This document shows positions 1-64,000 of a stretch of 64,000 nucleotides of DNA, in pieces. This DNA comes from Sandaracinus sp. (lineage in GTDB: Bacteria > Myxococcota_A > Polyangia > Polyangiales > Houyiibacteriaceae). The DNA is taken from assembly GCA_002699025.1 (NCBI GenBank), contig PABA01000011.1, positions 1 through 64,000 of the forward strand, in the 5' to 3' direction. The position numbers were made by a program, and so were the translations under genes. The notes beneath the pieces were generated by a model. That model made no database searches and had not been told where the DNA came from. It worked only from the letters and a program-made list of their open reading frames with translations. How positions within the stretch are numbered: position 1 is the stretch's first letter; every line of letters starts with the position of its first letter.

Positions 1-155
1 AGCGGGAGCCACAGCACGAGCCGGAGCCACAGCGCGAGCCGGAGCCACAGCGCGAGCCGGAGCCACAGCGCGAGCCGGAGCCACAGCACGAGCCGGAGCC
101 ACAGCGCGAGCCGGAGCCACAGCGCGAGCCGGAGCCACAGCGCGAGCCGGAGCCC
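1..155. repeat. 18-bp tandem repeat running in from the window edge
   Basis: About eight near-perfect copies of an 18-bp unit (GAGCCGGAGCCACAGCGC) differ only by occasional A/G changes. In one forward frame the unit would read as a repeating Glu-Pro-Glu-Pro-Gln-Arg peptide. All three forward frames stay open because the unit has no stop, so openness is not evidence of coding. It could be the 3' end of a repetitive gene starting outside the window, but no start or domain is visible here. Confidence 0.85.
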
Positions 156-403
156 GGAGGGGAACCAATCCCAAGCCCGAGCGGAAGCCCAAGCGGGAGC
201 CCAAGCGGGAGCCCGAGCGCGAGCGGGTGTGGGAGCGCGAGCGGAAGCTCGAGCGGGAGCCGGAGCGCGAGCCCGAGCGGAGCGGGCGTGGGAGCGCGAG
301 CGAAAGCTCGAGCGGGAGCCGGAGCGCGAGCGGGTATGGGAGCGCGAGCCCGAGCGGTCGTCGTCGCGAAGCAGGCGACGACGCGAGCGCCCGAGCGGCC
401 AAC

Positions 404-568
404 GAGCGGGCGAGGGAGGCGAGAGCCGACCTCGAACGCGCCCCGGCACGGGACGAGGTCGGCATGGGACGCCGCGCCCGACGGAGCTCGACGCGCCCTC
501 GCTGATCGTGCTCGAAGAGCGGGCGAGGGAGGCGAAAGCCGACCTCGAACGCGCCCCGACACGGGACG
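404..568. repeat. 52-bp direct repeat, two copies
   Basis: Positions 404-455 and 517-568 are the same 52-bp sequence with only two visible mismatches (starting GAGCGGGCGAGGGAGGCG and ending ACGGGACG). The copies are 113 bp apart. Because no conserved frame joins them, they look like a local duplication in non-coding DNA. Confidence 0.85.
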
Positions 569-817
569 CGCTGCGCAGCCTCGTCGTCGCGAAGTCGACG
601 GCGAGGCGGAGGCGGTCGCGGGGGCGGTCGACGCGAAGCGGCGTCCGCTGCCGCATCGGGATCTCCATGGACGTGCGAAGGCCGCGGACGGCGCCAGCCG
701 GACGGGGCCGAGACGAGCACGGGGAGGAGGGGCCAGGGCTCGTCGCCTCTTCGGCTTTCGACGAGGCGGCGAGCCCCCAGGCTACTTACCTCCCGCGCCG
801 ACCACGGGGACCACGGA

Positions 818-973
818 GGGGGGAGGGGACGGGGCCCGCGGGACCGTCGAAGCCGTCCAGGGCGGCGGCTTCAGCCGCCGTCCTGGGCGAGCCTTCGTCA
901 GCGCAGGCGGAGCATCCGGCGCGAGCCGGGTGCGAGCCGGAGCGAGGTCCCGCGGGCCCCGTCCCCTCCCCCC
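818..973. repeat. Nested palindrome: 28-bp perfect inverted repeat around an inner hairpin
   Basis: 818-845 and 946-973 are perfect reverse complements over 28 bp (outer arm GGGGGGAGGGGACGGGGCCC, then GCGGGACC). The 100 bp between them contain a second stem, CCAGGGCGGCGGCT against AGCCGCCGTCCTGG (about 857-886), with one mismatch and a two-base loop. It could form a very stable cruciform or RNA hairpin. No T-run follows, so a simple intrinsic terminator is not shown. Confidence 0.85.
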
Positions 974-1137
974 GTGGGGGAAGCGCAGAAGCCACCGTGC
1001 CGGAAGCGCAGAAGCCCGTGCCGGAAGCGCAAGCCTCCGTGCGGGAAACGCAGCCCCACGCCGCGGCAACGCACGATCCGACCGTCTAGCGAAGCCGAAG
1101 ACCCCGCGGGCAAGGACGCGGGCAGCGGCTGGGGTGC

Positions 1138-1872
1138 TCAGACGCCGATGAAGAGCCGGTGGCCGAAGTTCCGCTCCAGCTTCGACTGGAAGATCTTCGA
1201 CGCCGCGCTCTCGATGTCGTACTCGACCCGCCGGAACGAGAACGTCCGCGTCTCCACGTCGAACGTCGTGTAGCTCGCCCGGTTGTCGTAGTCCCGCGGC
1301 TGCCCGACGCTCCCGACGCTCACGATGTACTTCGCGCCGTCCTCGAGCTGGAAGTCCTGCGCCGGCAGCTCCTCCACCTCACCGGGCAGCAACTTGAACA
1401 CCTTGCACAGGTGCGAGTGCCCGATGAGCGTGATGTCGCCCAGCTCGTCCCAGATCTGCAAGCACTCCCGCGCCTGCTCCGGCGCGAAGATGTACTCGAA
1501 CTCCTCGAGCCGCAGCGGCGACCCGTGGCAGAGATGCACCCCGCACTCGAGCTCGTGCTTGTAGGGCAGCGTCTTCAGCCACTCGTGATTCTGCTCCGAG
1601 AGGATGTTCGCGTGGAAGTCGAGCGCCTGCCGGGCCGCCTCGTAGTAGTACGAGTAGTCCATGCGCCCGGCCACGGCCGCGTCGTGGTTCCCGAGGATCG
1701 TCACCTCGGCCGTCTCGCGCACCAGGTCCGAGCACTCGTTGGGGCTCGCGCCGTAGCCGACGACGTCGCCGAGACAATAGTACTCGTCGACCCCTTCGGA
1801 CTTGTACGCCTCCATCACGGCCGACATGGCCTCGATGTTCGCGTGGACGTCGCTGAAAATACCCAGCCGCAT
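1138..1872 (-). CDS. Metallophosphoesterase (calcineurin-like, YfcE/MJ0936-type)
   Basis: A 244-residue cytoplasmic phosphoesterase of the compact prokaryotic calcineurin-like type. All metal-binding motifs are visible in order: SDVHAN at the N-terminus, CLGDVVGYG (about 34-42), LGNHDAA (about 60), CHGSP (mid-protein) and IGHSHLC (about two thirds along). Length and motif spacing match phosphodiesterase or Ap4A-hydrolase-like members; the substrate cannot be told from sequence. The start is placed at the ATG directly before RLGIFSDVH because the family begins there and the 17 upstream residues are low quality. No signal peptide is present. It is transcribed alone, 82 bp after the HEAT-repeat gene on the same strand. 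Confidence 0.9.
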   Translation of the reverse strand: MRLGIFSDVHANIEAMSAVMEAYKSEGVDEYYCLGDVVGYGASPNECSDLVRETAEVTILGNHDAAVAGRMDYSYYYEAARQALDFHANILSEQNHEWLKTLPYKHELECGVHLCHGSPLRLEEFEYIFAPEQARECLQIWDELGDITLIGHSHLCKVFKLLPGEVEELPAQDFQLEDGAKYIVSVGSVGQPRDYDNRASYTTFDVETRTFSFRRVEYDIESAASKIFQSKLERNFGHRLFIGV

Positions 1873-1954
1873 GGCTACCCCGCCAGAACCACGGTTGTAG
1901 AGCCCCGGGGGGTTTTTGTCCATCCCATAGACGGCCCACGAATCTCACGGAACG

Positions 1955-4675
1955 TCACGTTTCGGCCACTCCTGCCGAGCCCTTCGTGGCTCCCTCGCCC
2001 TCGCCGAGCGCCCCGTAGAACGCCTGGCTGAACGCCAATACCGGGTCCTCGCCGGCCTCTCCGTCCCCGCGGGCGCGCGCGCGCGCCTCCTCGGCGACCT
2101 GACGTTGCGTCACCGAAGCCAGCGCCATCCGCTTCACCGCCGCGTTCGCGTGGTCTTCGAGGCCGACGACTTTCTTCTCCGCCGTCTCCCGCAGGTGCCC
2201 CAGCGCTTGCACGAAGCGCTCCTCGGGCCCCTTCGGATCCTTCATCGCCCGCACGAGCACCCGCACCGACGAGCCGCCGAGCTCCCCCAGCACGCGCGCC
2301 ACCTCGCGCCACACGTCGCTCGGCTCGGTCTGCAAGAGGTGCACGAGCGGCGCGATGGAGCGCCGCAGCTTCAGCTCGCCGAGCGCGAGCGCCGCCGCCT
2401 GCCGCACGAAGGTCTTCTTGGCCCCGAGCCCGTCGATCAGCGCGTCCGCCGCCGCCTCCCCGAAGCGCAGCACCCGCGGCGCGACCCGCAGCACCTCGTC
2501 CCGGGGCATCTTGCGCACGGCCCGGAACACCGGCCCGAGCACCTCGGCGTCGTCCCGGCCCAGGAGCTCCTCGGCGGCCGCCGCCCGCGCCCCCGGATGC
2601 TCGAGCAGCGCCAGGAGCTCCTCCGTCGTCCGCTCCCCGAGCGCTTCGAGGTCCACCTCCTGGGGCGCCGCCACGTCTGCCCGCACCGCCGCGATGTCCC
2701 GCCAGGCCGCGTCGTGCGCCTCCTGGTCCAGGGCCACCTCGTGCTCGTTCGCCAGCTCGAGGAGCTTCTCCCAGTTGCGCGCCACCGTCTCCGCCCGGAG
2801 CCCCCCGCGCCCCTCGAGCCGCGCGGTCCCGCGGAAGGCGTCGATGAGGCGCACGACCAGCTCGCCGGGCTCGGCCGCGACGCCGAGGCTCACGGCGCGG
2901 CTCACCAGGTTCGGCGGCAGCGCGATGCCATGCCGGAGCGCGTCCTCGAGGATGCGCCGGAAGCAATCGTCGACCAGCTCGCGCGGCAGCGAGAGCGCGA
3001 GGAGCGCCATGTCGAGCTTGGCCGGCGTGCTCCACTTCGCGAGCGCCCCCACGGCAGCGGCCGCCTCCTTCGCGTCCTCCGCCGGGGCCGCGTCGTGGAA
3101 GGGGTGCCCGCCGAGCCGCACGGGGGGCGGCGCCGCCAGCGCGCGCTCCATGGCCGTCACGCGATCGACCCGCCCCTCCGTGCGTGCGGCCCGCTCGAGG
3201 GCCATCGAGAGGTTCGTCCGCCGCTCCGGCGCAGCCAGCTCGCGCGTGCGCTCGTAGCGCCCGGCCGGGCTGAAGAACGCGGCCGTGAGCGAGAGCGCGT
3301 TCTCGTGGAGGGCTTCGAGCAGCGCCCGGTCCTCCGCGTCCTTCGGGTCCAGCGCTGCCCGGCGCACGTAGGGGCGCCCCTCCCCGCGCTCCACGATCGA
3401 GAGCAGGAGCACCGGGTACTCGTCGACGGCCACGTACTGCACGAGGAGCTCGACGTCGTCCCCGCGGAAGGCGTCCTCGTGCCCCTCGCCGAGCCGCACG
3501 AAGAGCCAGGGCCCGTCGCTGCCCATGCGCGCGAGCGCCTGCACCTGCCGGTCCTCGAAGAACGACTCGGGGGGCGTGACCGCCGCCGGGAAGCTCGAGA
3601 TGGGCGCCTCCTCCCCCCGATGGATCGCCGTCCGCTCGCCGGAGTCCGTCTCCTCCGGCACGAGGTCCGCCTCGTCGAGGGTCTCCACCTCGCCGCTCTC
3701 GATGAGCGAGGCCCCCTCGGCCAGGACCACGTCGTCCGCGCCCGGCGCGATCTCCTCCACCTCGTCGAGCGCCTCCACGGCGTCGAGCGCCTCGACCTCG
3801 TCGAGGGCCTCGACGCCGTCGTCCTCGGAGACCAGCTGCGCCTCGCCCGCGTCGAGCTCTTCGATGTCCTCGTCGTCGAGCGCCTGCACGGCCGCCTCGA
3901 GCGAGCTCGGCCCCTCGTCGAAGGGCTCGGAGAGCTCGCCCGCCTCGCCCACGAGGCGCACCGAGGAGGCGAGCTCGGCGGCCGGCTCGGTCGCCGTGGC
4001 GGGCAGCGGCTCCTCGTCCGACGCGTCGGCCTCGGCGAGCGCCGCCTCCCGCTCCCGGAGCGCGGCGAAGCGATCCTGCATCTGCTGCTCGCGGAGCTCG
4101 AGCTCCCGGCGCAGGGCGTCGATGCGCTCGAGCTCCAGGCGCAGATCGTCCTCCTTCGCCGTCACGCTCTCGGCGCGCCGCTGCAGCCGCGCCTCGCGAT
4201 CGACCAGCTCCGCCTCGCGCGACGCGATGGCCTCCTCCCGGGCGCCGAGCGCCGCGCCGCTCGACGCCGCGCTCGCGGCGGCCTCGAGATGGGCGCGGAG
4301 CCCCTCGGCGCCCACGACCACCGGCGCCTCGGCGACGTACGGCGGCACGCGGTGGGCCGTGTCCTCGGCGAGCCGCCGGAGGAGCGCCGCCCGCTCCGTG
4401 AGCGTCCGATGCGCCATGGAGGCGGGCACGACCAGCACGAAGCGCCGCTCCGCCGGGTCGTGGTAGGCGTAGGGCACGGCGAGGAGGGTCCCGTCCGGCA
4501 GCCGGTTCAGCGTGCCCTCGAGCGCCGCCCCCTTCAGCCGCGGATCCGTGACGACGTTGACGACGCGATGGACCGCGACGGCGTCGAGGCCCCCGTCGGC
4601 CCCGGCGACGTGGACCCGCTCGGCGCGCGTGCGCCCCTCTCGGCCGTCGTAGACGAACTGAACCTCGTCGCTCAC
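1955..4675 (-). CDS. Large coiled-coil / HEAT-repeat protein of unknown role
   Basis: A 906-residue protein without signal peptide. Residues about 1-130 form an unassigned globular domain. Residues 145-216 are a charged coiled coil (AREEAIASREAELVDREARL). An acidic linker with repeated EALDEVEALD-like segments follows (about 290-350), then a mixed domain, and near the C-terminus HEAT-like helical repeats such as FVRQAAALALGELKLRRSIA. HEAT repeats normally bind protein partners, so a scaffold role is inferred. The GTG start at 4673-4675 is chosen because GGGAGGGG lies seven bases upstream and further upstream sequence reads as Arg-rich noise. It is divergent from the 4962 gene, leaving about 290 bp for two promoters. 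Confidence 0.8.
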   Translation of the reverse strand: MSDEVQFVYDGREGRTRAERVHVAGADGGLDAVAVHRVVNVVTDPRLKGAALEGTLNRLPDGTLLAVPYAYHDPAERRFVLVVPASMAHRTLTERAALLRRLAEDTAHRVPPYVAEAPVVVGAEGLRAHLEAAASAASSGAALGAREEAIASREAELVDREARLQRRAESVTAKEDDLRLELERIDALRRELELREQQMQDRFAALREREAALAEADASDEEPLPATATEPAAELASSVRLVGEAGELSEPFDEGPSSLEAAVQALDDEDIEELDAGEAQLVSEDDGVEALDEVEALDAVEALDEVEEIAPGADDVVLAEGASLIESGEVETLDEADLVPEETDSGERTAIHRGEEAPISSFPAAVTPPESFFEDRQVQALARMGSDGPWLFVRLGEGHEDAFRGDDVELLVQYVAVDEYPVLLLSIVERGEGRPYVRRAALDPKDAEDRALLEALHENALSLTAAFFSPAGRYERTRELAAPERRTNLSMALERAARTEGRVDRVTAMERALAAPPPVRLGGHPFHDAAPAEDAKEAAAAVGALAKWSTPAKLDMALLALSLPRELVDDCFRRILEDALRHGIALPPNLVSRAVSLGVAAEPGELVVRLIDAFRGTARLEGRGGLRAETVARNWEKLLELANEHEVALDQEAHDAAWRDIAAVRADVAAPQEVDLEALGERTTEELLALLEHPGARAAAAEELLGRDDAEVLGPVFRAVRKMPRDEVLRVAPRVLRFGEAAADALIDGLGAKKTFVRQAAALALGELKLRRSIAPLVHLLQTEPSDVWREVARVLGELGGSSVRVLVRAMKDPKGPEERFVQALGHLRETAEKKVVGLEDHANAAVKRMALASVTQRQVAEEARARARGDGEAGEDPVLAFSQAFYGALGEGEGATKGSAGVAET

Positions 4676-4961
4676 TTCGACACCCCTCCCGGCGCCCCTC
4701 CCCGCGCGTCGCGCGCGGCAGCCACCTACCGGGGTACCACGATCGCGGACCGGAATTCTCGCTTCGCGTGCAACCTCGGGCGCGGAGCCGCGCGTCGACC
4801 CCTCGATCCCGCGCCGCCCGGCTGGTGCAGGGATCCGACGGGGAGGAGGGGAGATGGCGCGGGACCGGCGCTTCAGGGCAAGGCGCCACGCCGCCCTGGA
4901 GCGTCGGGACGAGCCAGGTCCCCTTCTAGCCGGATGGATCACGCACTATGCTGCCGCCCCC

Positions 4962-5525
4962 ATGGCCGTCCCCCAACACGTCGTCGACCTCGCGACCGCC
5001 TGCGTCGCCTCCGTCAACGCCACCGTCGGCGTGGAGCTCGACTTCACGCCCGAGACGCTGCCGATCCTCGACCACTACGCGCGGGGGCTCGAGCAGAGCG
5101 AAGACGAGATCCTCCAGCTGATCGCGCCGATGTGCGGCGCCTACTTCGGCGAGGTCGTCCGCCGCCGCCTCGAGGCCGCGCGCTGGCACGCGCCCGAGGA
5201 CGAGCTGGCCGACTGGCGCATCGAGCACGAGCGGGTCTTCCTCTACTTCAACCCCGTCGGCGTCGCCCTCGAGGTGATCACCGAGGCCGACGCGGCCGGC
5301 TGGAGCGCCCACTTCGAGGTGTCGCCGAAGGACCGCGAGGCCGTGCGCCAGAGCGTCGAGCTCTACGGGGACGTCCGCCCGAAGGACTACTACACGTTCG
5401 CCGTGCGCTACGAGGTGGTCGAGCAGGTCGCCGAAGCGCTGGTCCGCGCCGCCAAGGCCCGCGGTGAAGAGAAGAAGACCTTCGGCTCCCAGGACTACAG
5501 GTCCTCCGCCCGCTCCGCTCGCTGA
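4962..5525 (+). CDS. Conserved-looking hypothetical protein
   Basis: A 187-residue, mostly soluble acidic protein; I do not recognise the family. It has Trp/Tyr-rich segments (ADWRIEHERVFLYFNPVGVA near residue 85, LYGDVRPKDYYTFAVRYEVV near 140) and no signal peptide or membrane helix. The start is the ATG before AVPQHVVDLA, because the 36 preceding in-frame residues are Arg-rich and unlike the rest. Codon use is strongly G/C-ending, supporting a real gene. It is divergent from the HEAT-repeat gene and convergent with the 5559 lipoprotein gene, 33 bp away. Confidence 0.75.
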   Translation: MAVPQHVVDLATACVASVNATVGVELDFTPETLPILDHYARGLEQSEDEILQLIAPMCGAYFGEVVRRRLEAARWHAPEDELADWRIEHERVFLYFNPVGVALEVITEADAAGWSAHFEVSPKDREAVRQSVELYGDVRPKDYYTFAVRYEVVEQVAEALVRAAKARGEEKKTFGSQDYRSSARSAR

Positions 5526-5558
5526 TTCTGGGAGCGACCGGCGCCCGACGGCCGCTGC

Positions 5559-6680
5559 TCAGCGCGGGAGGGAGACCCGGCCGGGGACGCGGACGGGACG
5601 GCGGAAGGCGGACTGCAGGCCCATCGGGCGCATGCCGCCGACCTCGTAGACGCCGGGGCGCATGCCGACGAAGTGCGCGGTCGCCCCGCGATCGACCCAG
5701 CCCACGGGCGTCCCCTGGATGGTCACGATCATCCGCGCCCGGCTGTCGTTCTCGACGATCAACCCCTCGCTCGGCGCGTCCTCGTCGACCTCGTCCTCGT
5801 CCGCCGGGGGGGCGCGCCGGTTCGGCGCCAGGCGACCCATCAGCTCCGGCGTGAGGAAGGCACGGCTCTCCGCCGTCGGGATCGGTCGCGGCGGATCCTC
5901 GTGGTCCGCGCGCAGGCTCGCCCGCGGCAGGCGCACACCCACGTCGGCGGTCCGCTCGAAGCGCCAGAGACCGACGCGGAACGACGGCGACGCGCCCCCC
6001 TCGCCGCAGCGCCGACCGAGCGCGTCCGGCGAGGCGTTGATCCACTCGGCCACCAGCCGGCAGAGGAGGTCACCCGGACCGACCTGCTCGTCGCGGGCCG
6101 GCGGACGGATCCGGAAGCCCGGCTCCATGCGGAGCCGCCCCCCCTCGAACCACTGGGCGAGCTGCCCCGGCCCGAGCGATCGCCCGCCCTCCCCGTCGAA
6201 GACGTACACGCCCGGCTCGTCGCGCCGCAGCCGCACCTCGGAGCCGGCCGGCACGGGCCAGCTCCCCGCGAAGCGCGCGCGCAGCCGATCCTGCGAGACG
6301 TCCACGAAGAGCTCCGCCGTCGGTGAGGGCACGTCGTCGTCGGCCACGCCGAGGCTCCGCGGCACCCAGAGCGTGACCCGATAGACGACCCGCCGGGCGG
6401 CCTCCGGGGTCGGCGCGTCGTAGTCGCCGTCGGCGACGAAGGCCTCGTGAACCTCCCACCGCTCCTCTTCCTCCGCGCTCGGAGCCAGCTCGGGCGCGTA
6501 GACCTGCTCGGGCGTGACCGGCTCCTCCACCTCCGGCGCCGGCGGGGGAGGCGGAGCCGGCCGGCGCCGCTCCCGGGCCTCGCAGCCGACACCGAACGCC
6601 ACGAGCGCCAGGAGCGTCAGCGCCCGAACGAGCGTCGGACCCGGCCGGGCCCCGTCGGCAGACACGCTGGACCGCTGCAC
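5559..6680 (-). CDS. Lipoprotein, unknown function
   Basis: A 373-residue predicted lipoprotein. A hydrophobic segment (LVRALTLLALVAFGVGCEA) ends in a lipobox-like FGVGC, followed by a proline-rich linker and a long beta-rich region with SWPVPAGSEVRLRRDEPGVY and a C-terminal segment (GTPVGWVDRGATAHFVGMRP) resembling a PEGA-like beta repeat. The GTG start at 6678-6680 lies 13 bases after the stop of the PEGA membrane protein gene; the in-frame sequence upstream overlaps that gene and is Ser/Arg noise. The spacing suggests co-transcription with the PEGA gene and perhaps with the two small genes before it. Envelope location is inferred; no enzyme motif is seen. Confidence 0.8.
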   Translation of the reverse strand: MQRSSVSADGARPGPTLVRALTLLALVAFGVGCEARERRRPAPPPPPAPEVEEPVTPEQVYAPELAPSAEEEERWEVHEAFVADGDYDAPTPEAARRVVYRVTLWVPRSLGVADDDVPSPTAELFVDVSQDRLRARFAGSWPVPAGSEVRLRRDEPGVYVFDGEGGRSLGPGQLAQWFEGGRLRMEPGFRIRPPARDEQVGPGDLLCRLVAEWINASPDALGRRCGEGGASPSFRVGLWRFERTADVGVRLPRASLRADHEDPPRPIPTAESRAFLTPELMGRLAPNRRAPPADEDEVDEDAPSEGLIVENDSRARMIVTIQGTPVGWVDRGATAHFVGMRPGVYEVGGMRPMGLQSAFRRPVRVPGRVSLPR

Positions 6681-6693
6681 GAGAGGCCCGCGC

Positions 6694-8013
6694 TCAGAAC
6701 TCGAAGACGACCTGACCGCCCGGGTCCTGACCGACCGAGCCGCCGCCGCCCGCCTGCGTGGCCGCGATCGCGATGACCGCGCCCACCACGACCACGCCGC
6801 CGATGGCCGTCCAGAACCACCACTTCGTGGCGATGCCGTCGCCGCCGTCGTCGTCGTCGTCATCCGGCTCGGGCGTGATCACCGTCTGCGCGGGGATCGT
6901 CTCGTCGTCCTCACCCACCCGCGGACGGAGCACGTTCTCGATGGCCTGCTGGACGGCCCGGCTCACCACCGGCTCGAGCTCGCCGATCTCCCGCGGCGCC
7001 TCGACCTCGCCGCGCAGCACGCGCCGCTGGCTGGCCACGTCGAAGACCACCAGCTCGAGCTTCACCGTCCCCGGGCTGTCCCCGTAGGACGCGCGGATCA
7101 CACCGACCTTGTCGAGCTGGAGCACGTTCGCGATCTCCGCGACCACGCCGTCGGCCTGCTGGAGCTCGTGGCCGGCGAGGCCCTGAACCGCCTCCGGCAG
7201 CCCCTCGTTGCCCTCGAGGGCCATCAGGAACGCCGCCACCTCGCCGGTCGATCGACCCAGCTCGATGTTCTCGATGTAGGGCGTGGAACCAGGCGCCACG
7301 ACGCGCACGCTGTGCTCGCCCCGCGCGAGCCCCTCGACCGACACGGGCGTCTGGCCCCGCGGGATGAAGTCCACGTAGGCGACCGCGCCGGCCGGGTCGC
7401 TCTCCACGCTCACCGACGCGTCCATGCGCCGCGGGGCCGACTGCTCGTAGCGCTCGACCACGTCCGGCGGGAAGATCTCCGGGTCCGGCTGGATGTGCGG
7501 CATCTGCACGTGCAGCTGGTGGAAGGTGTCCCGGGCGCCGCGGTTGTCTCCGTTGAAGACCTGCGACGCGCCGAGGAAGAGCAGCGCCTCGCCCAGATCG
7601 CGCGGATCCTCGAGCGCCGAGAGCGCGAGGTTGAAGTTGTCGACGGCCTCCTGCAGCACCGTGACCGCCTCATCGAGGCGCAGGTCCAGGTAGGCGGCGC
7701 GGCCCTCTTCGAGCTTCTCGCGCGCGATGCGGAGCTTCTCGAGGGTGTTGTCGTCGTAGCCGAGGTAGCGCTGGTCGGCGGCCTGCCAGTCGGCCCCGTC
7801 GACCTGCCGGAGCGCGGCGCGGGCCGCGGCCCCGGCCCGGGCAGCGACCGGCTCGAGCTCGGGATCGATCGCCGTGGCGACGATGTAGATGCGCTGCATC
7901 GCGATCGGGCCCTCGTCGTCCTGCGCCTGCGCGACGGACGGCGCGAGGCCCCCCGCCGCGAGCGCGATCAGCGAGAGGCCCCAGAGAAGCGAACGCGTAC
8001 CCAGCTCCGGCAT
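6694..8013 (-). CDS. PEGA-domain protein with signal peptide and C-terminal membrane helix
   Basis: A 439-residue protein. An N-terminal signal peptide (SLLWGLSLIALAAGGLAPSV, likely cut after AQA near residue 30) precedes helical, TPR-like sequence (about 90-190) and a PEGA domain (SVESDPAGAVAYVDFIPRGQ, about 200-265). An Asp-rich stretch and one hydrophobic helix (FWTAIGGVVVVGAVIAIAAT, about 405-425) close the protein. This architecture is common in myxobacterial envelope proteins. The ATG at 8011-8013 has AAGGTGAG just upstream, so the ten earlier in-frame residues are dropped. The lipoprotein gene follows after 13 bases. A periplasmic domain anchored near the C-terminus is inferred. Confidence 0.85.
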   Translation of the reverse strand: MPELGTRSLLWGLSLIALAAGGLAPSVAQAQDDEGPIAMQRIYIVATAIDPELEPVAARAGAAARAALRQVDGADWQAADQRYLGYDDNTLEKLRIAREKLEEGRAAYLDLRLDEAVTVLQEAVDNFNLALSALEDPRDLGEALLFLGASQVFNGDNRGARDTFHQLHVQMPHIQPDPEIFPPDVVERYEQSAPRRMDASVSVESDPAGAVAYVDFIPRGQTPVSVEGLARGEHSVRVVAPGSTPYIENIELGRSTGEVAAFLMALEGNEGLPEAVQGLAGHELQQADGVVAEIANVLQLDKVGVIRASYGDSPGTVKLELVVFDVASQRRVLRGEVEAPREIGELEPVVSRAVQQAIENVLRPRVGEDDETIPAQTVITPEPDDDDDDGGDGIATKWWFWTAIGGVVVVGAVIAIAATQAGGGGSVGQDPGGQVVFEF

Positions 8014-8103
8014 GCTCACCTTTCCCTCGACGCCCCCCACCACACGGCGGTCGGGGCGAGCTCACGAGGACGCACGGCTCGGGCGATGGTCGTCACGAAC
8101 CCG

Positions 8104-8481
8104 TCAGCGCTCCAGGTCCCGCACCATCGCGGCGAGGTTCGGATCGTCCTCGAGCGACGCGCGGAGATGAGCCTCGAGCTCGGCCCGGCCCGCGGCGTCC
8201 AGCGTCGCCGCCATCGGCCCGGAGAGGGCCTCCGCGACCAGTCGATCGATCGCCGTCGCGGCGTCGATGCGCCCGGCCTCGAGGTCGGCCCCGATGGAGC
8301 CGGCCTCCTGCACGGACCCGGCCTGGGACCCCTGCTGGCTGGCGAGGGCCTCCTGGAACGCCTCGGCGCGCTCCGCCCCCTCCGCACCCGCGGGCCCCTT
8401 GGCGGCACCCTTCGAGGCGGGATCGGTGGGGTCGATGCCCGAGGGCGGCCCTCCGCCCGGCGGTTTGATCGGCGACGTCAT
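8104..8481 (-). CDS. Small Ala/Glu-rich helical protein
   Basis: A 125-residue soluble protein, unrecognised at family level. The N-terminal 40 residues are Gly/Pro-rich; the rest is helical, with DAATAIDRLVAEALSGPMAA and a C-terminal LEAHLRASLEDDPNLAAMVR. The ATG start has GGAGG eight bases upstream. It lies 109 bp after the 8591 gene and 90 bp before the PEGA gene on the same strand, so all four may form one operon. Helical proteins with a similar C-terminal half occur near type III secretion loci in this phylum as far as I recall; that is a weak inference. Confidence 0.7.
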   Translation of the reverse strand: MTSPIKPPGGGPPSGIDPTDPASKGAAKGPAGAEGAERAEAFQEALASQQGSQAGSVQEAGSIGADLEAGRIDAATAIDRLVAEALSGPMAATLDAAGRAELEAHLRASLEDDPNLAAMVRDLER

Positions 8482-8590
8482 GGCGTCCTCCGCGGCAGGG
8501 TAGCGAAGCCTGGAAGCTCGCTGCAAGCACCGATGGCGGCCCCCATCTGGCGCCGCCTCAGGGCAGGCCCTCCCCCCTCGCTCTCGACCC

Positions 8591-9025
8591 TCATCGGACG
8601 TTCCCGATGACCTGCTTGGCGGTGTCGTGTCGCGCCTTCATCACGTTGGACACGGTCGTGAACTGGCGCTGCTCCATGGCGATGCGCTGCTGGAGCTCGA
8701 GCAGCTGCATGGTCGTGCTCGTCTGCTCGCTCAGAAGGCTCTCCGGCCCGCCGGCCTCCCCTTCGGCGCCGAGGGCCGCGCTCGCGCCGCTGATCTCCGC
8801 GCTCTCGGCCGCGGTGCTGCTCTGGAGCGCGCTCGAGCCTCCGCGGACGGCGGCGGTCACGACGCTGCCGCCGGGGACGAGGGTGGCGGCCTGCTCGACG
8901 CCGGCGAGGAGCTGTCGCGCCCCCTGGCCGAGCGCCTCGCGGAAGCGATCGCTGCCGCTGGACGGTGTGACGCGGGGCTGGGTGCGGTGGACGTGGACGT
9001 TCGGGGTGCGGCGAATCTCGGTCAT
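8591..9025 (-). CDS. Small protein with type III secretion rod/needle-like C-terminus (tentative)
   Basis: A 144-residue protein. The N-terminal half is flexible and Ala/Ser/Gly-rich. The C-terminal 40 residues form a strong helix-turn-helix pattern (LLELQQRIAMEQRQFTTVSN, then VMKARHDTAKQVIGNVR). That layout, a small disordered N-terminus and a terminal Gln-rich helix ending in a short amphipathic helix, resembles the YscI/HrpB inner-rod class. No other secretion gene is in the window, so the call is tentative. The ATG at 9023-9025 has GAGGGAGA upstream, which fixes the start. It is the first gene of a possible four-gene leftward operon. Confidence 0.7.
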   Translation of the reverse strand: MTEIRRTPNVHVHRTQPRVTPSSGSDRFREALGQGARQLLAGVEQAATLVPGGSVVTAAVRGGSSALQSSTAAESAEISGASAALGAEGEAGGPESLLSEQTSTTMQLLELQQRIAMEQRQFTTVSNVMKARHDTAKQVIGNVR

Positions 9026-9399
9026 GGTGTCTCCCTCGGTGCGGCCCGGATGGGCGCAGAAGCGCGGCGGCCGGACGGGCCGCTCACGGCGAACGGCGAC
9101 CTCTTCGCCCGAGGGCCTCGCGGGTTGCGTGCCGGCGGCCTTCCTTGACGGCGAAAGGCCCACCCCTATAACGAGAAAGACTCACGTTTCTCTCGGGTTG
9201 GCTCGCCCCCGCCCCCCTCGGCCCGCGTCCGAACGGTGCGTTCGCCCCGAGGGGAGCCATTCCGGCCGGGCGGCGGAGCGACCACGAGGCTGCGAGGCAG
9301 CCGATGGCATGGTGACCGGCATCGTGGAGGGCGGCAGGGTGCTGGATTCGTGGAGTCGCTGGATTCGTGGAGTCGATTGAGTGAAGGTGTAGGGGAGCG
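9026..9399. promoter_or_regulatory. Divergent intergenic region with a 17-bp direct repeat
   Basis: 374 bp between the leftward small-protein operon and the rightward MerR gene; promoters for both are expected here. A 17-bp direct repeat with 18-bp period (CTGGATTCGTGGAGTCG at 9341-9357 and 9359-9375) sits 25-60 bases before the MerR start. It could be an operator or a spacer repeat. No clear -35/-10 pair can be assigned by eye. Confidence 0.5.
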
Positions 9400-9933
9400 A
9401 TGGCGACCAGGCAGAGCAGCGGTGCTTCGAAGGGGGGGGAGGCCGGGGGCCTGCGCCTGGTCGATACGGAGGAGGCGACGCTGACCACGGGCGACATGGC
9501 GCGCCTGGCCGACAGCACCCTCCGTACCGTCCGCTTCTACGAGCAGGAGGGGCTCATCGCGCCCAAGCGCCGCAGCGGCGGCGGTCGGCGCATGTTCACC
9601 ACCACCGAGCTCCAGAAGCTCCAGCTCGCCCTCGACCTGCGCGAGGCGGGCCTCTCGCTCCAGGACATCAAGGAGCTCTTCGAGCTGAAGAGCCGCTACG
9701 CCTCTCCCTCGGAAGCCGCCGAGGAGATCACGGCGATCCTGGGCCGTCAGATCACGGCCATGCAGGAGAAGATCGCGAAGCTCCGGAAGCTCCGAGAGGA
9801 GCTCGCGTCGATGGTCTCGGTGATCAGCGAGTGCCAGTCCTGCGACGACGGCTCCTTCCCACGGCACTGTGGCGACTGCGATGTGCTCGACCAGCCCGAG
9901 CTGCCGCGCGCGGTGCACGTGCTCTGGAGCTGA
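9400..9933 (+). CDS. MerR-family transcriptional regulator with C-terminal Cys cluster
   Basis: A 177-residue cytoplasmic regulator. After a 25-residue extension comes a MerR winged helix (TTGDMARLADSTLRTVRFYE, about 29-48, then GLIAPKRRSGGGRRMFTTTE), a dimerisation helix (LGRQITAMQEKIAKLRKLRE, about 110-135), and a C-terminal effector segment with four cysteines, ECQSCDDGSFPRHCGDCDVL (about 147-166). Two CxxC pairs would suit a metal ion or an iron-sulfur cluster, as in SoxR-like and metal-sensing MerR proteins. The ATG follows GGGGAGCG. It lies upstream of a GTP cyclohydrolase-like/LON-domain/Rieske group but is separated from it by 198 bp, so regulation of that group is only a possibility. 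Confidence 0.9.
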   Translation: MATRQSSGASKGGEAGGLRLVDTEEATLTTGDMARLADSTLRTVRFYEQEGLIAPKRRSGGGRRMFTTTELQKLQLALDLREAGLSLQDIKELFELKSRYASPSEAAEEITAILGRQITAMQEKIAKLRKLREELASMVSVISECQSCDDGSFPRHCGDCDVLDQPELPRAVHVLWS

Positions 9934-10131
9934 GCGCCGCATGAGCCGCGCGGCGACCGAGCCCTTCAGCGGGCGCCCGCTCCCCGCGAGGGCGAGGCGC
10001 GTTCCTTCCCGCTCGGGCCGATCCGCCGCCTCGTTCCCGACCATGGAGGTCCGCCGGCGCAGGCCTCCCTGCCCCTTCCCGCCCCCGGCGGCTCGACGCG
10101 CGCGCTCCGCGACGCCAGGCTCGACGGCGAC

Positions 10132-10731
10132 GTGACGCACGAACCGCGCAACGGCCCCGAAGCGCCGCCCCCCGACCTCCAGCGGGCCGCCGAGGCCATC
10201 GAAGCCTTCCTGGAGGCGCTCGGCCACCCCCCAAGCTCCGATCCGGAGCTCGCGGAGACCGGGCGCCGCGTCGCCGAGGCCTGGGCGAACGACCTCCTGG
10301 CTGGCTACCGGGAGGACCCGGCCGCCATCCTCGCCGACACCTGCGCGAGCGAGGCCCCCGGTCTGGTGGCCGTGACCGGCATCGCCACGACCGCCGTCTG
10401 CCCGCACCACCTGCTCCCCGCGACGGGGGTCGTGCACGTGGCCTACCTCCCGCGCGCGAAGGTCGTCGGGCTCGGCGCGCTGGGGCGGCTGATCCACGCC
10501 CGGGCGCGCCGGATGGTCCTCCAGGAGGATCTCGGCCAGCAGATCGCCGACGATCTCGTCGCCCACCTCGACGCGCGCGCCGCCGGCTGCCTCGTCGACC
10601 TCGTCCCCACCTGCATGACCGCCCGCGGCGGGCGCGAGGTCCAGGCCCGCGCGATCACCGTGGCCTTCGCCGGCGAGGCGGACGCCGAGTTCCGCCGCGC
10701 CGTGCTCGACCGTTTCCCGAGGCATCCATGA
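10132..10731 (+). CDS. folE: GTP cyclohydrolase I (FolE-type)
   Basis: A 199-residue enzyme expected to convert GTP to 7,8-dihydroneopterin triphosphate, the first step to folate and pterins. The family core is clear: VCPHHLLPATGVVHVAYLPR (about 88-107), KVVGLGALGRLIHARARRMV, LQEDLGQQIADDL, and VPTCMTARGG (about 160). The zinc ligands (Cys and second His of CPHH, and the Cys of CMTARG) are kept; the common CEHH is CPHH here. Length is within the family range. The GTG start is the only sensible one but lacks a strong ribosome-binding site. Its stop overlaps the next start (ATGA), so it is translationally coupled to the LON-domain gene. Confidence 0.88.
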   Translation: MTHEPRNGPEAPPPDLQRAAEAIEAFLEALGHPPSSDPELAETGRRVAEAWANDLLAGYREDPAAILADTCASEAPGLVAVTGIATTAVCPHHLLPATGVVHVAYLPRAKVVGLGALGRLIHARARRMVLQEDLGQQIADDLVAHLDARAAGCLVDLVPTCMTARGGREVQARAITVAFAGEADAEFRRAVLDRFPRHP

Positions 10732-11387
10732 CCCCCGAGGCCGCCCCCCTGGCGCCCGAGGAGCTCGCGCGGCTCCCGGTCTTCCCGCTCCCGCGGGTCG
10801 TCTTCTTCCCCGGCACGCTGCTGCCGCTCCCCCTCTTCGAGCCGCGCTACCGGGCGATGATCGAGGACTGCCTCGAGAAGGGGCCGAAGGCGCTGGCCAT
10901 CGCGCTCCTGAAGCCCGGCTACGAGACGGACTACGACGGCAAGCCGGCGATCCACGCCATCGCCGGGGCCGGTCGGATCCTCGCGCACGAGAAGAACGCC
11001 GACGGGACGCACGACATCGTGCTCCAGGGGATGACCCGCGTCTCCCTCGAGGAGCTCGAGGTGGACACGCCCTACCGGGTCGCGAAGGCGACGCCCCTCG
11101 AGGACCAGGGCGGGGAGGTGCCGCGGAGCGAGGTGACGACGCTCCTCGCCTGCGCCACGCAGGTCGCGCAGGTCGTGCGCCAGCAGCACCCGGAGTTCGC
11201 GCTCGGTGTGAGCGTCCAGGACCCGCCCCATCGCGTGGCGGACACGGTCGCCGACCGCTTCGTGGCGGAGCCGGCGCGGCGGCAGGCGATCCTCGAGGCG
11301 CTGGACGTGCGGGAGCGCCTCTCGCTCGTGACGGACTCGGTCGGCGAGCTCCTCGCGCACCTGGCCTCGCACGAGGCGCCCTCGTGA
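10728..11387 (+). CDS. LON peptidase substrate-binding-domain protein
   Basis: A 219-residue stand-alone LON N-terminal (substrate-binding) domain protein. It starts with the family's signature PVFPLPRVVFFPGTLLPLPL followed by LFEPRYRAMIEDCL (about 17-50) and continues with the beta-rich core (GAGRILAHEKNADGTHDIVL) and a helical C-terminal half. No ATPase or Ser-Lys protease domain follows, so it is not a Lon protease. Stand-alone members are widespread and their function is poorly known. It overlaps folE by four bases upstream and the Rieske gene by four bases downstream (GTGA), so the three proteins are made together. Confidence 0.9.
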   Translation: MTPEAAPLAPEELARLPVFPLPRVVFFPGTLLPLPLFEPRYRAMIEDCLEKGPKALAIALLKPGYETDYDGKPAIHAIAGAGRILAHEKNADGTHDIVLQGMTRVSLEELEVDTPYRVAKATPLEDQGGEVPRSEVTTLLACATQVAQVVRQQHPEFALGVSVQDPPHRVADTVADRFVAEPARRQAILEALDVRERLSLVTDSVGELLAHLASHEAPS

Positions 11388-11722
11388 GCGCGCGGCGCGA
11401 GCTGGCCCGCGTGCCGCTCGCGCAGCTCGCCGAGGGGCGACCGCTCCGGGTCGCGCACCCGCCCTTCGACATCGTGATCGTGCGCGCCGGGGACGCGATC
11501 CACGCGCTCGAGGACGCCTGCCCGCACAGCGGCGCGAGCCTCTCCGAGGGCTGCGTGAGAGGGGGCGCCCTCGTCTGCCGCGCCCACGGCTGGGAGGTCG
11601 ACCTCCGCTCCGGCGACGTTCTCACGGCCGTCGGGCGCGGCCGGAGGAACCCCGTCTACGCGGTGGAGCGGCGCGGCGCCGAGGTCGTGGTCCTCGCGCC
11701 CGCGGAACCGCCCGAGCCCTGA
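11384..11722 (+). CDS. Rieske [2Fe-2S] ferredoxin
   Basis: A 112-residue soluble Rieske protein. The two cluster-binding motifs are CPHSGASLSEG (about 46) and CRAHGWEVDLRSGDVL (about 65), with 16 residues between the first His and the second Cys, as the family requires. There is no signal peptide, membrane helix or oxygenase domain, so it is a small electron carrier of the ferredoxin type. The GTG start overlaps the stop of the LON-domain gene. It is the last gene of the GTP cyclohydrolase/LON-domain/Rieske operon; its redox partner is not in the window. Confidence 0.9.
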   Translation: MSARRELARVPLAQLAEGRPLRVAHPPFDIVIVRAGDAIHALEDACPHSGASLSEGCVRGGALVCRAHGWEVDLRSGDVLTAVGRGRRNPVYAVERRGAEVVVLAPAEPPEP

Positions 11723-12163
11723 GCGACCGCGAGCGCGAGCGAGCCGAGGCGCGGGAGCGGGCATGCGTTGGAGAGGCCGCGTTGGAGAGGCAGGACAGGA
11801 GCCCGGGTCCGAGCTCCAGCCACAGCCCGAGCTTCGGCTGAAGCCACCTACAGCCAGAGCTCCGACCAGAGCCACAGCCGAAGCCCGAGCTTTGGCTGAA
11901 GCCACCTACAGCCAGAGCTTCGACCAGAGCTACTGCCGAAGACCGAGCTCCGGCCAGCTCCAGCCGAGCTCCGACCAGAGCCACAGCCGAAGACCGAGCT
12001 CCGGCCAGCTCCAGCCAGAGCCTGGCCAAGCTCCCGGTGCGCGAGCTCCAGCCAGAGCCCGGGTTCCAGCCAGAGCCCGAGCTCCAGCCAGAGCCCGGGT
12101 TCCAGCCCGAGCCGAAGCCCGAGCCGGTTGGCGGCCTCGCGGAGGAGGCCGACTCAGCGGCCC
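11723..12163. repeat. Intergenic repeat tract with 58-bp units
   Basis: 441 bp between convergent gene ends. Two 58-bp copies stand out (11826-11883 and 11884-11941, each starting CCCGAGCTTYGGCTGAAGCC and ending CCGAAG), followed by two copies of a GACCGAGCTCCGGCCAGCTCCAGCC block (about 11941 and 11992) and then short GAGCTCCAGCCAGAGCCCGG repeats (about 12046-12125). Several frames are open across it, but none shows normal amino-acid variety. No gene is called. Confidence 0.8.
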
Positions 12164-14704
12164 TCAGAGACGCTGCAAGCTGGTCTGAGCCGAGCGGTTG
12201 CTCGGGTCGATGGCGAGCGCGCGCTGGTAGGCCTGGCGCGCGCCGTTCCGGTTGCCGGCCATGCGGTAGGCGTGGCCGAGCGAGGTGAAGAAGCCGCTGC
12301 TGCGCGGGTTCGCGCGGACGGCCCGGGCGTAGGCCTGGGCGGCGCCGTTGAAGTTGCGCAGCTGCATGCGCGCGGCGCCGAGACCCGCCCAGGAGCCGGC
12401 GTGGTTGGGGTTGATCGAGGTGGCCCGCTGGTAGGCCTGCTCCGCGGCGCGGAAGTCGCGGCGCTGGAAGGCCTCCCGGGCGGCCTCGCGGGCCTGGGCG
12501 AAGGGGCTGCCGCTGCGCATGGCGCTCCGCATGGTGCTGCGGGAGCGACGGCGCGCGCGGCGGCGATCGCTCGAGTCGGCCTCGGCGACCTCCTCGGCCT
12601 CTTCCTCTTCCTCGGCGGCGGCCTCCTCCTCGGAAGCCGCCTCCTCCTCCGTGGCCTCGGCCTCGTCCTCGGCGAGCATCTCCTCCGCCTCGGCCTCGTC
12701 CTCGGCGAGCGCCTCCTCGGCGGCGGCCTCCTCGGCGGCGGCCTCCTCGGCGGCGGCCTCCTCCTCGGCGGCCGCGCTGACCGTGGGCGCCTCCTCGACG
12801 GGCGCGGGCGCGGGCGCGGCGACGGCGCTCGGGGTGGGCGTCGCGGCGGCCACGGGGGCCGGCTCGTCGCTCTTCGAGAGGATGAGGTAGCCCACGACGA
12901 GGCAGGCGGAGAGGAACACGAGCGCACCGCCCGCGAGGAAGTAGACCCCGTTGCGGCTCTCGGGCACCGGCTGCGCCGGCGCGACCGTATCGGCCGTGGG
13001 CCGTTCGGGCTGAGCGTCCGGGCGGGCCTGCGGCTGGGGGGCCGGCTGCGGCTCGGGCGCTGCCTGGGCGCCCGGCGTGGTCGCAGCGTCGACCTCCGGA
13101 TTCATCGGCGCGAGCGACGAGGGCGCGTCGCGCGCGATCGTCTCGGCCATGTCGTCGTAGTCGAGGTCGTCGAGCTCCGGCGCGGCGGCCGCGGCAGCGA
13201 CGGGCGCGACCGCACCGGGGCCGGCCGCGGCGGCGGACTCGGCGACGAGCGCGGGCTCCTCGGCGTCGGGCTCGGCTCCGGCGGCCACGGCCGCTTCCGC
13301 TCCGGCGGCCACGGCCGCGTCCGCTCCAGCGGTGACCTCGGGCGCGCTGGCCCGCGGCGACTCGGCGACGGGCGCGCCGGGCGGCGGAGCCTTCGGCGGC
13401 TGCGCACCGGGCGGGGGCGGCGGCGCCGACGACTTCGTGGCCGCCGCGGTCGCCGCCGGCTGCTCGTCGAGGATGTCGACGGCGTCGAGCTGCTGGGTGG
13501 CGTCCGCGCTCTTCTTCGCGGCGGGCGCATCCGCCGGCGGCTCCGCGGGCGGGGCCGACGCGGAAGCCCCGGGCGGGGGCGGCGGCGCCGAGGACTTGGC
13601 GCTCGGCGGGGGCGGCGGCGCGGACGTCTTGGCGGGCTGCTCGTCGATGATGTCCGCGAGGGCGACCTGCTGCGTCGCGTTCGGGTTGGCGCGGCTCTCG
13701 GCCGGCGAGGTGCCGGGCTTTCGCGCCTCGGCCTCGGCCGGCGCGGGCTCCGGCTCCGGCTCCGGCTTCTTCGCCGGCATCGGGTTCATGCTCGGCGGGC
13801 GGGGCGGCGCCATCGAGGGCGGCTGGGGCGGACCGGACGCCGCGGGCATGCCGAGGAGGGTCGCCTTCCGACCGGGGAGCGCCTGCTCACCGCTCTTCAG
13901 ATCCTCGGGGAGCACCGGGTCGAGCGCGCGACGCACCTGCTGGGCCGAGAAGGGCCGCTGCCGCGGGTCCTTCTCGAGGAGCTTCGCGAGCAGCTCCCGG
14001 GCCTCGTCCGGGAGCCCGTCCGGGGCTGCCGGCGGCTCGTCCTCGACGTGCGCCTTCAGCACCTCGGCGTCGCTGCCCCCGAAGGGCGCCTCGCCGCTGG
14101 CGATCTCCTGGAAGAGCACACCGAGCGCGTAGAGGTCGCTGCGGAACGAGACCAGCTTGCCCTTCGCCTGCTCGGGGGAGACGTAGGCGGGCGTGCCGTG
14201 GAGCTCGAAGACCCCCTCGTGCTCGATCGGCGCGGCGAGCCCGGCGTCGAAGGCCACGACGCTTCCATCCGCCTGCAGCACCACGTGGTCGGGGCGCAGG
14301 TCACGGAAGAGGAGGCCGGCCCGGTGGAGCTCGTCGAGGGCGCTCGCGAGCTGGGCGACGATGGCCACGGCCTCGCTCGCGCTCACGGGGCCGCTCTGGT
14401 CCAGGCGCTCGCGGAGCGTCTGACCCTCGACCCACGCGCGGAAGAGCCAGACGTGCTTGCCGGACTCGCCGGTCACGCTGGGCAACGCGAGGTGCGGATG
14501 CGAGAGCGTCGCCTGCTTGACCAGCTCGCGCTTGAGGCGCTGCCGGTCCGAGCTGCTGCTCGTGAGGTCGGTCGAGACGAGCTTGAGCACGCCCTTCCGG
14601 CCGGAGGTCTTCTCGACGGCCCGGAAGAGGCGGCCGGTGCCGCCTTCGCCGATGGGCGAGTCGATGTCGAAGCGTTCGGTCAGGTCCGCAGGAATGTCGG
14701 TCAA
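12164..14704 (-). CDS. Divergent Ser/Thr kinase with membrane helix and C-terminal TPRs
   Basis: An 846-residue membrane protein. Residues about 12-265 form a Hanks-type kinase fold with a Gly-rich loop (IGEGGTGRLF, 18-27), Lys41, a DLRPDHVVL catalytic loop, FDAGLAAP in place of DFG, and YVSPEQAKG. The usual catalytic HRDxKPxN is altered: His to Phe, Lys to Arg and Asn to His. A long Pro/Ala-rich linker leads to one membrane helix (GVYFLAGGALVFLSACLVVG), then an extreme Glu/Ala tract, then about three TPRs (FRAAEQAYQRATSINPNHAG). The TTG start at 14704 has GGGGAG upstream; another TTG at 14734 would add ten residues. It may be an inactive or altered kinase; topology implies an external TPR domain. 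Confidence 0.85.
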   Translation of the reverse strand: MTDIPADLTERFDIDSPIGEGGTGRLFRAVEKTSGRKGVLKLVSTDLTSSSSDRQRLKRELVKQATLSHPHLALPSVTGESGKHVWLFRAWVEGQTLRERLDQSGPVSASEAVAIVAQLASALDELHRAGLLFRDLRPDHVVLQADGSVVAFDAGLAAPIEHEGVFELHGTPAYVSPEQAKGKLVSFRSDLYALGVLFQEIASGEAPFGGSDAEVLKAHVEDEPPAAPDGLPDEARELLAKLLEKDPRQRPFSAQQVRRALDPVLPEDLKSGEQALPGRKATLLGMPAASGPPQPPSMAPPRPPSMNPMPAKKPEPEPEPAPAEAEARKPGTSPAESRANPNATQQVALADIIDEQPAKTSAPPPPPSAKSSAPPPPPGASASAPPAEPPADAPAAKKSADATQQLDAVDILDEQPAATAAATKSSAPPPPPGAQPPKAPPPGAPVAESPRASAPEVTAGADAAVAAGAEAAVAAGAEPDAEEPALVAESAAAAGPGAVAPVAAAAAAPELDDLDYDDMAETIARDAPSSLAPMNPEVDAATTPGAQAAPEPQPAPQPQARPDAQPERPTADTVAPAQPVPESRNGVYFLAGGALVFLSACLVVGYLILSKSDEPAPVAAATPTPSAVAAPAPAPVEEAPTVSAAAEEEAAAEEAAAEEAAAEEALAEDEAEAEEMLAEDEAEATEEEAASEEEAAAEEEEEAEEVAEADSSDRRRARRRSRSTMRSAMRSGSPFAQAREAAREAFQRRDFRAAEQAYQRATSINPNHAGSWAGLGAARMQLRNFNGAAQAYARAVRANPRSSGFFTSLGHAYRMAGNRNGARQAYQRALAIDPSNRSAQTSLQRL

Positions 14705-14917
14705 CGGTGGCTCCCCGTGCTCTGCGACCCCCAAGAGCGGGTGTCGCTTGGCCGCTGGATGCGTTCCCGCTCACGGCACGAGGCGTCCTTCCGCCGTGCC
14801 GCCTGCGATATCCCTCTTCACGCCCCCGACTTGCGCTCCGAGAAGACGGTCCCTGGTCGGACCACGAGAACGAATTCCAGCCGCGGCAAGCTAGCCGTCC
14901 GGCCAAACCCGGTCAAA

Positions 14918-16456
14918 CTAGGGTGCGAGATCTCTCAGCGGCGCTGGGGGGAGGCTCTCGCGCGACTCCGATTCGCTCTGCCGAGGGGTCCGCGCCGAAC
15001 GCGCGCGCCAGCGGAGCGCCTCCTCCGCGGCGAGCACGCCGAGAACCAGGCCATACTGGAGGAGCGGCGCCGCGCCGGGCTCGACCCACTCGCGGGCCGC
15101 CACCCAGCCGTCGAGCGGGGCGTAGGCGATGAGGGAGACGGCGGACCAGGCGAGGACCGTGACGCGCCCGAGGGCGATCTCGAGCGGCAGGAGCCAGAGC
15201 AGGTACCAGGGGTGTACCTGGGGCGCGAAGAGCAGGCCGACGAGGAGCACGGCCCGGGCGGCCTCGAGCGGTGGGGCGCGACGCCAGGCGAGCAGGGCGG
15301 CGAGGGCGAAGACGGCGAAGACGACCAGGGCGCGGGCGATCAGCGCCGCGAGCACGTGGGTCTCGAACTCGGCGATGTCCCAGATGGGCTTCTTCTCCGG
15401 CAGGAAGCTCGCCCGCGGATCGAGGGTCGTGCCCTCGAGGCGCTCGAGCGCCGGGCGCCAGCTCTCGAAGCGCACCCGCCCCTCGGCCACGCCGGCCTGC
15501 GCCTGGAGCGCGCGGCCGACGCCGGTCTCGACGAGCGCGTAGAGCCCTTCGTTGCCGCGCCAGCGCCGCGCGTACTGGCCGAGCCCGCCCACGGCGTCGG
15601 AGCCGGCGCCCGCGCCGACCAGCGGCCAGACCGGGAGCGTCGCGAGGGCGAGGGCGAAGGGCACGGCGCGGCGAGCGCGGCCGCCGACGAGGGGCGCGAG
15701 GGCGAGGCCGACCAGCTTCACCCCGCTCGCGAGGCCGGCGAGGAGCACGGCGGGGAGGACGCGACCCGCCCGGAGCGCGGCGACGAAGGCGAGGACGGCG
15801 AGGCCCACGAAGACGTCCACGTGGCCGCCCAGGGCCGACTCCTCGAGGGCGAGCGGGTTCAGCCACCAGAGGAGCGCGGCGCGGTCGCGGCGGGCGGGGT
15901 CGACGACGCGGCGGAGGGCGAAGCCGACGCCGAGGTGGGCGGCGAAGGCGACGAGCTTCATGGACCAGGGCGCGTGGGCGAGGAGCGCCGCGCCGCGGAA
16001 GATGGCCTGGGCGACCGGTGGGTAGATGGTGGGGACGTCGGGGTTGTTGACCCGGGCCCAGACGGCGTCGCGGAGCGGGGCGAGCTCGGGGGCGGAGGGA
16101 GCGTAGAGGTAGGGGTCGACGCCGCTCGCGGCGACGCGGGCGTCCCAGAGATAGCGGTAGAGGTCGTCGGAGAGGGCGCCGGGCGCGAAGGCGAGGGGGA
16201 GGCCGGCGAGGAGGGTCGCGGCGAGGACGAGGCGCGGGCCCGGGCCGCGCTCGGCGACGGCGAGGAGCGCGTAGGGGAAGAAGCCGGCGGCGGTCGCGAG
16301 GGCCACCGTGCTCGGCGGGGCGCCGGCGTGGGCCGCGAGGGCGGCGGCGCCGAGGCAGGCGAGCCAGAGGGCGAGGGCGGCGCGGGCGCGGTGGAGGGGA
16401 GGGAGCGGCACGGTGGGACGCGGGAGGAGGCGACGCGGACGGAGGCGACGGCCCAT
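14918..16456 (-). CDS. GT-C family polytopic glycosyltransferase (GT87/MptB-like)
   Basis: A 512-residue integral membrane protein with about ten hydrophobic segments. The first loop carries the GT-C signature LSDDLYRYLWDARVAASGVD followed by PYLYAP (about 90-115), where the two Asp residues are the expected catalytic or metal-binding acids. IYPPVAQAIF and the late helix with FAPQVHPWYLLWLLPLEIAL are typical of polyprenyl-phosphate-sugar-dependent mannosyltransferases such as MptA/B and DUF2029 (GT87). Donor and acceptor cannot be read from sequence. The ATG at 16454-16456 is chosen because upstream in-frame residues come from a 15-bp tandem repeat. It is flanked on the same strand by a lipoprotein gene upstream. 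Confidence 0.8.
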   Translation of the reverse strand: MGRRLRPRRLLPRPTVPLPPLHRARAALALWLACLGAAALAAHAGAPPSTVALATAAGFFPYALLAVAERGPGPRLVLAATLLAGLPLAFAPGALSDDLYRYLWDARVAASGVDPYLYAPSAPELAPLRDAVWARVNNPDVPTIYPPVAQAIFRGAALLAHAPWSMKLVAFAAHLGVGFALRRVVDPARRDRAALLWWLNPLALEESALGGHVDVFVGLAVLAFVAALRAGRVLPAVLLAGLASGVKLVGLALAPLVGGRARRAVPFALALATLPVWPLVGAGAGSDAVGGLGQYARRWRGNEGLYALVETGVGRALQAQAGVAEGRVRFESWRPALERLEGTTLDPRASFLPEKKPIWDIAEFETHVLAALIARALVVFAVFALAALLAWRRAPPLEAARAVLLVGLLFAPQVHPWYLLWLLPLEIALGRVTVLAWSAVSLIAYAPLDGWVAAREWVEPGAAPLLQYGLVLGVLAAEEALRWRARSARTPRQSESESRESLPPAPLRDLAP

Positions 16457-16485
16457 ACGTCCTGGCCGCCGCAGCGTTTCGCGGG

Positions 16486-16545
16486 CGGCGCTTCGCGGGG
16501 CGGCGGTTCGTGGGGCGGCGGTTCGTGGGGCGGCGGTTCGTGGGG
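16486..16545. repeat. 15-bp tandem repeat, four copies
   Basis: Three identical CGGCGGTTCGTGGGG units (16501-16545) are preceded by one variant (CGGCGCTTCGCGGGG, 16486-16500). The array fills the gap between the stop of the MopE-motif lipoprotein gene and the glycosyltransferase start, and could alter the distance between them if it expands or contracts. Confidence 0.85.
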
Positions 16546-16557
16546 CGGAAGCCGACG

Positions 16558-17193
16558 CTACTCGATCGTGAAGCGCATCAGCTCGACGCGCTCGTTCGGG
16601 CTGAGCGTGTAGTTGTAGGTCCCGACGAGCTCTTCGGCGACGGAGAGGCCGACGGTGGCGGTGGCGAGGCCGGCGGAGGTCTCGCACTCCATCAGGTAGT
16701 GCACGGCGAGGACGTACTCGCCGGCGGGCGGGCGCTCCGCGAAGACCAGGTTCTCGACGCGCGGCTCGGCGAGCTCGGGCTCGCAGGCGCCGCGGCCGGC
16801 GTGGTCGAGGTGGGCGCCGGAGGGGGCGCGACGGTTCTGGAAGCTGACCGTCTCGCCGTTCGGATCGGTGAGGTAGAGGTCGAGGTCGGCGTCCGTGTTC
16901 CAGGCGACGGTGGCCTGGAGCGGGCCGGTCGCGTAGGGGCAGCTGGCCTCGTCGATGCGTCCGTCGCAGTCGTCGTCGAGGGCGTTGCAGGCCTCGGCGG
17001 CCCCCTCCTCGCAGGGGACCTCCACGGCCGTCACGCCCGGGGCGAGGGTGGGCGGCGCCGGAGGCTGGAGCGGGGGCAGCGCCTCGGCCCGGGCCTCGAC
17101 CTCGTCGCCGGCGCTCGTCTCGCGCTCTTCGGTCTCCGAGGAGGGGCAGCCGGCCAGGAGGAGCAGGAGCACGAAGGGCGCGCGACGCGGCAT
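16558..17193 (-). CDS. Lipoprotein with MopE-type metal motif and DUF2135-like domain
   Basis: A 211-residue lipoprotein. The signal ends in a lipobox (FVLLLLLAGCPSS), then comes a Glu/Pro-rich linker. The motif CNALDDDCDGRIDEASC (about 93-109) is the calcium-binding 'putative metal-binding' MopE repeat frequent in Myxococcota surface proteins. The C-terminal half (ATVAWNTDADLDLYLTDPNG; then LVFAERPPAGEYVLAVHYLM) resembles the YfaP/DUF2135 beta-sandwich. The ATG at 17191-17193 is the one adjoining the signal peptide; upstream in-frame sequence is Ser-rich noise. It is 52 bp after the PH-domain gene on the same strand. It is an outer-surface protein by inference; no enzyme role is suggested. 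Confidence 0.85.
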   Translation of the reverse strand: MPRRAPFVLLLLLAGCPSSETEERETSAGDEVEARAEALPPLQPPAPPTLAPGVTAVEVPCEEGAAEACNALDDDCDGRIDEASCPYATGPLQATVAWNTDADLDLYLTDPNGETVSFQNRRAPSGAHLDHAGRGACEPELAEPRVENLVFAERPPAGEYVLAVHYLMECETSAGLATATVGLSVAEELVGTYNYTLSPNERVELMRFTIE

Positions 17194-17245
17194 GGCGCGA
17201 GGTTGGCAGCCGGCCCCGGGGCGCGCAACGGCGGTCACGACCCCG

Positions 17246-18379
17246 CTACTTGGCGGTGGTGCGCAGGAGCAGGCTGCGGATCGGCTCGAGCTCGCGGAGC
17301 TCGAAGAGCACGGGCGGCACCGGGTCACGCGCCGGCAGGATGGGCTTGAGCGCTCCGCTGTCGGCGAGGGCGCGCGACTGGGGCATGTCGAGCACCAGGA
17401 AGAGGTGCGCCATGCCCCCGGGCGCCGGCTGGGTGGCGACGTCCACGATGCGGCTCCGATCGACGGAGAGCTCGATGGTCCCGCGGCGGATGAGCAGGCG
17501 CCGGTCCGTGAGCACGTACTCGGTGTCCTCGCCGAGGCGGCGGGCGCGCACCAGGCCGTGCCAGAGGAGGCTCAGGCCGATGGCGAGGATGAAGACCCAG
17601 GAGATGAGCACCGCCGAGAAGAGCAGGCCCCACTCGGTGGAGCGCACCTGGAGGCCCAGCCCCTCGAGGTCGAGGAGGAGGCCGGCGTTGCGCTGGCCGT
17701 AGAGGACCCCGAGGACGGTCACGGAGAGGCCGAGGGCGGCGATGGAGAGCTCGCGCCAGCCGAGGTGCCAGCCCTGCGGGTGCCCCCCCCAGAGGACGGT
17801 CTCGCCCCGGTCGAGCCGGTCGAGGAGGGGCACGGTGTAGTCGCCAGCGGCCTCGGCCGGCTGTTCGCCGCGGATGAGCGCGAGGAGCCGGTCGGGCTCG
17901 CGCACGCCGTGGAAGACGACGCGCAGCTTGCGGGCGAGGGGGCCGAAGGGGACCGCGGCGACGAGCTCGAGGTGGCCGACGACGGGCACGGAGCGGTGCC
18001 ACTGGATGCGCGCGAAGGTGAGCTTGCGGCGCTCCATGGAGCGCACGAAGCGACCGCGGCGCCAGAGGATGCGGCGGTCCGTGACCAGGTACGCGCAGCC
18101 GTCGAAGAGGTAGCGGGGCGCGAGGACGGTGGCGACCCCGCAGGCGCCGAGGAGCGCAGCGGTGGCGACCGTGTTGCGGACGCCCTCGAGCTCGGCGACG
18201 CGGAGGAGCATCGCGAAGAGGGCCGCGACCAGGGCGAAGGCGAAGAAGAAGATGGGCAGGAGCACCCAGAGGCGGTCCCGCGGGACGGAGGCGGGAGCCC
18301 CCTTCCAGAGCACCTCCTCCGAGGGGAGCAATCGCCAGGCGCTCCGGTCGACGTCCACCGCTCCAGCGTAGGTCGGCAT
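17246..18379 (-). CDS. Membrane protein with two bacterial PH (bPH2) domains
   Basis: A 377-residue membrane protein with a duplicated layout. Each half has two hydrophobic helices (WVLLPIFFFAFALVAALFAM about 45; WGLLFSAVLISWVFILAIGL about 245) followed by a bPH2 beta-domain starting with the hallmark YLVTDRRILWRRG (about 98) and YVLTDRRLLIRRG (about 290). The second domain continues with RIVDVATQPAPGGMAHLFLV, typical of YdbS/YdbT proteins. The role of these proteins is poorly defined. The ATG (18377-18379) precedes PTYAGAVDVDRSAW; the sequence before it is G/C-rich repeat. It is divergent from the amidohydrolase gene. Confidence 0.85.
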   Translation of the reverse strand: MPTYAGAVDVDRSAWRLLPSEEVLWKGAPASVPRDRLWVLLPIFFFAFALVAALFAMLLRVAELEGVRNTVATAALLGACGVATVLAPRYLFDGCAYLVTDRRILWRRGRFVRSMERRKLTFARIQWHRSVPVVGHLELVAAVPFGPLARKLRVVFHGVREPDRLLALIRGEQPAEAAGDYTVPLLDRLDRGETVLWGGHPQGWHLGWRELSIAALGLSVTVLGVLYGQRNAGLLLDLEGLGLQVRSTEWGLLFSAVLISWVFILAIGLSLLWHGLVRARRLGEDTEYVLTDRRLLIRRGTIELSVDRSRIVDVATQPAPGGMAHLFLVLDMPQSRALADSGALKPILPARDPVPPVLFELRELEPIRSLLLRTTAK

Positions 18380-18717
18380 GGGATGTGGGACAACGGCGCG
18401 TCGGGGCGGTTCCCGGCGGCCCCTCGAGCCTGGCTGAGCGGCCTGCGGCCGCGGGGGTCGGGGTTTCGCCGCCTCCGGCGCCGAGCCTCGCTCCGCTCGG
18501 CGGGGATCGGGGAACTCGGCCTCGTGGGATCGAGTGCCTGCCACGAGCCACGCGCGCGCCCCCAGCGAGCGAAGCGAGCGCACCTTCAGCGAGCGACAGC
18601 GAGCGCACCCTCAGCGAGCGGAGCGAGCGCACCCTCAGCGAGCGGAGCGAGCGCGCCCTCAGCGAGCGGAGCGAGCCCCCTGGACCGGATCGATCGGGGC
18701 GACTACACCGAGCCGCC
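18380..18717. repeat. Divergent gap with a 24-bp tandem array
   Basis: 338 bp between divergent genes. Positions 18564-18677 are five copies of a 24-bp unit (AGCGAGCGGAGCGAGCGCAC followed by CCTC; one copy is 25 bp and the last is partial), all built on AGCGAGCG. Promoters for both neighbours must lie in this gap, but none is evident by eye. Open frames through the array are Ser/Glu/Arg repeats and are not counted as genes. Confidence 0.8.
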
Positions 18718-20049
18718 GTGTCCGACGACCTCCACATCGCGGGCGGCACGCTCGTCACCATGGATCCCGAGCGGCGCGTGCTCGGCGGCGATCTCCGCGT
18801 CCGGGGCGGCGCGCTGAGCGCGGTCGGGGGCCGCTCCCGGCGCGCGGCCGGGAAGAAGCTCGACGCGCGCGGCTGCGCCGTTCTGCCGGGGCTGGTGCAG
18901 GCGCACGTGCACCTCTGCCAGGCGCTCTTCCGCGGGCTCGCCGACGACCTTCCGCTGCTGCCCTGGCTGAAGGAGCGCATCTGGCCGCTCGAGGCGGCCC
19001 ACGACGCGCGCTCGCTCCGGGCCAGCGCGCGGCTCGGCCTCGCGGAGATGTTGCTCTCGGGGACGACGACGATCCTCGACATGGGCACGGTGGGCCATCA
19101 GGACGCCGTCTTCGAGGCCATGGCGGAGAGCGGCATGCGCGGGCTCTCGGGCAAGGCGATGATGGACGCGGGCGAGGGGCTCCCGAAGGGGCTCCGGGAG
19201 ACGACGCGCGGCTCGCTGAAGGAGAGCCACGCGCTGCGGGAGCGCTGGCATGGGGCCGCGGCCGGGCGGCTCGGCTACGCCTACGCGCCGCGTTTCATCC
19301 TCTCGTGCAGCGAACGGCTGCTCCGGGAGACGGCGGAGGCGGCGGCGGAGGTCCCGGGGGTGCTGGTGCACTCGCACGTGGCGGAGCACGCGGCCGAGCG
19401 GAAGGCCGTGCGCGAGGCGCTCGGCGAGGACGACGTGGCGGCCCTGCGGCGCTGGGGCGTGAAGGGGCCGAACACGGTGCTCGCCCACGGGGTGCAGCTG
19501 CGGAAGGCGGAGATGCGCCGCGTCGCGAAGGACGGCACGCGGATCACCCACTGCCCGAGCGCGAACCTGAAGCTCGCGAGCGGCATCGCCGACGTGCGGG
19601 CGCTCCGCGAGGCGGGCGTGGTGGTGGGGCTCGGCGCGGACGGAGCGCCGTGTAACAACCGGATGGACCCGTGGACCGAGCTGCGCTCGGCGGCGCTGCT
19701 CGCGAAGGCGAAGACCTCGGACGCGAGCAGCCTGCCGGCGGCGGAGGCGCTCGAGCTGGCGACGATCGAGGGGGCGCGGGCGCTGGGGCTCGACGATCGG
19801 ATCGGGAGCCTCGAGGTGGGCAAGCGGGCGGACGCGATCGTCGTGCGGCTCGATGGGCTCCACCAGGCGCCGGGCGGGGACGTGGCGAGCCAGCTGGTCT
19901 ACGCGACGCGGGCGGTGGACGTGCGGCACGTCATCATCGACGGGCAGGTCGTCGTCGAGGACGGGGAGCTGCGCACGCTGGACCGCGAGAAGGTGCTGCG
20001 GGCGGCGCGGCGCGAGATGAAGCGGGTCGTGGAGCGCGCCGGGCTCTGA
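18718..20049 (+). CDS. TRZ/ATZ-family amidohydrolase, probably 5'-deoxyadenosine / S-adenosylhomocysteine-type deaminase
   Basis: A 443-residue cytosolic metal-dependent deaminase of the amidohydrolase superfamily. Metal ligands are visible in LVQAHVHLCQALFRGLADDL (HxH, about 59-63), VLVHSHVAEHAAE (about 218) and HCPSANLKLASG (about 280), with the catalytic Asp in VGLGADGAPCNNRMD (about 305). The last motif and the flanking AHGVQL region match 5'-deoxyadenosine / methylthioadenosine deaminases (DadD/MtaD). The start is the GTG at 18718, which gives the family N-terminus (DLHIAGGTLVTMD). The next rightward gene is a purine nucleoside phosphorylase, which could use the inosine-type product; this link is inferred. 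Confidence 0.87.
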   Translation: MSDDLHIAGGTLVTMDPERRVLGGDLRVRGGALSAVGGRSRRAAGKKLDARGCAVLPGLVQAHVHLCQALFRGLADDLPLLPWLKERIWPLEAAHDARSLRASARLGLAEMLLSGTTTILDMGTVGHQDAVFEAMAESGMRGLSGKAMMDAGEGLPKGLRETTRGSLKESHALRERWHGAAAGRLGYAYAPRFILSCSERLLRETAEAAAEVPGVLVHSHVAEHAAERKAVREALGEDDVAALRRWGVKGPNTVLAHGVQLRKAEMRRVAKDGTRITHCPSANLKLASGIADVRALREAGVVVGLGADGAPCNNRMDPWTELRSAALLAKAKTSDASSLPAAEALELATIEGARALGLDDRIGSLEVGKRADAIVVRLDGLHQAPGGDVASQLVYATRAVDVRHVIIDGQVVVEDGELRTLDREKVLRAARREMKRVVERAGL

Positions 20050-20067
20050 GCCGCGACGCGAGCCGGT

Positions 20068-20132
20068 GCGCGGGGCGACGGCGCGGGGCGACGGCGCGGG
20101 GCGGCCGCGCGGGGCGACGGCACGGGGCGGCG
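20068..20132. repeat. 13-bp tandem repeat, five copies
   Basis: Five head-to-tail copies of GCGCGGGGCGACG, with small changes in copies three and five, directly follow the amidohydrolase stop. They end five bases before the stop of the small membrane protein on the other strand, so they sit between convergent gene ends. Confidence 0.85.
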
Positions 20133-20137
20133 CCGCG

Positions 20138-20254
20138 CTACCGCAGCGTGCGCGCGGCGGGGTCGCGCTCGCTCGGATCGAGGCGCAGCGTGAAGACGAA
20201 GATGGCCGCGGCGGTGGCGAGGGGGGCGAGCGCGAGGATGAGGGCGAGGGTCAT
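20138..20254 (-). CDS. Small single-span membrane protein (38 aa)
   Basis: A short reading frame with start and ribosome-binding site in good register: GGAGG six bases before ATG (20252-20254). The product is a hydrophobic helix, TLALILALAPLATAAAIFVF, followed by a charged tail (TLRLDPSERDPAARTLR). Size and layout resemble regulatory or accessory microproteins such as KdpF-like subunits, but no partner can be named. It is convergent with the amidohydrolase gene. Its reality rests on the ribosome-binding site and the clean hydrophobic segment. Confidence 0.55.
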   Translation of the reverse strand: MTLALILALAPLATAAAIFVFTLRLDPSERDPAARTLR

Positions 20255-20635
20255 GGGGGCCTCCGGCGTGGAGAGCTGCAGCCGGTGTGCCGGGGCGAGG
20301 ATCGCCCGACAAACGCGGGGCGCGAGGGTATCGGAGGCGGCGAGCGCGTCCTGAGCGACGCGGGGGTGTGTTCGAGAGGCGGCGCGAGGGACACCCACAC
20401 CGGACGGGAGCGCTGCGGCTGCTCGCTCGACGCGGCCCAGTTCCCCGACCCCCGACCGCCCCCTCCCCTCGAAGCCCCGCCCCCCCTCCGATCGCCACTG
20501 CACCCAGCGCGCCCAGGCTGCCCCCCCGAAAGCGCGCGAGAGCGCGCGCCCCCGCCGCCATGGCGACGCGCGCAGCGCGCTTCGCCACGGCGGCGCTTGA
20601 CTTGGCCGCCCCGATCCCGTTCAACGGGGCCGACC

Positions 20636-21472
20636 ATGACCGCACCCGAGGCCTCGCAGCTCGATCGTTTGAAGCTCGCCGCGGAGGACGTCCGCAAGCA
20701 CACCGACCGCGTCCCCAAGGTCGCCCTCGTGCTCGGCTCCGGCCTGGGCGCCTACGCCGACAGCGTCGAGGAGAAGGTCTCGATCCCCTACACGGAGATC
20801 CGCGGCATGAGCATGTCGAAGGTCGAGGGCCACGCCGGCAACCTCGTCCTCGGCACGGCGGAGGGGGTCTCGGTCGCGGCCATGCAGGGGCGCGTCCATC
20901 TCTACGAGGGGCACCCGGCGGAGGACGTGGTCTTCGGGCTGCGCCTGATGCTCCACCTCGGCGCCAAGACGGTGATCATCACCAACGCCGCCGGCGGCAT
21001 CGGCGACCACCTCGAGGTCGGTGACCTGATGCTCATCGAGGACCAGCTCAACCTCACGGGGCGCAATCCCCTGGTCGGCGTGAACGAGGACGCGCTCGGG
21101 CCGCGCTTCGTCGACATGACGACGCCCTTCGACGAGGAGCTCCGCGGCCTCGCCGAAGAGGGCGCGAAGGCGCTCGGCTTCGGCGTGAAGCGCGGCGTCT
21201 ACGCGGGCCTGCTCGGGCCGACCTACGAGACGCCGGCGGAGATCCGCATGCTGAAGACGCTCGGCGGCGACGCGGTCGGCATGAGCACGGTGCTCGAGGT
21301 GGTGGCGGCGCGGCACATGGGCGCGCGCGTGCTCGGCATCTCCTGCATCACGAACAAGGCCGCCGGACTCGGCCACGAGACCCTGGACCACGAAGAGGTC
21401 CAGGAGGTCGCCAAGCAGGTCCGCGAGCGCTTCGTGTCGCTGCTCGGCGCGGTCCTGCGACGCCTCCTCTGA
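20636..21472 (+). CDS. punA: Purine nucleoside phosphorylase (trimeric, PNP/MTAP family)
   Basis: A 278-residue cytosolic enzyme that cleaves purine (deoxy)nucleosides with phosphate to base and (deoxy)ribose 1-phosphate. Family landmarks are VALVLGSGLGAYADSV (phosphate loop, about 28-43), GRVHLYEGHP (about 85), TNAAGGIG (about 119), LLGPTYETPAEIRML (base-binding Glu, about 194) and DAVGMSTVLEVV with CITNKAAG (Asn of the purine pocket, about 242). The Asn points to 6-oxopurines (inosine/guanosine), not methylthioadenosine. The ATG has only a weak GGGG upstream. It follows the deaminase gene in the same direction, consistent with a purine salvage pair. Confidence 0.92.
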   Translation: MTAPEASQLDRLKLAAEDVRKHTDRVPKVALVLGSGLGAYADSVEEKVSIPYTEIRGMSMSKVEGHAGNLVLGTAEGVSVAAMQGRVHLYEGHPAEDVVFGLRLMLHLGAKTVIITNAAGGIGDHLEVGDLMLIEDQLNLTGRNPLVGVNEDALGPRFVDMTTPFDEELRGLAEEGAKALGFGVKRGVYAGLLGPTYETPAEIRMLKTLGGDAVGMSTVLEVVAARHMGARVLGISCITNKAAGLGHETLDHEEVQEVAKQVRERFVSLLGAVLRRLL

Positions 21473-21537
21473 GTCGCAGAGCGACTCGCGCCAGGGTTCG
21501 GCCGCTTCGCGGGGACGGGTCGTCCCACCCCGCGAAG
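21471..21537. terminator. Two stem-loops between convergent genes
   Basis: A short hairpin, GAGTCGC-AGA-GCGACTC (21471-21487), begins at the phosphorylase stop codon. A second perfect 10-bp stem, CTTCGCGGGG (21505-21514) with CCCCGCGAAG (21528-21537), lies 17 bases on. No T-run follows. The position between convergent genes 73 bp apart suggests a bidirectional transcription end. Confidence 0.6.
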
Positions 21538-21545
21538 AGCGCTCC

Positions 21546-21989
21546 TCAGCGCACGCGGACCGTGGTGCCGCGCTGGCGGCGGGACCGGCCGGTGCGAACG
21601 CGGGTCGGGCGGTGCACGCGATACGTGTTGCCCGTGCGCACGCGGACGGTGGCCGGCCGGCGCGGGTGCACGTAGCGGACGGTGGTGCGGCGCGACGGGG
21701 GGACCCAGCGCCCGTGCACGAAGACGTAGGTGCCGCCGTCGAGGATCCAGCCGGCGGGGCTCCAGACGAAGCCCGGCTGCGGCGGCACGGCCCAGTAGCC
21801 GCGCACCCAGACGTACTGCACGCCGGTCCACTGCCAGTAGCCGTCGACCCAGACGTAGGCCGGGCCGGGCGCCGGCGGGGCGACCTCCACGTAGGGCGTG
21901 GGCGGCGCGCGCACGGTGGTCGTCGCGTAGACGTAGCCGCCGCAACCCGTCGCGAGCGCGAGGCCGACCAGCAGGAGAAGGCGCCTCAT
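21546..21989 (-). CDS. YXWGXW repeat lipoprotein
   Basis: A 147-residue lipoprotein: signal [20 protein letters not shown] with a lipobox ATGC, then a Tyr/Trp-rich region with the repeated pattern [20 protein letters not shown] and [11 protein letters not shown] (about 45-95), the hallmark of the YXWGXW family. A basic Arg/Thr-rich tail follows. Family function is unknown; small envelope proteins of this type are common in Gram-negative bacteria. Its ATG overlaps the stop of the DUF302 gene (ATGA), so both are translated together. Confidence 0.87.
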
Positions 21990-22381
21990 CCGAGCTTCTC
22001 CAGGACGGCGGCGAGCTTCTTCTCGACCTGCGCGGCGACCTCCTCGAGGCCCGCGGGGCCCTCGGCGGAGAAGCGGCGCATGGGGTCGACGGCGAGGGCG
22101 ACCGCCTTCCCGTCGTCGCCCTCGTAGAGGACGACGTTGCAGGGGAGCATCACCCCGACGTCGGGGCTCGTCTGGAGCGCCTCGTAGGCGAGCTGCGGGT
22201 TGCAGGCGCCGAAGATCTCGTAGCGGCGGAAGTCGACGTCGAGCTTCTTCTTCAGCGTCGCCTGGATGTCGATCTCCGTGAGGACGCCGAAGCCCTCGCT
22301 CTTCAGGGCCTCGGGGAGCTTCGCCTTGGCCTCCTCGTAGCCGATGGAGAGCTCGCGGCGGAGGGTCTTTTGCTCGGTCAT
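21986..22381 (-). CDS. DUF302-family protein
   Basis: A 131-residue cytoplasmic protein matching DUF302: an N-terminal helix ([20 protein letters not shown]), a beta strand with [17 protein letters not shown], the motif [16 protein letters not shown] with its single conserved Cys (about 60), and [21 protein letters not shown]-terminal amphipathic helix ends the protein. The family has a simple alpha/beta fold with no settled function. The ATG is at 22379-22381; the 17 in-frame upstream residues are Arg-rich noise. It is coupled to the YXWGXW lipoprotein gene and divergent from acsA. Confidence 0.88.
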
Positions 22382-22696
22382 GGGCCGAGCGCTGTTCAAG
22401 ACGCGTGCCCGTCGAGACCTGCGCCCGCCCATCGAGACCCGTGCTCACCGGCGCGTCGGGAGCCGTGCGCCGAGCCGTGCGCCGAGCCGTGCGCCGCTCC
22501 CGGGCATCGACCGCGACAAGGGCGCCACGCCGCACGGCTTGCGCGCAGGGCCCGGGCCTCGCGCAAGGAGTGCGTGGGATGGGGCCACACGCGATGGGGC
22601 GGCGCGCACCGGACGAGGCAGCGCGCCTCGGCGGCTCGCGGGCGCCCTCCTCCCAGCGCGTCCCCCCGGCACGCGCAGTGCATCGCCGCCGGCGCG
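22382..22696. promoter_or_regulatory. Divergent gap before the acetyl-CoA operon
   Basis: 315 bp between the leftward DUF302 gene and the rightward acsA gene; both promoters are expected here. It contains three tandem GCCGTGCGCCGA units (about 22460-22500). I see no clear sigma-70 hexamers, and no ribosome-binding site stronger than GGCGCG before acsA. Confidence 0.45.
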
Positions 22697-24532
22697 ATGG
22701 ACCTCCCGCCGATCCCGAAGCGGCCCCGCGAGGGTCAGGCCCCGCCCAACCTCGACGACTACGACCGCGTCCGCGCGTCCTTCTCCTGGGAGCAGGCGCG
22801 CGAGGAGCTGGACGGGCTCCCGGGTGGGGGCCTCAACATCTGCCACGAGGCCGTCGTGCGCCACGCGAAGGGAGCGCGCGCCGACCAGGTGGCGCTCCGC
22901 TGGCTCGGCAAGAAGGGCGAGCAGGAGGACCTCAGCTATGCGGAGCTCGACCGGCGCACGGCCCGCTTCGCGAGCGCCCTGAAGGACCTCGGCGTCCCCG
23001 CCGGCGCGCGCGTCTTCGGCCTCTGCCCGCGCATCCCGGAGCTCTACGTCGCGGCCCTCGGCGCCCTCCGCCACCGCGCCGTCTTCTCGCCCCTCTTCAG
23101 CGCCTTCGGGCCCGAGCCCATCGCCCAGCGCATGTCCATCGGCGAGGCCACGGTGCTCGTCACCACCGCGCGCCTCTATCGCAAGAAGGTCGCCCCGATC
23201 CGCGACCGGCTCCCGCACCTCGAGCACGTCTTCCTCATCGGCGACCGGCGCGAGGCCACGAGCGTGGAGGGCACGATCGACTGGCGCGGCACGGTCGACG
23301 CGGCGAGCGCCGAGTACCCGGTGCCGCCGACCGATCCGGAGGACCCGGCGCTGCTCCACTTCACGAGCGGCACGACCGGCACGCCGAAGGGCGCGCTCCA
23401 CGTGCACCAGGCGGTCGTCACGCACCACATGACGGGGAAGCTCGCGCTCGACCTCCACCCGGGGGACGTCTTCTGGTGCACGGCGGACCCGGGCTGGGTG
23501 ACGGGCACGAGCTACGGGATCATCGCGCCGCTGACGAACGGCGTGACCATGATCGTCGACGAGGCGGACTTCGACGTCACCCGCTGGTACGCGCTGCTCG
23601 AGCGGGAGAAGGTCCAGGTCTGGTACACGGCGCCGACGGCGATCCGCATGCTCATGAAGGCGGGCCTCGAGCCGCTGAAGGGCAAGGACCTGAGCGCGCT
23701 CCGCTTCATGGCGAGCGTCGGCGAGCCGCTGAACCCGGAGGCCGTCGTCTGGGGGCAGGAGGCCTTCGGCATGCCCTTCCACGACAACTGGTGGCAGACG
23801 GAGACCGGCGGGATCATGGTCGCCAACTACGCCTCCATGGACGTGCGGCCGGGCTCCATGGGCAAGCCGCTGCCGGGCATCGAGGCGGCGCTCGTCGAGG
23901 CCGACGACGGGGGGCGCGTGAAGGTGCTCGCGGGCTCGGACGGCCAGGGCGCCGACGCCGAGGGGCAGCTCGCCCTGAAGCCCGGCTGGCCCTCGATGTT
24001 CCGCACCTACATCCACAACGAGGCGCGCTACGCGAAGAGCTTCGGCGAGGACGCGAGCGGGCAGCGCTGGTACCTCTCGGGCGACCTCGCCCGGCGCGAC
24101 GGCGACGGCTACTTCTGGTTCGTCGGGCGCATGGATGACGTCATCAAGAGCGCCGGCCACCTCATCGGGCCCTTCGAGGTGGAGAGCGCGCTCGTCGAGC
24201 ACCCGGCGGTGGTCGAGGCGGCGGTCATCGGCGTGCCCGACGACGTCGCCGGCAACCTGATCAAGGCCTTCGTGACGCTCCACCCGGGCCACGAGGCGAG
24301 CGAGGCGCTCGAGGCGGAGCTGCTCGGCTTCGCGCGCAAGAAGCTCGGCCCGGCGGCGACGCCGCGGATGCTCGACATCGTGAAGGGGCTCCCGAAGACG
24401 CGGAGCGGGAAGATCATGCGGCGCCTCTTGAAGGCGCGGGAGCTGGGGCTCCCCGAGGGCGACACCTCCACGCTGATGGAGGACGTCGGCGGCGCGAAGA
24501 AGGACGACGACGAGGGAGAGGGGGAGGCGTGA
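22697..24532 (+). CDS. acsA: Acetate-CoA ligase (acetyl-CoA synthetase)
   Basis: A 611-residue AMP-forming ligase that activates acetate (or a close short-chain acid) to acetyl-CoA through acetyl-AMP. Motifs are clear: [19 protein letters not shown] (phosphate loop, about 217-235), [22 protein letters not shown] (about 365, with the Trp that limits acyl-chain size), [20 protein letters not shown] and [16 protein letters not shown] (about 463-495), and [11 protein letters not shown] (about 568) with the catalytic Lys that acetyltransferases can modify. Length fits the AcsA/ACS subgroup. It leads a coupled operon: its stop overlaps the GTG of E1 alpha. The Asp/Glu-rich C-terminal tail is unusual. 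Confidence 0.92.
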
Positions 24533-25539
24533 GCCTGGACGACCTCGGGCGCGAGAAGGCGCTCGGTTTCCTGCGGCAGATGGTGCTGGTGCGGCGCTTC
24601 GAGGAGAAGAGCGCCGAGCTCTACAGCCAGCAGAAGATCCGCGGCTTCCTCCACCTCTACATCGGCGAGGAGGCGGTCGCCGTCGGCGCCATGAACGCGC
24701 TGAAGGCGGAGGACAACGTGCTCGCCACCTACCGGGAGCACGGCCACGCGATCGTGCGCGGCATGGCGCCGGGCGCGGTGATGGCCGAGATGTACGGCAA
24801 GGTCAGCGGCTGCTCGAAGGGGCGCGGCGGGTCCATGCACCTCTTCTGCGCCGAGCAGCGCTTCTACGGTGGGCACGCGATCGTCGGCGGCGGGCTGCCG
24901 GTGGCGGTGGGGCTCGCGCTCGCCGATCGGATGAAGGGGCGCGAGGCGGTGACGGCCTGCTTCTTCGGCGACGGCGCGACGGACGAGGGCGAGTTCCACG
25001 AAGCGCTAAACATGGCCGGCCTCTGGAAGCTGCCGGTGCTCTTCCTCTGCGAGAACAACCTCTACGCCATGGGCACGAAGCTCGAGCGGCACGAGGCGGA
25101 CCCGGAGATCATCCACCGGCCGGCGGCCTACGGCATCCCCGCCGAGCGCGTCGACGGCATGGACGTGGTCGCCGTGGAGCGGGCCGTGCGCTACGCGGCC
25201 GATCTGGTGCGCGAGGGCGGCGGGCCGCGCTTCCTCGAGCTGATGACCTACCGCTTCCGGGCGCACTCCATGTATGACGCGGAGCTCTACCGGACGAAGG
25301 AAGAGGTCCAGCGGTGGAAGGCGGAGCGGGACCCGATCGAGGGCTTCGAGGCGCGGCTGCGGGAGGCCGGCTGGCTCGACGACGCGGCGCGCGCGGAGAT
25401 CGAGCGGGACGTCGCCGGGCAGGTCGAAGAGGCCGTGCGCTTCGCCGAGGACGGCGAGTGGGAGGCGCTCGAGGACCTCGAGAAGGACGTCTACGCCAAG
25501 CCCGTCGGGGCCATGCTCGAGGAAGGGGGCGCGCGATGA
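24529..25539 (+). CDS. pdhA: 2-oxoacid (pyruvate) dehydrogenase E1 alpha subunit
   Basis: A 336-residue thiamine diphosphate enzyme subunit that decarboxylates pyruvate together with E1 beta. The TPP motif runs from [20 protein letters not shown] to [13 protein letters not shown] (about 145-185). The family's [15 protein letters not shown] (about 39-53), [19 protein letters not shown] (about 100) and [10 protein letters not shown] (regulatory loop region, about 242) are intact. GTG start overlaps the acsA stop (GTGA); its own stop overlaps the E1 beta start (ATGA). Substrate is most likely pyruvate, though acetoin dehydrogenase has a near-identical subunit. Confidence 0.9.
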
Positions 25540-26507
25540 GCAGCTACCGGGACGCGATCCGGAGCGCCCTGCGCCAGCTCATGCAGGAGGACGAGCGGGT
25601 CTTCCTGATGGGCGAGGACGTGGGGAACTACGGCGGCGCCTACGCCGTGAGCAAGGGGCTCCTCGAGGAGTTCGGGCCCGAGCGCATCCGCGACACGCCG
25701 CTGGCCGAGTCGGGCTTCGTCGGGGCGGGCATCGGCGCGGCGCTCGGCGGCATGCGGCCCATCGTCGAGGTGATGACGGTGAACTTCTCGCTGCTCGCGC
25801 TCGACCAGGTCGTGAACAACGCGGCGACCATGCGGCACATGAGCGGCGGGCAGTTCGAGGTGCCGCTGGTGGTGCGCATGGCGACCGGCGGCGGCAAGCA
25901 GATCGCGGCGCAGCACAGCCACAGCCTCGAGAACTGGTTCGCGCACGTGCCGGGCATCAAGTGCCTGGCGCCGGCGACGGTGCAGGACGCGCGGGACATG
26001 GTGCTCCAGGCCGTCGCGGACCCGGACCCGGTCTTCGTCTTCGAGCACCAGCTCCTCTACGGGATGACGGGGGAGCTCGACGAGGAGGCGGCGCCGGCCG
26101 ATCCGTGGCGCGCGATCGTGCGGCGGCCCGGGGAGGACGTGACGCTGATCGGCTGGGCGGGGACGCTCGGCAAGTGCCTGGAGGCGGCGGAGGCGCTGGC
26201 GAAGGAGGGCGTGGAGGCGGAGGTGGTGGACCTGCGCTGCCTTCGGCCGATCGACTTCCCGACGCTGGCGGCGAGCGTGACGAAGACGCATCGGGCGGTG
26301 ATCGTCGACGAGGGCTGGAAGACCGGCGGGCTCGCCGGGGAGCTCATGGCCGGGCTGATGGAGCGGGTCTTCTACGAGCTCGACGGGCCGATCCGCCGCG
26401 TGTGCACGGCGGAGGTGCCCATCCCCTACGCGAAGCACATGGAGGACCACGCGCTGCCGACGGTGGAGCGCGTGGTGGCGGCGGCGAAGGAGTCGCTCCG
26501 TGGTTGA
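25536..26507 (+). CDS. pdhB: 2-oxoacid (pyruvate) dehydrogenase E1 beta subunit
   Basis: A 323-residue transketolase-like subunit pairing with E1 alpha. Features are [20 protein letters not shown] then [19 protein letters not shown] (about 3-41, with the TPP-contacting Glu), [20 protein letters not shown] (about 53), [20 protein letters not shown] (about 83), and the C-terminal domain starting near [20 protein letters not shown] (about 205) with [11 protein letters not shown] and VDEGWKTGG. The ATG is preceded by GGAAGGGGG and overlaps the E1 alpha stop. Its stop overlaps the E2 start by eight bases. Confidence 0.92.
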
Positions 26508-27975
26508 GGCGGCGGCCGGCGAGCAGCTCTTCACGATGCCGAGCCTCGGCGCGGACATGGAGGCCGGGCGGCTGGTCGCGTGGAAGGTGGGCGTCGGCGA
26601 CGCGGTGAAGCGCGGCGACATCGTGGCCGAGGTGGAGACCGAGAAGGGGCTCATCGAGGTGGAGGTCTTCGCGGACGGCGTGGTGCGCGAGTTGCTGGTG
26701 GAGCCGGGGGCGAAGGTGCCCGTGGGGACGGCGCTGGCGCGGATCGGCGGCGCGGCGGAGAGCGGCGCGGCGGCGGGCGGCGAGGCGGAGACGGACGGCG
26801 CGGGAGCGGGCGGCGCGGCGCGCGTGGACGTGGCGTACGCCCCGGCGGCCGCGCCGGGGAGCGCGCCGGGCGAGGCGATCGGCGAACCGGTCGAGAGCGT
26901 CGGCGAGACGGCCTACGGGGCGGCGCCCGGAAAGACGAAGCTGGACGGCGCGCCGAGCACGCCGGCGGCGCGGCGCGAGGCGCGCGAGAAGCAGCTGGAC
27001 GTGGGCGGCGTGCGCGGGAGCGGCTCGCACGGGCGCGTCGGGCTCGAGGACGTGCGCGGCGCGGAGGGAGACGCCGGCGGAGCGAGGGTCGCGAGCGCGG
27101 CGGCGACGGGAGCGCGCGGCGAGGGGAGCGCGGCGGAAGCGGGCCGGGTGCGGGCGACGCCGGTGGCGCGCCGGCGCGCCGAGGAGCGCGGCGTCGACCT
27201 CGGTGCGGTGGAGGGGAGCGGGCGCGACGGCGTCATCCTCCTCGCCGACGTGGAGAAGGCGCCGGTGGGCGTAACGGGGCCGGCGAAGACGAAGGCGGCC
27301 TCGCCGGCGGAGGCCATGCGCGCGGCCATCGGCGCGGCCATGGCGCGCTCGAAGCGGGAGATCCCGCACTACTACCTGACGCACACCATCGACCTCGGCG
27401 CGGCGATGAGCTGGCTCGAGGCGCGGAACGCGGACCGGCCACCGACCGAGCGAGTGGTCCCGGCGGCGCTGCTGGTGAAGGCGACGGCGCTCGCGCTGAA
27501 GAAGGTGCCCGAGCTGAACGCCTGGTGGACCGGGAGCGCGGCGCCGCCGAAGGCCGAGGTGAACGTCGGCGTGGCGATCTCGCTCCGCGGCGGGGGGCTG
27601 GTGGCGCCGGCGATCCCGGGGACGGATCAGCTCGGCCTCGACGCGCTCATGGCGGCCATGAGCGACGTGGTGGAGCGGGCACGGCGGGGCGCGCTGCGCG
27701 CCTCGGAGATGGGCTCGGCGACGGTCACCGTGACCAGCCTCGGCGACCGGGGCGTGGAGAGCGTGATCCCGGTGATCATCCCGCCGCAGGTTGCCATCGT
27801 CGGGTTCGGGACGCCGAGCGAGCGCCCCTGGGTGGTCGACGGCGAGGTCGTACCGCGGACGCTGGTGACGGCGAGCGTGGCCGGCGACCACCGGGTGACG
27901 GATGGTCACCACGGCGCGCGGCTGCTCGCGCGCATCGAGAAGCTGCTGCAGAAACCGGAGAAGCTGGACTCATGA
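26500..27975 (+). CDS. pdhC: Dihydrolipoamide acetyltransferase (E2) with two peripheral-subunit-binding domains
   Basis: A 491-residue E2. One lipoyl domain lies at about 9-85, with the lipoylated Lys49 in [10 protein letters not shown]. Two segments look like peripheral-subunit-binding domains: [20 protein letters not shown] (about 152) and [20 protein letters not shown] (about 210), each continuing with the typical [13 protein letters not shown] or [13 protein letters not shown]. The catalytic domain (about 268-488) contains [12 protein letters not shown] and the active-site motif DHRVTDG (about 462-468). Two binding domains in one E2 are uncommon. The linkers are Gly/Ala-rich. GTG start overlaps the E1 beta stop. 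No E3 gene follows in the operon. Confidence 0.9.
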
Positions 27976-28205
27976 CCCGCGACGAGATCCTCGCGGCGCT
28001 GCGGCGCCACCTGAACGCGATCGTGCCCGGGGAGGGCGACGAGCTGGCGCTGGACGACGACATCCGGGACGAGCTCGACCTCGACTCGATGGACTTCCTG
28101 AAGCTCGTGCAGGGGCTCCACGAGGACCTGGGCGTGGACATCCCGGAGACGGACTACGGCAAGCTCGACACGCTCGAGGCCTTCGTCGGCTACTTGAGCC
28201 GGTAG
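27972..28205 (+). CDS. Acyl carrier protein, last gene of the acetyl-CoA operon
   Basis: A 77-residue acidic four-helix carrier protein. The phosphopantetheine attachment site is the Ser in ELDLDSMDFLKLVQGL (about 37), followed by the usual DLGVDIPETDYGKLDTLEAF. Its ATG overlaps the E2 stop, which ties it to the dehydrogenase complex and not to a fatty-acid synthase locus. A plausible role is to accept an acyl group made from acetyl-CoA, or to carry octanoyl/lipoyl for E2 modification; both are inferences. It ends in repeat DNA with no terminator seen. Confidence 0.9.
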   Translation: MTRDEILAALRRHLNAIVPGEGDELALDDDIRDELDLDSMDFLKLVQGLHEDLGVDIPETDYGKLDTLEAFVGYLSR

Positions 28206-28561
28206 GGCGCTCGCTGTCGCTCGCTCCGGCTGTCCGCTCTCCGCTGTCCGCTGTCCGTGCGGTAGCTCGACGTCACGGTCCATGCCGCCTGCGCGGAGGA
28301 AGGGAGCGTGGGCTGCGCGGGGTGGACGCTCGCTGCGCTCGCGCGGGAGCGCTCGCTGTCGCTCGCTCCGGCCGTCCGCTTTCCGCTGTCCGCCGTCCGT
28401 GCGGTGGCTCGACGTCACGGTCCATGCCGCCTGCGCGGAGCGAGGAGACGTGGGCTGCACGGAGGAGGCACTCGCTGACGGGGCCGGGGAGCTGGGGCGA
28501 GGGGAGGCCGCGTGGGTCGCCGTCGGGGGTCGGGCGTGAGAGGCGGGCCTCGTCCGGGAGG
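28206..28561. repeat. Two 92-bp repeats, left of the GNAT gene
   Basis: 356 bp between convergent gene ends. It holds two copies of a 92-bp repeat, 28207-28298 and 28349-28440, beginning GCGCTCGCTGTCGCTCGCTC and ending CATGCCGCCTGCGCGGAG. The copies differ at only a few bases. The same element occurs three more times, inverted, to the right of the GNAT gene. The repeat also contains nested CGCTGTCCG and GAGCG short repeats. No gene is called here. Confidence 0.88.
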
Positions 28562-29134
28562 TCAGCCGGGGGCGTCGTCGGGCGGGCGGAGAGCCCACCA
28601 GGTGGAGAGGGCGCCGGGGCCCTCGATGCGTCGGTGGAGCGGCTCCGCGACGCGCTCGAGGGCGCGCTGGATGCCCTCGTTGTCCGTGGTGCTCAGCGCG
28701 TACCAGCGCCGGACACCGCTCCGCCACGCCCAGGCGGCGAGCGCGTCGAGGACTCGCCGGCCGATGCCCAGGCGCTGCCACTCGTCGGCGACGGCGATCG
28801 CGACCTCGCTGACGTCCTCTCCCTCCTCGCGCACGCGGATCGAGCGGGCGATGGCCACACCGCGGCCGCGGCCGGCCGGCGGCTCCGGGCACTCGGCGCC
28901 GAGGGCGAGGTGGTCGACCTGGTCCGGGTGGCAGAGGTAGGCGAAGGCTTCGTCCCCGAGGTGCGGGACGCCGAGGAAGCGCTTGAAGACCGAGTCGCGG
29001 CCGAGCCGCGCGAAGCCCTCGCGCAAGAGCGGCTCGTCCGCCGGCTCGAGGGGCCGCAGCACGACCCGCGACCCGTCGCGGAGCGTCACGAAGCGCGGCG
29101 GGGGCGGCGCGGCGAAGGCCGAGCTCGAGTCCAT
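28562..29134 (-). CDS. GNAT-family N-acetyltransferase
   Basis: A 190-residue acetyltransferase. After FVTLRDGSRVVLRPLEPADE (about 14-33) the GNAT core shows IARSIRVREEGEDVSEVAIA (beta4 region, about 93) and the acetyl-CoA loop DEWQRLGIGRRVLDAL (about 117, Q/RxxGxG). YALSTTDNEGIQRALERV is the helix after the last strand. The acceptor substrate is unknown. The ATG at 29132-29134 is used; upstream in-frame sequence runs into the 92-bp repeats. The gene lies between two repeat copies on its left and three inverted copies on its right, as if it were a cassette. Confidence 0.88.
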   Translation of the reverse strand: MDSSSAFAAPPPPRFVTLRDGSRVVLRPLEPADEPLLREGFARLGRDSVFKRFLGVPHLGDEAFAYLCHPDQVDHLALGAECPEPPAGRGRGVAIARSIRVREEGEDVSEVAIAVADEWQRLGIGRRVLDALAAWAWRSGVRRWYALSTTDNEGIQRALERVAEPLHRRIEGPGALSTWWALRPPDDAPG

Positions 29135-29712
29135 GCGCCCATCAAGCCGCGCGAACCCGCGCGACGCAAGCCCCCTCCCACCCTCCTCGGCCCCCCCCTT
29201 CCCCGGCTCCCGAAGCGAGCGAGAGCCCTCCCCGGCGAGCCCGACGCGACGCCCTCCTCGCCCCCCTTCTCCGGCCTTCCGAACGAGCGACAGCCAGCGC
29301 TCCGGAAGCAAGCGAAAGCGAGCGACCACCCACCCCCTTTCTCCGCGCAGGCGGCATGGACCGTGACGTCGAGCCACCGCACGGACCGCGGACGGCGGAA
29401 AGCGGACAGCCGGAGCGAGCGACAGCGAGCGCCCCCCGCGCGAGCGCGGCGAGCGCCGACCCCGTGCCACCCACGCCCCCTTTCTCCGCGCAGGCGGCAT
29501 GGACCGTGACGCCGAGCCACCGCACGGACAGCGGACAGCGGAAAGCGGACGGCCGGAGCGAGCGCAGCGAGCGACCCCGTGCCACCCACCCCCTTTCTCC
29601 GCGCAGGCGGCATGGACCGTGACGTCGAGCCACCGCACGGACAGCGGACAGCGGAAAGCGGACGGCCGGAGCGAGCGACAGCGAGCGCCCCCGCGCGAGC
29701 GCAGCGAGCGCC
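29135..29712. repeat. Three inverted 92-bp repeats, right of the GNAT gene
   Basis: 578 bp between the GNAT start and the CHAP-protein stop. Copies at 29341-29432, 29484-29573 (90 bp) and 29597-29688 begin CTCCGCGCAGGCGGCATGGA and end AGCGAGCG. They are inverted relative to 28207-28298 and 28349-28440. Between the GNAT start and the first copy lies pyrimidine-rich CCCCCTTTC/GAGCGA-type sequence. A diverged sixth copy occurs at about 30770-30834. Promoter elements for the GNAT gene must be embedded here but are not evident. Confidence 0.88.
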
Positions 29713-30459
29713 CTACCACCAGAGGCGCGCCGCCCCGAGCCGGCGCGGGAGCGCGAGCGGGCGGCGCCGCCGGTGGGTCAGGCTGGCGATGCCGAAGCCG
29801 TCGATGCGGCGGCGCGTGCGAAAGTGGCGGGTGCGCGTCGAGCGGACGCGGCGGCCCGAGTTGCCCTCGACGAGGAAGAGCGTGTCGCCCTCGACGCGCT
29901 CGACGAGGGCGCTGTGGCCCCAGCGGTTGCCGACGATGCGGACGTAGTCGCCGGGGCGCGGCGTGAAGTCGGCGAAGCCCGGATCGCGGCGGTCGACCCA
30001 GAGGCCGCGCCGCACGAACCAGCGGCGGAGCGCCTGGTTGCTGGGCACGAGCCAGCCCCCCTCGTAGCCGCCGCTCAGAGGCGCGCCGGCGGCGCGGTAG
30101 ATCCACGAGACGAAGTCGCTGCACCAGAGGTCGCCGCCCGGCACATAGGGCGCGAGCGGGCCCGGGTAGGCCTCGCGCTCGCCGCCGACGGCCTCGAGGC
30201 TCCGCCCGACCTCGGCGCGGGCGAGGCGCACGACCTCGGCCCCCGCCCGCTGCCGGCGCCAGGGGCGGTGCCGGAGCGCCAGGCAGCGGAGGTCTTCGGC
30301 GTGGTGGCCTTCGTCGCAGAAGCAGAAGGGGCGCGCGTCCTCGACCATGCAGCGGCCGGCGCCGCAGTCGACGCCCCGGCAAGGGTCGGCGGCCCGGCCG
30401 GCGGCCGACGGCAGGAGCGCCACGAGGAGGGCGCCCGAGAGCAGGACGGACGAGCGCAC
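29713..30459 (-). CDS. Secreted CHAP-domain protein (putative amidase) with Cys-rich N-terminus
   Basis: A 248-residue exported protein. The signal peptide SSVLLSGALLVALLPSAAG precedes a small Cys-rich EGF-like segment (CRGVDCGAGRCMVEDARPFC, about 30-50). The C-terminal half is a CHAP-type amidase or peptidase: GGDLWCSDFVSWIYRAAG (nucleophile Cys, about 112), PRPGDYVRIVGNRWGHSALV (His, about 180) and LFLVEGNSGRR (Asn). Such domains cut peptidoglycan cross-links or serve as toxins. The start is uncertain: the GTG at 30457-30459 begins the signal peptide but has no clear ribosome-binding site, and longer starts run into repeat DNA. Its last 30 residues are very basic. Confidence 0.78.
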   Translation of the reverse strand: MRSSVLLSGALLVALLPSAAGRAADPCRGVDCGAGRCMVEDARPFCFCDEGHHAEDLRCLALRHRPWRRQRAGAEVVRLARAEVGRSLEAVGGEREAYPGPLAPYVPGGDLWCSDFVSWIYRAAGAPLSGGYEGGWLVPSNQALRRWFVRRGLWVDRRDPGFADFTPRPGDYVRIVGNRWGHSALVERVEGDTLFLVEGNSGRRVRSTRTRHFRTRRRIDGFGIASLTHRRRRPLALPRRLGAARLWW

Positions 30460-30995
30460 GGAAGGAGAGACGCGCGAGCGCGCGAGAAGATCTCCCCGGC
30501 GCGGGAAGGCGGGCTGCTCGCCGACGCTCGCCGCGCTCGTTGCCCTCCGCGTTCCGCTGTCCGCCATCCGTCGCGAGGCGTCGAGGGGGTGCAGGAGACC
30601 GCGTACGCGGAGAGAGGCGGCGCGGGCGCGGGCCCAGAGGAGGCGCCGCTTGCCGAGGGCGGCGGGGCGAGGGCGGCGACACTTCGCGTTCGCGCGGAGA
30701 GCGCATGGCGGCCTCCCGAGGGGAGGGTTCGAGCGCGAGCGGAAGCGCGCGGACGCGACGGCCCGGCGTCTCCGCGAAGCGGCATGGACCGCCGACGCCA
30801 GCGCCAGCACGGACAGCGGACAGCGGACGGCGGACCGCATCCCGACCGAAGGTGCGACGCGAGCCCAGGCCCCTCGAGCGAACGACGCGAGTCCCGGCTC
30901 CTCGAGCGCGTGACGCGAATCCCGCCGGCTCCTCGAGCGCGCGACGCGCGGCGGCGACTCCGCCGGTCCACTCCGGGGACGCGGGACGCTTCCGC
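30460..30995. other. Gene-free stretch with degenerate repeats
   Basis: 536 bp upstream of the CHAP gene. It contains a diverged copy of the 92-bp repeat family (about 30770-30834, with GGCATGGACCG and CAGCGGACAGCGGA) and about three copies of an approximately 28-bp GACGCGARTCCCGGCTCCTC-type unit (about 30858-30945). Several frames are open but read as Arg/Ser/Ala repeats. I see no gene. Confidence 0.65.
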
Positions 30996-31676
30996 TCAGG
31001 CGCGGGGCTGGAGCAGGCCGCGCTCGTGGAGCGCCCACTCGATCGCGACGAGCGCCTCGCGGGGCACGACGACGTCCCAGAACCGGCGCGGGCCGCCCTG
31101 GGTGAAGCCCTCCCAGTGGCCGCGGGCGCCCGTGCCCTTCTTCGCGCCCACGACGAGCGCCCGGCCGCCGCCGGCGACGCGGAGGTAGACGCCGACCTTC
31201 ACGTCCTCCGCGGCGTAGCCGCCGATGTGGACGTTCGAGCGCCGATCGCGCCGCGCGCCGAGCTCCGGCGGCGCCTCCAGGGGGATCGTGCGGCGGAGGA
31301 GCCCGAAGGCGTAGCGGAGGGTCAGCGCGCCGTCCTCGAGGGTGAGCGTGGCCGGGAGCGCGCCGAGGAGGGCCGCCGAGAGGAGGAGCAGCAGGGCAGC
31401 CGCCAGCACGGCGGCGGCGAGCACCGGGGTGTCGCCCAGGCCCAGGGCGGCCGAGGCCCCGGCCCCCGCGAAGGCGAGCGCCAGCCCCACGCCGATCGGC
31501 GTGGCGATGGCGCCGTCGGAGCCCTCCCAGCGGGTCGGCGGCGCCTGGTCTCGGTGCGTCTTCTTCAGGTGGGAGGCGAGGTTCTCGCCGCGCACGCTCG
31601 CCGCGCAGCAAGGGCAGGGGAGCATCGCCTTCCGGTGCGACGCCGCGAGGGCCCGGGCGCGATCGAGGAGCGACAC
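30996..31676 (-). CDS. Membrane protein with N-terminal C2H2-like zinc finger
   Basis: A 226-residue protein of unknown function. Residues 21-41 read CPCCAASVRGENLASHLKKT followed by H, a C2H2-like zinc knuckle. Two adjacent hydrophobic helices follow (GVGLALAFAGAGASAALGLG and VLAAAVLAAALLLLLSAALL, about 63-108). The C-terminal half is beta-rich with a PH-like pattern (TLEDGALTLRYAFGLLRRTI; DVKVGVYLRVAGGGRALVVG). The order, finger at the cytosolic face, membrane hairpin, then soluble domain, is unusual. GTG start at 31674-31676. It stands alone, 105 bp after the next gene's stop. Confidence 0.75.
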   Translation of the reverse strand: MSLLDRARALAASHRKAMLPCPCCAASVRGENLASHLKKTHRDQAPPTRWEGSDGAIATPIGVGLALAFAGAGASAALGLGDTPVLAAAVLAAALLLLLSAALLGALPATLTLEDGALTLRYAFGLLRRTIPLEAPPELGARRDRRSNVHIGGYAAEDVKVGVYLRVAGGGRALVVGAKKGTGARGHWEGFTQGGPRRFWDVVVPREALVAIEWALHERGLLQPRA

Positions 31677-31781
31677 CGGGCGAGCCTACCAGGCGAGCGC
31701 GGGCCGCGGACTCCGAGCACGTCGGGCCGAGGTGGGCGAGCCGAGAACGCGCGCGACGGGCGAGGAGCGCGCATCGCGGGA

Positions 31782-32351
31782 TCAGGGCTCGCGGAGGAGC
31801 GCGTCGAAGTCGGCGAGCTGGGCGTCGCGCTCGGCGGCCTCGGCGGCGGCGCGCGACCCGCCCGCGCGCTCTTCGAGGTCCCCGTGGATGGCGGCGGCGC
31901 GGGCGAGGAGCGAGGGCGGCTCGTGGGGACAGCGCCGGTCGAGCAGGTGCCGCTTGGTCGCCCACGACGCCGCGTCCTGCACCCAGCCGACGATGGCCTG
32001 CATGGCGGGCTTGCGGCCGTGGAGGAGCGGGAGGGGACCGAGCGTCGCGGCGATCATCCGCAGCCCCTGCCGCAGCTCCTCGCGCTCGGCCCGGTCGGCG
32101 GGCGGCGGCTCACGCGTCACGCGGATGGCGGCGAGAGCGTCGACGAGCCAGCGGAGCTCGTGCTCCTCGACCTGGGCGAAGGCCGCGTAGCGCTGCAGGA
32201 GGCGCACGCCCACGGCCCCGACCCAGTCGTGGAAGAGCGCCCGCGGCACGGGTCGCCCCGCGAGCTCGGCGCCCGGGCGGAGCAGCGGGAGCGCCTCGGG
32301 CCCGAGGGGCGCCTCCTCCGCGCCGCAGCGCACGACCTTCGCGTCGCTCAC
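31782..32351 (-). CDS. Unrecognised helical protein, third gene of a coupled operon
   Basis: A 189-residue soluble, mainly helical protein. A Trp-containing middle (ALFHDWVGAVGVRLLQRYAA, about 40; PAMQAIVGWVQDAASWATKR, about 115) and an Ala/Glu-rich C-terminal helix can be seen; no known domain or catalytic motif is recognised. The GTG start overlaps the stop of the propeller-protein gene (GTGA), so it is made together with that protein and is probably its partner. Codon use is normal for the window. Confidence 0.72.
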   Translation of the reverse strand: MSDAKVVRCGAEEAPLGPEALPLLRPGAELAGRPVPRALFHDWVGAVGVRLLQRYAAFAQVEEHELRWLVDALAAIRVTREPPPADRAEREELRQGLRMIAATLGPLPLLHGRKPAMQAIVGWVQDAASWATKRHLLDRRCPHEPPSLLARAAAIHGDLEERAGGSRAAAEAAERDAQLADFDALLREP

Positions 32352-34864
32352 GTCGCCCCCTCCTCCGCGTGCGGGCCCGGGTGGTGGGCGCCGTCCGCGA
32401 GCCAGCCTCCGTCGGCGGTGCTGCCGAAGAGGGTCGCGCGACCGGCCTCGAGGTCGTGGAGGGCCACCTGTCCGTGGTCGTCCCCGACGGCGACGCGACG
32501 CCCATCGTCGCTCCGGGCGAGGGCCGTGATCCCGCGCCCCGTGGCCGGCAGCGCGCCGTGCCCCTCGAGCCAGGCGAAGCGTCCGGCGACCAGCGGCGCG
32601 CCCCCCGCGAGGAGATGCCGCGGCGCCTCGGCGTGGGGGAGGATGGCCGCGGTCTCGATCGCGTCCGCCGCCCGATCCCAGCGCACGAGCCGCGTCGCGC
32701 CCGAGCGCGTGTCCATGCCGGCGAGCCCCATCAGGAGCGCGCCCCCGTCGAAGGCGAGCGTCTCGATGGGGCGGTCGACCCGCAGCCGCCGCTCCCCCTC
32801 GGCGTCGGCCAGGACGATCTCGGCGCCGTCGCGCTCGCGGGCGCGGAACGCCACCGCGAAGCGCTCGCCCTCGGGATCGAGCGCCACCGCCTCGGGCTGG
32901 CCGCCGCGCGCCAGCGTCAGGCGCTCCGCGCCGTCCACGAGGAGCGCGACCCGGTCCCAGCTCGCCACGAGCGCGCGCCGTCCGTCCCCGCTCGAGGCGC
33001 GCACCGTCCCGTCCAGCGCCTCCTCCTCGGGCGCGTCGAGCGCGAGCGCGTCCTCGAAGCGCCACAGGCGACCGCCCAGGCCGACGACCAGCCCCTCCCC
33101 GGCGAAGGCGAGCCCGTGCACCGGGCCGAGCGCGCCCGGCGCCACCGGGCTCCCGTCCGGCTGCATGGAGGTGCCGTCGAGGAGGGCGAGGCGCCGCGGC
33201 GTGGGGTCGGTCTCCCAGATCGCGAGCCGCCCGCTCCGCTGCCCGACGGCGAGGCGCCCGCCCGGACCGAACGCGAGGCTCGAGACGGCCGCGTCGGCGC
33301 CCGCCGGGAGCACGTGGCGGAGCGCGCCGCTCGCCGGGTCGCGCGCCGCCACCCAGCGCTCGCCGCCCGTGTAGAGGTGCGCGGCGCCGCGGGCGAGGGC
33401 GCGCATCGGGTCGTGGAAGCGGCCGGTCCACTCGGGCCCGCCGGGCACGAGGGGCACGGCGCCCGCGTGGGCGCCCTCGACCCAGAAGAAGGCCTCCTCC
33501 CCGGCGACGGCGTCGCTCGCCGCCCAGGTCTCGCGCGCCTCGCCCGTCGCCCAGCGCATCAGGCGCCCTTCGCCGGGCCCGCCGAGGAGCAGGTACGCGC
33601 CGGCCCGATCGAAGCGCGCGAGCTCGGCCGACCCGAGGTCGCGCTCGACGCCGAAGACGCGCACCGGGCCCTCGCTCGGCACGGCGACGATCGCGCCCTC
33701 GCGGAAGGTCCCGCTGCGGAGCGCGTCGCGCCACTCGACGTCGGCCAAGCGGCCGTGGGCCTCGAGCACGGCGCCGCCGAGGTCGCGGAGCTCCACGCCG
33801 TCGCGGTAGGTGATGAGCACGCGATCGCCGCGGACCTCCAGGTCGGCGGGGTGGCGACCGGGGGCGCGCCAGACGGCGAGGAGGCGGCCGTCGAGGCTCC
33901 AGCGCTCGACGCCATCGGGGAGCGCGAGGAGGAGCGCGTCCTCCCCGGCGAAGGCGAGCGCGGAGGCGTCGGCGGGGAAGACGCCTCGGAGGGTATCGTC
34001 CCCCCAGACGACGATCTCACCGGGGGCGCGGGCGGCGAGGCGGCGCCCGCTGGGGGAGGCGGCGAGCTGCTCGACGCGCTCTCGCGGACCGGGGCGGGCG
34101 GGGGCCGCGAGGAGCGCGTCGAGGTCGTGGACGTGGAGCGCGTGGGGCCCGGCCTCGACGAGGAAGGGGCCCTGGATGCAGGCGGCGTCGACCGGGCGCG
34201 CGCGGAGGCGATGCCTCCCGTCGAAGAGGCCGCCGGCGAGGTAGGCGCGCCCCGCGTGCTGGCAGGCGCCGCCGCGGAGCGGGTGACGGGCGCCGCTGCC
34301 GAGCGCGAGCCGGAGCCCGGTCCGCCACCCCTGCACGAGGAGCTCGTCGCCACGCGGCGAGAGGGCGAGGAAGCGCGGCGTGAAGGGGAGCGGGAGGCGC
34401 TCGCCGCGGAGCAGGAGCCCGCCCTCGACGCCGTGGATGGTCGGGTCCTTCGAGAGGGCGGTGACGCCCTCGGCGATCCCCTCGAACGAGGCGGCCCCGG
34501 CGTCGTCCATCGGGTCGGCGAGGCGCGCGAGGCGACCGGCGGGCTCGAGGCGGAGGAGCGCGCCATCGTCGGTCGCGGCGAGCGCGCCGCCGCCCTCGAA
34601 GGCCCGCGCGCCGACGAAGGTGCGCTCGGCGTCGGCCCAGGCCAGGCCGAAGGGGCCGGCGGCGACGCTGGCGGCCGGCGGCCCGATCGAGGTGAGCTCC
34701 CCGGAGCGCGGCGCCAGCGCGAGGAGGGCCTCGTCGGTGCGCACGGCGACGCGCCCATCGGCGAGCGGGTGGAGGCCACGGGCCGGGCCCGCCGGGAGCG
34801 GGACGGTCCGCAGCGGGAGCCCGGGCGGCGCGTCAGGGAGGAGCGGCGGGCCCGGCGGGCTCAT
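32348..34864 (-). CDS. Large WD40-like beta-propeller protein
   Basis: An 838-residue cytoplasmic protein made almost entirely of degenerate beta-propeller repeats of about 40 residues. Examples are GRVAVRTDEALLALAPRSGE, VSSLAFGPGGRLAVGQRSGR with LAIWETDP (about 510-540), and ITALARSDDGRRVAVGDDHG with QVALHDLEAG (about 790). The length suggests two propellers. No signal peptide or membrane helix. Such proteins usually scaffold or sense partners; here the partners are likely the products of the overlapping genes on either side (ATGA with the upstream gene, GTGA with the downstream one). I do not recognise the system. Confidence 0.78.
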   Translation of the reverse strand: MSPPGPPLLPDAPPGLPLRTVPLPAGPARGLHPLADGRVAVRTDEALLALAPRSGELTSIGPPAASVAAGPFGLAWADAERTFVGARAFEGGGALAATDDGALLRLEPAGRLARLADPMDDAGAASFEGIAEGVTALSKDPTIHGVEGGLLLRGERLPLPFTPRFLALSPRGDELLVQGWRTGLRLALGSGARHPLRGGACQHAGRAYLAGGLFDGRHRLRARPVDAACIQGPFLVEAGPHALHVHDLDALLAAPARPGPRERVEQLAASPSGRRLAARAPGEIVVWGDDTLRGVFPADASALAFAGEDALLLALPDGVERWSLDGRLLAVWRAPGRHPADLEVRGDRVLITYRDGVELRDLGGAVLEAHGRLADVEWRDALRSGTFREGAIVAVPSEGPVRVFGVERDLGSAELARFDRAGAYLLLGGPGEGRLMRWATGEARETWAASDAVAGEEAFFWVEGAHAGAVPLVPGGPEWTGRFHDPMRALARGAAHLYTGGERWVAARDPASGALRHVLPAGADAAVSSLAFGPGGRLAVGQRSGRLAIWETDPTPRRLALLDGTSMQPDGSPVAPGALGPVHGLAFAGEGLVVGLGGRLWRFEDALALDAPEEEALDGTVRASSGDGRRALVASWDRVALLVDGAERLTLARGGQPEAVALDPEGERFAVAFRARERDGAEIVLADAEGERRLRVDRPIETLAFDGGALLMGLAGMDTRSGATRLVRWDRAADAIETAAILPHAEAPRHLLAGGAPLVAGRFAWLEGHGALPATGRGITALARSDDGRRVAVGDDHGQVALHDLEAGRATLFGSTADGGWLADGAHHPGPHAEEGAT

Positions 34865-36666
34865 GGCGCGACCTCCCGGAGGCGCTCCGTCGCCGGCTCC
34901 GCCAGCCCCGCCAGGGAGAAGGCGCGGCGCCAGCGCGGCGAGGCATGCCACTCGATCTCGTGCAGGTGCCCGGCGGCGACGATCCAGAGCGTGCGCCCGT
35001 CCTCGGAGAAGGCGGCGTGCGTGGCCGGCGCGCCGAGCCAGGCCACCCGCTCGGGCCCTTCACCGAGCCAGGCGCCGAAGCAGGTCCGCCAGCGGTCGCC
35101 GAGGTCCACGGCGGCGCGCGCGAGCTCCTCGCCGACGGGGGCCTCCTCGGCGCCGCCGAGCTCGAAGGTGACGCCGTCGACGTGGACACGGCGACCGGAG
35201 AGCACGGGGAGGAGCGGGGGGCGCGCCCGGGCGCCGGGCGGCTCCTCCGCGGCCTCGTCGGCGCCGCCCGCTTCGTCGCGCTCGTCGTCCCACTCCTCGT
35301 CCCAGAGCGGCGGCAGCGCGTCCTCCGGGACCACCACTTCGTCGACGAGGCGGACCACCTGCCCCTCCGGATCGACCCAGCAGGCCCCGTCCGGTGTGCG
35401 CGGCCCGGGGCCGATGTCGCCGCCCATCGCCAGCGTCCAGGTCGGCGGGAGCACCGGGCCGCCGAAGACCGCGTCCAGCTCGACCCGACCCGCGCGCCAG
35501 CGCCCCTCCTCGAGCGCCAGCAGCCGCAGCGGGAGGCCCTCGTCCTCGTCGCCCCAGCCGAGGATCAGCGCGTGGCCCCGCCCGACGTGCAGCACCTCGC
35601 CCGCGTAGGCGAGGCGCGCCTGCACGCGGCCGCTCGGCCCGATCCGGAGCAGCGCGTCGGGCAGGGCGAGGACGACGCCCTCCCCCTCGGCCCAGAGCCC
35701 CGCGATCGTCGCGCCCTCGGGCGGGACCTCGGCGACCTCGTCCGGTCCCGGCGGTCGCACCTCGACCCCCCGCGGCGGGGGCGGCCGGTCGTCCAGCGCG
35801 CCGACCAGCCGAGTGACGAGCGCGTGGAGCGGCGCCCGGAGGCGCGCGCGAGCCTCGCCCTCTCCCATCGCCTCGGCGACGCGCGCGAGATGGGCGACGC
35901 GCTCGTGGAGCGTGGCGAGCTCGCCCGCCCGGGCCGGCGGCCAGAGCGCCCGCGGGAGACGCGGCACGCGGCGGAGCCGGAGCGGGGGCGCGCTGCTCAG
36001 CCCCTCGAGCGCCGCCGCGAGCGCCGCCTCGCCCGCGCGCGCCCGGTACCAGGCGGCCTCCCAGGGAGCGTCGAGGTGCCGGGGCGGCAGCGCGAGGCCC
36101 GCCTCGCCTGCGCGCGCCTCCGCGCGGGGGCGGAGGGCGGCGTCCTGCTCCGGGTACCAGGGCCAGAGCGTCGGCTGGCCCGCCTCGAGGTACGCCTCCT
36201 CGCTCCGCACCGCCTCGAGGGCCGCCTCGCTCCAGCCGAGCGCGCGGGCCCGGGCCGTCCGCGCGGCCGGGTGAGGGAGCGCCTCGGGCAGCACGAGGTG
36301 GGCGAAGGCGCTCCGCGGCGCCCGCCCAAGCGCACGGTGGAGCGGGTAGGCCCGCGCCGACGCGAGGTCGCCCGCGGAGAGCGCGGGGAAGCCCCCCTCC
36401 CCGGCGAGGACGGCGTCCACGCGCGCCAGGTCCTCGGCGAGGCGCTCGGGGCGGGGCGCGACGAAGGCCCAGAGGAGCACGAGGGCCGCCGCCGGGTGGC
36501 GCCCCGCCTCGGCGTCGTCGGCGAGCACGCGCGCGGCTGCGTCGTAGGCGCGGGGGACGAGGGCGCGCCGGTCGGCGGCGGAGCCGGCGAGGAGGAGCAC
36601 GTGGGCAGCGTCGACGGCCTCGGCCGCCTCCCAGTCGCTCCACGCGCGCGCGGCCTCGAGCTCCAT
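34861..36666 (-). CDS. Unrecognised large protein, first gene of the coupled operon
   Basis: A 601-residue soluble protein. The N-terminal half (about 1-300) is helical and Ala/Leu/Trp-rich (ELEAARAWSDWEAAEAVDAA, DAPWEAAWYRARAGEAALAA). The C-terminal half (about 320-600) has propeller-like strands (GATIAGLWAEGEGVVLALPD, THAAFSEDGRTLWIVAAGHL) and an acidic insert (PLWDEEWDDERDEAGGADEA). No known family or active site is recognised. The ATG at 36664-36666 is chosen; its stop overlaps the next start (ATGA). With the 838-residue propeller protein and the 189-residue protein it forms one translational unit. Confidence 0.75.
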   Translation of the reverse strand: MELEAARAWSDWEAAEAVDAAHVLLLAGSAADRRALVPRAYDAAARVLADDAEAGRHPAAALVLLWAFVAPRPERLAEDLARVDAVLAGEGGFPALSAGDLASARAYPLHRALGRAPRSAFAHLVLPEALPHPAARTARARALGWSEAALEAVRSEEAYLEAGQPTLWPWYPEQDAALRPRAEARAGEAGLALPPRHLDAPWEAAWYRARAGEAALAAALEGLSSAPPLRLRRVPRLPRALWPPARAGELATLHERVAHLARVAEAMGEGEARARLRAPLHALVTRLVGALDDRPPPPRGVEVRPPGPDEVAEVPPEGATIAGLWAEGEGVVLALPDALLRIGPSGRVQARLAYAGEVLHVGRGHALILGWGDEDEGLPLRLLALEEGRWRAGRVELDAVFGGPVLPPTWTLAMGGDIGPGPRTPDGACWVDPEGQVVRLVDEVVVPEDALPPLWDEEWDDERDEAGGADEAAEEPPGARARPPLLPVLSGRRVHVDGVTFELGGAEEAPVGEELARAAVDLGDRWRTCFGAWLGEGPERVAWLGAPATHAAFSEDGRTLWIVAAGHLHEIEWHASPRWRRAFSLAGLAEPATERLREVAP

Positions 36667-36791
36667 CGCGTCGCAGGATACGGCGCGGTCGGGGGAAGCT
36701 CCCCGGAGGCGGGATCGAGCGGCGAGTTGGAGCCGGATCGCGCTGCGACGCGGACGCTCGGGGAGCGCTCTCGCCTCGCAGGCCCAGCCCC

Positions 36792-38444
36792 TCAGCCCGT
36801 CCGCAGGCTCCGCAGGCGGTTCAACGCCGCGGCGACCTCGAAGGGGCGCGGCAGAGCGAGGTCCGGGCTCGGGTCGAGGGCGAAGAGGCCGCGCGCCTCC
36901 ACCTCGGCCATGGTCGCCTCGAGCGCCTCGCGGAGCGTCGCCCCTTCGGCGTGCTTCCGCAGCGCGAGGAGGATCGGCCCGATGGCGCGCACCTGGCTCG
37001 GGTCGGCGAGCTGATCGAGGGCGCCGAGGTCGACCCGCTCCTCGCCGAGCTCGAGCTCCCGGAGGCCCCGCCCGCGCACGCGCTCGCGGCGGCCCCGGCG
37101 CGAGTCGATGGAGCGCGGCTGAATCGTTCGCGGCGTCAGCGCGAGCGGCTCCCCGGCGGCGGGCTTCGCGCCAGCCAGCGCCCGGGCCTCTTCGGTGACC
37201 TCCCGCGGCACGCAATCCTCGAGCAGCAGCACCCGGTCGGCCACCGCGAGGTATTCGGAGCTCGCCCCCGTCACGAGCAAGGTCGAGACCCCGTGCACCT
37301 CGTGGAGCGCGCGCACGTGCGCGACGAGCGGCGTGAGCGGCTCCTTCTTCACCAGCTCGCGCATGCGCGGGTCGGCGACGAGGAGGTTCGTGGCGCAGGT
37401 GTCCTCGTCGAGGAGCAGGGCCGAGGCGCCGACCTCCAGCGCCTCGAGGATGGCGGCGGCGAGGCTGGTCGAGCCGCTCGCGTCGGGCGTGGAGAAGGCC
37501 GCCGTGTCGCGCCCCCCCGGGAGGTCCCGGACGAAGGGGCGCAGATCCACCCCGGCGATGCTCCGCCCGTCCTCGCTCCGCACCTTCACGGCGCTCGAGC
37601 GCGTGACGACCCACTCGCGCCCGTCGCCCGCCACGTGGGGGTAGACGCCGGCCTCGAGCGCCTCGAGGAGCGTCGTCTTGCCGTGGAAGCCGCCGCCGGT
37701 GATCACCGTGACGCCCTCGGGCAGGCCCATGCCCGTGACCTCGCCGTGGTGCTTCGTCGGGAGCGTCACGCGGAGCGAGGGCGGGCTCTCGAAGGGCACG
37801 GCGCCGGGGAGCGGGTGAGGGCTGACGCCGCTCTCGCGCGGGAGGATGCTCCCGTCGCGCACGAAGGCGACGAGGCCACGCGCCTCGAGCTCGGCCTGGA
37901 GGAGCGCGTGGTCCTCGGCGAGCTCGACGTGCTCGCGGACGGCGGCCTGGTCGACGTGCTCCCAGCGGACGCGCTCGGAGGCGCGCGGGAGGAGCTCGCA
38001 GAGGAGCTGGCTCGCGGCCCGGCCGAGCACGCGGCGGCCCTTCGCGGGGAGGCCGACGCGGAAGCGGAGCTCGAGCACGTCGCCCTCGAGGGCGCAGCCC
38101 GTGCGCTCGAGGATCTCGGCGCCGCCCGCGTCGACGAGCACGCGCCCGCTCTTGCCGCTGCCGCCGACGCGCGGGAGCGCCTCCACGGCCTCGGCGAAGG
38201 CGTCGAGGAGCGCGTCGCAGAGGGCGGCGCGGCGGACGCGGGTGGAGGCGAGGTCCTCCGGCAGGCCGTGGCCCTGGACGAGCAGGCGCGCCTTGGACGG
38301 CGCGGCGAAGGGGTCGCCCTGGATGCGGTCCAGGCAGAGGCTGACGCGGCGTCCGTCCCAGCGGCCCTTCAGGTCCTTGTAGGCGCCGTAACCGCGGCCG
38401 TCGATGGAGCGGAGGCGCGCGCGGAGGTCGTCGGAGCTCGGCAT
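36792..38444 (-). CDS. ABC-class ATPase (COG3044 type)
   Basis: A 550-residue soluble ATPase of the 'predicted ATPase of the ABC class' family. The N-terminal helical domain (RSIDGRGYGAYKDLKGRWDG, about 13) is followed by the P-loop VITGGGFHGKTTLLEALEAG (about 247-266), the family's VTRSSAVKVRSEDGRSIAGV, the signature-like STSLAAAILEALEVGAS and Walker B LLLDEDTCATNLL (about 345-357). The remaining conserved HGVSTLLVTGASSEYLAVAD is present. These are not transporters, since no membrane domain is linked; function is unknown. The ATG before PSSDDLRARL is the family start. It lies 125 bp before the operon of the 601-residue protein, same strand, so co-transcription is possible. Confidence 0.88.
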   Translation of the reverse strand: MPSSDDLRARLRSIDGRGYGAYKDLKGRWDGRRVSLCLDRIQGDPFAAPSKARLLVQGHGLPEDLASTRVRRAALCDALLDAFAEAVEALPRVGGSGKSGRVLVDAGGAEILERTGCALEGDVLELRFRVGLPAKGRRVLGRAASQLLCELLPRASERVRWEHVDQAAVREHVELAEDHALLQAELEARGLVAFVRDGSILPRESGVSPHPLPGAVPFESPPSLRVTLPTKHHGEVTGMGLPEGVTVITGGGFHGKTTLLEALEAGVYPHVAGDGREWVVTRSSAVKVRSEDGRSIAGVDLRPFVRDLPGGRDTAAFSTPDASGSTSLAAAILEALEVGASALLLDEDTCATNLLVADPRMRELVKKEPLTPLVAHVRALHEVHGVSTLLVTGASSEYLAVADRVLLLEDCVPREVTEEARALAGAKPAAGEPLALTPRTIQPRSIDSRRGRRERVRGRGLRELELGEERVDLGALDQLADPSQVRAIGPILLALRKHAEGATLREALEATMAEVEARGLFALDPSPDLALPRPFEVAAALNRLRSLRTG

Positions 38445-38623
38445 CGCGCGAGGGGTACCACGGGCTCCGATCCTCCGACCCGGCGCCCAGCAGGCGCCCA
38501 GGTTTCGGGACGAGAAACTGTGCATTTCCGGTACATCTCCGCCGTTCAACGAGATGAGAAAAGCCCGCTGCGAACGGGATTTCCGGGCGCGCGTCGTCCG
38601 CTGACACGCTAAGTTCGCACATC
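38445..38623. promoter_or_regulatory. Divergent promoter region, relatively A/T-rich
   Basis: 179 bp between the leftward ATPase gene and the rightward Cys-rich lipoprotein gene. Sequence at 38510-38620 is visibly more A/T-rich than the surroundings (GAAACTGTGCATTTCCGGTA; ATGAGAAAAGCCC), as expected for promoters in such a G+C-rich genome. No hexamer pair can be fixed by eye. Confidence 0.5.
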
Positions 38624-40567
38624 ATGCGGATCGGACTTGCTTTCCTTCTCTCCGTCGCCCTCTTCGCCTGCGGGGACGACGAGCCCCGCGGCGGCGCGGA
38701 CGCCGGCCTCCCCGACGGCGCCGTCGCGCCGAGCTGCACGGACGAGATGCAGAACTTCGGCGAGACGGACGTCGACTGCGGCGGCCCCAACTGCATGCCC
38801 TGCGCCTCCGGCGAGGCCTGCCTCGTCTTCTCCGATTGCCGGAGCGAGGTCTGCGCCGGCGGCGTCTGCGCGGGCGGCCGCTGCGACGACGGCATCCAGA
38901 ACGGTCTCGAGACCGACGTCGACTGCGGCGGCGAGGAGTGCGAGGGCTGCCTCGGCGGCGCCGCGTGCAACGGCCCCGACGACTGCCTGAGCACCATGTG
39001 CATCTCGGGCCGCTGCGCCGAGGTCTCCTGCGACGACCGGGTGCAGACCCCGCCCGAGACCGACGTCGACTGCGGCGGGCCGCTCTGCCCGCCCTGCGAC
39101 GCCGGCCGCACCTGCAACGAGGACTCGGACTGCATCTCGCTCCTCTGCTTCGAGGAGACCGGCCAGTGCACGCTCGCCGTGTGCAACGACGCGATCCAGA
39201 ACGGCGACGAGTCCGGCGTCGACTGCGGCGGCTCGCTCTGCCCGGGCTGCCCGGACGGCGGCGCCTGCAACAGCGGCTTCGACTGCGCGAGCGGCCAGTG
39301 CGCGGAGGGCGCCTGCGTCTCCTGCTCCGACGAGGAGCAGAACGGCACCGAGGTGGGCGTCGACTGCGGCGGGCCGAACCTCTGCCCGCGCTGCGCGGCC
39401 GGCGGCCCCTGCGAGGAGGCGAGCGACTGCGTCAGCGGCCAGTGCGTGGACGGCGCCTGCGTGAGCTGCACCGACGAGATGCGGAACGGCACGGAGACGG
39501 ACGTCGACTGCGGCGGGGAGAACCTCTGCCCGCGCTGCGACGACGAGCTCGCCTGCGTGACCGGCGACGACTGCATCAGCGGCCAGTGCCAGGAGGGCAC
39601 CTGCGTCTCCTGCCGGGACGGCGTGCAGAACGGTGGCGAGACGGGCGTCGACTGCGGCGGCGACACGGCCTGCCCGCGCTGCGCCGACGGGTTGAGCTGC
39701 GAGATGGACGACGACTGCGTCGGCATGCGCTGCGAGGAGAACCTCTGCATCAGCTGCAGCGACCGCGTGACGAACGGCGGCGAGACCGACGTCGACTGCG
39801 GCGGCATGACCGACTGCCGGCGCTGCGCGAACGGCAGCGCCTGCCTGGAGGGCACGGACTGCTCAAGCGGGGTCTGCGATGGGGGCATCTGTCAGGCGGC
39901 GGCCTGCCTCGACGAGGTGCGCAACGGCTCCGAGACCGACGTCGACTGCGGTGGCCGGGACTGCCCGCCCTGCGCCGACGGCGGCATGTGCTCGGTCGGG
40001 AGCGACTGCGAGAGCGGGGTCTGCGACGGGGGCACCTGCGCGGCGCCGACCTGCATGGACGACGTGGTGAACGGCGGCGAGACCGACGTCGACTGTGGCG
40101 GCGTGACCTCCTGCGATCGCTGCCCGGACTTCCGGCGCTGCACGGCGCCCACGGACTGCGAGACGGGCATGTGCACGATGGGCTTCTGCGGCGACGGGAC
40201 CGGGGCCGTGTTCCTCGGCTACGCGACCTGGATGCAGGCGGCGCGCACGATGAGCGACGCCGATCAGGACGCGGCGATGCGGGCCGCCTGCGAGGCGGCC
40301 TACGCGGGCTCGTCGGTGGCGACGACCGACATGATCATCTCGCGCACGATCATCGACCTGCCCGCGAACAACACGAGCGGCGGCTGGCTCATCCCGGCGT
40401 GCCCGAACTGCGAGGGCGCGCCGCACGCCGCCTGCCTCGAGGGGCACGCGCGCAACTGCGTGAACCCCGGCGCGGACTGGCCCACGGTCGTCTGGGACGG
40501 GAACACCAACTGCCACAGCTCCTCGCGCCGGGCGCTCTGCATCGGCGGCATGAGCGGCGGCATGTAG
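38624..40567 (+). CDS. Cys-rich repeat lipoprotein (ten tandem repeats)
   Basis: A 647-residue surface lipoprotein. The signal GLAFLLSVALFACGDDEPRG has a lipobox ending LFAC. Residues about 37-525 are ten tandem repeats of 45-50 residues, each following the pattern C-D-x-x-x-N-G-x-E-T-D-V-D-C-G-G, then C-x-x-C, then C, then DC-x-SG-x-C-x-x-G-x-C (for example GETDVDCGGVTSCDRCPDFR). The repeats are even in length and Asp-rich, suggesting disulfide-locked, possibly Ca-binding modules in an extended stalk. A C-terminal domain (TWMQAARTMSDADQDAAMRA; CPNCEGAPHAACLEGHARNC) is unlike the repeats and could be the functional head. No protease or adhesin motif is recognised. Confidence 0.87.
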   Translation: MRIGLAFLLSVALFACGDDEPRGGADAGLPDGAVAPSCTDEMQNFGETDVDCGGPNCMPCASGEACLVFSDCRSEVCAGGVCAGGRCDDGIQNGLETDVDCGGEECEGCLGGAACNGPDDCLSTMCISGRCAEVSCDDRVQTPPETDVDCGGPLCPPCDAGRTCNEDSDCISLLCFEETGQCTLAVCNDAIQNGDESGVDCGGSLCPGCPDGGACNSGFDCASGQCAEGACVSCSDEEQNGTEVGVDCGGPNLCPRCAAGGPCEEASDCVSGQCVDGACVSCTDEMRNGTETDVDCGGENLCPRCDDELACVTGDDCISGQCQEGTCVSCRDGVQNGGETGVDCGGDTACPRCADGLSCEMDDDCVGMRCEENLCISCSDRVTNGGETDVDCGGMTDCRRCANGSACLEGTDCSSGVCDGGICQAAACLDEVRNGSETDVDCGGRDCPPCADGGMCSVGSDCESGVCDGGTCAAPTCMDDVVNGGETDVDCGGVTSCDRCPDFRRCTAPTDCETGMCTMGFCGDGTGAVFLGYATWMQAARTMSDADQDAAMRAACEAAYAGSSVATTDMIISRTIIDLPANNTSGGWLIPACPNCEGAPHAACLEGHARNCVNPGADWPTVVWDGNTNCHSSSRRALCIGGMSGGM

Positions 40568-40657
40568 GGCGAGGCTGCGCCCCCCTCCTCGCCCCTCCGG
40601 CGTCGCCGTGCAGTGCGTATGCGCTGCACACCGCGGACGCCGCCGCGGCGCGGAAGC

Positions 40658-41560
40658 TCAGCTCCCGCGCCGCGCGCGGTAGGCCTCCGCGACGGAGGCG
40701 ATCAGGCTGAGCGGCTCGGCGAACCAGGCGGCGTCGATGCGACCGGCGACGCTCCCGTCGGCGCGCACGACCTCGAGGCAGGGCCGGGGCGGCGCCGAGG
40801 GCTTGCCGGGCGGCGGCGCCTCCCCGACGCCGAAGCGCGCGAGGTCGCCCCAGCCGAAGGCCTCGGGCCCGGTGGGCAGGCCGACCACGCAGCCGTCGGG
40901 CGCGAGCACGAGGACCCGCGGGCGCCGGTGGCGGCTCCGCGTGGCCCGCCACTTCGAGGTCAGGAAGACGGGCACGGCCGCGCCGACCGTCGCCCCCGCG
41001 AGCGCGACGCCGATGGCGAGGAGCGCGCTCCCCGTGAAGGCGCCGGCGTAGAGCCCGGCGAGCCCGCCCGCCGAGCCGGCCGCGACCAGGTCGAGGCTCC
41101 GCCGCCACCAACCCCCGGGCCCGGCCGCCACCGGCACCTCCAGCGCGCCCGGCACCTCGCCCCGCGCGAGGACCCGCTTCAGCAGCGTCTCCCGATCGAG
41201 GAGCGGTCGCTGCGCGCCCCCGTCTCGGTAACCGCGCTGCCCGAGCCGCTCCCGCACGCGCCCCGCCAGCGCCTCGAGCCCGCCCTCCCAGCCGGCGGGG
41301 AGGTCCGCCTCGCGCACGGCGAACCAAGGGGGCGCCGGCGGCCTGCGGGGCACCAGCACGAAGGCCCGCTTCGGCGCCTCGGGCGGATGGAGCACGACGC
41401 CGAAGACCTGCGACCAGCGCGCTCGCGCCTCGCGCCCGGGCTCGCCCCAGCGCACGCCCTCGGCGTCGAGCGCCAAGCCGAGCAGGGGCGGGGCCGGGGT
41501 GGCGTTCGGCGAGACGTTCGCCGGGACGCGCTCCTCCTCTTCGACCCAGGCGTCGTCCAC
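40658..41560 (-). CDS. Hypothetical membrane protein
   Basis: A protein of about 300 residues with a central double hydrophobic segment (LDLVAAGSAGGLAGLYAGAF, ALLAIGVALAGATVGAAVPV, about 170-210) between two soluble parts. The N-terminal part has paired beta strands (ALDAEGVRWGEPGREARARW; KRAFVLVPRRPPAPPWFAVR); the C-terminal part RPRVLVLAPDGCVVGLPTGP is similar in style, so an internal pair of PH-like domains is possible. The GTG at 41558-41560 is the best start; no ribosome-binding site is evident and longer in-frame sequence overlaps the divergent gene. Function unknown. Confidence 0.6.
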   Translation of the reverse strand: MDDAWVEEEERVPANVSPNATPAPPLLGLALDAEGVRWGEPGREARARWSQVFGVVLHPPEAPKRAFVLVPRRPPAPPWFAVREADLPAGWEGGLEALAGRVRERLGQRGYRDGGAQRPLLDRETLLKRVLARGEVPGALEVPVAAGPGGWWRRSLDLVAAGSAGGLAGLYAGAFTGSALLAIGVALAGATVGAAVPVFLTSKWRATRSRHRRPRVLVLAPDGCVVGLPTGPEAFGWGDLARFGVGEAPPPGKPSAPPRPCLEVVRADGSVAGRIDAAWFAEPLSLIASVAEAYRARRGS

Positions 41561-41608
41561 GGAGAAGACGTAGCACGCCGCCGGCCCGGCCGGCGCTACC
41601 CTCGGGCC

Positions 41609-42259
41609 GTGGACCTCCTCGAGACCGTCCTCTTCTTCCTCCTCTGCCTCGGCGTCCCCATCGCCATGATCTCGATCCTCGTCGTGCGGGCGGTCCGCGC
41701 CGTGCGCGATCGGAAGGCGGCGCGGCGGCGCGTCGCCGACGAGGGCTGGGCGGCCGTCGGGGAGGGCGCCCGGGACGCGCTCCAGGCGCAGCTCGAGGGC
41801 GCCGGCCTCTCCTTCGCCCGCGCGAGCCTGCGGGACGCGCTCGAACGCGAGGGCGTCGTGGTCGCGCGCTACGTCCGCCCACCGCGCGGCTCCGGGCCGA
41901 GCCGCGGGGGAGGCGCGCGGCGCTGGCTGCTGATCGTGCCGCGGCCCGAGCCCGGACCCCGCGGCGTGATCCAGCGTCGACCCGGCGGCGTCCTCGGCGC
42001 GGCGGCGGAGGCGCTCGCCGACGCGCTCGGAGGCACGCGCGAGATCCCCGGCTGGGAGTGGGCGCTCGTCGGGCCGGCGGGCTCCGAGTGGCTCGACGAC
42101 GCGCTCTCCCCGCTCCTCGAGCGCTTCCTCGAGCCGGGCGAGCGCCTCCGCTTCGGCGAAGAGGTCGTCGCCCTCGGCCTGAGCGTCGAGTCCCAGGCGG
42201 ACGCGCTCGCCGCGGCCTCCGAGCGCGCCGACGGCCTCCGCCGCCTCCTCGCGCTTTGA
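41609..42259 (+). CDS. Hypothetical protein with N-terminal membrane anchor
   Basis: A 216-residue protein. A single membrane helix at the N-terminus (LLETVLFFLLCLGVPIAMIS, about 3-28) is followed by an Arg-rich stop-transfer segment and a soluble domain with WLLIVPRPEPGPRGVIQRRP and IPGWEWALVGPAGSEWLDDA. The start is GTG at 41609; no strong ribosome-binding site. It is divergent from the 40658 gene, 48 bp apart, and the two may function together. The last 25 bp of the gene (from 42236) are repeated 435 bp downstream, beyond a repeat array. Confidence 0.65.
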   Translation: MDLLETVLFFLLCLGVPIAMISILVVRAVRAVRDRKAARRRVADEGWAAVGEGARDALQAQLEGAGLSFARASLRDALEREGVVVARYVRPPRGSGPSRGGGARRWLLIVPRPEPGPRGVIQRRPGGVLGAAAEALADALGGTREIPGWEWALVGPAGSEWLDDALSPLLERFLEPGERLRFGEEVVALGLSVESQADALAAASERADGLRRLLAL

Positions 42260-42722
42260 CCACGCTCCCCCTCTCCGCCGCTCCCCCACGGCCGCGGCGC
42301 TCTGGCCCGGACAGCGGCGAAGACCCCTCTCTGCGAAAGGGAGCGCCTCGGCCGCGACAGCGGCGAAGACCTCTGCGAAGGCGAGCGACTCGGCCGCGAC
42401 AGCGGCGAAGACCTCTGCGAAGGCGAGCGCCCCGACCGCGACAGCGGCGAAGACCCCTCTCTGCAACGGGGAGCGCTTCGGCCGCGACAGCGGCGAAGAC
42501 CCCTCTCTGCGAAGGGGGCGCCCCAACGTCGGTCCCGTAGCCCGGCCCCACGGAGCCGCGTCACCGGTTCCTCGAAGAACCGACCTGTGTGACGCGAGCG
42601 AAGCGAGCGCCGAGGGCCCCACGGGCCCGCTGGTAAGCCAAAGATAGCGAGCGCTAGCGAGCGGAAGACGCTCCGCCGCCTCCTCGCGCTTTGACGGAAG
42701 ACGACGCTATCCTCGGCACCGG
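42260..42722. repeat. Repeat array bounded by a 25-bp direct repeat
   Basis: 463 bp before the kinase gene. Five copies of a GCCGCGACAGCGGCGAAGAC-headed unit (about 42306-42520; units of roughly 42-48 bp, each continuing CCTCTCTGCGAA or CTCTGCGAA and ending near GAGCG) follow one another. The 25-bp sequence CTCCGCCGCCTCCTCGCGCT plus TTGAC occurs at 42236-42260, the very end of the upstream gene, and again at 42671-42695. The segment between could be an insertion or a tandem duplication. No gene is called inside. Confidence 0.87.
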
Positions 42723-45700
42723 GTGACGCAGCGGCAGGCCCGGCCCTTCGAAGGCACCGATCGCTTCACGGTGCTCCAGCTGCTCGGACGGGGCGGCATG
42801 GGCGCCGTCTACGCGGCCCGCGACCGGCAGCGCGGCCACGTCGTCGCCCTCAAGACGCTCGGCCGCTTCGACGCCCGCGCCCTCGCCCGCTTCAAGAACG
42901 AGTTCCGCACCCTCCACGACGTCGACCACCCGAACCTCGTCAGCCTCTACGAGCTCTTCGAGCACGAGGGGGAGTGGTTCTTCACCATGGAGCTCCTCGA
43001 GGGGAGGACCTCCTCGCCCACGTGCGCACCGCCGAGGGCTTCGACGAGGCCCGGCTGCGCGCGGCGCTGGCCCAGCTCGCCACGGGGCTCCATGCCCTGC
43101 ACGGGGCCGGCATCGTCCACCGGGACGTGAAGCCCTCGAACGTGCTCGTCACGGGGAGCGGGCGCGCCGTCCTGCTCGACTTCGGCCTCGTGGTCCAGGA
43201 CGAGCGCGACCCGGCCTCCATCCCCGAGATCGTCGGCACCATGGCCTACATGGCGCCCGAGCAAGGGCTCGGCCTCGAGGTCGGCCCGGCCGCCGACTGG
43301 TACGCCCTCGGCGTCACCCTCTACGAGGCCCTCACGGGTCAGCTCCCGCACACGGGGAGCACGCCCGTGAAGACCCTCCTCGCCAAGCAGGCGCTCCCGC
43401 CGCGCCCCGCCGAGCGGGCCGAGGGAGTCCCCGAGGATCTCGACGCCCTCTGCATGCGCCTGCTCGCGCCCGAGCGCCGGGAGCGCCCCCGCGGCTCCGC
43501 CGTGCTCGCGGCCCTGGGCGTCCCCGGGGAGCCGGCCGAGACCGAGGGAGAGCGCGAGGCGACGACCTTCGTGGGCCGCGCGCGCGAGCTCGCCACGCTC
43601 TCCGCCGCCCTCGAGGCGAGCGACGCGGGCCCGCGGGTCGTGCTGGTCGAGGGCGAGTCGGGGCTCGGCAAGAGCACGCTGGCGCACCACTTCGCGTCGC
43701 GCCTCCGCCGCGAGCAGCCGGACGCCCTGGTGCTCGCCGGGCGCTGCTACGAGCGCGACTCCGTCGCCTTCAAGGCCTTCGACGGCCTCGTCGACGCGCT
43801 CAGCAGCCACCTCTCGCGCCTCCCCGCCGCGGCCGTCGCCGCGCTCCTCCCGGCCGAAGCGGGGCTGCTCCCGCGCCTCTTCCCCGTCTTCGGGCGCGTC
43901 GAGCCCATCGCCGCCGCGGCGCTCGAGGCCGGGCCGGACGACCCGCAGGAGCTCCGGCGCCGCGGCTTCGGCGCCCTCCGCGAGCTCCTCGCGCGCCTCG
44001 CCGAGCGCGCGCCGCTCGTGCTCCTCGTCGACGACCTGCACTGGACCGATCGGGACAGCCTCGCGCTCCTGCAGGAGCTCCTCGACCCGCACCTCGGCCC
44101 GCGCCTGCTCGTGGTCGCCACCCTGCGACCGGTCGAGGCGCCGCGGCGCGACGCGATCCTCGCGGCCATGGGCGGCGTCTGGCACCGCACGCTCTCCCTC
44201 GCGCCCCTCGCGCTGGAGCAGGCCGAGGCGCTGGCGGCGGAGCTCCTGCCGCGCGAAGAGCCCGCGACCATCGCGGCCATCGCCCGCGAGGCGGGCGGCT
44301 CGCCCTTCTTCGTCGAGGAGCTGGCGCGGCACGTGGGCGACGCGCCGCGGAGCGAGCCGGACGCCCTCGAGCTCGACGAGGTGCTCTGGCAACGCATCGC
44401 CGCGCTGCCGCCGACCCCCCGGCACGTGCTCGAGCTGGTCTGCACGGCGAGCGGCCAGAGCACCCGCGCGCGCATCGCCCACGCCGCCGGCCTCGACGAG
44501 CAGGCGCTCTTCGAGGCCACCCGGAGCCTGCGCGCCGCGCACCTGGTCCGCGCGACCGGCCTCCGCCGGGACGACACGCTCGAGCCCTACCACGACCGGG
44601 TCCGGGACGCGGTCGAGCGCCACCTCGACCCCCGCCGGCGGCGGCTCTGCCACCAGCGCCTCGCCCGGGCCCTCGCCGAGGACGGAGGCGCGCGCGTCGC
44701 CCCCCACGCGCTCGTCGGCCACACGCTCGCGGCCGGCGATCAGGCCGGGGCCGCGAAGCATGCGGAGGAGGCCGCCAAGCACGCGCGGGCGGCCACCGCC
44801 TTCGACCGCGCCGCCGACTTCTACCGCATGGCCCTCGACCTGGGCGGCCACGACGCCGAGCGGGCGCGCGCGCTCCGCCTCGAGCTGGCCCGCGCGCTCG
44901 CCGAAGCCGGCCGAGGGGCCGAGTCCGCCGACGCCTACGAGGCCGCGGCCGAGGGCGCCGACGAGGCCACGCGCCGGGACTGCCAGCGCCTCGCGGCCGA
45001 GCAGCTCCTCATCAGCGGCCACATCGAGCGCGGCGTGGCCCGGCTCGACGACGCCCTCGAGGCCCTCGGCGAGCCGCCCCTCGCGACCCCGCGGCGCGCG
45101 CTCTTCGCCGTCCTCTGGCGGCGCCTCGGCCTCCGCCTGCGGGGCCTGAGCTGGTCGGAGCGCGCCCCCGAGGAGGTCCCGGCGGAGGAGCGCGCGCGGC
45201 TCCAGCTCATCGGCGCCTCGGCGCTCGGCCTCAGCATGGTCGACGCGATCCGCGGGGCCGCCTTCAGCGCGCGCTTCGCCCAGCTCGCGCTGCGCTCCGG
45301 AGACCCCTTCGAGGTCGCGCGAGCGCTCGGCTCGGAGGCGAACATGTCCTCCTACCAGGCCCGCTTCCGCCGCGCGCGCCGCTTCATGGACGCGCTCGCC
45401 GAGCTCACCGAGCGCCACCCGGACGAGCCCTACCTGCAAGGCTGGGTCGCCGCCACGCGCGGCGGCTTCGCCTACTTCCGCGGCGAGTTCGCCGAGTGCG
45501 AGGCGCACATGCAGGCCGCCCTCGCCGGCTTCGGGCGCGTCCGGGGCGCCACCTGGGAACGGAACAACTCGAACCTCTTCGCGCTCTTCGGCCTGCGCTA
45601 CCAGGGGCGGCTCCGGGAGCTCGCGCGCCAGGTCGCCGCCCTCCAGCGCGACGCCGAGCGGCGGGGCGACCTCTACATGAAGGTGAACCTCCAGCGCTAC

Positions 45701-46369
45701 GGCGGGCACTACGGCGCGCTCCTCGCGGACCGGCCGGAGGAGGCCTGGGAGACCCTCGAGCGCGCCGTCTGGCCGGCGCCCGCGGAGACCTTCCACCTAC
45801 AGGACTGGCAGCGGCTCGAGGCGCGCTGCAGCATCCTGCTCTACGAGGGGCGCGCGGCGGACGGGCGGGAGCGCGCGGAGGCCGAGCTCGCGGCGCTCGA
45901 TGGCTCCCTGCTCACGCGCATCCACACGATCCGGAGCTCGGCGGCCTTCATCCGTGGACGCCTGCTCCTCGGGAGCGCCCCGGACGAGGGGGAGCGCCGC
46001 GCTGTCCGTCGGCTGGCCCGCGGGCTCGCGCGCCGGGGCGGCTTCGTCGCCGCGTTCGGCGCGCTGCTGCGGGCGGGCGAGGCGGAGCAGCGGGGCGACC
46101 GGGAGGCCGTCGTCGAGGCCTACCGGGCGGCGCTCGCGATCGCGGAGCGCCACGGCATGGGCTTCCACCGGGCCGTGATCCAGCGGCGCCTCGCCGAGCA
46201 GCTCGGCGGCGACGAGGGGCGCGCGCTCCGGGCCGCCTCCGACACCTGGATGCAGGCGCAGGGCGTGGTCGCACCGGAGCGGATGGCGCAGCTGCTGGTG
46301 CCCCGGCCGACGCGACGGCTCAGCGCGGTCGGAGACGCGCTCGATGGGCTCGGGCGAGAGACCGACTGA
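42723..46369 (+). CDS. Ser/Thr kinase - AAA ATPase - TPR protein (PknK-like), one-base frameshift
   Basis: A 1215-residue cytoplasmic signalling protein if one base is restored. Residues about 12-265 are an intact Hanks kinase: LLGRGGMGAVYAARD, VVALKTL, IVHRDVKPSNVLV (about 135), LLDFGLV and GTMAYMAPEQ. Then a predicted STAND/AAA-type ATPase with VEGESGLGKSTLAHHF (about 309-324) and LLVDDLHWTDRDSL (about 434), and a long TPR-like C-terminal half. The kinase N-lobe lies in one frame (42723 to about 43003) and the rest in the next. At 43001-43004 a run of four G would need to be five to give ELLEGEDLLAHV. This may be a sequencing error or a real disruption. GTG start. Confidence 0.85.
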
Positions 46370-46394
46370 GCCCCCGCCCGCTCGGCTCAGTCGG
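46362..46394. terminator. Perfect stem-loop spanning both convergent stop codons
   Basis: CCGACTGAGC (46362-46371) pairs perfectly with GCTCAGTCGG (46385-46394) around a 13-base C-rich loop. The TGA of the kinase gene and the stop of the leftward lipoprotein gene both lie inside the stem. There is no T-run. A bidirectional end signal is the simplest reading. Confidence 0.65.
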
Positions 46395-46887
46395 GGAGGC
46401 GCTCGATGGACTCGCGCGAGAAGCCGGGGGAGCTCGACGTCTCGCGTCGATGACGGATCCCCGTGCGCGCGTCGACGCCTTCCCAGCGCTCCCAGCTGAC
46501 GTCCCCCTCGGGGAGCGCCTGATCCTCGTGCTCGACCAGCTCCCACTCGATCTCGAGCTGCGCCTCGAACGCCCGATAGCGCGCCGCGTCCACCGTCTCC
46601 CCGTCGATCGCGAAGCTCCGCTCGATGCCATCGTCGGTCGGCCCCGGGTCCTCGAAGCCGGCACCGTCCTCGGGGGCGTCACCGCCGCCCTCGCGCCCGA
46701 GCGCTCCTCGCTCCGCCGACCGCTGCCTCGCCACGCCCGCCCCCTCCTCCCCGCCGCTCGTCGCCGCGCCCATCGGCGCCTCGTCGGTGTCGGCCGCCGC
46801 GGACGGCTCGGGGCTTTCGCCGCCGCCGCCGTCGGCGCAGCCGAGCGCGAGCGTGAGAAGCGAGGCGGTGACCGGAGCGAGGCGCAT
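46387..46887 (-). CDS. Small acidic lipoprotein
   Basis: A 166-residue predicted lipoprotein: signal LAPVTASLLTLALGCADGGG with lipobox LALGC, then a Gly/Glu/Ala-rich low-complexity linker (about 20-90), then a short soluble domain (SFAIDGETVDAARYRAFEAQ; IEWELVEHEDQALPEGDVSW). The terminal SRESIERLPD is encoded next to the kinase gene's stop. I do not recognise the family. It is divergent from the XPB helicase gene, 86 bp away, and convergent with the kinase gene. Confidence 0.75.
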   Translation of the reverse strand: MRLAPVTASLLTLALGCADGGGGESPEPSAAADTDEAPMGAATSGGEEGAGVARQRSAERGALGREGGGDAPEDGAGFEDPGPTDDGIERSFAIDGETVDAARYRAFEAQLEIEWELVEHEDQALPEGDVSWERWEGVDARTGIRHRRETSSSPGFSRESIERLPD

Positions 46888-46973
46888 GCACCCAGGGTAG
46901 AGCGAGGCGCCGGGTCGGTAGAAGGGAGAGGGCGCCGGGCGCGGGCGTCCCAGCGGCGTGCTACGACTGGGCC

Positions 46974-48324
<1,351 letters not shown>

Positions 48325-48338
<14 letters not shown>

Positions 48339-49530
48339 TCTGGTCCGCGCCTACCGGCGCAAGGGCGAGCTGAAGCTCCGGAAGATCGACGGCGAGGCGC
48401 GCGCGCGGGCCGTGGAGGTCGCCGAGGGCTACTGCGACGTGGCGCGGCGCTCGGTCGGCGACACGCGCCGCGAGGTGCACGAGGGCTTCGACACCGTGCC
48501 CGTCGAGGGGCGGGACCGGAAGCTCGCGGACGGGCTCCGCAAGCTGGTGCTCGACCGCTGCGACTTCGAGGTCCGCACGGAGATCGACCCGGTGGAGCTG
48601 CGCCAGGAGGTCTTCCAGGCGGCGGCGCGCTGGCGGCGGGAGCAGCGCTTCGATCGGGAGGCGCTGCTGGCCGAGGTGGGGGCGGCGCACGAGGTGGAGC
48701 CGGCGGAGATCGAGCGGCTCCTCTACGCGGACCTGAAGGGCGCGCACCGGCTGCTCTCCTTCGAGGAGGCCGATGGCGAGCAGATCATGCGGGCCTACGA
48801 GCTCGGGCAGGTGCAGGCCGTGCTGCTGCGGGCCGAGGCGGTGGAGGTCGAGGTGGAGGCGGCGGACCCGGCGCTCTACCGGGCGCTCTTCCGGAAGATG
48901 AAGTTCCACCGGCTGCTCCACACGATCACCAAGCGGAAGACGGGCGGCTACCGGATCGGCATCACCGGCCCCTTCAGCCTCTTCTCGAGCGTGACCAAGT
49001 ACGGGCTCCAGCTCGCGCTGGTGTTGCCGGCCGTGCGCGCCTGCGATCGCTGGTCGCTGACGGCGGAGGTGCGCTGGGGCAAGGAGCGGACGCGGGCGCG
49101 CTTCGAGGCGTCGGGGAAGCGCGAGGGCGGCTTCGAGGCGCCGCGCATGCCCGACGAGGTGGAGAAGCTCGCGGAGAAGTTCCGCGCGAAGGCGGAGAAG
49201 GGGAAGACCGGCTGGGAGGTGGCGCCGGCGACGGAGATCCTCTCGCTGCCGGGGGTGGGCGAGTGCGTGCCGGACCTGGTCTTCCGCAAGGACGGGCAGG
49301 AGGTCTTCCTCGAGGTGCTCGGCTACTGGAGCCGGGCCGCCGTGTGGAAGCGCGTCGAGCTGGTGGAGGCCGGCATGGACACGCCGATCGTCTTCGCCGT
49401 CTCGAAGCGGCTGCGCGTGAGCGAGGAGGTGCTCCCCGAGGAGCTCCCCGCGGCGCTCTACGTCTACAAGGGCGTGCTCAGCGCGAAGGCCGTCGAGGAG
49501 CGCCTCGACCGGCTCGCGGGCGACCGGTAG
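48325..49530 (+). CDS. Bax1-type nuclease (DUF790), partner of XPB
   Basis: A 401-residue protein of the DUF790 family, known in archaea as Bax1, a structure-specific nuclease that binds XPB and cuts the bubble it opens. It starts with the family's LTADLVRAYRRKGELKLRKI; a helical domain follows (about 60-220) with FHRLLHTITKRKTGGYRIGI and TGPFSLFSSVTKYGLQLALV. The C-terminal nuclease domain has GVGECVPDLVFRKDGQEVFL then EVLGYWSRAAVW (about 311-342), matching a PD-(D/E)xK layout. The TTG start has GGAGGG upstream and lies inside the XPB gene. The overlap supports a joint helicase-nuclease role in DNA repair. Confidence 0.88.
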
Positions 49531-49628
49531 CGACCGGCCGGTAGCGACCGGCCGCTCGGGGGCCGCGGGGGGAAGGTAGCCGCGCGGCGGACGCGGAGTA
49601 GACTCGGGGCGCTCCGACCGGCGCTTCC

Positions 49629-51059
49629 ATGGCTTCCTTCCCTCGTCTCGCCTGCTCGCTCGTCGCGCTCGCGGTGCTCTGCGCCGCCGCGCCGGCCCGG
49701 GCCGACGCGCCCTGCGACGAGGGAGCCTCCGGGGAGGAAGCGACGACCGGTGAGCAGGCCGCCGCCCCGTCCGCGGCCGACGAGGACGCCGAGCCCTGCC
49801 CGAGCCCGCGCCGCCCGATCCCCGACTACGACGGGCGGCGCATCGGCCCGACCCCGGGGGACCGCGCGCTCTGGATCCCGCGCGTCGTCTTCTTCCCGAT
49901 CTGGTGGGTCGCCGAGGTGCTCGTGCGCCGCCCGCTCGTCTGGCTCACGGGCCTGCTCGCGGAGCGCCAGCTCGTCCGCCGCTACAAGGAGTTCTTCACC
50001 TTCGGCCCCGAGGACCGGGTCACGCTCATGCCGACCTTCCTCTACGACCTCGGGTTCCGCCCGAACGCCGGGCTCCGCTTCGAGTACCGGGAGATCCGCG
50101 GCTCGCCGGCCACCGTCTTCGCGCGCGTCGCCTACGGCGGCGCGGACTGGCTCTCCGGAGAGGCGGGCCTGCGGGTGACGCGCGGCGTGTGGCGCTGGGA
50201 CCTGCGCGGCGGCGGGCAGCGCCGCCCGGACGGCCGCTTCTTCGGCCTCGGCAGCGAGGCCCGCGACGGGAGCTCCGCGCGCTTCCGCTGGGACGGGGTG
50301 GACGCCACCAGCCGGCTCGGCTGGCACCCGACGCGCGGCGACGCCATCACCCTCGCGCTCGGCGTGCGGCGCCGTCGCTTCCGGCCCGCCGAGAACCCGC
50401 AGCGCTCCATCGAGGCCGTCGTCGAGGACCCGGAGACCAGCGTGACGGCGCTGCCCCCGGCCTACCCGGACGGCTACGACGCGCTCCGGCTCGAGCTCGG
50501 CGGCGAGCTCGACACGCGCCCCTACCGCCCCCACCCGCTCACCGGCGTGCGCGCGGCGGCCAGCGTGCTCGTCGGCGCGGACGTGCGCGAGCGGGAACGG
50601 CGCGGCGCCTGGCTCCGCTGGCAGGGGGAGCTCACGGGCCACTGGGACGTCAGCGGCGCGCGCCACGTCCTGCGCCTCGGCCTGCACCTCACGGGCACGG
50701 AGATCGTCTCGGGGGCCATGCCCTTCACCGAGCTCCCGGACCTCGGCGGTAGCGGCCCCATGCGCGGCTTCCACGGCGGGCGCCTCGTCGGCCGGAGCGG
50801 CGCCGCGCTCCTCCTCGCCTACGATTGGCCCATCTGGCAGGCGATGGACGGCACGCTCCAGCTCGGCCTCGGCAACGTCTACGACGGGCACTTCCAGGAG
50901 CTCGGTCCGGGCAACAGCCGGCTCAGCGTCGCCTTCGGCTTCGCGGCGATCGGGAAGCGCGAGCACCGCTTCCAGATGCTGGTCGGCTTCGGCACGGAGC
51001 CCTTCGACGAAGGCGGTCAGGTGAAGAGCGTGCGCTTCACCGTGGGGGTGGCGCCATGA
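49629..51059 (+). CDS. Outer-membrane barrel of the Omp85 (BamA/TamA) type, no clear POTRA
   Basis: A 476-residue protein with a signal peptide (CSLVALAVLCAAAPARADAP). A Gly/Ala/Pro linker and a hydrophobic-amphipathic segment (WIPRVVFFPIWWVAEVLVRR, about 78-97) precede about 340 residues of alternating beta strands (VTLMPTFLYDLGFRPNAGLR). The Omp85 lid-loop motif is probably GGSGPMRGFHGGRLVGRSGA (about 373). Only about 130 residues precede the barrel, too few for several POTRA domains, so this is a short Omp85-like protein. Its stop overlaps the next gene's ATG, so the two products are made together. Role in assembly or export of the partner is inferred. Confidence 0.82.
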   Translation: MASFPRLACSLVALAVLCAAAPARADAPCDEGASGEEATTGEQAAAPSAADEDAEPCPSPRRPIPDYDGRRIGPTPGDRALWIPRVVFFPIWWVAEVLVRRPLVWLTGLLAERQLVRRYKEFFTFGPEDRVTLMPTFLYDLGFRPNAGLRFEYREIRGSPATVFARVAYGGADWLSGEAGLRVTRGVWRWDLRGGGQRRPDGRFFGLGSEARDGSSARFRWDGVDATSRLGWHPTRGDAITLALGVRRRRFRPAENPQRSIEAVVEDPETSVTALPPAYPDGYDALRLELGGELDTRPYRPHPLTGVRAAASVLVGADVRERERRGAWLRWQGELTGHWDVSGARHVLRLGLHLTGTEIVSGAMPFTELPDLGGSGPMRGFHGGRLVGRSGAALLLAYDWPIWQAMDGTLQLGLGNVYDGHFQELGPGNSRLSVAFGFAAIGKREHRFQMLVGFGTEPFDEGGQVKSVRFTVGVAP

Positions 51060-52771
51060 GGCGACGGCTGCGACGGAGGCGACGGCTGCCGACCTTGCTC
51101 CTGGCGCTCGCCCTCGGCTGCGGCGCCGGGGTCCAGCGCTTCCCGCTCGGCGAGGCCATGTGGGTCGACGAGGGCGACACGCGCGCCGTACGGCCGCGGC
51201 CCGGCGAGAGTTCGGCCAACCTGCTCCAGGACTTCGTCGACTACACGCTGCTCCGCCCGATCACGCGCGTCTTCGCCGTGGACCCGGCCGGCGAGGCGAT
51301 CGACGTGAACGCCTTCGACGAGGTGCCCGACTCGAGCTGGTTCGAGAACCGCTGGCGAGAGGGGGGCTTCGACGTGGCGCGCGCCCTCCGGGGCGCCTGC
51401 GACGAGCCGCCGCCGGTCGCGCCCTGGACCGTCGTCAGCGGCAAGCGCGCCGGCGCCAACCCGGGCTTCGTCATCGAGGACGCCGAGGGGCGCCGCTTCG
51501 TCGTGAAGCTCGACGAGCCCAGCCAGCCCGAGCACGCGACCAGCGCCGACGTGATCGGCGCCACCGTCTACTGGGCGGCCGGCTACCACACGCCCTGCAA
51601 CCGCATCGCCTTCTTCCAGCCCGACGCCCTCGAGATCGCCGAGGGTGCGATGGCGGGCAAGGGCGCCGAGCAGGAGCCGCTCACCCGGGCGCTGCTCCAG
51701 GAGATCGTCGCCCTCGGCCACGCGCGCGCCGACGGCGCCGTGCGCGCCATGGCGAGCCGCTACCTCCCCGGCGAGCCGCTCGGCCCTTGGCGCTACGAGG
51801 GCATGCGCGAGGACGACCCGAACGACGTCGTACCGCACGAGGACCGGCGCGAGCTCCGCGGCTCCTACGTGGTCGCCTCCTGGATCGACCATTGGGACAC
51901 GCGCTCGTCGAACACGCTGCGCATGTGGATCGACCCGGACGGGGACGGGCGGGGCCACGTGCGCCACAACTTCCTCGACTGGGGCGACGTGATCGGCACG
52001 GACGCGGGGCCCCTCGGCATCCCGCCGCGGCGCGGGCACACCTACAACTTCCACCCGGGCCACGTCTTCACCGACTTCGTCACGCTCGGCGCGATGCCGC
52101 GCCCCTGGCGGCACGTGGAGCGCGGCCCGGCGGGCGAGCTGCTCGGCTACTTCGACGCCGAGCGCTTCGACCCGGAGGAGTGGTACCCGAGCGTGCTGAA
52201 CCCCGCCTTCCAGCGCGCGACCGAGCGGGACATGGCCTGGGGCGCGCGGCGGGTGGCGGCGATGGGGCCGGCCTTCGTCGCGGCGCTCGTGGCGTCGCTC
52301 CAGCTCGCGGACCCGGGCGCGGCCGCCGAGCTCGAGCGCGTGCTCCTGGCGCGGCGGGAGAAGATCCTGAAGCGCTGGTTCCGGCGCCTCTCGCCGCTCA
52401 CCGAGCCGCGCCTCGAGGCGGGCGCCGGGGGGAGCGGGACCGCGCGCCTCTGCCTGCGGGACCTGGCCGTGGCGACGGGCATCGTGGAGTGGGACGCGCG
52501 GCCCTATTGGACGCGCGCCTGGCGCGTGGAGGGGGAGCGACGCGTCGAGGCGCTCGAGCCCTTCCCGCTGCGGCGCCGGGCCCCCGACCGGGTCTGCGCG
52601 CTCCTGCCCGAGACGGACGCCGGCTACCTGATCGTCGACCTCACGGGGCAGTACGGCGAGGGAGACCGGGCCGCCCGCCCGGCCCGCGTGCACCTCGCGC
52701 GCGCCGAGGGCGGCGGCCTCCAGATCGTGGGCCTCGAGCGCCCCTACGAGCTCACCCCGCCAGGCCGCTGA
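51056..52771 (+). CDS. Lipoprotein with kinase-like motifs, partner of the Omp85-type barrel
   Basis: A 571-residue lipoprotein (RRLPTLLLALALGCGAGVQR, lipobox LALGC). Three spaced motifs resemble a divergent protein-kinase fold of the HipA/CotH/Fam20 style: GRRFVVKLDEPSQPEHATSA (candidate ATP-Lys, about 145-164), SWIDHWDTRSSNTLRMWIDP (HxDxxxxN-like catalytic loop, about 275-294) and HNFLDWGDVIGTD (DFG-like Asp, about 305-317). The C-terminal half (about 430-571) is beta-rich without motif. Secreted kinases of this kind are rare and the match is by motif order only. The ATG overlaps the barrel gene's stop. Confidence 0.78.
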   Translation: MRRRLRRRRRLPTLLLALALGCGAGVQRFPLGEAMWVDEGDTRAVRPRPGESSANLLQDFVDYTLLRPITRVFAVDPAGEAIDVNAFDEVPDSSWFENRWREGGFDVARALRGACDEPPPVAPWTVVSGKRAGANPGFVIEDAEGRRFVVKLDEPSQPEHATSADVIGATVYWAAGYHTPCNRIAFFQPDALEIAEGAMAGKGAEQEPLTRALLQEIVALGHARADGAVRAMASRYLPGEPLGPWRYEGMREDDPNDVVPHEDRRELRGSYVVASWIDHWDTRSSNTLRMWIDPDGDGRGHVRHNFLDWGDVIGTDAGPLGIPPRRGHTYNFHPGHVFTDFVTLGAMPRPWRHVERGPAGELLGYFDAERFDPEEWYPSVLNPAFQRATERDMAWGARRVAAMGPAFVAALVASLQLADPGAAAELERVLLARREKILKRWFRRLSPLTEPRLEAGAGGSGTARLCLRDLAVATGIVEWDARPYWTRAWRVEGERRVEALEPFPLRRRAPDRVCALLPETDAGYLIVDLTGQYGEGDRAARPARVHLARAEGGGLQIVGLERPYELTPPGR

Positions 52772-53211
52772 GCGCCGAGGCCGCGCTCGTCCGCGCGAGC
52801 TCCTCGGCTCGAAGACCTCGGCTCGCGGCGGCTCGGGCTCCTCGGTTCCGGCTTCCGAGCTCGCGGCGCCTCGGCTCGAAGACCTCGGCTCGGCGGACGC
52901 CTCGGCTCGGCCTCACGCCTCCTCGGCTCGGGTCGGCTCGGGTCCGCTTCGCCGTGGCCCCTCGGCTCGTCGCGCTCGCGCTCTCCGTCCCGCGGACCGC
53001 ACGACATCCGATGCGACGTCACGCCCGCCGATGCGTGGCCACGCGCCGCCCCGAACCGGCCGCGTGGAGCGCCCGCGCGCCGAAACCGCGACACGCTGCA
53101 TCGGAAGCCTCGCGACGTCACGTACGCCCCCACGCAAAGGTCCCGTGACGATGGGTGCGGCGGATCGTCGCGCTCGCTGCGACCCCCGGATCCTAGCCTT
53201 ACGTTGATGGA
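52772..53211. repeat. Gap with CTCGGCTCG repeats
   Basis: 440 bp. From 52800 to about 52960 the short units CTCGGCTCG, GAAGACCTCGGCTCG and GGCGCCTCGGCTCG recur about nine times. The rest (about 52970-53211) is less repetitive and less G+C-rich near the end (CCTAGCCTTACGTTGATGGA), where the promoter and the ribosome-binding site of the next gene are expected. No reading frame with normal composition is seen. Confidence 0.7.
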
Positions 53212-54450
53212 GTGACACGCACAAAGCTGTATTCCGTGCTGGCACTCGTGCTCCTGGCGAGCGCTTGCGAACCCAATGTCCAAGGCCGATGGGAGGCGGA
53301 GACGCCGTCCGATCTGGAAGGAGAGCCCATCGCGCGCGGCGACTTCGCCGAGCGCTCCGAGTGTGGCGTCGGCACACCGACCGGCGAGGGCCTCGCGCGC
53401 CTCATCCGCACGCCCTTCCTGCAGAACGTGACCGCCGACGCGGCCACGGTGCTCTGGGTCGGCGACGCCGTGGCCGAGGTGGACCTGGTCGTCGAGACGC
53501 CCGAGGGCGAGGTCGTCGCGGTCGTCCCCGCCGAGCCGGACCCCGGCGCCGCCCTCGAGGAGGGGCTGCAGCTCCGGGCCCGCGCCGAGGGCCTCGACGC
53601 CGGGGAGACCTACTGCTGGCACCTCCGCGATGGCGCCGGCCCGCTGACCGCGCCCGCCGGCCTCGAGACCGCGCCCGTCGACATGGACGCCCCCGTGCGC
53701 TTCGCGGTCTGGGGCGACTCGGGCACGGGCGGCATCGATCAGGTGCAGCTCCAGGCCCAGATGGACACGGTCGACTTCGACCTCGCGCTCCACGTGGGTG
53801 ACCTCGCCTACCCGACGGCCACGCGCGAGGCGCTCCAGGACTACGTCTTCGACATCTACCCGGCGCTCTTCGCGCAGGTGCCCTTCTTCCCCGTGCCGGG
53901 CAACCACGACTACTCGGCCGACGACGCGGCGCCCTTCCGCGAGGCCTTCGAGCTGCCCGTCATCGACGACCCGGCGAGCGGCGAGCGCTGGTACGCCTTC
54001 GACTGGGGCTCGGTGCACTTCGTCGCCATGGACACCGAGGCGCTGAACGAGGACCAGCTCGCCTGGCTCGAGCGCGACCTCGAGGCGCACCAGGACGCCC
54101 CCTGGATCGTCGTCTACGGCCACCACCCGCCCTACTCGTCCGGCCACCACGGCTCCTCGAGCCGGATGCGCGAGCTGACCGAGACCTTCGAGCGTCACGG
54201 CGTGGACCTGGTCTTCACGGGCCACGACCACCACTACGAGCGCACGGTCGACCTGAACGGCGTCACCTACGTCGTGACGGGCGGCGGCGGCGCCGGGACG
54301 CGGAGCGCGAGCCGCTCCGAGTGGACGGCGCGGACCGAGGTGGTCGCCCACTTCGTGATGGTCGAGGCGACGCGCGACCGGATGTCGATGCACGCCATCG
54401 ACGCGACGGGCAACGAGTTCGACCGGGCCGTCTTCCACGCGCAGCGCTGA
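53212..54450 (+). CDS. Secreted metallophosphoesterase lipoprotein (purple acid phosphatase-like)
   Basis: A 412-residue lipoprotein (LYSVLALVLLASACEPNVQG, lipobox ASAC). Residues about 60-155 form a fibronectin-like N-terminal domain of the purple-acid-phosphatase type (TPFLQNVTADAATVLWVGDA). The catalytic domain shows the dinuclear-metal ligands VRFAVWGDSGTGG (about 162-174), ALHVGDLAYPTAT (about 192), VPGNHDYSADD (about 226), VVYGHHPPYSSGHHG (about 302) and TGHDHHYER (about 336). Substrate is probably a phosphomonoester outside the cytoplasm. GTG start at 53212, preceded by GATGGA. It is a single gene. Confidence 0.9.
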   Translation: MTRTKLYSVLALVLLASACEPNVQGRWEAETPSDLEGEPIARGDFAERSECGVGTPTGEGLARLIRTPFLQNVTADAATVLWVGDAVAEVDLVVETPEGEVVAVVPAEPDPGAALEEGLQLRARAEGLDAGETYCWHLRDGAGPLTAPAGLETAPVDMDAPVRFAVWGDSGTGGIDQVQLQAQMDTVDFDLALHVGDLAYPTATREALQDYVFDIYPALFAQVPFFPVPGNHDYSADDAAPFREAFELPVIDDPASGERWYAFDWGSVHFVAMDTEALNEDQLAWLERDLEAHQDAPWIVVYGHHPPYSSGHHGSSSRMRELTETFERHGVDLVFTGHDHHYERTVDLNGVTYVVTGGGGAGTRSASRSEWTARTEVVAHFVMVEATRDRMSMHAIDATGNEFDRAVFHAQR

Positions 54451-54478
54451 GCGCGAAGCGCCGAACGCCCCGACCGCT

Positions 54479-54509
54479 CGCGGCCGGCTCCTCCCGAGGG
54501 CCGGCCGCG
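54479..54509. terminator. GC-rich stem-loop after the phosphatase gene
   Basis: CGCGGCCGGC (54479-54488) pairs perfectly with GCCGGCCGCG (54500-54509) around an 11-base loop, 28 bases after the phosphatase stop. There is no T-run, only a pyrimidine-rich continuation, so the terminator call rests on position and stem strength. Confidence 0.55.
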
Positions 54510-54599
54510 CGCGTTCCGTCCCCCGCCCTCTCCCGGGGCCAGCCCGGCCCCGATCCCCCGACCGTTGCGCCGACGGGCCGAGCCGGGTAGGCGGGAAGC

Positions 54600-55079
54600 A
54601 TGAAGGTGAGCATGGCGTCGGCGCCCGGGCAGCTCTTCGAGGCGCGGCTGGGCACACGGGCCGGTCCGGGCGGCGCGCAGGCCGTGCTCGAGGTCGCGGC
54701 GAACGGGGTCGTGCAGCTCGACCCGAGCCAGGCGCTCGGCTGCACCATCGTCGAGGCCACGCCGGACGAGCTCGCGGCGCTGCGGCGGGCGGGCTTCCAG
54801 TGCGCCTACCACCCGCCCGGGAAGAAGCTCGGCGACGACCCCATGATGCGCATGGTGCTCCCCGTGGGGCGCTCCGGCTGGGCCATCGCCGCGGGCTACG
54901 CGGGCCTCTTCGCGCTGCTCGTCCTCCCGGCGCCCCTCGCCCTCGTGCTCGGCGCCGTCGCCGCCTGGGACCTCCGCAAGAACCCGAAGAAGCGCGGCTG
55001 GGGCCGCACCATCTTCGGCCTGCTCATGGGCACGCTCGGCACGGGCCTGATGCTCCTCGCCCTCTTCGACGCCTTCTGA
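54600..55079 (+). CDS. Small membrane protein
   Basis: A 159-residue protein. The N-terminal 95 residues are soluble (LFEARLGTRAGPGGAQAVLE; VVQLDPSQALGCTIVEATPD). Two C-terminal membrane helices follow (GWAIAAGYAGLFALLVLPAP with LALVLGAVAAWDL, about 97-128; TIFGLLMGTLGTGLMLLALF, about 137-156), with the basic loop RKNPKKRGWGRT between them, as in DUF4190-type proteins. Function unknown. The ATG has GGGAAG just before it. Confidence 0.72.
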   Translation: MKVSMASAPGQLFEARLGTRAGPGGAQAVLEVAANGVVQLDPSQALGCTIVEATPDELAALRRAGFQCAYHPPGKKLGDDPMMRMVLPVGRSGWAIAAGYAGLFALLVLPAPLALVLGAVAAWDLRKNPKKRGWGRTIFGLLMGTLGTGLMLLALFDAF

Positions 55080-55383
<304 letters not shown>

Positions 55384-56565
55384 ATGTCGCTCCGCGCGCA
55401 CTGGGTCCTCGACGAGGACGTCGTCTTCCTGAACCACGGCTCCTTCGGGGCCTGCCCGCGGGTCGTGCTCGAGGCCCAGGCGCGGCTCCGCGCGCAGCTC
55501 GAGGCGGAGCCCGTGCGCTTCTTCGTCCGCGAGCTCGAGCCGCTCCTCGCCGAGGCGCGCGCGGTGGCGGCGCGCTTCGTCGGCTGCGACGAGGATGATC
55601 TGGTCTTCGTGCGGAACGCGACCGAGGGCGTGAACGCCGTGCTCCGCTCGCTCCGCTTCGCGCCGGGCGACGCCATCCTCGTCACGGACCACGGTTACCA
55701 CGCCGTCGGCAACGCGGCGCGCTGGGTGGCCGAGCGCGCCGGCGCGCGGGTCGACGTGGCGCGCGTGCCCTTCCCGCTCACGGGCCCGGACGAGGTCGTC
55801 GAAGCCGTCCTCGCCGCCGTCACGCCGGAGACGAAGCTCGCCATCGTCGACCAGGTCACGAGCCCCACCGGCGTCGTCTTCCCCCTCACCGAGCTCGTCC
55901 TCCGGCTCGAGGCCCGCGGCGTGGACGTGCTCGTCGACGCCGCCCACGCACCCGGCATGCTCCCCCTCGACCTGCGCGCCCTCGGCGCGGCCTACGTCAC
56001 GGGCAACTTCCACAAATGGGTCTGCGCGCCGAAGGGCGCGGCCTTCCTCCACGTGCGGCGCGACCGGCAGGAGGGCATCGTGCCGCCGGTCATCAGCCAC
56101 GGCTGGGACTCGCCGCGCCCGCGGAGCCGCTTCCTCGAGACCTTCGACTGGACGGGCACGGCCGACCCGACGGCCGTCCTCGCGCTCCCGGCGGCGCTCC
56201 GCTTCGTCGACGAGGTCTGCGGCGGCTGGGAGGCGCTCCGCGCGCGCTGCCACGCCCTCCTTCTCGAAGGACGCGACCTCCTCGCCGCCGCGCTCGACGT
56301 CCCCCCGCCCGTCCCCGACGCCATGCTCGGCATGCTCGCCGCCCTGCCCCTCCCGGACGCCGAGACCCGCGCGCCGCCCGAGAGCGCCCTCTACCTCGAC
56401 GCGCTCCAGCTCGCGCTCTACGAGACGCACCGCGTCGAGGTGCCCATCGTGCCCTGGCCCGCGCCGCCGAAGCGCCTCGTCCGCATCAGCGCCATGGCCT
56501 ACGTGACCCCGGACGAGTACGCGGCCCTCGCCGCCGCCCTCCGCGAAGAGCTCGCCCTCCCATGA
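55384..56565 (+). CDS. Class V aminotransferase (isopenicillin-N-epimerase-like PLP enzyme)
   Basis: A 393-residue PLP-dependent enzyme of the class V fold. Visible landmarks are [20 protein letters not shown] (about 13-32), [20 protein letters not shown] (about 65), [18 protein letters not shown] (about 98-115), [30 protein letters not shown] (PLP-ring Asp, about 180) and [19 protein letters not shown] (Schiff-base Lys, about 208). The sequence resembles the isopenicillin-N epimerase / cysteine desulfurase-like subgroup; the substrate is not deducible. The ATG has little ribosome-binding sequence. Its stop overlaps a small gene (ATGA). Confidence 0.88.
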
Positions 56566-56783
56566 GCGCCCGCGCCTCGCGCGAACCTCCAGCGACCGTG
56601 CTCCTCCCCAGCGGCACGCTCCACCTCGCGAGCGGGACCACCACCACGACGCGCGCTCGGCCCCGGGCGAAGCTCCCGGTCCCGCTGGAGGGACACACCT
56701 TTCTTCGCGTCACCGGGCGCGTGGCCGGGCGCGAGGGCGTCCTCGCGGGTCCCCTCGTCGCGGCCGCGCTCCGGTCGCGCTGA
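56562..56783 (+). CDS. Small hypothetical protein (73 aa)
   Basis: A 73-residue basic protein overlapping the aminotransferase stop by four bases. Nearly all codons end in G or C, and the composition is varied ([40 protein letters not shown]), unlike repeat noise. No domain, signal or helix is recognised. The ATGA coupling is the main support; it could be an accident of the G+C-rich sequence. Confidence 0.45.
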
Positions 56784-56800
56784 GCTACCCTCGCGCCCCC

Positions 56801-57253
56801 ATGCCCTTCGCGCTCCATCCTCGCCTCGCCGCGGACACGGTCCCGCTCGGCCGCTTCCCCGGCACGCTCGCGCTCCTCCACCGGGACGCGCGCTACCCCT
56901 GGGTGATCCTCGTGCCCGAGCGCGAGGGCGTCCGCGAGCTCCACCAGCTCCCGCCGGACGTCCGCCGCGCCCTCCTCGAGCAGAGCTGCGCCGTGGCCGA
57001 GGCGATGGAGGCGCTCTTCGATGCGGACAAGATGAACGTCGCGGCCCTCGGGAACATGGTCCCCCAGCTCCACCTCCATCACGTCGCGCGCTTCGAGGCG
57101 GACGACGCCTGGCCGGGCGCGATCTGGGGCGCGCACCCGGCCCTCGAGTACACCCCCGAGGCGCTGGAGACGCGCTGCGCCGCGCTGCGCGGAGCCTTCG
57201 CGGATCGGGAAGGCTTCGCGCCCGCGTCGCCGGCGCCGCTCGGCGGGACCTGA
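56801..57253 (+). CDS. HIT-family nucleotide hydrolase
   Basis: A 150-residue histidine-triad protein. The triad is in [20 protein letters not shown] (about 86-105), and the preceding [13 protein letters not shown] matches the family strand. [20 protein letters not shown] (about 31-50) is the usual N-terminal part. Such small HIT proteins hydrolyse dinucleoside polyphosphates or nucleoside phosphoramidates. Acting in the cytosol; the exact substrate is unknown. The ATG at 56801 follows the small gene after 17 bases and may be co-transcribed with the aminotransferase gene. Confidence 0.88.
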
Positions 57254-57332
57254 CCTCGCGCGACCGGCGGCGCCCGACCGCCGTTGACGACCCCCCCCCC
57301 ATCCCCGACCCTCGCGGCCGGGGAGGTGCCGC

Positions 57333-58319
57333 GTGATCCCGTACTTCATCGTCCGTCCCGGGAGCGCCGAGGGCCTCCAGCTCGTCTACGACTTCGACGC
57401 GGGGCGCACGTCCATCCTGCGCCTCCGGCTCGAGGGGGACTCCGTCGCGAAGGAGCCCGTCGCCGAGGTGGACCGGCTCCTCCGGCATGCCGCCGCCCTC
57501 GAGGACGGCTGGCTCGCGGCCGTGATGCCCGTGAGGGAGTTCGGCGAGCCGGTCTTCGTCGAGAAGTGGTCCTGGGACCCGGTCGAGCGCGTCGCGCAGG
57601 GCCGCGTGCCCCACCCGAAGATGGGCCTGATGAACATGGCGGCCTCGGACGACGGCGCCCTCGTCCTCGTCGACCGGGCCTTCCGCGAGTCGGGCGCGCA
57701 CTCGACGCGCAACGACGCGCTCGTCCTGGCGTGGCCGGAGATGGAGCTCCGGGCGACGATCCACCCGATGATCTCCGCGCTCGTCACGGCCACCTTCGAC
57801 GACTCGAACGAGCGGCTGGCGCTGGTGCACGTCGACCAGGGCGGCTGCGAGGCCCGCCTCTACCGCCTGGACGGCCCGGAGCCGACGCTCCTGGGCGAGT
57901 TCGCGCAGGCGCAGCTCCCGACCGACTTCGTGACCGGCGCCCTGGCCTTCGTCGACGACGCGATCGTGCTCTGGACGCTCCACATCGAGCTGCTCGAGAG
58001 CGAGGTCGTGGTCTACGACGCGGGCGGCGAGACGCCCTCCTTCGCGCGCCGGCTGCGCTGCTCCTTCGACCCCGGGCTCGAGGACGAGCCCGAGCGCCCC
58101 TACGACACGATCCTGAGCAACGCGAACCCCGCGCTGGCGCTCCGCGACGGCTGCGCGTTCGTCGGCGGGCGCGGTCAGGTGCATCGGGTGCCCCTCGACG
58201 GCGCGGACCCCACGTCCATCGACCTCCCCCTGGACGTCGTCGTCCAGATCCGCCCCTTCGGGGACCGGCTGCTCGCCATCGACACCGCCGGCGAGCTGGC
58301 GCTCGTCCCCGCGCGCTGA
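57333..58319 (+). CDS. Predicted beta-propeller-like protein, unknown function
   Basis: A 328-residue soluble protein made of short beta strands (EGLQLVYDFDAGRTSILRLR, about 13; DDGALVLVDRAFRESGAHST, about 105; NERLALVHVDQGGCEARLYR, about 158; CAFVGGRGQVHRVPLDGADP, about 277). Spacing suggests a degenerate propeller. No known family, signal peptide or catalytic motif. GTG start at 57333 with GGGGAGG about eight bases upstream. It precedes the glycoside hydrolase gene by 49 bp; a functional link is not established. Confidence 0.68.
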   Translation: MIPYFIVRPGSAEGLQLVYDFDAGRTSILRLRLEGDSVAKEPVAEVDRLLRHAAALEDGWLAAVMPVREFGEPVFVEKWSWDPVERVAQGRVPHPKMGLMNMAASDDGALVLVDRAFRESGAHSTRNDALVLAWPEMELRATIHPMISALVTATFDDSNERLALVHVDQGGCEARLYRLDGPEPTLLGEFAQAQLPTDFVTGALAFVDDAIVLWTLHIELLESEVVVYDAGGETPSFARRLRCSFDPGLEDEPERPYDTILSNANPALALRDGCAFVGGRGQVHRVPLDGADPTSIDLPLDVVVQIRPFGDRLLAIDTAGELALVPAR

Positions 58320-58368
58320 GCCCGCTCGCCGCTGGGCGGGCGGAGGTGAGCGTGGTACGCCCTCGGCG

Positions 58369-59334
58369 ATGAGCCTCGTCGGCGTGAACACCCCTTATCT
58401 CCAGGGCGAGTACGGGCACGACCTCGCGCCCAACGGCCGCTTCCCCGAGTGGCCGGTCGCCTTCTCGGAGATGGCCGCCTACCGACCGCTCATCGAGGCC
58501 GCCGAGCTCGGCTTCGACGCCATCCGGCTCTGGCTCTGCGAGAACGGCGAGGGCATCGTGCTCGACGAGCGAGGCGCCATCGCCGGCGTGCACGCGGACC
58601 TCCTGAAGGCGGTGGAGATCGTCTCGGAGGCGGCGGCGCTCCACGGCCTGCGCGTCTACTGGTCGCTCCTCGACGGCAACGCCATCGCCCGCGAGGCGGA
58701 CCCGGTCACGCGCGCCATCGTCACCGACGGCGACGCGCGCGCCCGCTTCGCGGAGAAGGTCGTCGCCCCCATCGCCGGCCTGCTCGACCCGCGGCTCACG
58801 GTCGCGCTCGAGATCGTCAACGAGCCGGAGACGGGCACGGAGGCGTGCATGCGCGACTCGGACGAGGTCGCCGAGGGCGCCGAGGCCGTCACCTGGGAGC
58901 AGCTCGGCGCGACGATCCGCCTGGCGGGCGACGCGGCGCGGGCCGAGGGCGTCGCGCACGTCACGGCCGGTACCATGCACGTCTTCCTCCCGGAGCTCTG
59001 GAAGGTCGACCCGCGCCTCGACGCCGTGGACGTGCACGTCTACCACCCGCGCGGCGGGCTCCCCTCGCGGGCCGACCTGGCGGCCTACGTGGGGGACGAC
59101 GCGCTGAAGGACCCGGCGCTCCCGCTCTTCGGGGGCGAGTGCGGCATCCCCAAGGGCGCGGACGAGTCGACGCTCCCGCTCCTGAACTACGTGCACAACG
59201 CCGAGGCCGCGGGCTACGACGGGGTGTTCCTCTGGCAGCTCGAAGGCGACCTCGTCGACAAGGGCGCGCCGAAGCGCCCCATCACGGAGCTCGGCTGGGA
59301 GGCGAAGCGGCTCCTCGCCGAGCGACGCGGCTGA
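58369..59334 (+). CDS. Glycoside hydrolase, GH5-like TIM barrel
   Basis: A 321-residue protein without signal peptide. The layout fits a cellulase-type TIM barrel: EAAELGFDAIRLWLCENGEG (about 43, barrel strand), LHGLRVYWSLLDGNA (about 91), VALEIVNEPETG (acid/base Glu, about 150), DAVDVHVYHPRGGLP (about 220), LPLFGGECGIPKGA (nucleophile Glu, about 257) and GVFLWQLEGD (about 287). The two catalytic Glu residues sit at the expected strand ends. Lack of a signal suggests a cytosolic role on small glycans. ATG start. The GH family number is my assignment from motifs. Confidence 0.78.
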   Translation: MSLVGVNTPYLQGEYGHDLAPNGRFPEWPVAFSEMAAYRPLIEAAELGFDAIRLWLCENGEGIVLDERGAIAGVHADLLKAVEIVSEAAALHGLRVYWSLLDGNAIAREADPVTRAIVTDGDARARFAEKVVAPIAGLLDPRLTVALEIVNEPETGTEACMRDSDEVAEGAEAVTWEQLGATIRLAGDAARAEGVAHVTAGTMHVFLPELWKVDPRLDAVDVHVYHPRGGLPSRADLAAYVGDDALKDPALPLFGGECGIPKGADESTLPLLNYVHNAEAAGYDGVFLWQLEGDLVDKGAPKRPITELGWEAKRLLAERRG

Positions 59335-59452
59335 CGGGGGCGGTCGCGGCGGAGGCGGGCGGAGGCGCACGCGGTGGGGCGGGGCGCCTCGGCCCGGAGA
59401 CGCCCCGCAGCGTCCCGAGCGTCGGAACGGCGCGTGCGTCGAAGGGAGCCCG

Positions 59453-59623
59453 ATGATGACCCGTCCCCTGCTCGCGCTCGTCCTCGCCGCCTCTGGCCTC
59501 TCCACCTGCGAGGACGAGGCGCCCCCCGTCCCCCAGCACGCCGACTACGAGAGCGAGGAGGGGCTGGACGAGCCCGTCGGGGATGTCCCGGGCATGGTCG
59601 TCGATTCGTCTGAGACGAACTGA
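59453..59623 (+). CDS. Small lipoprotein-like protein (56 aa)
   Basis: A short frame with a strong ribosome-binding site (GAAGGGAG six bases before an ATG-ATG pair). The product starts with a signal, TRPLLALVLAASGLSTC, whose end (LSTC) can serve as a lipobox, followed by an acidic tail (EDEAPPVPQHADYESEEGLD; then EPVGDVPGMVVDSSETN). It is too short for family assignment. The context, a small exported protein between the glycoside hydrolase gene and another lipoprotein gene, is plausible. Confidence 0.6.
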   Translation: MMTRPLLALVLAASGLSTCEDEAPPVPQHADYESEEGLDEPVGDVPGMVVDSSETN

Positions 59624-59679
59624 CGGCATCTTATTTTCGCTCTTACAAAAGACCCGCCACTGCTCCAGAACGGGAGGCG
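59624..59679 (+). promoter_or_regulatory. A/T-rich tract, probable promoter of the hydrolase gene
   Basis: GCATCTTATTTTCGCTCTTA followed by CAAAAG (59626-59651) is one of the most A/T-rich runs in the window. It lies just before the alpha/beta hydrolase gene and after the small lipoprotein stop. It may hold the -10 region of a promoter (TTACAAA) or act as an end signal; the sequence alone does not decide. Confidence 0.4.
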
Positions 59680-60441
59680 ATGCACCCTCGGGCCCTCCTC
59701 GTCGCCAGCGCGCTCCTCCTCGGGGCGTGCGCTCATGGGCCGACGCTCCCGGCGGACGCGCCGCTCCCCGGCCTGGAGCTCGCGTCGCGCAGCGGCGGCG
59801 GGGACGACGGGTCGCGCTGCCTGGTCGTCTTCCTGCCCGGGTTGGGGGACGACGCGCAGGCCTTCGCGGACCACGGCTTCGACACGACGCTGAGCTCCCA
59901 CGGCATCGACGCCGACCTCTGGGCCGTCGACTGGCGCGGCGTGGGGCTGGGCCACCCGGAGCTCGCCGAGCGCCTCGCGCGGGACGTCCGCCGACGCACG
60001 GCGGAGAAGGGCTACGCGAAGACCTGGCTCGTCGGCGTCTCCCTCGGCGGGGGCGGCGCGCTCCACACGAGCGCGGAGACCCCGGAGCTGGTCGACGGGG
60101 TGGTCGCCCTCTCGCCGGTCTTCGCGGACCCGTTCCTGGTGAAGGACATCCGCCGGCGCGGCGGGCTGCATGCCTGGAGTCCGGAGCGGCCCGACCACCC
60201 CTCCGAGCGCGTCTTCGACTGGCTCCGCCATCGTCAGCGCCCGGGCGGCGGCCAGGTGCCCGTCTTCCTCGGCTACGCGGCCGACGATCCGCTCGCGCCC
60301 ATCTCCCAGACGGTCGCCGACGCGCTCGAGCCCGGCCGGGTCGTCGTCGGTGGGGGCGGCCACGCCTGGAACGTGTGGCGCGAGCTCTGGCAGGGCTTCG
60401 TCGCCTCGGGCCGTCTCCAGCGCTCCTGCGGCGTGCGCTGA
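59680..60441 (+). CDS. Alpha/beta hydrolase lipoprotein
   Basis: A 253-residue lipoprotein (LLVASALLLGACAHGPTLPA, lipobox LLGAC). The serine-hydrolase elements are the oxyanion turn VVFLPGLGDDAQAFADHGFD (about 49-68), nucleophile elbow LVGVSLGGGGAL (Ser near 120), acid in GYAADDPLAP (about 205) and His in VGGGGHAWNVW (about 228). Substrate unknown; exported esterases of this kind are common. The ATG has GGGAGG only two bases upstream, a tight but usable spacing. It precedes the MscS-like gene by 60 bp and the two may be co-transcribed. Confidence 0.83.
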   Translation: MHPRALLVASALLLGACAHGPTLPADAPLPGLELASRSGGGDDGSRCLVVFLPGLGDDAQAFADHGFDTTLSSHGIDADLWAVDWRGVGLGHPELAERLARDVRRRTAEKGYAKTWLVGVSLGGGGALHTSAETPELVDGVVALSPVFADPFLVKDIRRRGGLHAWSPERPDHPSERVFDWLRHRQRPGGGQVPVFLGYAADDPLAPISQTVADALEPGRVVVGGGGHAWNVWRELWQGFVASGRLQRSCGVR

Positions 60442-60501
60442 GCTCGCGGCCGAGCGCGTTCGGAGTGGACGGCCGCGCGCACGGAGCGGCATGGTCGCGG
60501 G

Positions 60502-62094
60502 ATGGCTCCTTCGCCGCGTCGCCGCGCCGCTGCCTGCCTCGCCTGCGCCCTCCCCCTGCTGCTCGCGCGCTCGCCCGTCCGGGCGCAGGACGACGCCCCC
60601 GGGAGCGAGCCGCCGGGCGACGCCCGAGCCGCGCAGGCTGCGGACGACGCACCGAGCACGCCCGCGGTCCCTCCGGTCGCGCGGATCCGCGCGGCCCTCG
60701 ACGCCATCGGCGGCTACGACGCCGTGAGCCTGGACCAGGAGGCGGGCGTGATCCGGCTCCGGGGCGAGGTCCCGACCGCGGCTGCGCGCCAGGCGGCCGA
60801 GCAGGTGGCCGAGCGCGCCGCCCCGGACGCGCTCTTCGTCGCGAACGCCATCGAGATCGTCGCGCCGAGGAGCGAGGACGAAGCCGACCCGACCCTCGCG
60901 GCCGACGAGACCGACCAGGCCATCGCCGGCGCCATCCGGCGCATCTTCGGGGCCGTCGACGAGCTGCGCGCCGTGGAGGTGCGCGTCGACGGCGGCATCG
61001 TGCACCTCCGCGGCACGGTGCGGGAGCCGGCCGCGGCCGACCGGGCCGTGGAGATCGCCGGCGAGCGCGACGGGGTCATCTACGTGGACGCCGACGTCGC
61101 CGTCGAGGCGTCGCTTCAGGAGCAGCTCCAGGCGACCATGACGGAGCTCGAGGAGAAGGGCCGGGAGGCGCTCGGTCGCCTCCCCGTGCTCGGCGTGGCG
61201 CTCCTCATCGTCCTGCTCGCGCTCTTCCTCGCGCGCTGGGTGGCGCGGGCGCGTGTCGGGTCGCGGGTCATGAAGCGGAGCCCGCTCATCCACCAGATGA
61301 TCCTCCGGGTGGTCGCCACGCTGGTGCTCGTCGGCGGCGTGCTCCTGGCGCTGGACGTGCTCGGCGCGACGGGCGTCGTCGGGGCGATCCTCGGCACGGC
61401 GGGCATCGTCGGCCTGGCCGTCGGCTTCGCCTTCAAGGACATCGTCGAGAACTACCTCGCGGGCATCCTGTTGGCGTTCCATCGGCCCTTCGCGGCGGGC
61501 GACCTGGTCGCGCTCGGCGAGCGGGAGGGCAAGGTCATCCGCCTCTCGAGCCGGGAGACGATCCTCATGACGCTCGAGGGCAACCACCTGCAGATCCCCA
61601 ACTCGGAGGTCTTCAAGGCGACGATGGTGAACTACACGCGCAACCCGCGGCGGCGCTTCGACTTCGTCGTGGGCGTCGGCACCGGCGAGGAGCTCGCGGC
61701 GGCGGTGCGGATCGGCGTGGAGGCGCTCGAGGCGATGGAGGGCGTGATGGTGGACCCGGCGCCCTTCGCGCGCGTGGAGGGCTTCGGCGACTCGTCGATG
61801 AGCGTGCGCTTCTTCGGCTGGGTGGACCAGGGGTCCTACGACTGGTTCAAGGTGCGGAGCGAGGCCGTGCGGCGCGTGAAGCGGGCGCTCGACGGGGAGG
61901 GCATCGACGTGCCGAACCCGATCTTCGATCTCGACGTGTTCCGGGAGGAGGGGCGGCGCGCCAAGCACCTCCGGCCGGCGCCCGCGGAGCCGGAGGCGGC
62001 GCCGCACGACCTCTCGGTGGACGAGGACATCGACAAGCAGATCGCCGAGGACCCGGAAGCCCAGGAGGTCGACCTGCTGGAGCCGGGGGGCTGA
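60502..62094 (+). CDS. MscS-type mechanosensitive channel with two N-terminal BON domains
   Basis: A 530-residue membrane protein. The signal sequence ends near RSPVRAQDDA. Two BON-like domains follow (AVSLDQEAGVIRLRGEVPTA, about 73; AVEVRVDGGIVHLRGTVREP, about 156). Membrane helices include VLGVALLIVLLALFLARWVA (about 229) and the pore helix GAILGTAGIVGLAVGFAFKD (about 294), followed by the MscS signature region FHRPFAAGDLVALGEREGKV (about 330) and the cytoplasmic beta/alpha domains (GNHLQIPNSEVFKATMVNYT). BON domains bind lipids or the outer membrane, so attachment of the channel to the envelope is possible. It ends six bases before a convergent gene. Confidence 0.88.
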   Translation: MAPSPRRRAAACLACALPLLLARSPVRAQDDAPGSEPPGDARAAQAADDAPSTPAVPPVARIRAALDAIGGYDAVSLDQEAGVIRLRGEVPTAAARQAAEQVAERAAPDALFVANAIEIVAPRSEDEADPTLAADETDQAIAGAIRRIFGAVDELRAVEVRVDGGIVHLRGTVREPAAADRAVEIAGERDGVIYVDADVAVEASLQEQLQATMTELEEKGREALGRLPVLGVALLIVLLALFLARWVARARVGSRVMKRSPLIHQMILRVVATLVLVGGVLLALDVLGATGVVGAILGTAGIVGLAVGFAFKDIVENYLAGILLAFHRPFAAGDLVALGEREGKVIRLSSRETILMTLEGNHLQIPNSEVFKATMVNYTRNPRRRFDFVVGVGTGEELAAAVRIGVEALEAMEGVMVDPAPFARVEGFGDSSMSVRFFGWVDQGSYDWFKVRSEAVRRVKRALDGEGIDVPNPIFDLDVFREEGRRAKHLRPAPAEPEAAPHDLSVDEDIDKQIAEDPEAQEVDLLEPGG

Positions 62095-62100
62095 GCGCGC

Positions 62101-62532
62101 TCAGAGGCAGACGCCGAGCAGACCGGAGAGCCCCTCGACGGCGGTGCACGTCTCGCTCCCGGTGCATACACCTGTCAGGCGGCAGAGGCGTTCGCAGGTG
62201 CCGGCGCAGATGAAGCCCTCGGGGCACTCGGAGATGCTCCCGCAGGCCTCGCCCGCGCCGACACGCACGCCGGTGGCCGGCACGCAGAGGCCGACTTCCT
62301 CGGAGAAGCTCCGCAGCCGGCACTCGTAGCCGACACCACAGGAGCCCGCGCGGAGCGGACTGCACGGCGCGACGCAGGCCCCGAGGGAAGCGTCACAGAC
62401 TTGCCGCGCCCCCAGACCGTCCCGGTCGACCCAGCAGTCCTCGTCGGCCGTACAGGAAGAGGCCACTTCGACCGCGCAGCCGCCGACGCAGGCGGCGAGA
62501 ATCAGGAAGGCGAGAGAGAGGAGGCGGCTCAT
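62101..62532 (-). CDS. Small Cys-rich lipoprotein
   Basis: A 143-residue lipoprotein (SLAFLILAACVGGCAVEVAS, lipobox VGGC) with 18 further cysteines in CTADEDCWVDRDGLGARQVC-type pairs (DC, GYEC, CERLC, CTGSETC). The pattern resembles the disulfide-rich surface proteins common in Myxococcota. Function unknown. The ATG overlaps the stop of the 223-residue lipoprotein gene. Confidence 0.82.
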   Translation of the reverse strand: MSRLLSLAFLILAACVGGCAVEVASSCTADEDCWVDRDGLGARQVCDASLGACVAPCSPLRAGSCGVGYECRLRSFSEEVGLCVPATGVRVGAGEACGSISECPEGFICAGTCERLCRLTGVCTGSETCTAVEGLSGLLGVCL

Positions 62533-63200
62533 GACGACGGCTCCGAGGTGAACGAGAGGGCATCGAGGAGCGCCCCGAAGTCCTGGAGGTCCGGATCGAA
62601 GCCCTCGGGCGCCGCGGCGTAGCCGACGACGAGGAGCACGGGCCAGCCGCGGCGGCGCTCGCCCGAGTGATGCGTCCGGAAGCTCGGTCCGCGCACGACA
62701 GCCACGGCTGCACGAGCGTTCCGCGCTCCGGCCGCCAGCCCCAGGCGCGGGCCCGCCACGTCGACCATCACGAGGTGCGCCGGGGCGCCCCCGACGCGCG
62801 CCGGGAGCTGGTCCACGAGCCTGGTGTTCCAGCGTTGCCCGCGCGAGACGAACCCGCGATCACCGAGGCGGATCGCCCAGCGGCCCCCGGCGAGGCTGTC
62901 GACGTAGCTACGGGCGAGCACCGCAGGCGCGGTCTCGAGCAGCGGCTCGGGGACGGGCACGGCCTGCACCCAGAGCACGCTGCCGTCCCGTACGTGCTCG
63001 AGGCGAAGCTCGGCTCCCGCGCCGGGGGCCTCCCGCCAGGCCCCATCCGTCAACGCAGCTGGGTCGATGCGATGCCGGCCGAGCTCCGACGAAGGCGCCG
63101 CACCGCATGCCACGGCTCCGAGCGCCAGCACCACGGGGAGATGCCGGAGCGCGGCGCAGAGGGCGAGCGCTGGACGTGCCGCGTCACCGTCGAACGACAT
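62529..63200 (-). CDS. Lipoprotein, unknown function
   Basis: A 223-residue predicted lipoprotein. A hydrophobic signal (RHLPVVLALGAVACGAAPSS, lipobox AVAC) is preceded by an unusually long 30-residue N-terminal part. The mature part is a mixed alpha/beta domain (LEHVRDGSVLWVQAVPVPEP; GWPVLLVVGYAAAPEGFDPD) with no recognised motif. The ATG at 63198-63200 is used; a later start nearer the signal is possible. Its stop overlaps the Cys-rich lipoprotein start (ATGA), and the upstream barrel-like gene ends 17 bases before it, so the three genes look like one operon. Confidence 0.78.
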   Translation of the reverse strand: MSFDGDAARPALALCAALRHLPVVLALGAVACGAAPSSELGRHRIDPAALTDGAWREAPGAGAELRLEHVRDGSVLWVQAVPVPEPLLETAPAVLARSYVDSLAGGRWAIRLGDRGFVSRGQRWNTRLVDQLPARVGGAPAHLVMVDVAGPRLGLAAGARNARAAVAVVRGPSFRTHHSGERRRGWPVLLVVGYAAAPEGFDPDLQDFGALLDALSFTSEPSS

Positions 63201-63217
63201 GAGGTTCGGGGAACGAG

Positions 63218-64000
63218 TCACTGCGCAGACCTCCAGAGCGGAGCCACGAAGAAGAACTGGACGTGAAAGTTCGGGCGGCCTGCGGCGAAGACGAAGCGCC
63301 CCTCCCAGCCGTTGCGACGCAGGCCCAGCTCGGCGAGCCCCTGCACCACGACGTCGGCGAAGCTCTCGCGCTGAGCGGGCTGGGTGGCCTCCGACGCATA
63401 GCCACGGACCGACGCCGTGATGCGCGCCTCGGGCATGGAGATCCACTGCGGACCGCCCCGCGCGCCGAGGCCGAGGAAGAGGGGGCTGCGGCCCATGCCC
63501 CAGCGCGCCGATGCGGCGAGCACGAGCCCGAACGCACGCTCATCGCCGCTCACGACGCCTTCGCCATAGGGCTCCTGGAGTTCCGTGGCGTCTCGCTCCG
63601 CCGGGCTCGCGTCGAGGTCCGCCGTGAGGCGCAGCTCGGCGTGCCAGGAGAGGGAGCCCACGAGGGGTCCGACGAGGGCGGCGCCGAGGTCGAGCTGACC
63701 GCCCGCCTCGCGAAAGCGATCGGGATCCCCCCAGCGGTCGTCCCGGTCGATCCAGGCTCCGGCGCCAAAGACGAGCCCGAGCGTCGTGAAGCCACGCCAG
63801 GGGGTTGGAGCAGGCAGGGCCGCTGGCTCGTCGGGCGCTGCGAAGCGCTGACGGAAGCCGAGCGAGAACTCACCGGGCGTGCTCCACGCCGGAGGGGCGC
63901 CGGGGTCGGTGGTCGGCGGAGCTCCGCCGGCACGCCATGGAAGAGCCGGCGACGTATCCTCGGGGGCCGAGGGGAAAGGCAACGCTTCGGTCCCCGGGTC
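63218..64000 (-). CDS. Outer-membrane beta-barrel-like protein, 5' end outside the window
   Basis: A partial gene; the reading frame stays open to the window edge with no reliable start, so at least 260 residues are visible. The visible part shows alternating hydrophobic strands (WRGFTTLGLVFGAGAWIDRD, LSWHAELRLTADLDASPAER, LVLAASARWGMGRSPLFLGL, RFVFAAGRPNFHVQFFFVAP) typical of an outer-membrane barrel. No family can be fixed. It is the first visible gene of the leftward group with the two lipoproteins. Confidence 0.7.
   Translation of the reverse strand, partial: DPGTEALPFPSAPEDTSPALPWRAGGAPPTTDPGAPPAWSTPGEFSLGFRQRFAAPDEPAALPAPTPWRGFTTLGLVFGAGAWIDRDDRWGDPDRFREAGGQLDLGAALVGPLVGSLSWHAELRLTADLDASPAERDATELQEPYGEGVVSGDERAFGLVLAASARWGMGRSPLFLGLGARGGPQWISMPEARITASVRGYASEATQPAQRESFADVVVQGLAELGLRRNGWEGRFVFAAGRPNFHVQFFFVAPLWRSAQ

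Follow-up and report, generated by a model that had tools for sequence, protein, structure and literature searches.

Two genes on the same strand of the window (the whole stretch of Sandaracinus sp. DNA that was analyzed, 64,000 nucleotides) encode a predicted outer-membrane barrel and a predicted lipoprotein. ATGA is shared by the stop of the barrel ORF and the start of the lipoprotein ORF; this overlap, reported in the initial annotation, is borne out by the ORF coordinates. The features are as follows (residue numbers are those of each protein; intact and degenerate relatives are defined below).

49629..51059, + strand: barrel gene, 476 aa; predicted POTRA-less 16-strand Omp85-type outer-membrane barrel (ORF, AlphaFold2 model, Foldseek, PF01103 in relatives)
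49872..49964, + strand: long N-terminal helix of the barrel, residues 82–112, in place of POTRA domains (DSSP of the AlphaFold2 model)
50760..50771, + strand: MRGF motif of the barrel, residues 378–381, inside a conserved PFTEL..LGG...MRGF block (barrel alignment)
51056..52771, + strand: lipoprotein gene, 571 aa; predicted atypical-kinase fold (ORF, AlphaFold2 model, VIA-align)
51119..51121, + strand: putative lipobox cysteine C22 (Cys in 132/137 intact and 16/19 degenerate relatives)
51398..52390, + strand: predicted kinase domain, residues ~115–445 (VIA-align range against CtkA, Fam20C, PI4KII and HipA/HipT)
51443..51466, + strand: K130..G133...G137, putative glycine-loop equivalent (conservation; aligned to the same loop in HipA_2 proteins)
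51506..51508, + strand: K151, putative equivalent of the nucleotide-anchoring Lys (conservation; hhalign register to the HipA_2 Lys)
51896..51913, + strand: D281-x4-N286, putative catalytic loop (136/137 each in intact relatives)
51977..51985, + strand: D308-x-G310, putative DFG-like metal-binding Asp (D308 in 137/137 intact relatives)
52391..52750, + strand: predicted C-terminal β-sandwich domain, residues ~446–565, with C466 and C514 (strands in the AlphaFold2 model)

Single-protein searches with the window barrel gave no match in Pfam, NCBIfam or PDB sequences. Its AlphaFold2 model (pLDDT 86.9) has 16 strands, with low confidence for residues 1–46, and Foldseek matched this model to TamA (E 1.2e-10), Sam50 and BamA, with E-values ranging from 1e-10 to 1e-8. 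PF01103 (Omp85) is reached by 50 of 65 barrel relatives, but not by the window protein itself. With the strand number of the model, these matches and PF01103 in relatives, the predicted barrel qualifies as a member of the Omp85 superfamily. The MRGF motif resembles the Omp85 loop-6 motif, and a conserved PR..l.P stretch lies at the N-terminal helix region. The initial annotation had held that the barrel has too little N-terminal sequence for several POTRA domains. The model confirms this: strand 1 is preceded by just ~55 low-confidence residues and one long helix, too little to accommodate POTRA domains.

The lipoprotein was likewise without a match in Pfam or NCBIfam (versions searched) or in PDB sequences in single-protein searches, and comparison of its profile with that of the barrel found no relation between the two. 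Its AlphaFold2 model, built on 86 sequences, has a pLDDT of 93.4 and a pTM of 0.93. With VIA-align 2, CtkA ranked first (Z 14.6; 232 residues, rmsd 4.1 Å), and Fam20C (Z 13.3), PI4KII (Z 12.9) and HipT/HipA (Z 8–11) also matched; the guidance for this program is that Z-values below 8 may reflect a common arrangement only, and the kinase matches lie above that level. The C-terminal β-sandwich is a separate domain, for which Ig-like and other β-sandwich matches were only middling (Z 7–9). In an hhalign comparison with myxobacterial HipA_2 proteins, residues 127–191 were aligned with a probability of 74% (pairwise E 2.8e-5), in a register that places K151 on the HipA-family Lys. Some relatives give weak Pfam matches to HipA_2 and HipA_C (at best 0.053 and 0.011, respectively); the window lipoprotein had no match in a search with the curated HipA family. 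An atypical-kinase fold, as the initial annotation had suggested from motif spacing, is well supported for the predicted structure. The protein is only remotely related to any particular kinase family, given that the top-ranked Foldseek match, a Golgi casein kinase, reaches only E 1e-3 with low TM-scores.

The fold leaves the class of substrate undecided. The target of the kinase may be an envelope lipid, glycan or small molecule instead of a protein, as it is for PI4KII and Fam20B-type enzymes, and PI4KII is indeed as near in fold as Fam20C. This is possible, though we would not expect it: CtkA, which ranks first, is a protein kinase (fold alone shows no substrate), and no glycan or lipid pathway is indicated in the neighborhood.

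The three motifs singled out in the initial annotation, RRFVVKLDEP (K151), DHWDTRSSNT (D281 and N286) and DWGDVIG (D308), are present where it had placed them. Their conservation was assessed in 156 non-redundant relatives, which comprise 137 intact members and 19 degenerate members, the latter defined by the absence of at least two of K151, D281, N286 and D308. Among intact relatives, which span three phyla, K130, K151 and D308 are found in 137/137 and G133, G137, D281 and N286 in 136/137, which puts the motifs far beyond chance. Neither outcome that would have refuted the proposal, a non-kinase fold or unconserved motif residues, was seen. The degenerate relatives have all lost K151 and N286 and, for the most part, also K130, G133, G137, D281 and D308. 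Because the two groups were defined by the other four positions, the behavior of K130, G133 and G137 is independent evidence. The glycine loop, the Lys, D-x4-N and DxG are thus kept or lost as one set. ATP binding and phosphotransfer by the lipoprotein are inferred from these patterns, without activity data.

Some kinase-fold proteins catalyze AMP transfer, and the likeness of the lipoprotein to canonical kinases is remote; the fold may therefore serve another reaction of this kind. We consider this very unlikely, as the loop, Lys, D-x4-N and DxG are ordered and conserved in the manner of HipA-type phosphotransferases.

Features of the N-terminus point to export. Among the 148 family members with a Cys at alignment column 22, a lipobox-like motif is present in 130 and a hydrophobic stretch in 143, and the residue at position +2 after the Cys is mostly Ala, Gly or Ser across the family. 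The window lipoprotein has the lipobox ALGC with Gly, and no Asp, at +2. Under the sorting rule of Escherichia coli, such +2 residues fit the outer membrane. Judged from sequence, these features fit an outer-membrane lipoprotein, the location itself being inferred. C466 (123/137 intact relatives) and C514 (122/137) are co-conserved, which is compatible with a putative disulfide outside the cytoplasm.

Relatives of the lipoprotein occur in 100 of the 289 genomes of its class. The window's genome has a second copy that is 54% identical and has its own barrel (G000:C119). A scan of one genome collection gave 408 related stretches, the best 80 of which come from Myxococcota, Fodinibius (Balneolota) and one KSB1 MAG; no relatives were found in the viral contigs scanned. 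Non-redundant adjacent pairs of barrel and lipoprotein genes number 105 and come from Myxococcota, Balneolota and one KSB1 MAG; in 102 the two genes share a strand (the barrel leads in 88, the lipoprotein in 14), and in 3 they are on opposite strands. Both genes are present in 84 of the 289 class genomes, the lipoprotein only in 16, the barrel only in 2 and neither in 187 (Fisher 2e-53; neither this value nor the genome counts are phylogeny-corrected). The class-wide barrel search was made with a single protein and missed divergent barrels, and several of the 16 lipoprotein-only genomes have, by profile, a divergent barrel next door. A barrel gene lies within 3.5 kb of 69/81 intact and 13/13 degenerate lipoprotein genes, leaving 12/81 intact genes without one.

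Pairwise distances among the lipoproteins track those among the barrels (matrix correlation 0.87; no permutation above 0.17), in part because of shared species history, and on one contig with two divergent pairs (L080) each lipoprotein matches its own barrel. Co-occurrence of the two genes, proposed as a check in the initial annotation, was seen across genomes and phyla, and their pairing and co-inheritance are well supported as real. The larger proposal of an exported kinase made together with a barrel is largely supported, in that the kinase fold and the pairing stood; that the kinase is active and exported remains inferred.

Several further arrangements were observed. A third family barrel in the window's genome (L211:5442-6803; G000:C170:32890-34299) is 37% identical and has no lipoprotein or carrier nearby. 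At L044, L048, L083 and L193, two kinase lipoproteins are encoded close together, sometimes with one shared barrel. In two close relatives in which the lipoprotein gene is not linked to a barrel, the best barrel adjoins an apparent membrane phosphatase ORF (PAP2-like by eye; L212:7241-8095 and L214:4020-5003). Two apparent barrel–kinase fusions were rejected as probable indel or assembly faults: L095:1218-3965 is a single frame that lacks the last barrel part at the junction, and L142:670-3603 seems to result from a broken frame where the barrel ends.

Co-inheritance would also be expected if the lipoprotein were surface-exposed cargo that is exported by the barrel and uses extracellular ATP, for example from lysed prey. 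Omp85 relatives such as PlpD display an enzymatic domain at the cell surface (PMC4104836). The family is present in Balneolota too, however, and a linked inner-membrane nucleotide carrier (see below) would do little for an enzyme outside the cell, so that we hold surface display to be distinctly unlikely.

The flanks of 80 genome-collection loci were compared for other conserved neighbors. A metallophosphatase-like protein (by eye) is encoded just 3′ of the window lipoprotein gene (53212–54450); neither it nor the upstream window genes have a counterpart in these flanks, and both were rejected as partners. A membrane Ser/Thr protein kinase ORF, as at L192:6722-8269, is of a type present at 15/80 loci and likely represents a common myxobacterial family. 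Clustering of neighbors gave one ORF family at 38/80 loci, in which 34 of 36 members reach PF03219 (TLC ATP/ADP carrier, NTT) and whose profile matches solved ADP,ATP carriers, one of them chloroplastic (9j3n, E 6.7e-41; 9j3j, E 4e-31). By sequence, this family is assigned to the TLC ATP/ADP carriers. Some copies carry HEAT repeats, and NTTs with HEAT repeats, of unknown role, have been described in bacteria (PMC5381601). The carriers are distant from characterized ones: their TIGR00769 score is far below the cut-off, and the family consensus has Asp where the canonical GKSGG segment has Lys. Nucleotide exchange, substrate and direction of transport are accordingly only putative.

Carrier linkage was counted at loci flanked by 3.5 kb or more of sequence on each side: 46/81 intact kinase genes have a carrier gene no more than 3.5 kb away (35/81 do not), compared with 0/13 degenerate genes. 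Since genomes have only about 1–6 carrier matches each, we estimate that a carrier would be this close by chance in about 1/100 cases or fewer. Linkage switches 16 times along the tree, and gene order and strand vary; this speaks against a single arrangement passed down by descent. Two genomes of the Balneolota search (G486 and G490) each combine a carrier-linked intact copy with an unlinked degenerate copy. At the genome level, a carrier is present in 75/84 genomes with an intact kinase and in 9/16 degenerate-only genomes. On the FastTree tree, loss of the active site corresponds to two changes, one covering 13 members in Polyangia and the other 3 Balneolota and 3 myxobacterial copies; long branches meet in the latter, mixed group, and separate losses may be merged there. 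Because an independent-pairs test cannot become significant with only two losses, the contrast between intact and degenerate genes is suggestive, not proven. In the window's genome, the one carrier gene is unlinked and lies on another contig (G000:C85); the three-gene cluster is thus a property of the family and not of this locus. Carrier genes were also seen 2–3.4 kb from intact kinase genes with no barrel nearby (L186, L188), and carrier-family ORFs about 1–4 kb from barrels without a neighboring lipoprotein (L216, L217, L218).

The degenerate lineages raise the possibility that the main role of the lipoprotein beside the barrel is structural, comparable to that of Bam lipoproteins, with nucleotide binding in an accessory or regulatory role and with the core role revealed where the enzymatic part has been dropped. 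Two lineages lack the active site and yet keep the barrel at all 13 testable loci, and D254, D257, H261, R265, R268, W276, H304, D392, W395 and R433 are kept in degenerate as in intact relatives (all of these except H304 are counted in support). This is the best alternative, and we judge it unlikely, since K151 and D308 are invariant in the 137 intact members across three phyla and a carrier gene lies beside intact members only.

On balance, we lean towards an extracytoplasmic, outer-membrane-anchored phosphorylation module in which the kinase uses exported ATP and is served by the barrel. The fold, active-site conservation, pairing with co-inheritance and carrier-gene linkage on which this reading builds are computed results. 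The lipoprotein would be exported and would receive a lipid anchor that most likely fixes it to the periplasmic side of the outer membrane; membrane location and topology are inferred. The kinase domain would bind nucleotide via K130/G133/G137/K151, N286 and D308, and phosphate would be passed via D281 to an envelope substrate. Candidates are the barrel, one of its clients, and a glycan or lipid of the surface; activity and substrate are both inferences. The POTRA-less barrel would be a dedicated partner of the lipoprotein, inferred to serve as an anchor, as an exporter or in assembly. ATP is commonly assumed to be absent from the periplasm. An inner-membrane NTT carrier, whose gene is often in the same cluster, might bring ATP to the periplasm, although its direction and substrate are likewise inferred. 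That the three genes form one envelope system, in which the carrier exports ATP and the lipid-anchored kinase phosphorylates outer-membrane substrates with its dedicated barrel, is a tentative proposal, a real possibility that falls short of probable. If true, ATP would drive phosphorylation beyond the cytoplasm of a Gram-negative cell, and a periplasmic kinase with an outer-membrane partner and a presumed ATP supply would mean a further level at which the envelope is regulated or assembled, one not known before.

No exported lipoprotein kinase with a barrel, and no periplasmic kinase fed by a carrier, was found described in the open-access literature searched (subscription papers were outside the scope). 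The parts come from known superfamilies, and the joined system seems, within that literature, to be undescribed; its newness is inferred and depends on confirmed function. The closest fold to the lipoprotein is that of CtkA, a Ser/Thr kinase of Helicobacter pylori, with 8% identity and a match that leaves out the C-terminal β-sandwich; to our knowledge, CtkA has not been described as a lipoprotein with an Omp85 partner. Fam20C and its relatives have a kinase fold that works outside the cytosol, as proposed for the lipoprotein, but Fam20C is a eukaryotic secretory-pathway kinase without a barrel partner, and the match is one of fold only (10% identity, no sequence match).

HipA, HipT and HipA_2 share with the lipoprotein the kinase fold and the profile match at the Lys region. 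HipA-type kinases are cytoplasmic toxin–antitoxin kinases, and in HipBA a HipB-type antitoxin is adjacent, whereas the predicted exported lipoprotein adjoins an Omp85 barrel. The neighboring carrier gene belongs to the same family as the NTT/TLC ATP-ADP carriers, of which the characterized members are from parasites and plastids and the roles in free-living bacteria are unknown (PMC5381601); the proposed system, if true, would give such uncharacterized carriers a testable role. BamA and TamA have POTRA domains, whereas the window barrel has none. Its predicted architecture, an Omp85 barrel without an N-terminal domain, is that of the noNterm Omp85 subfamily, and the match is one of architecture only. 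The survey of that subfamily mentions kinases nowhere (0 occurrences), and the function of noNterm members is unknown; if the proposed system is real, POTRA-less Omp85 barrels would likewise acquire a testable role (PMC4104836).
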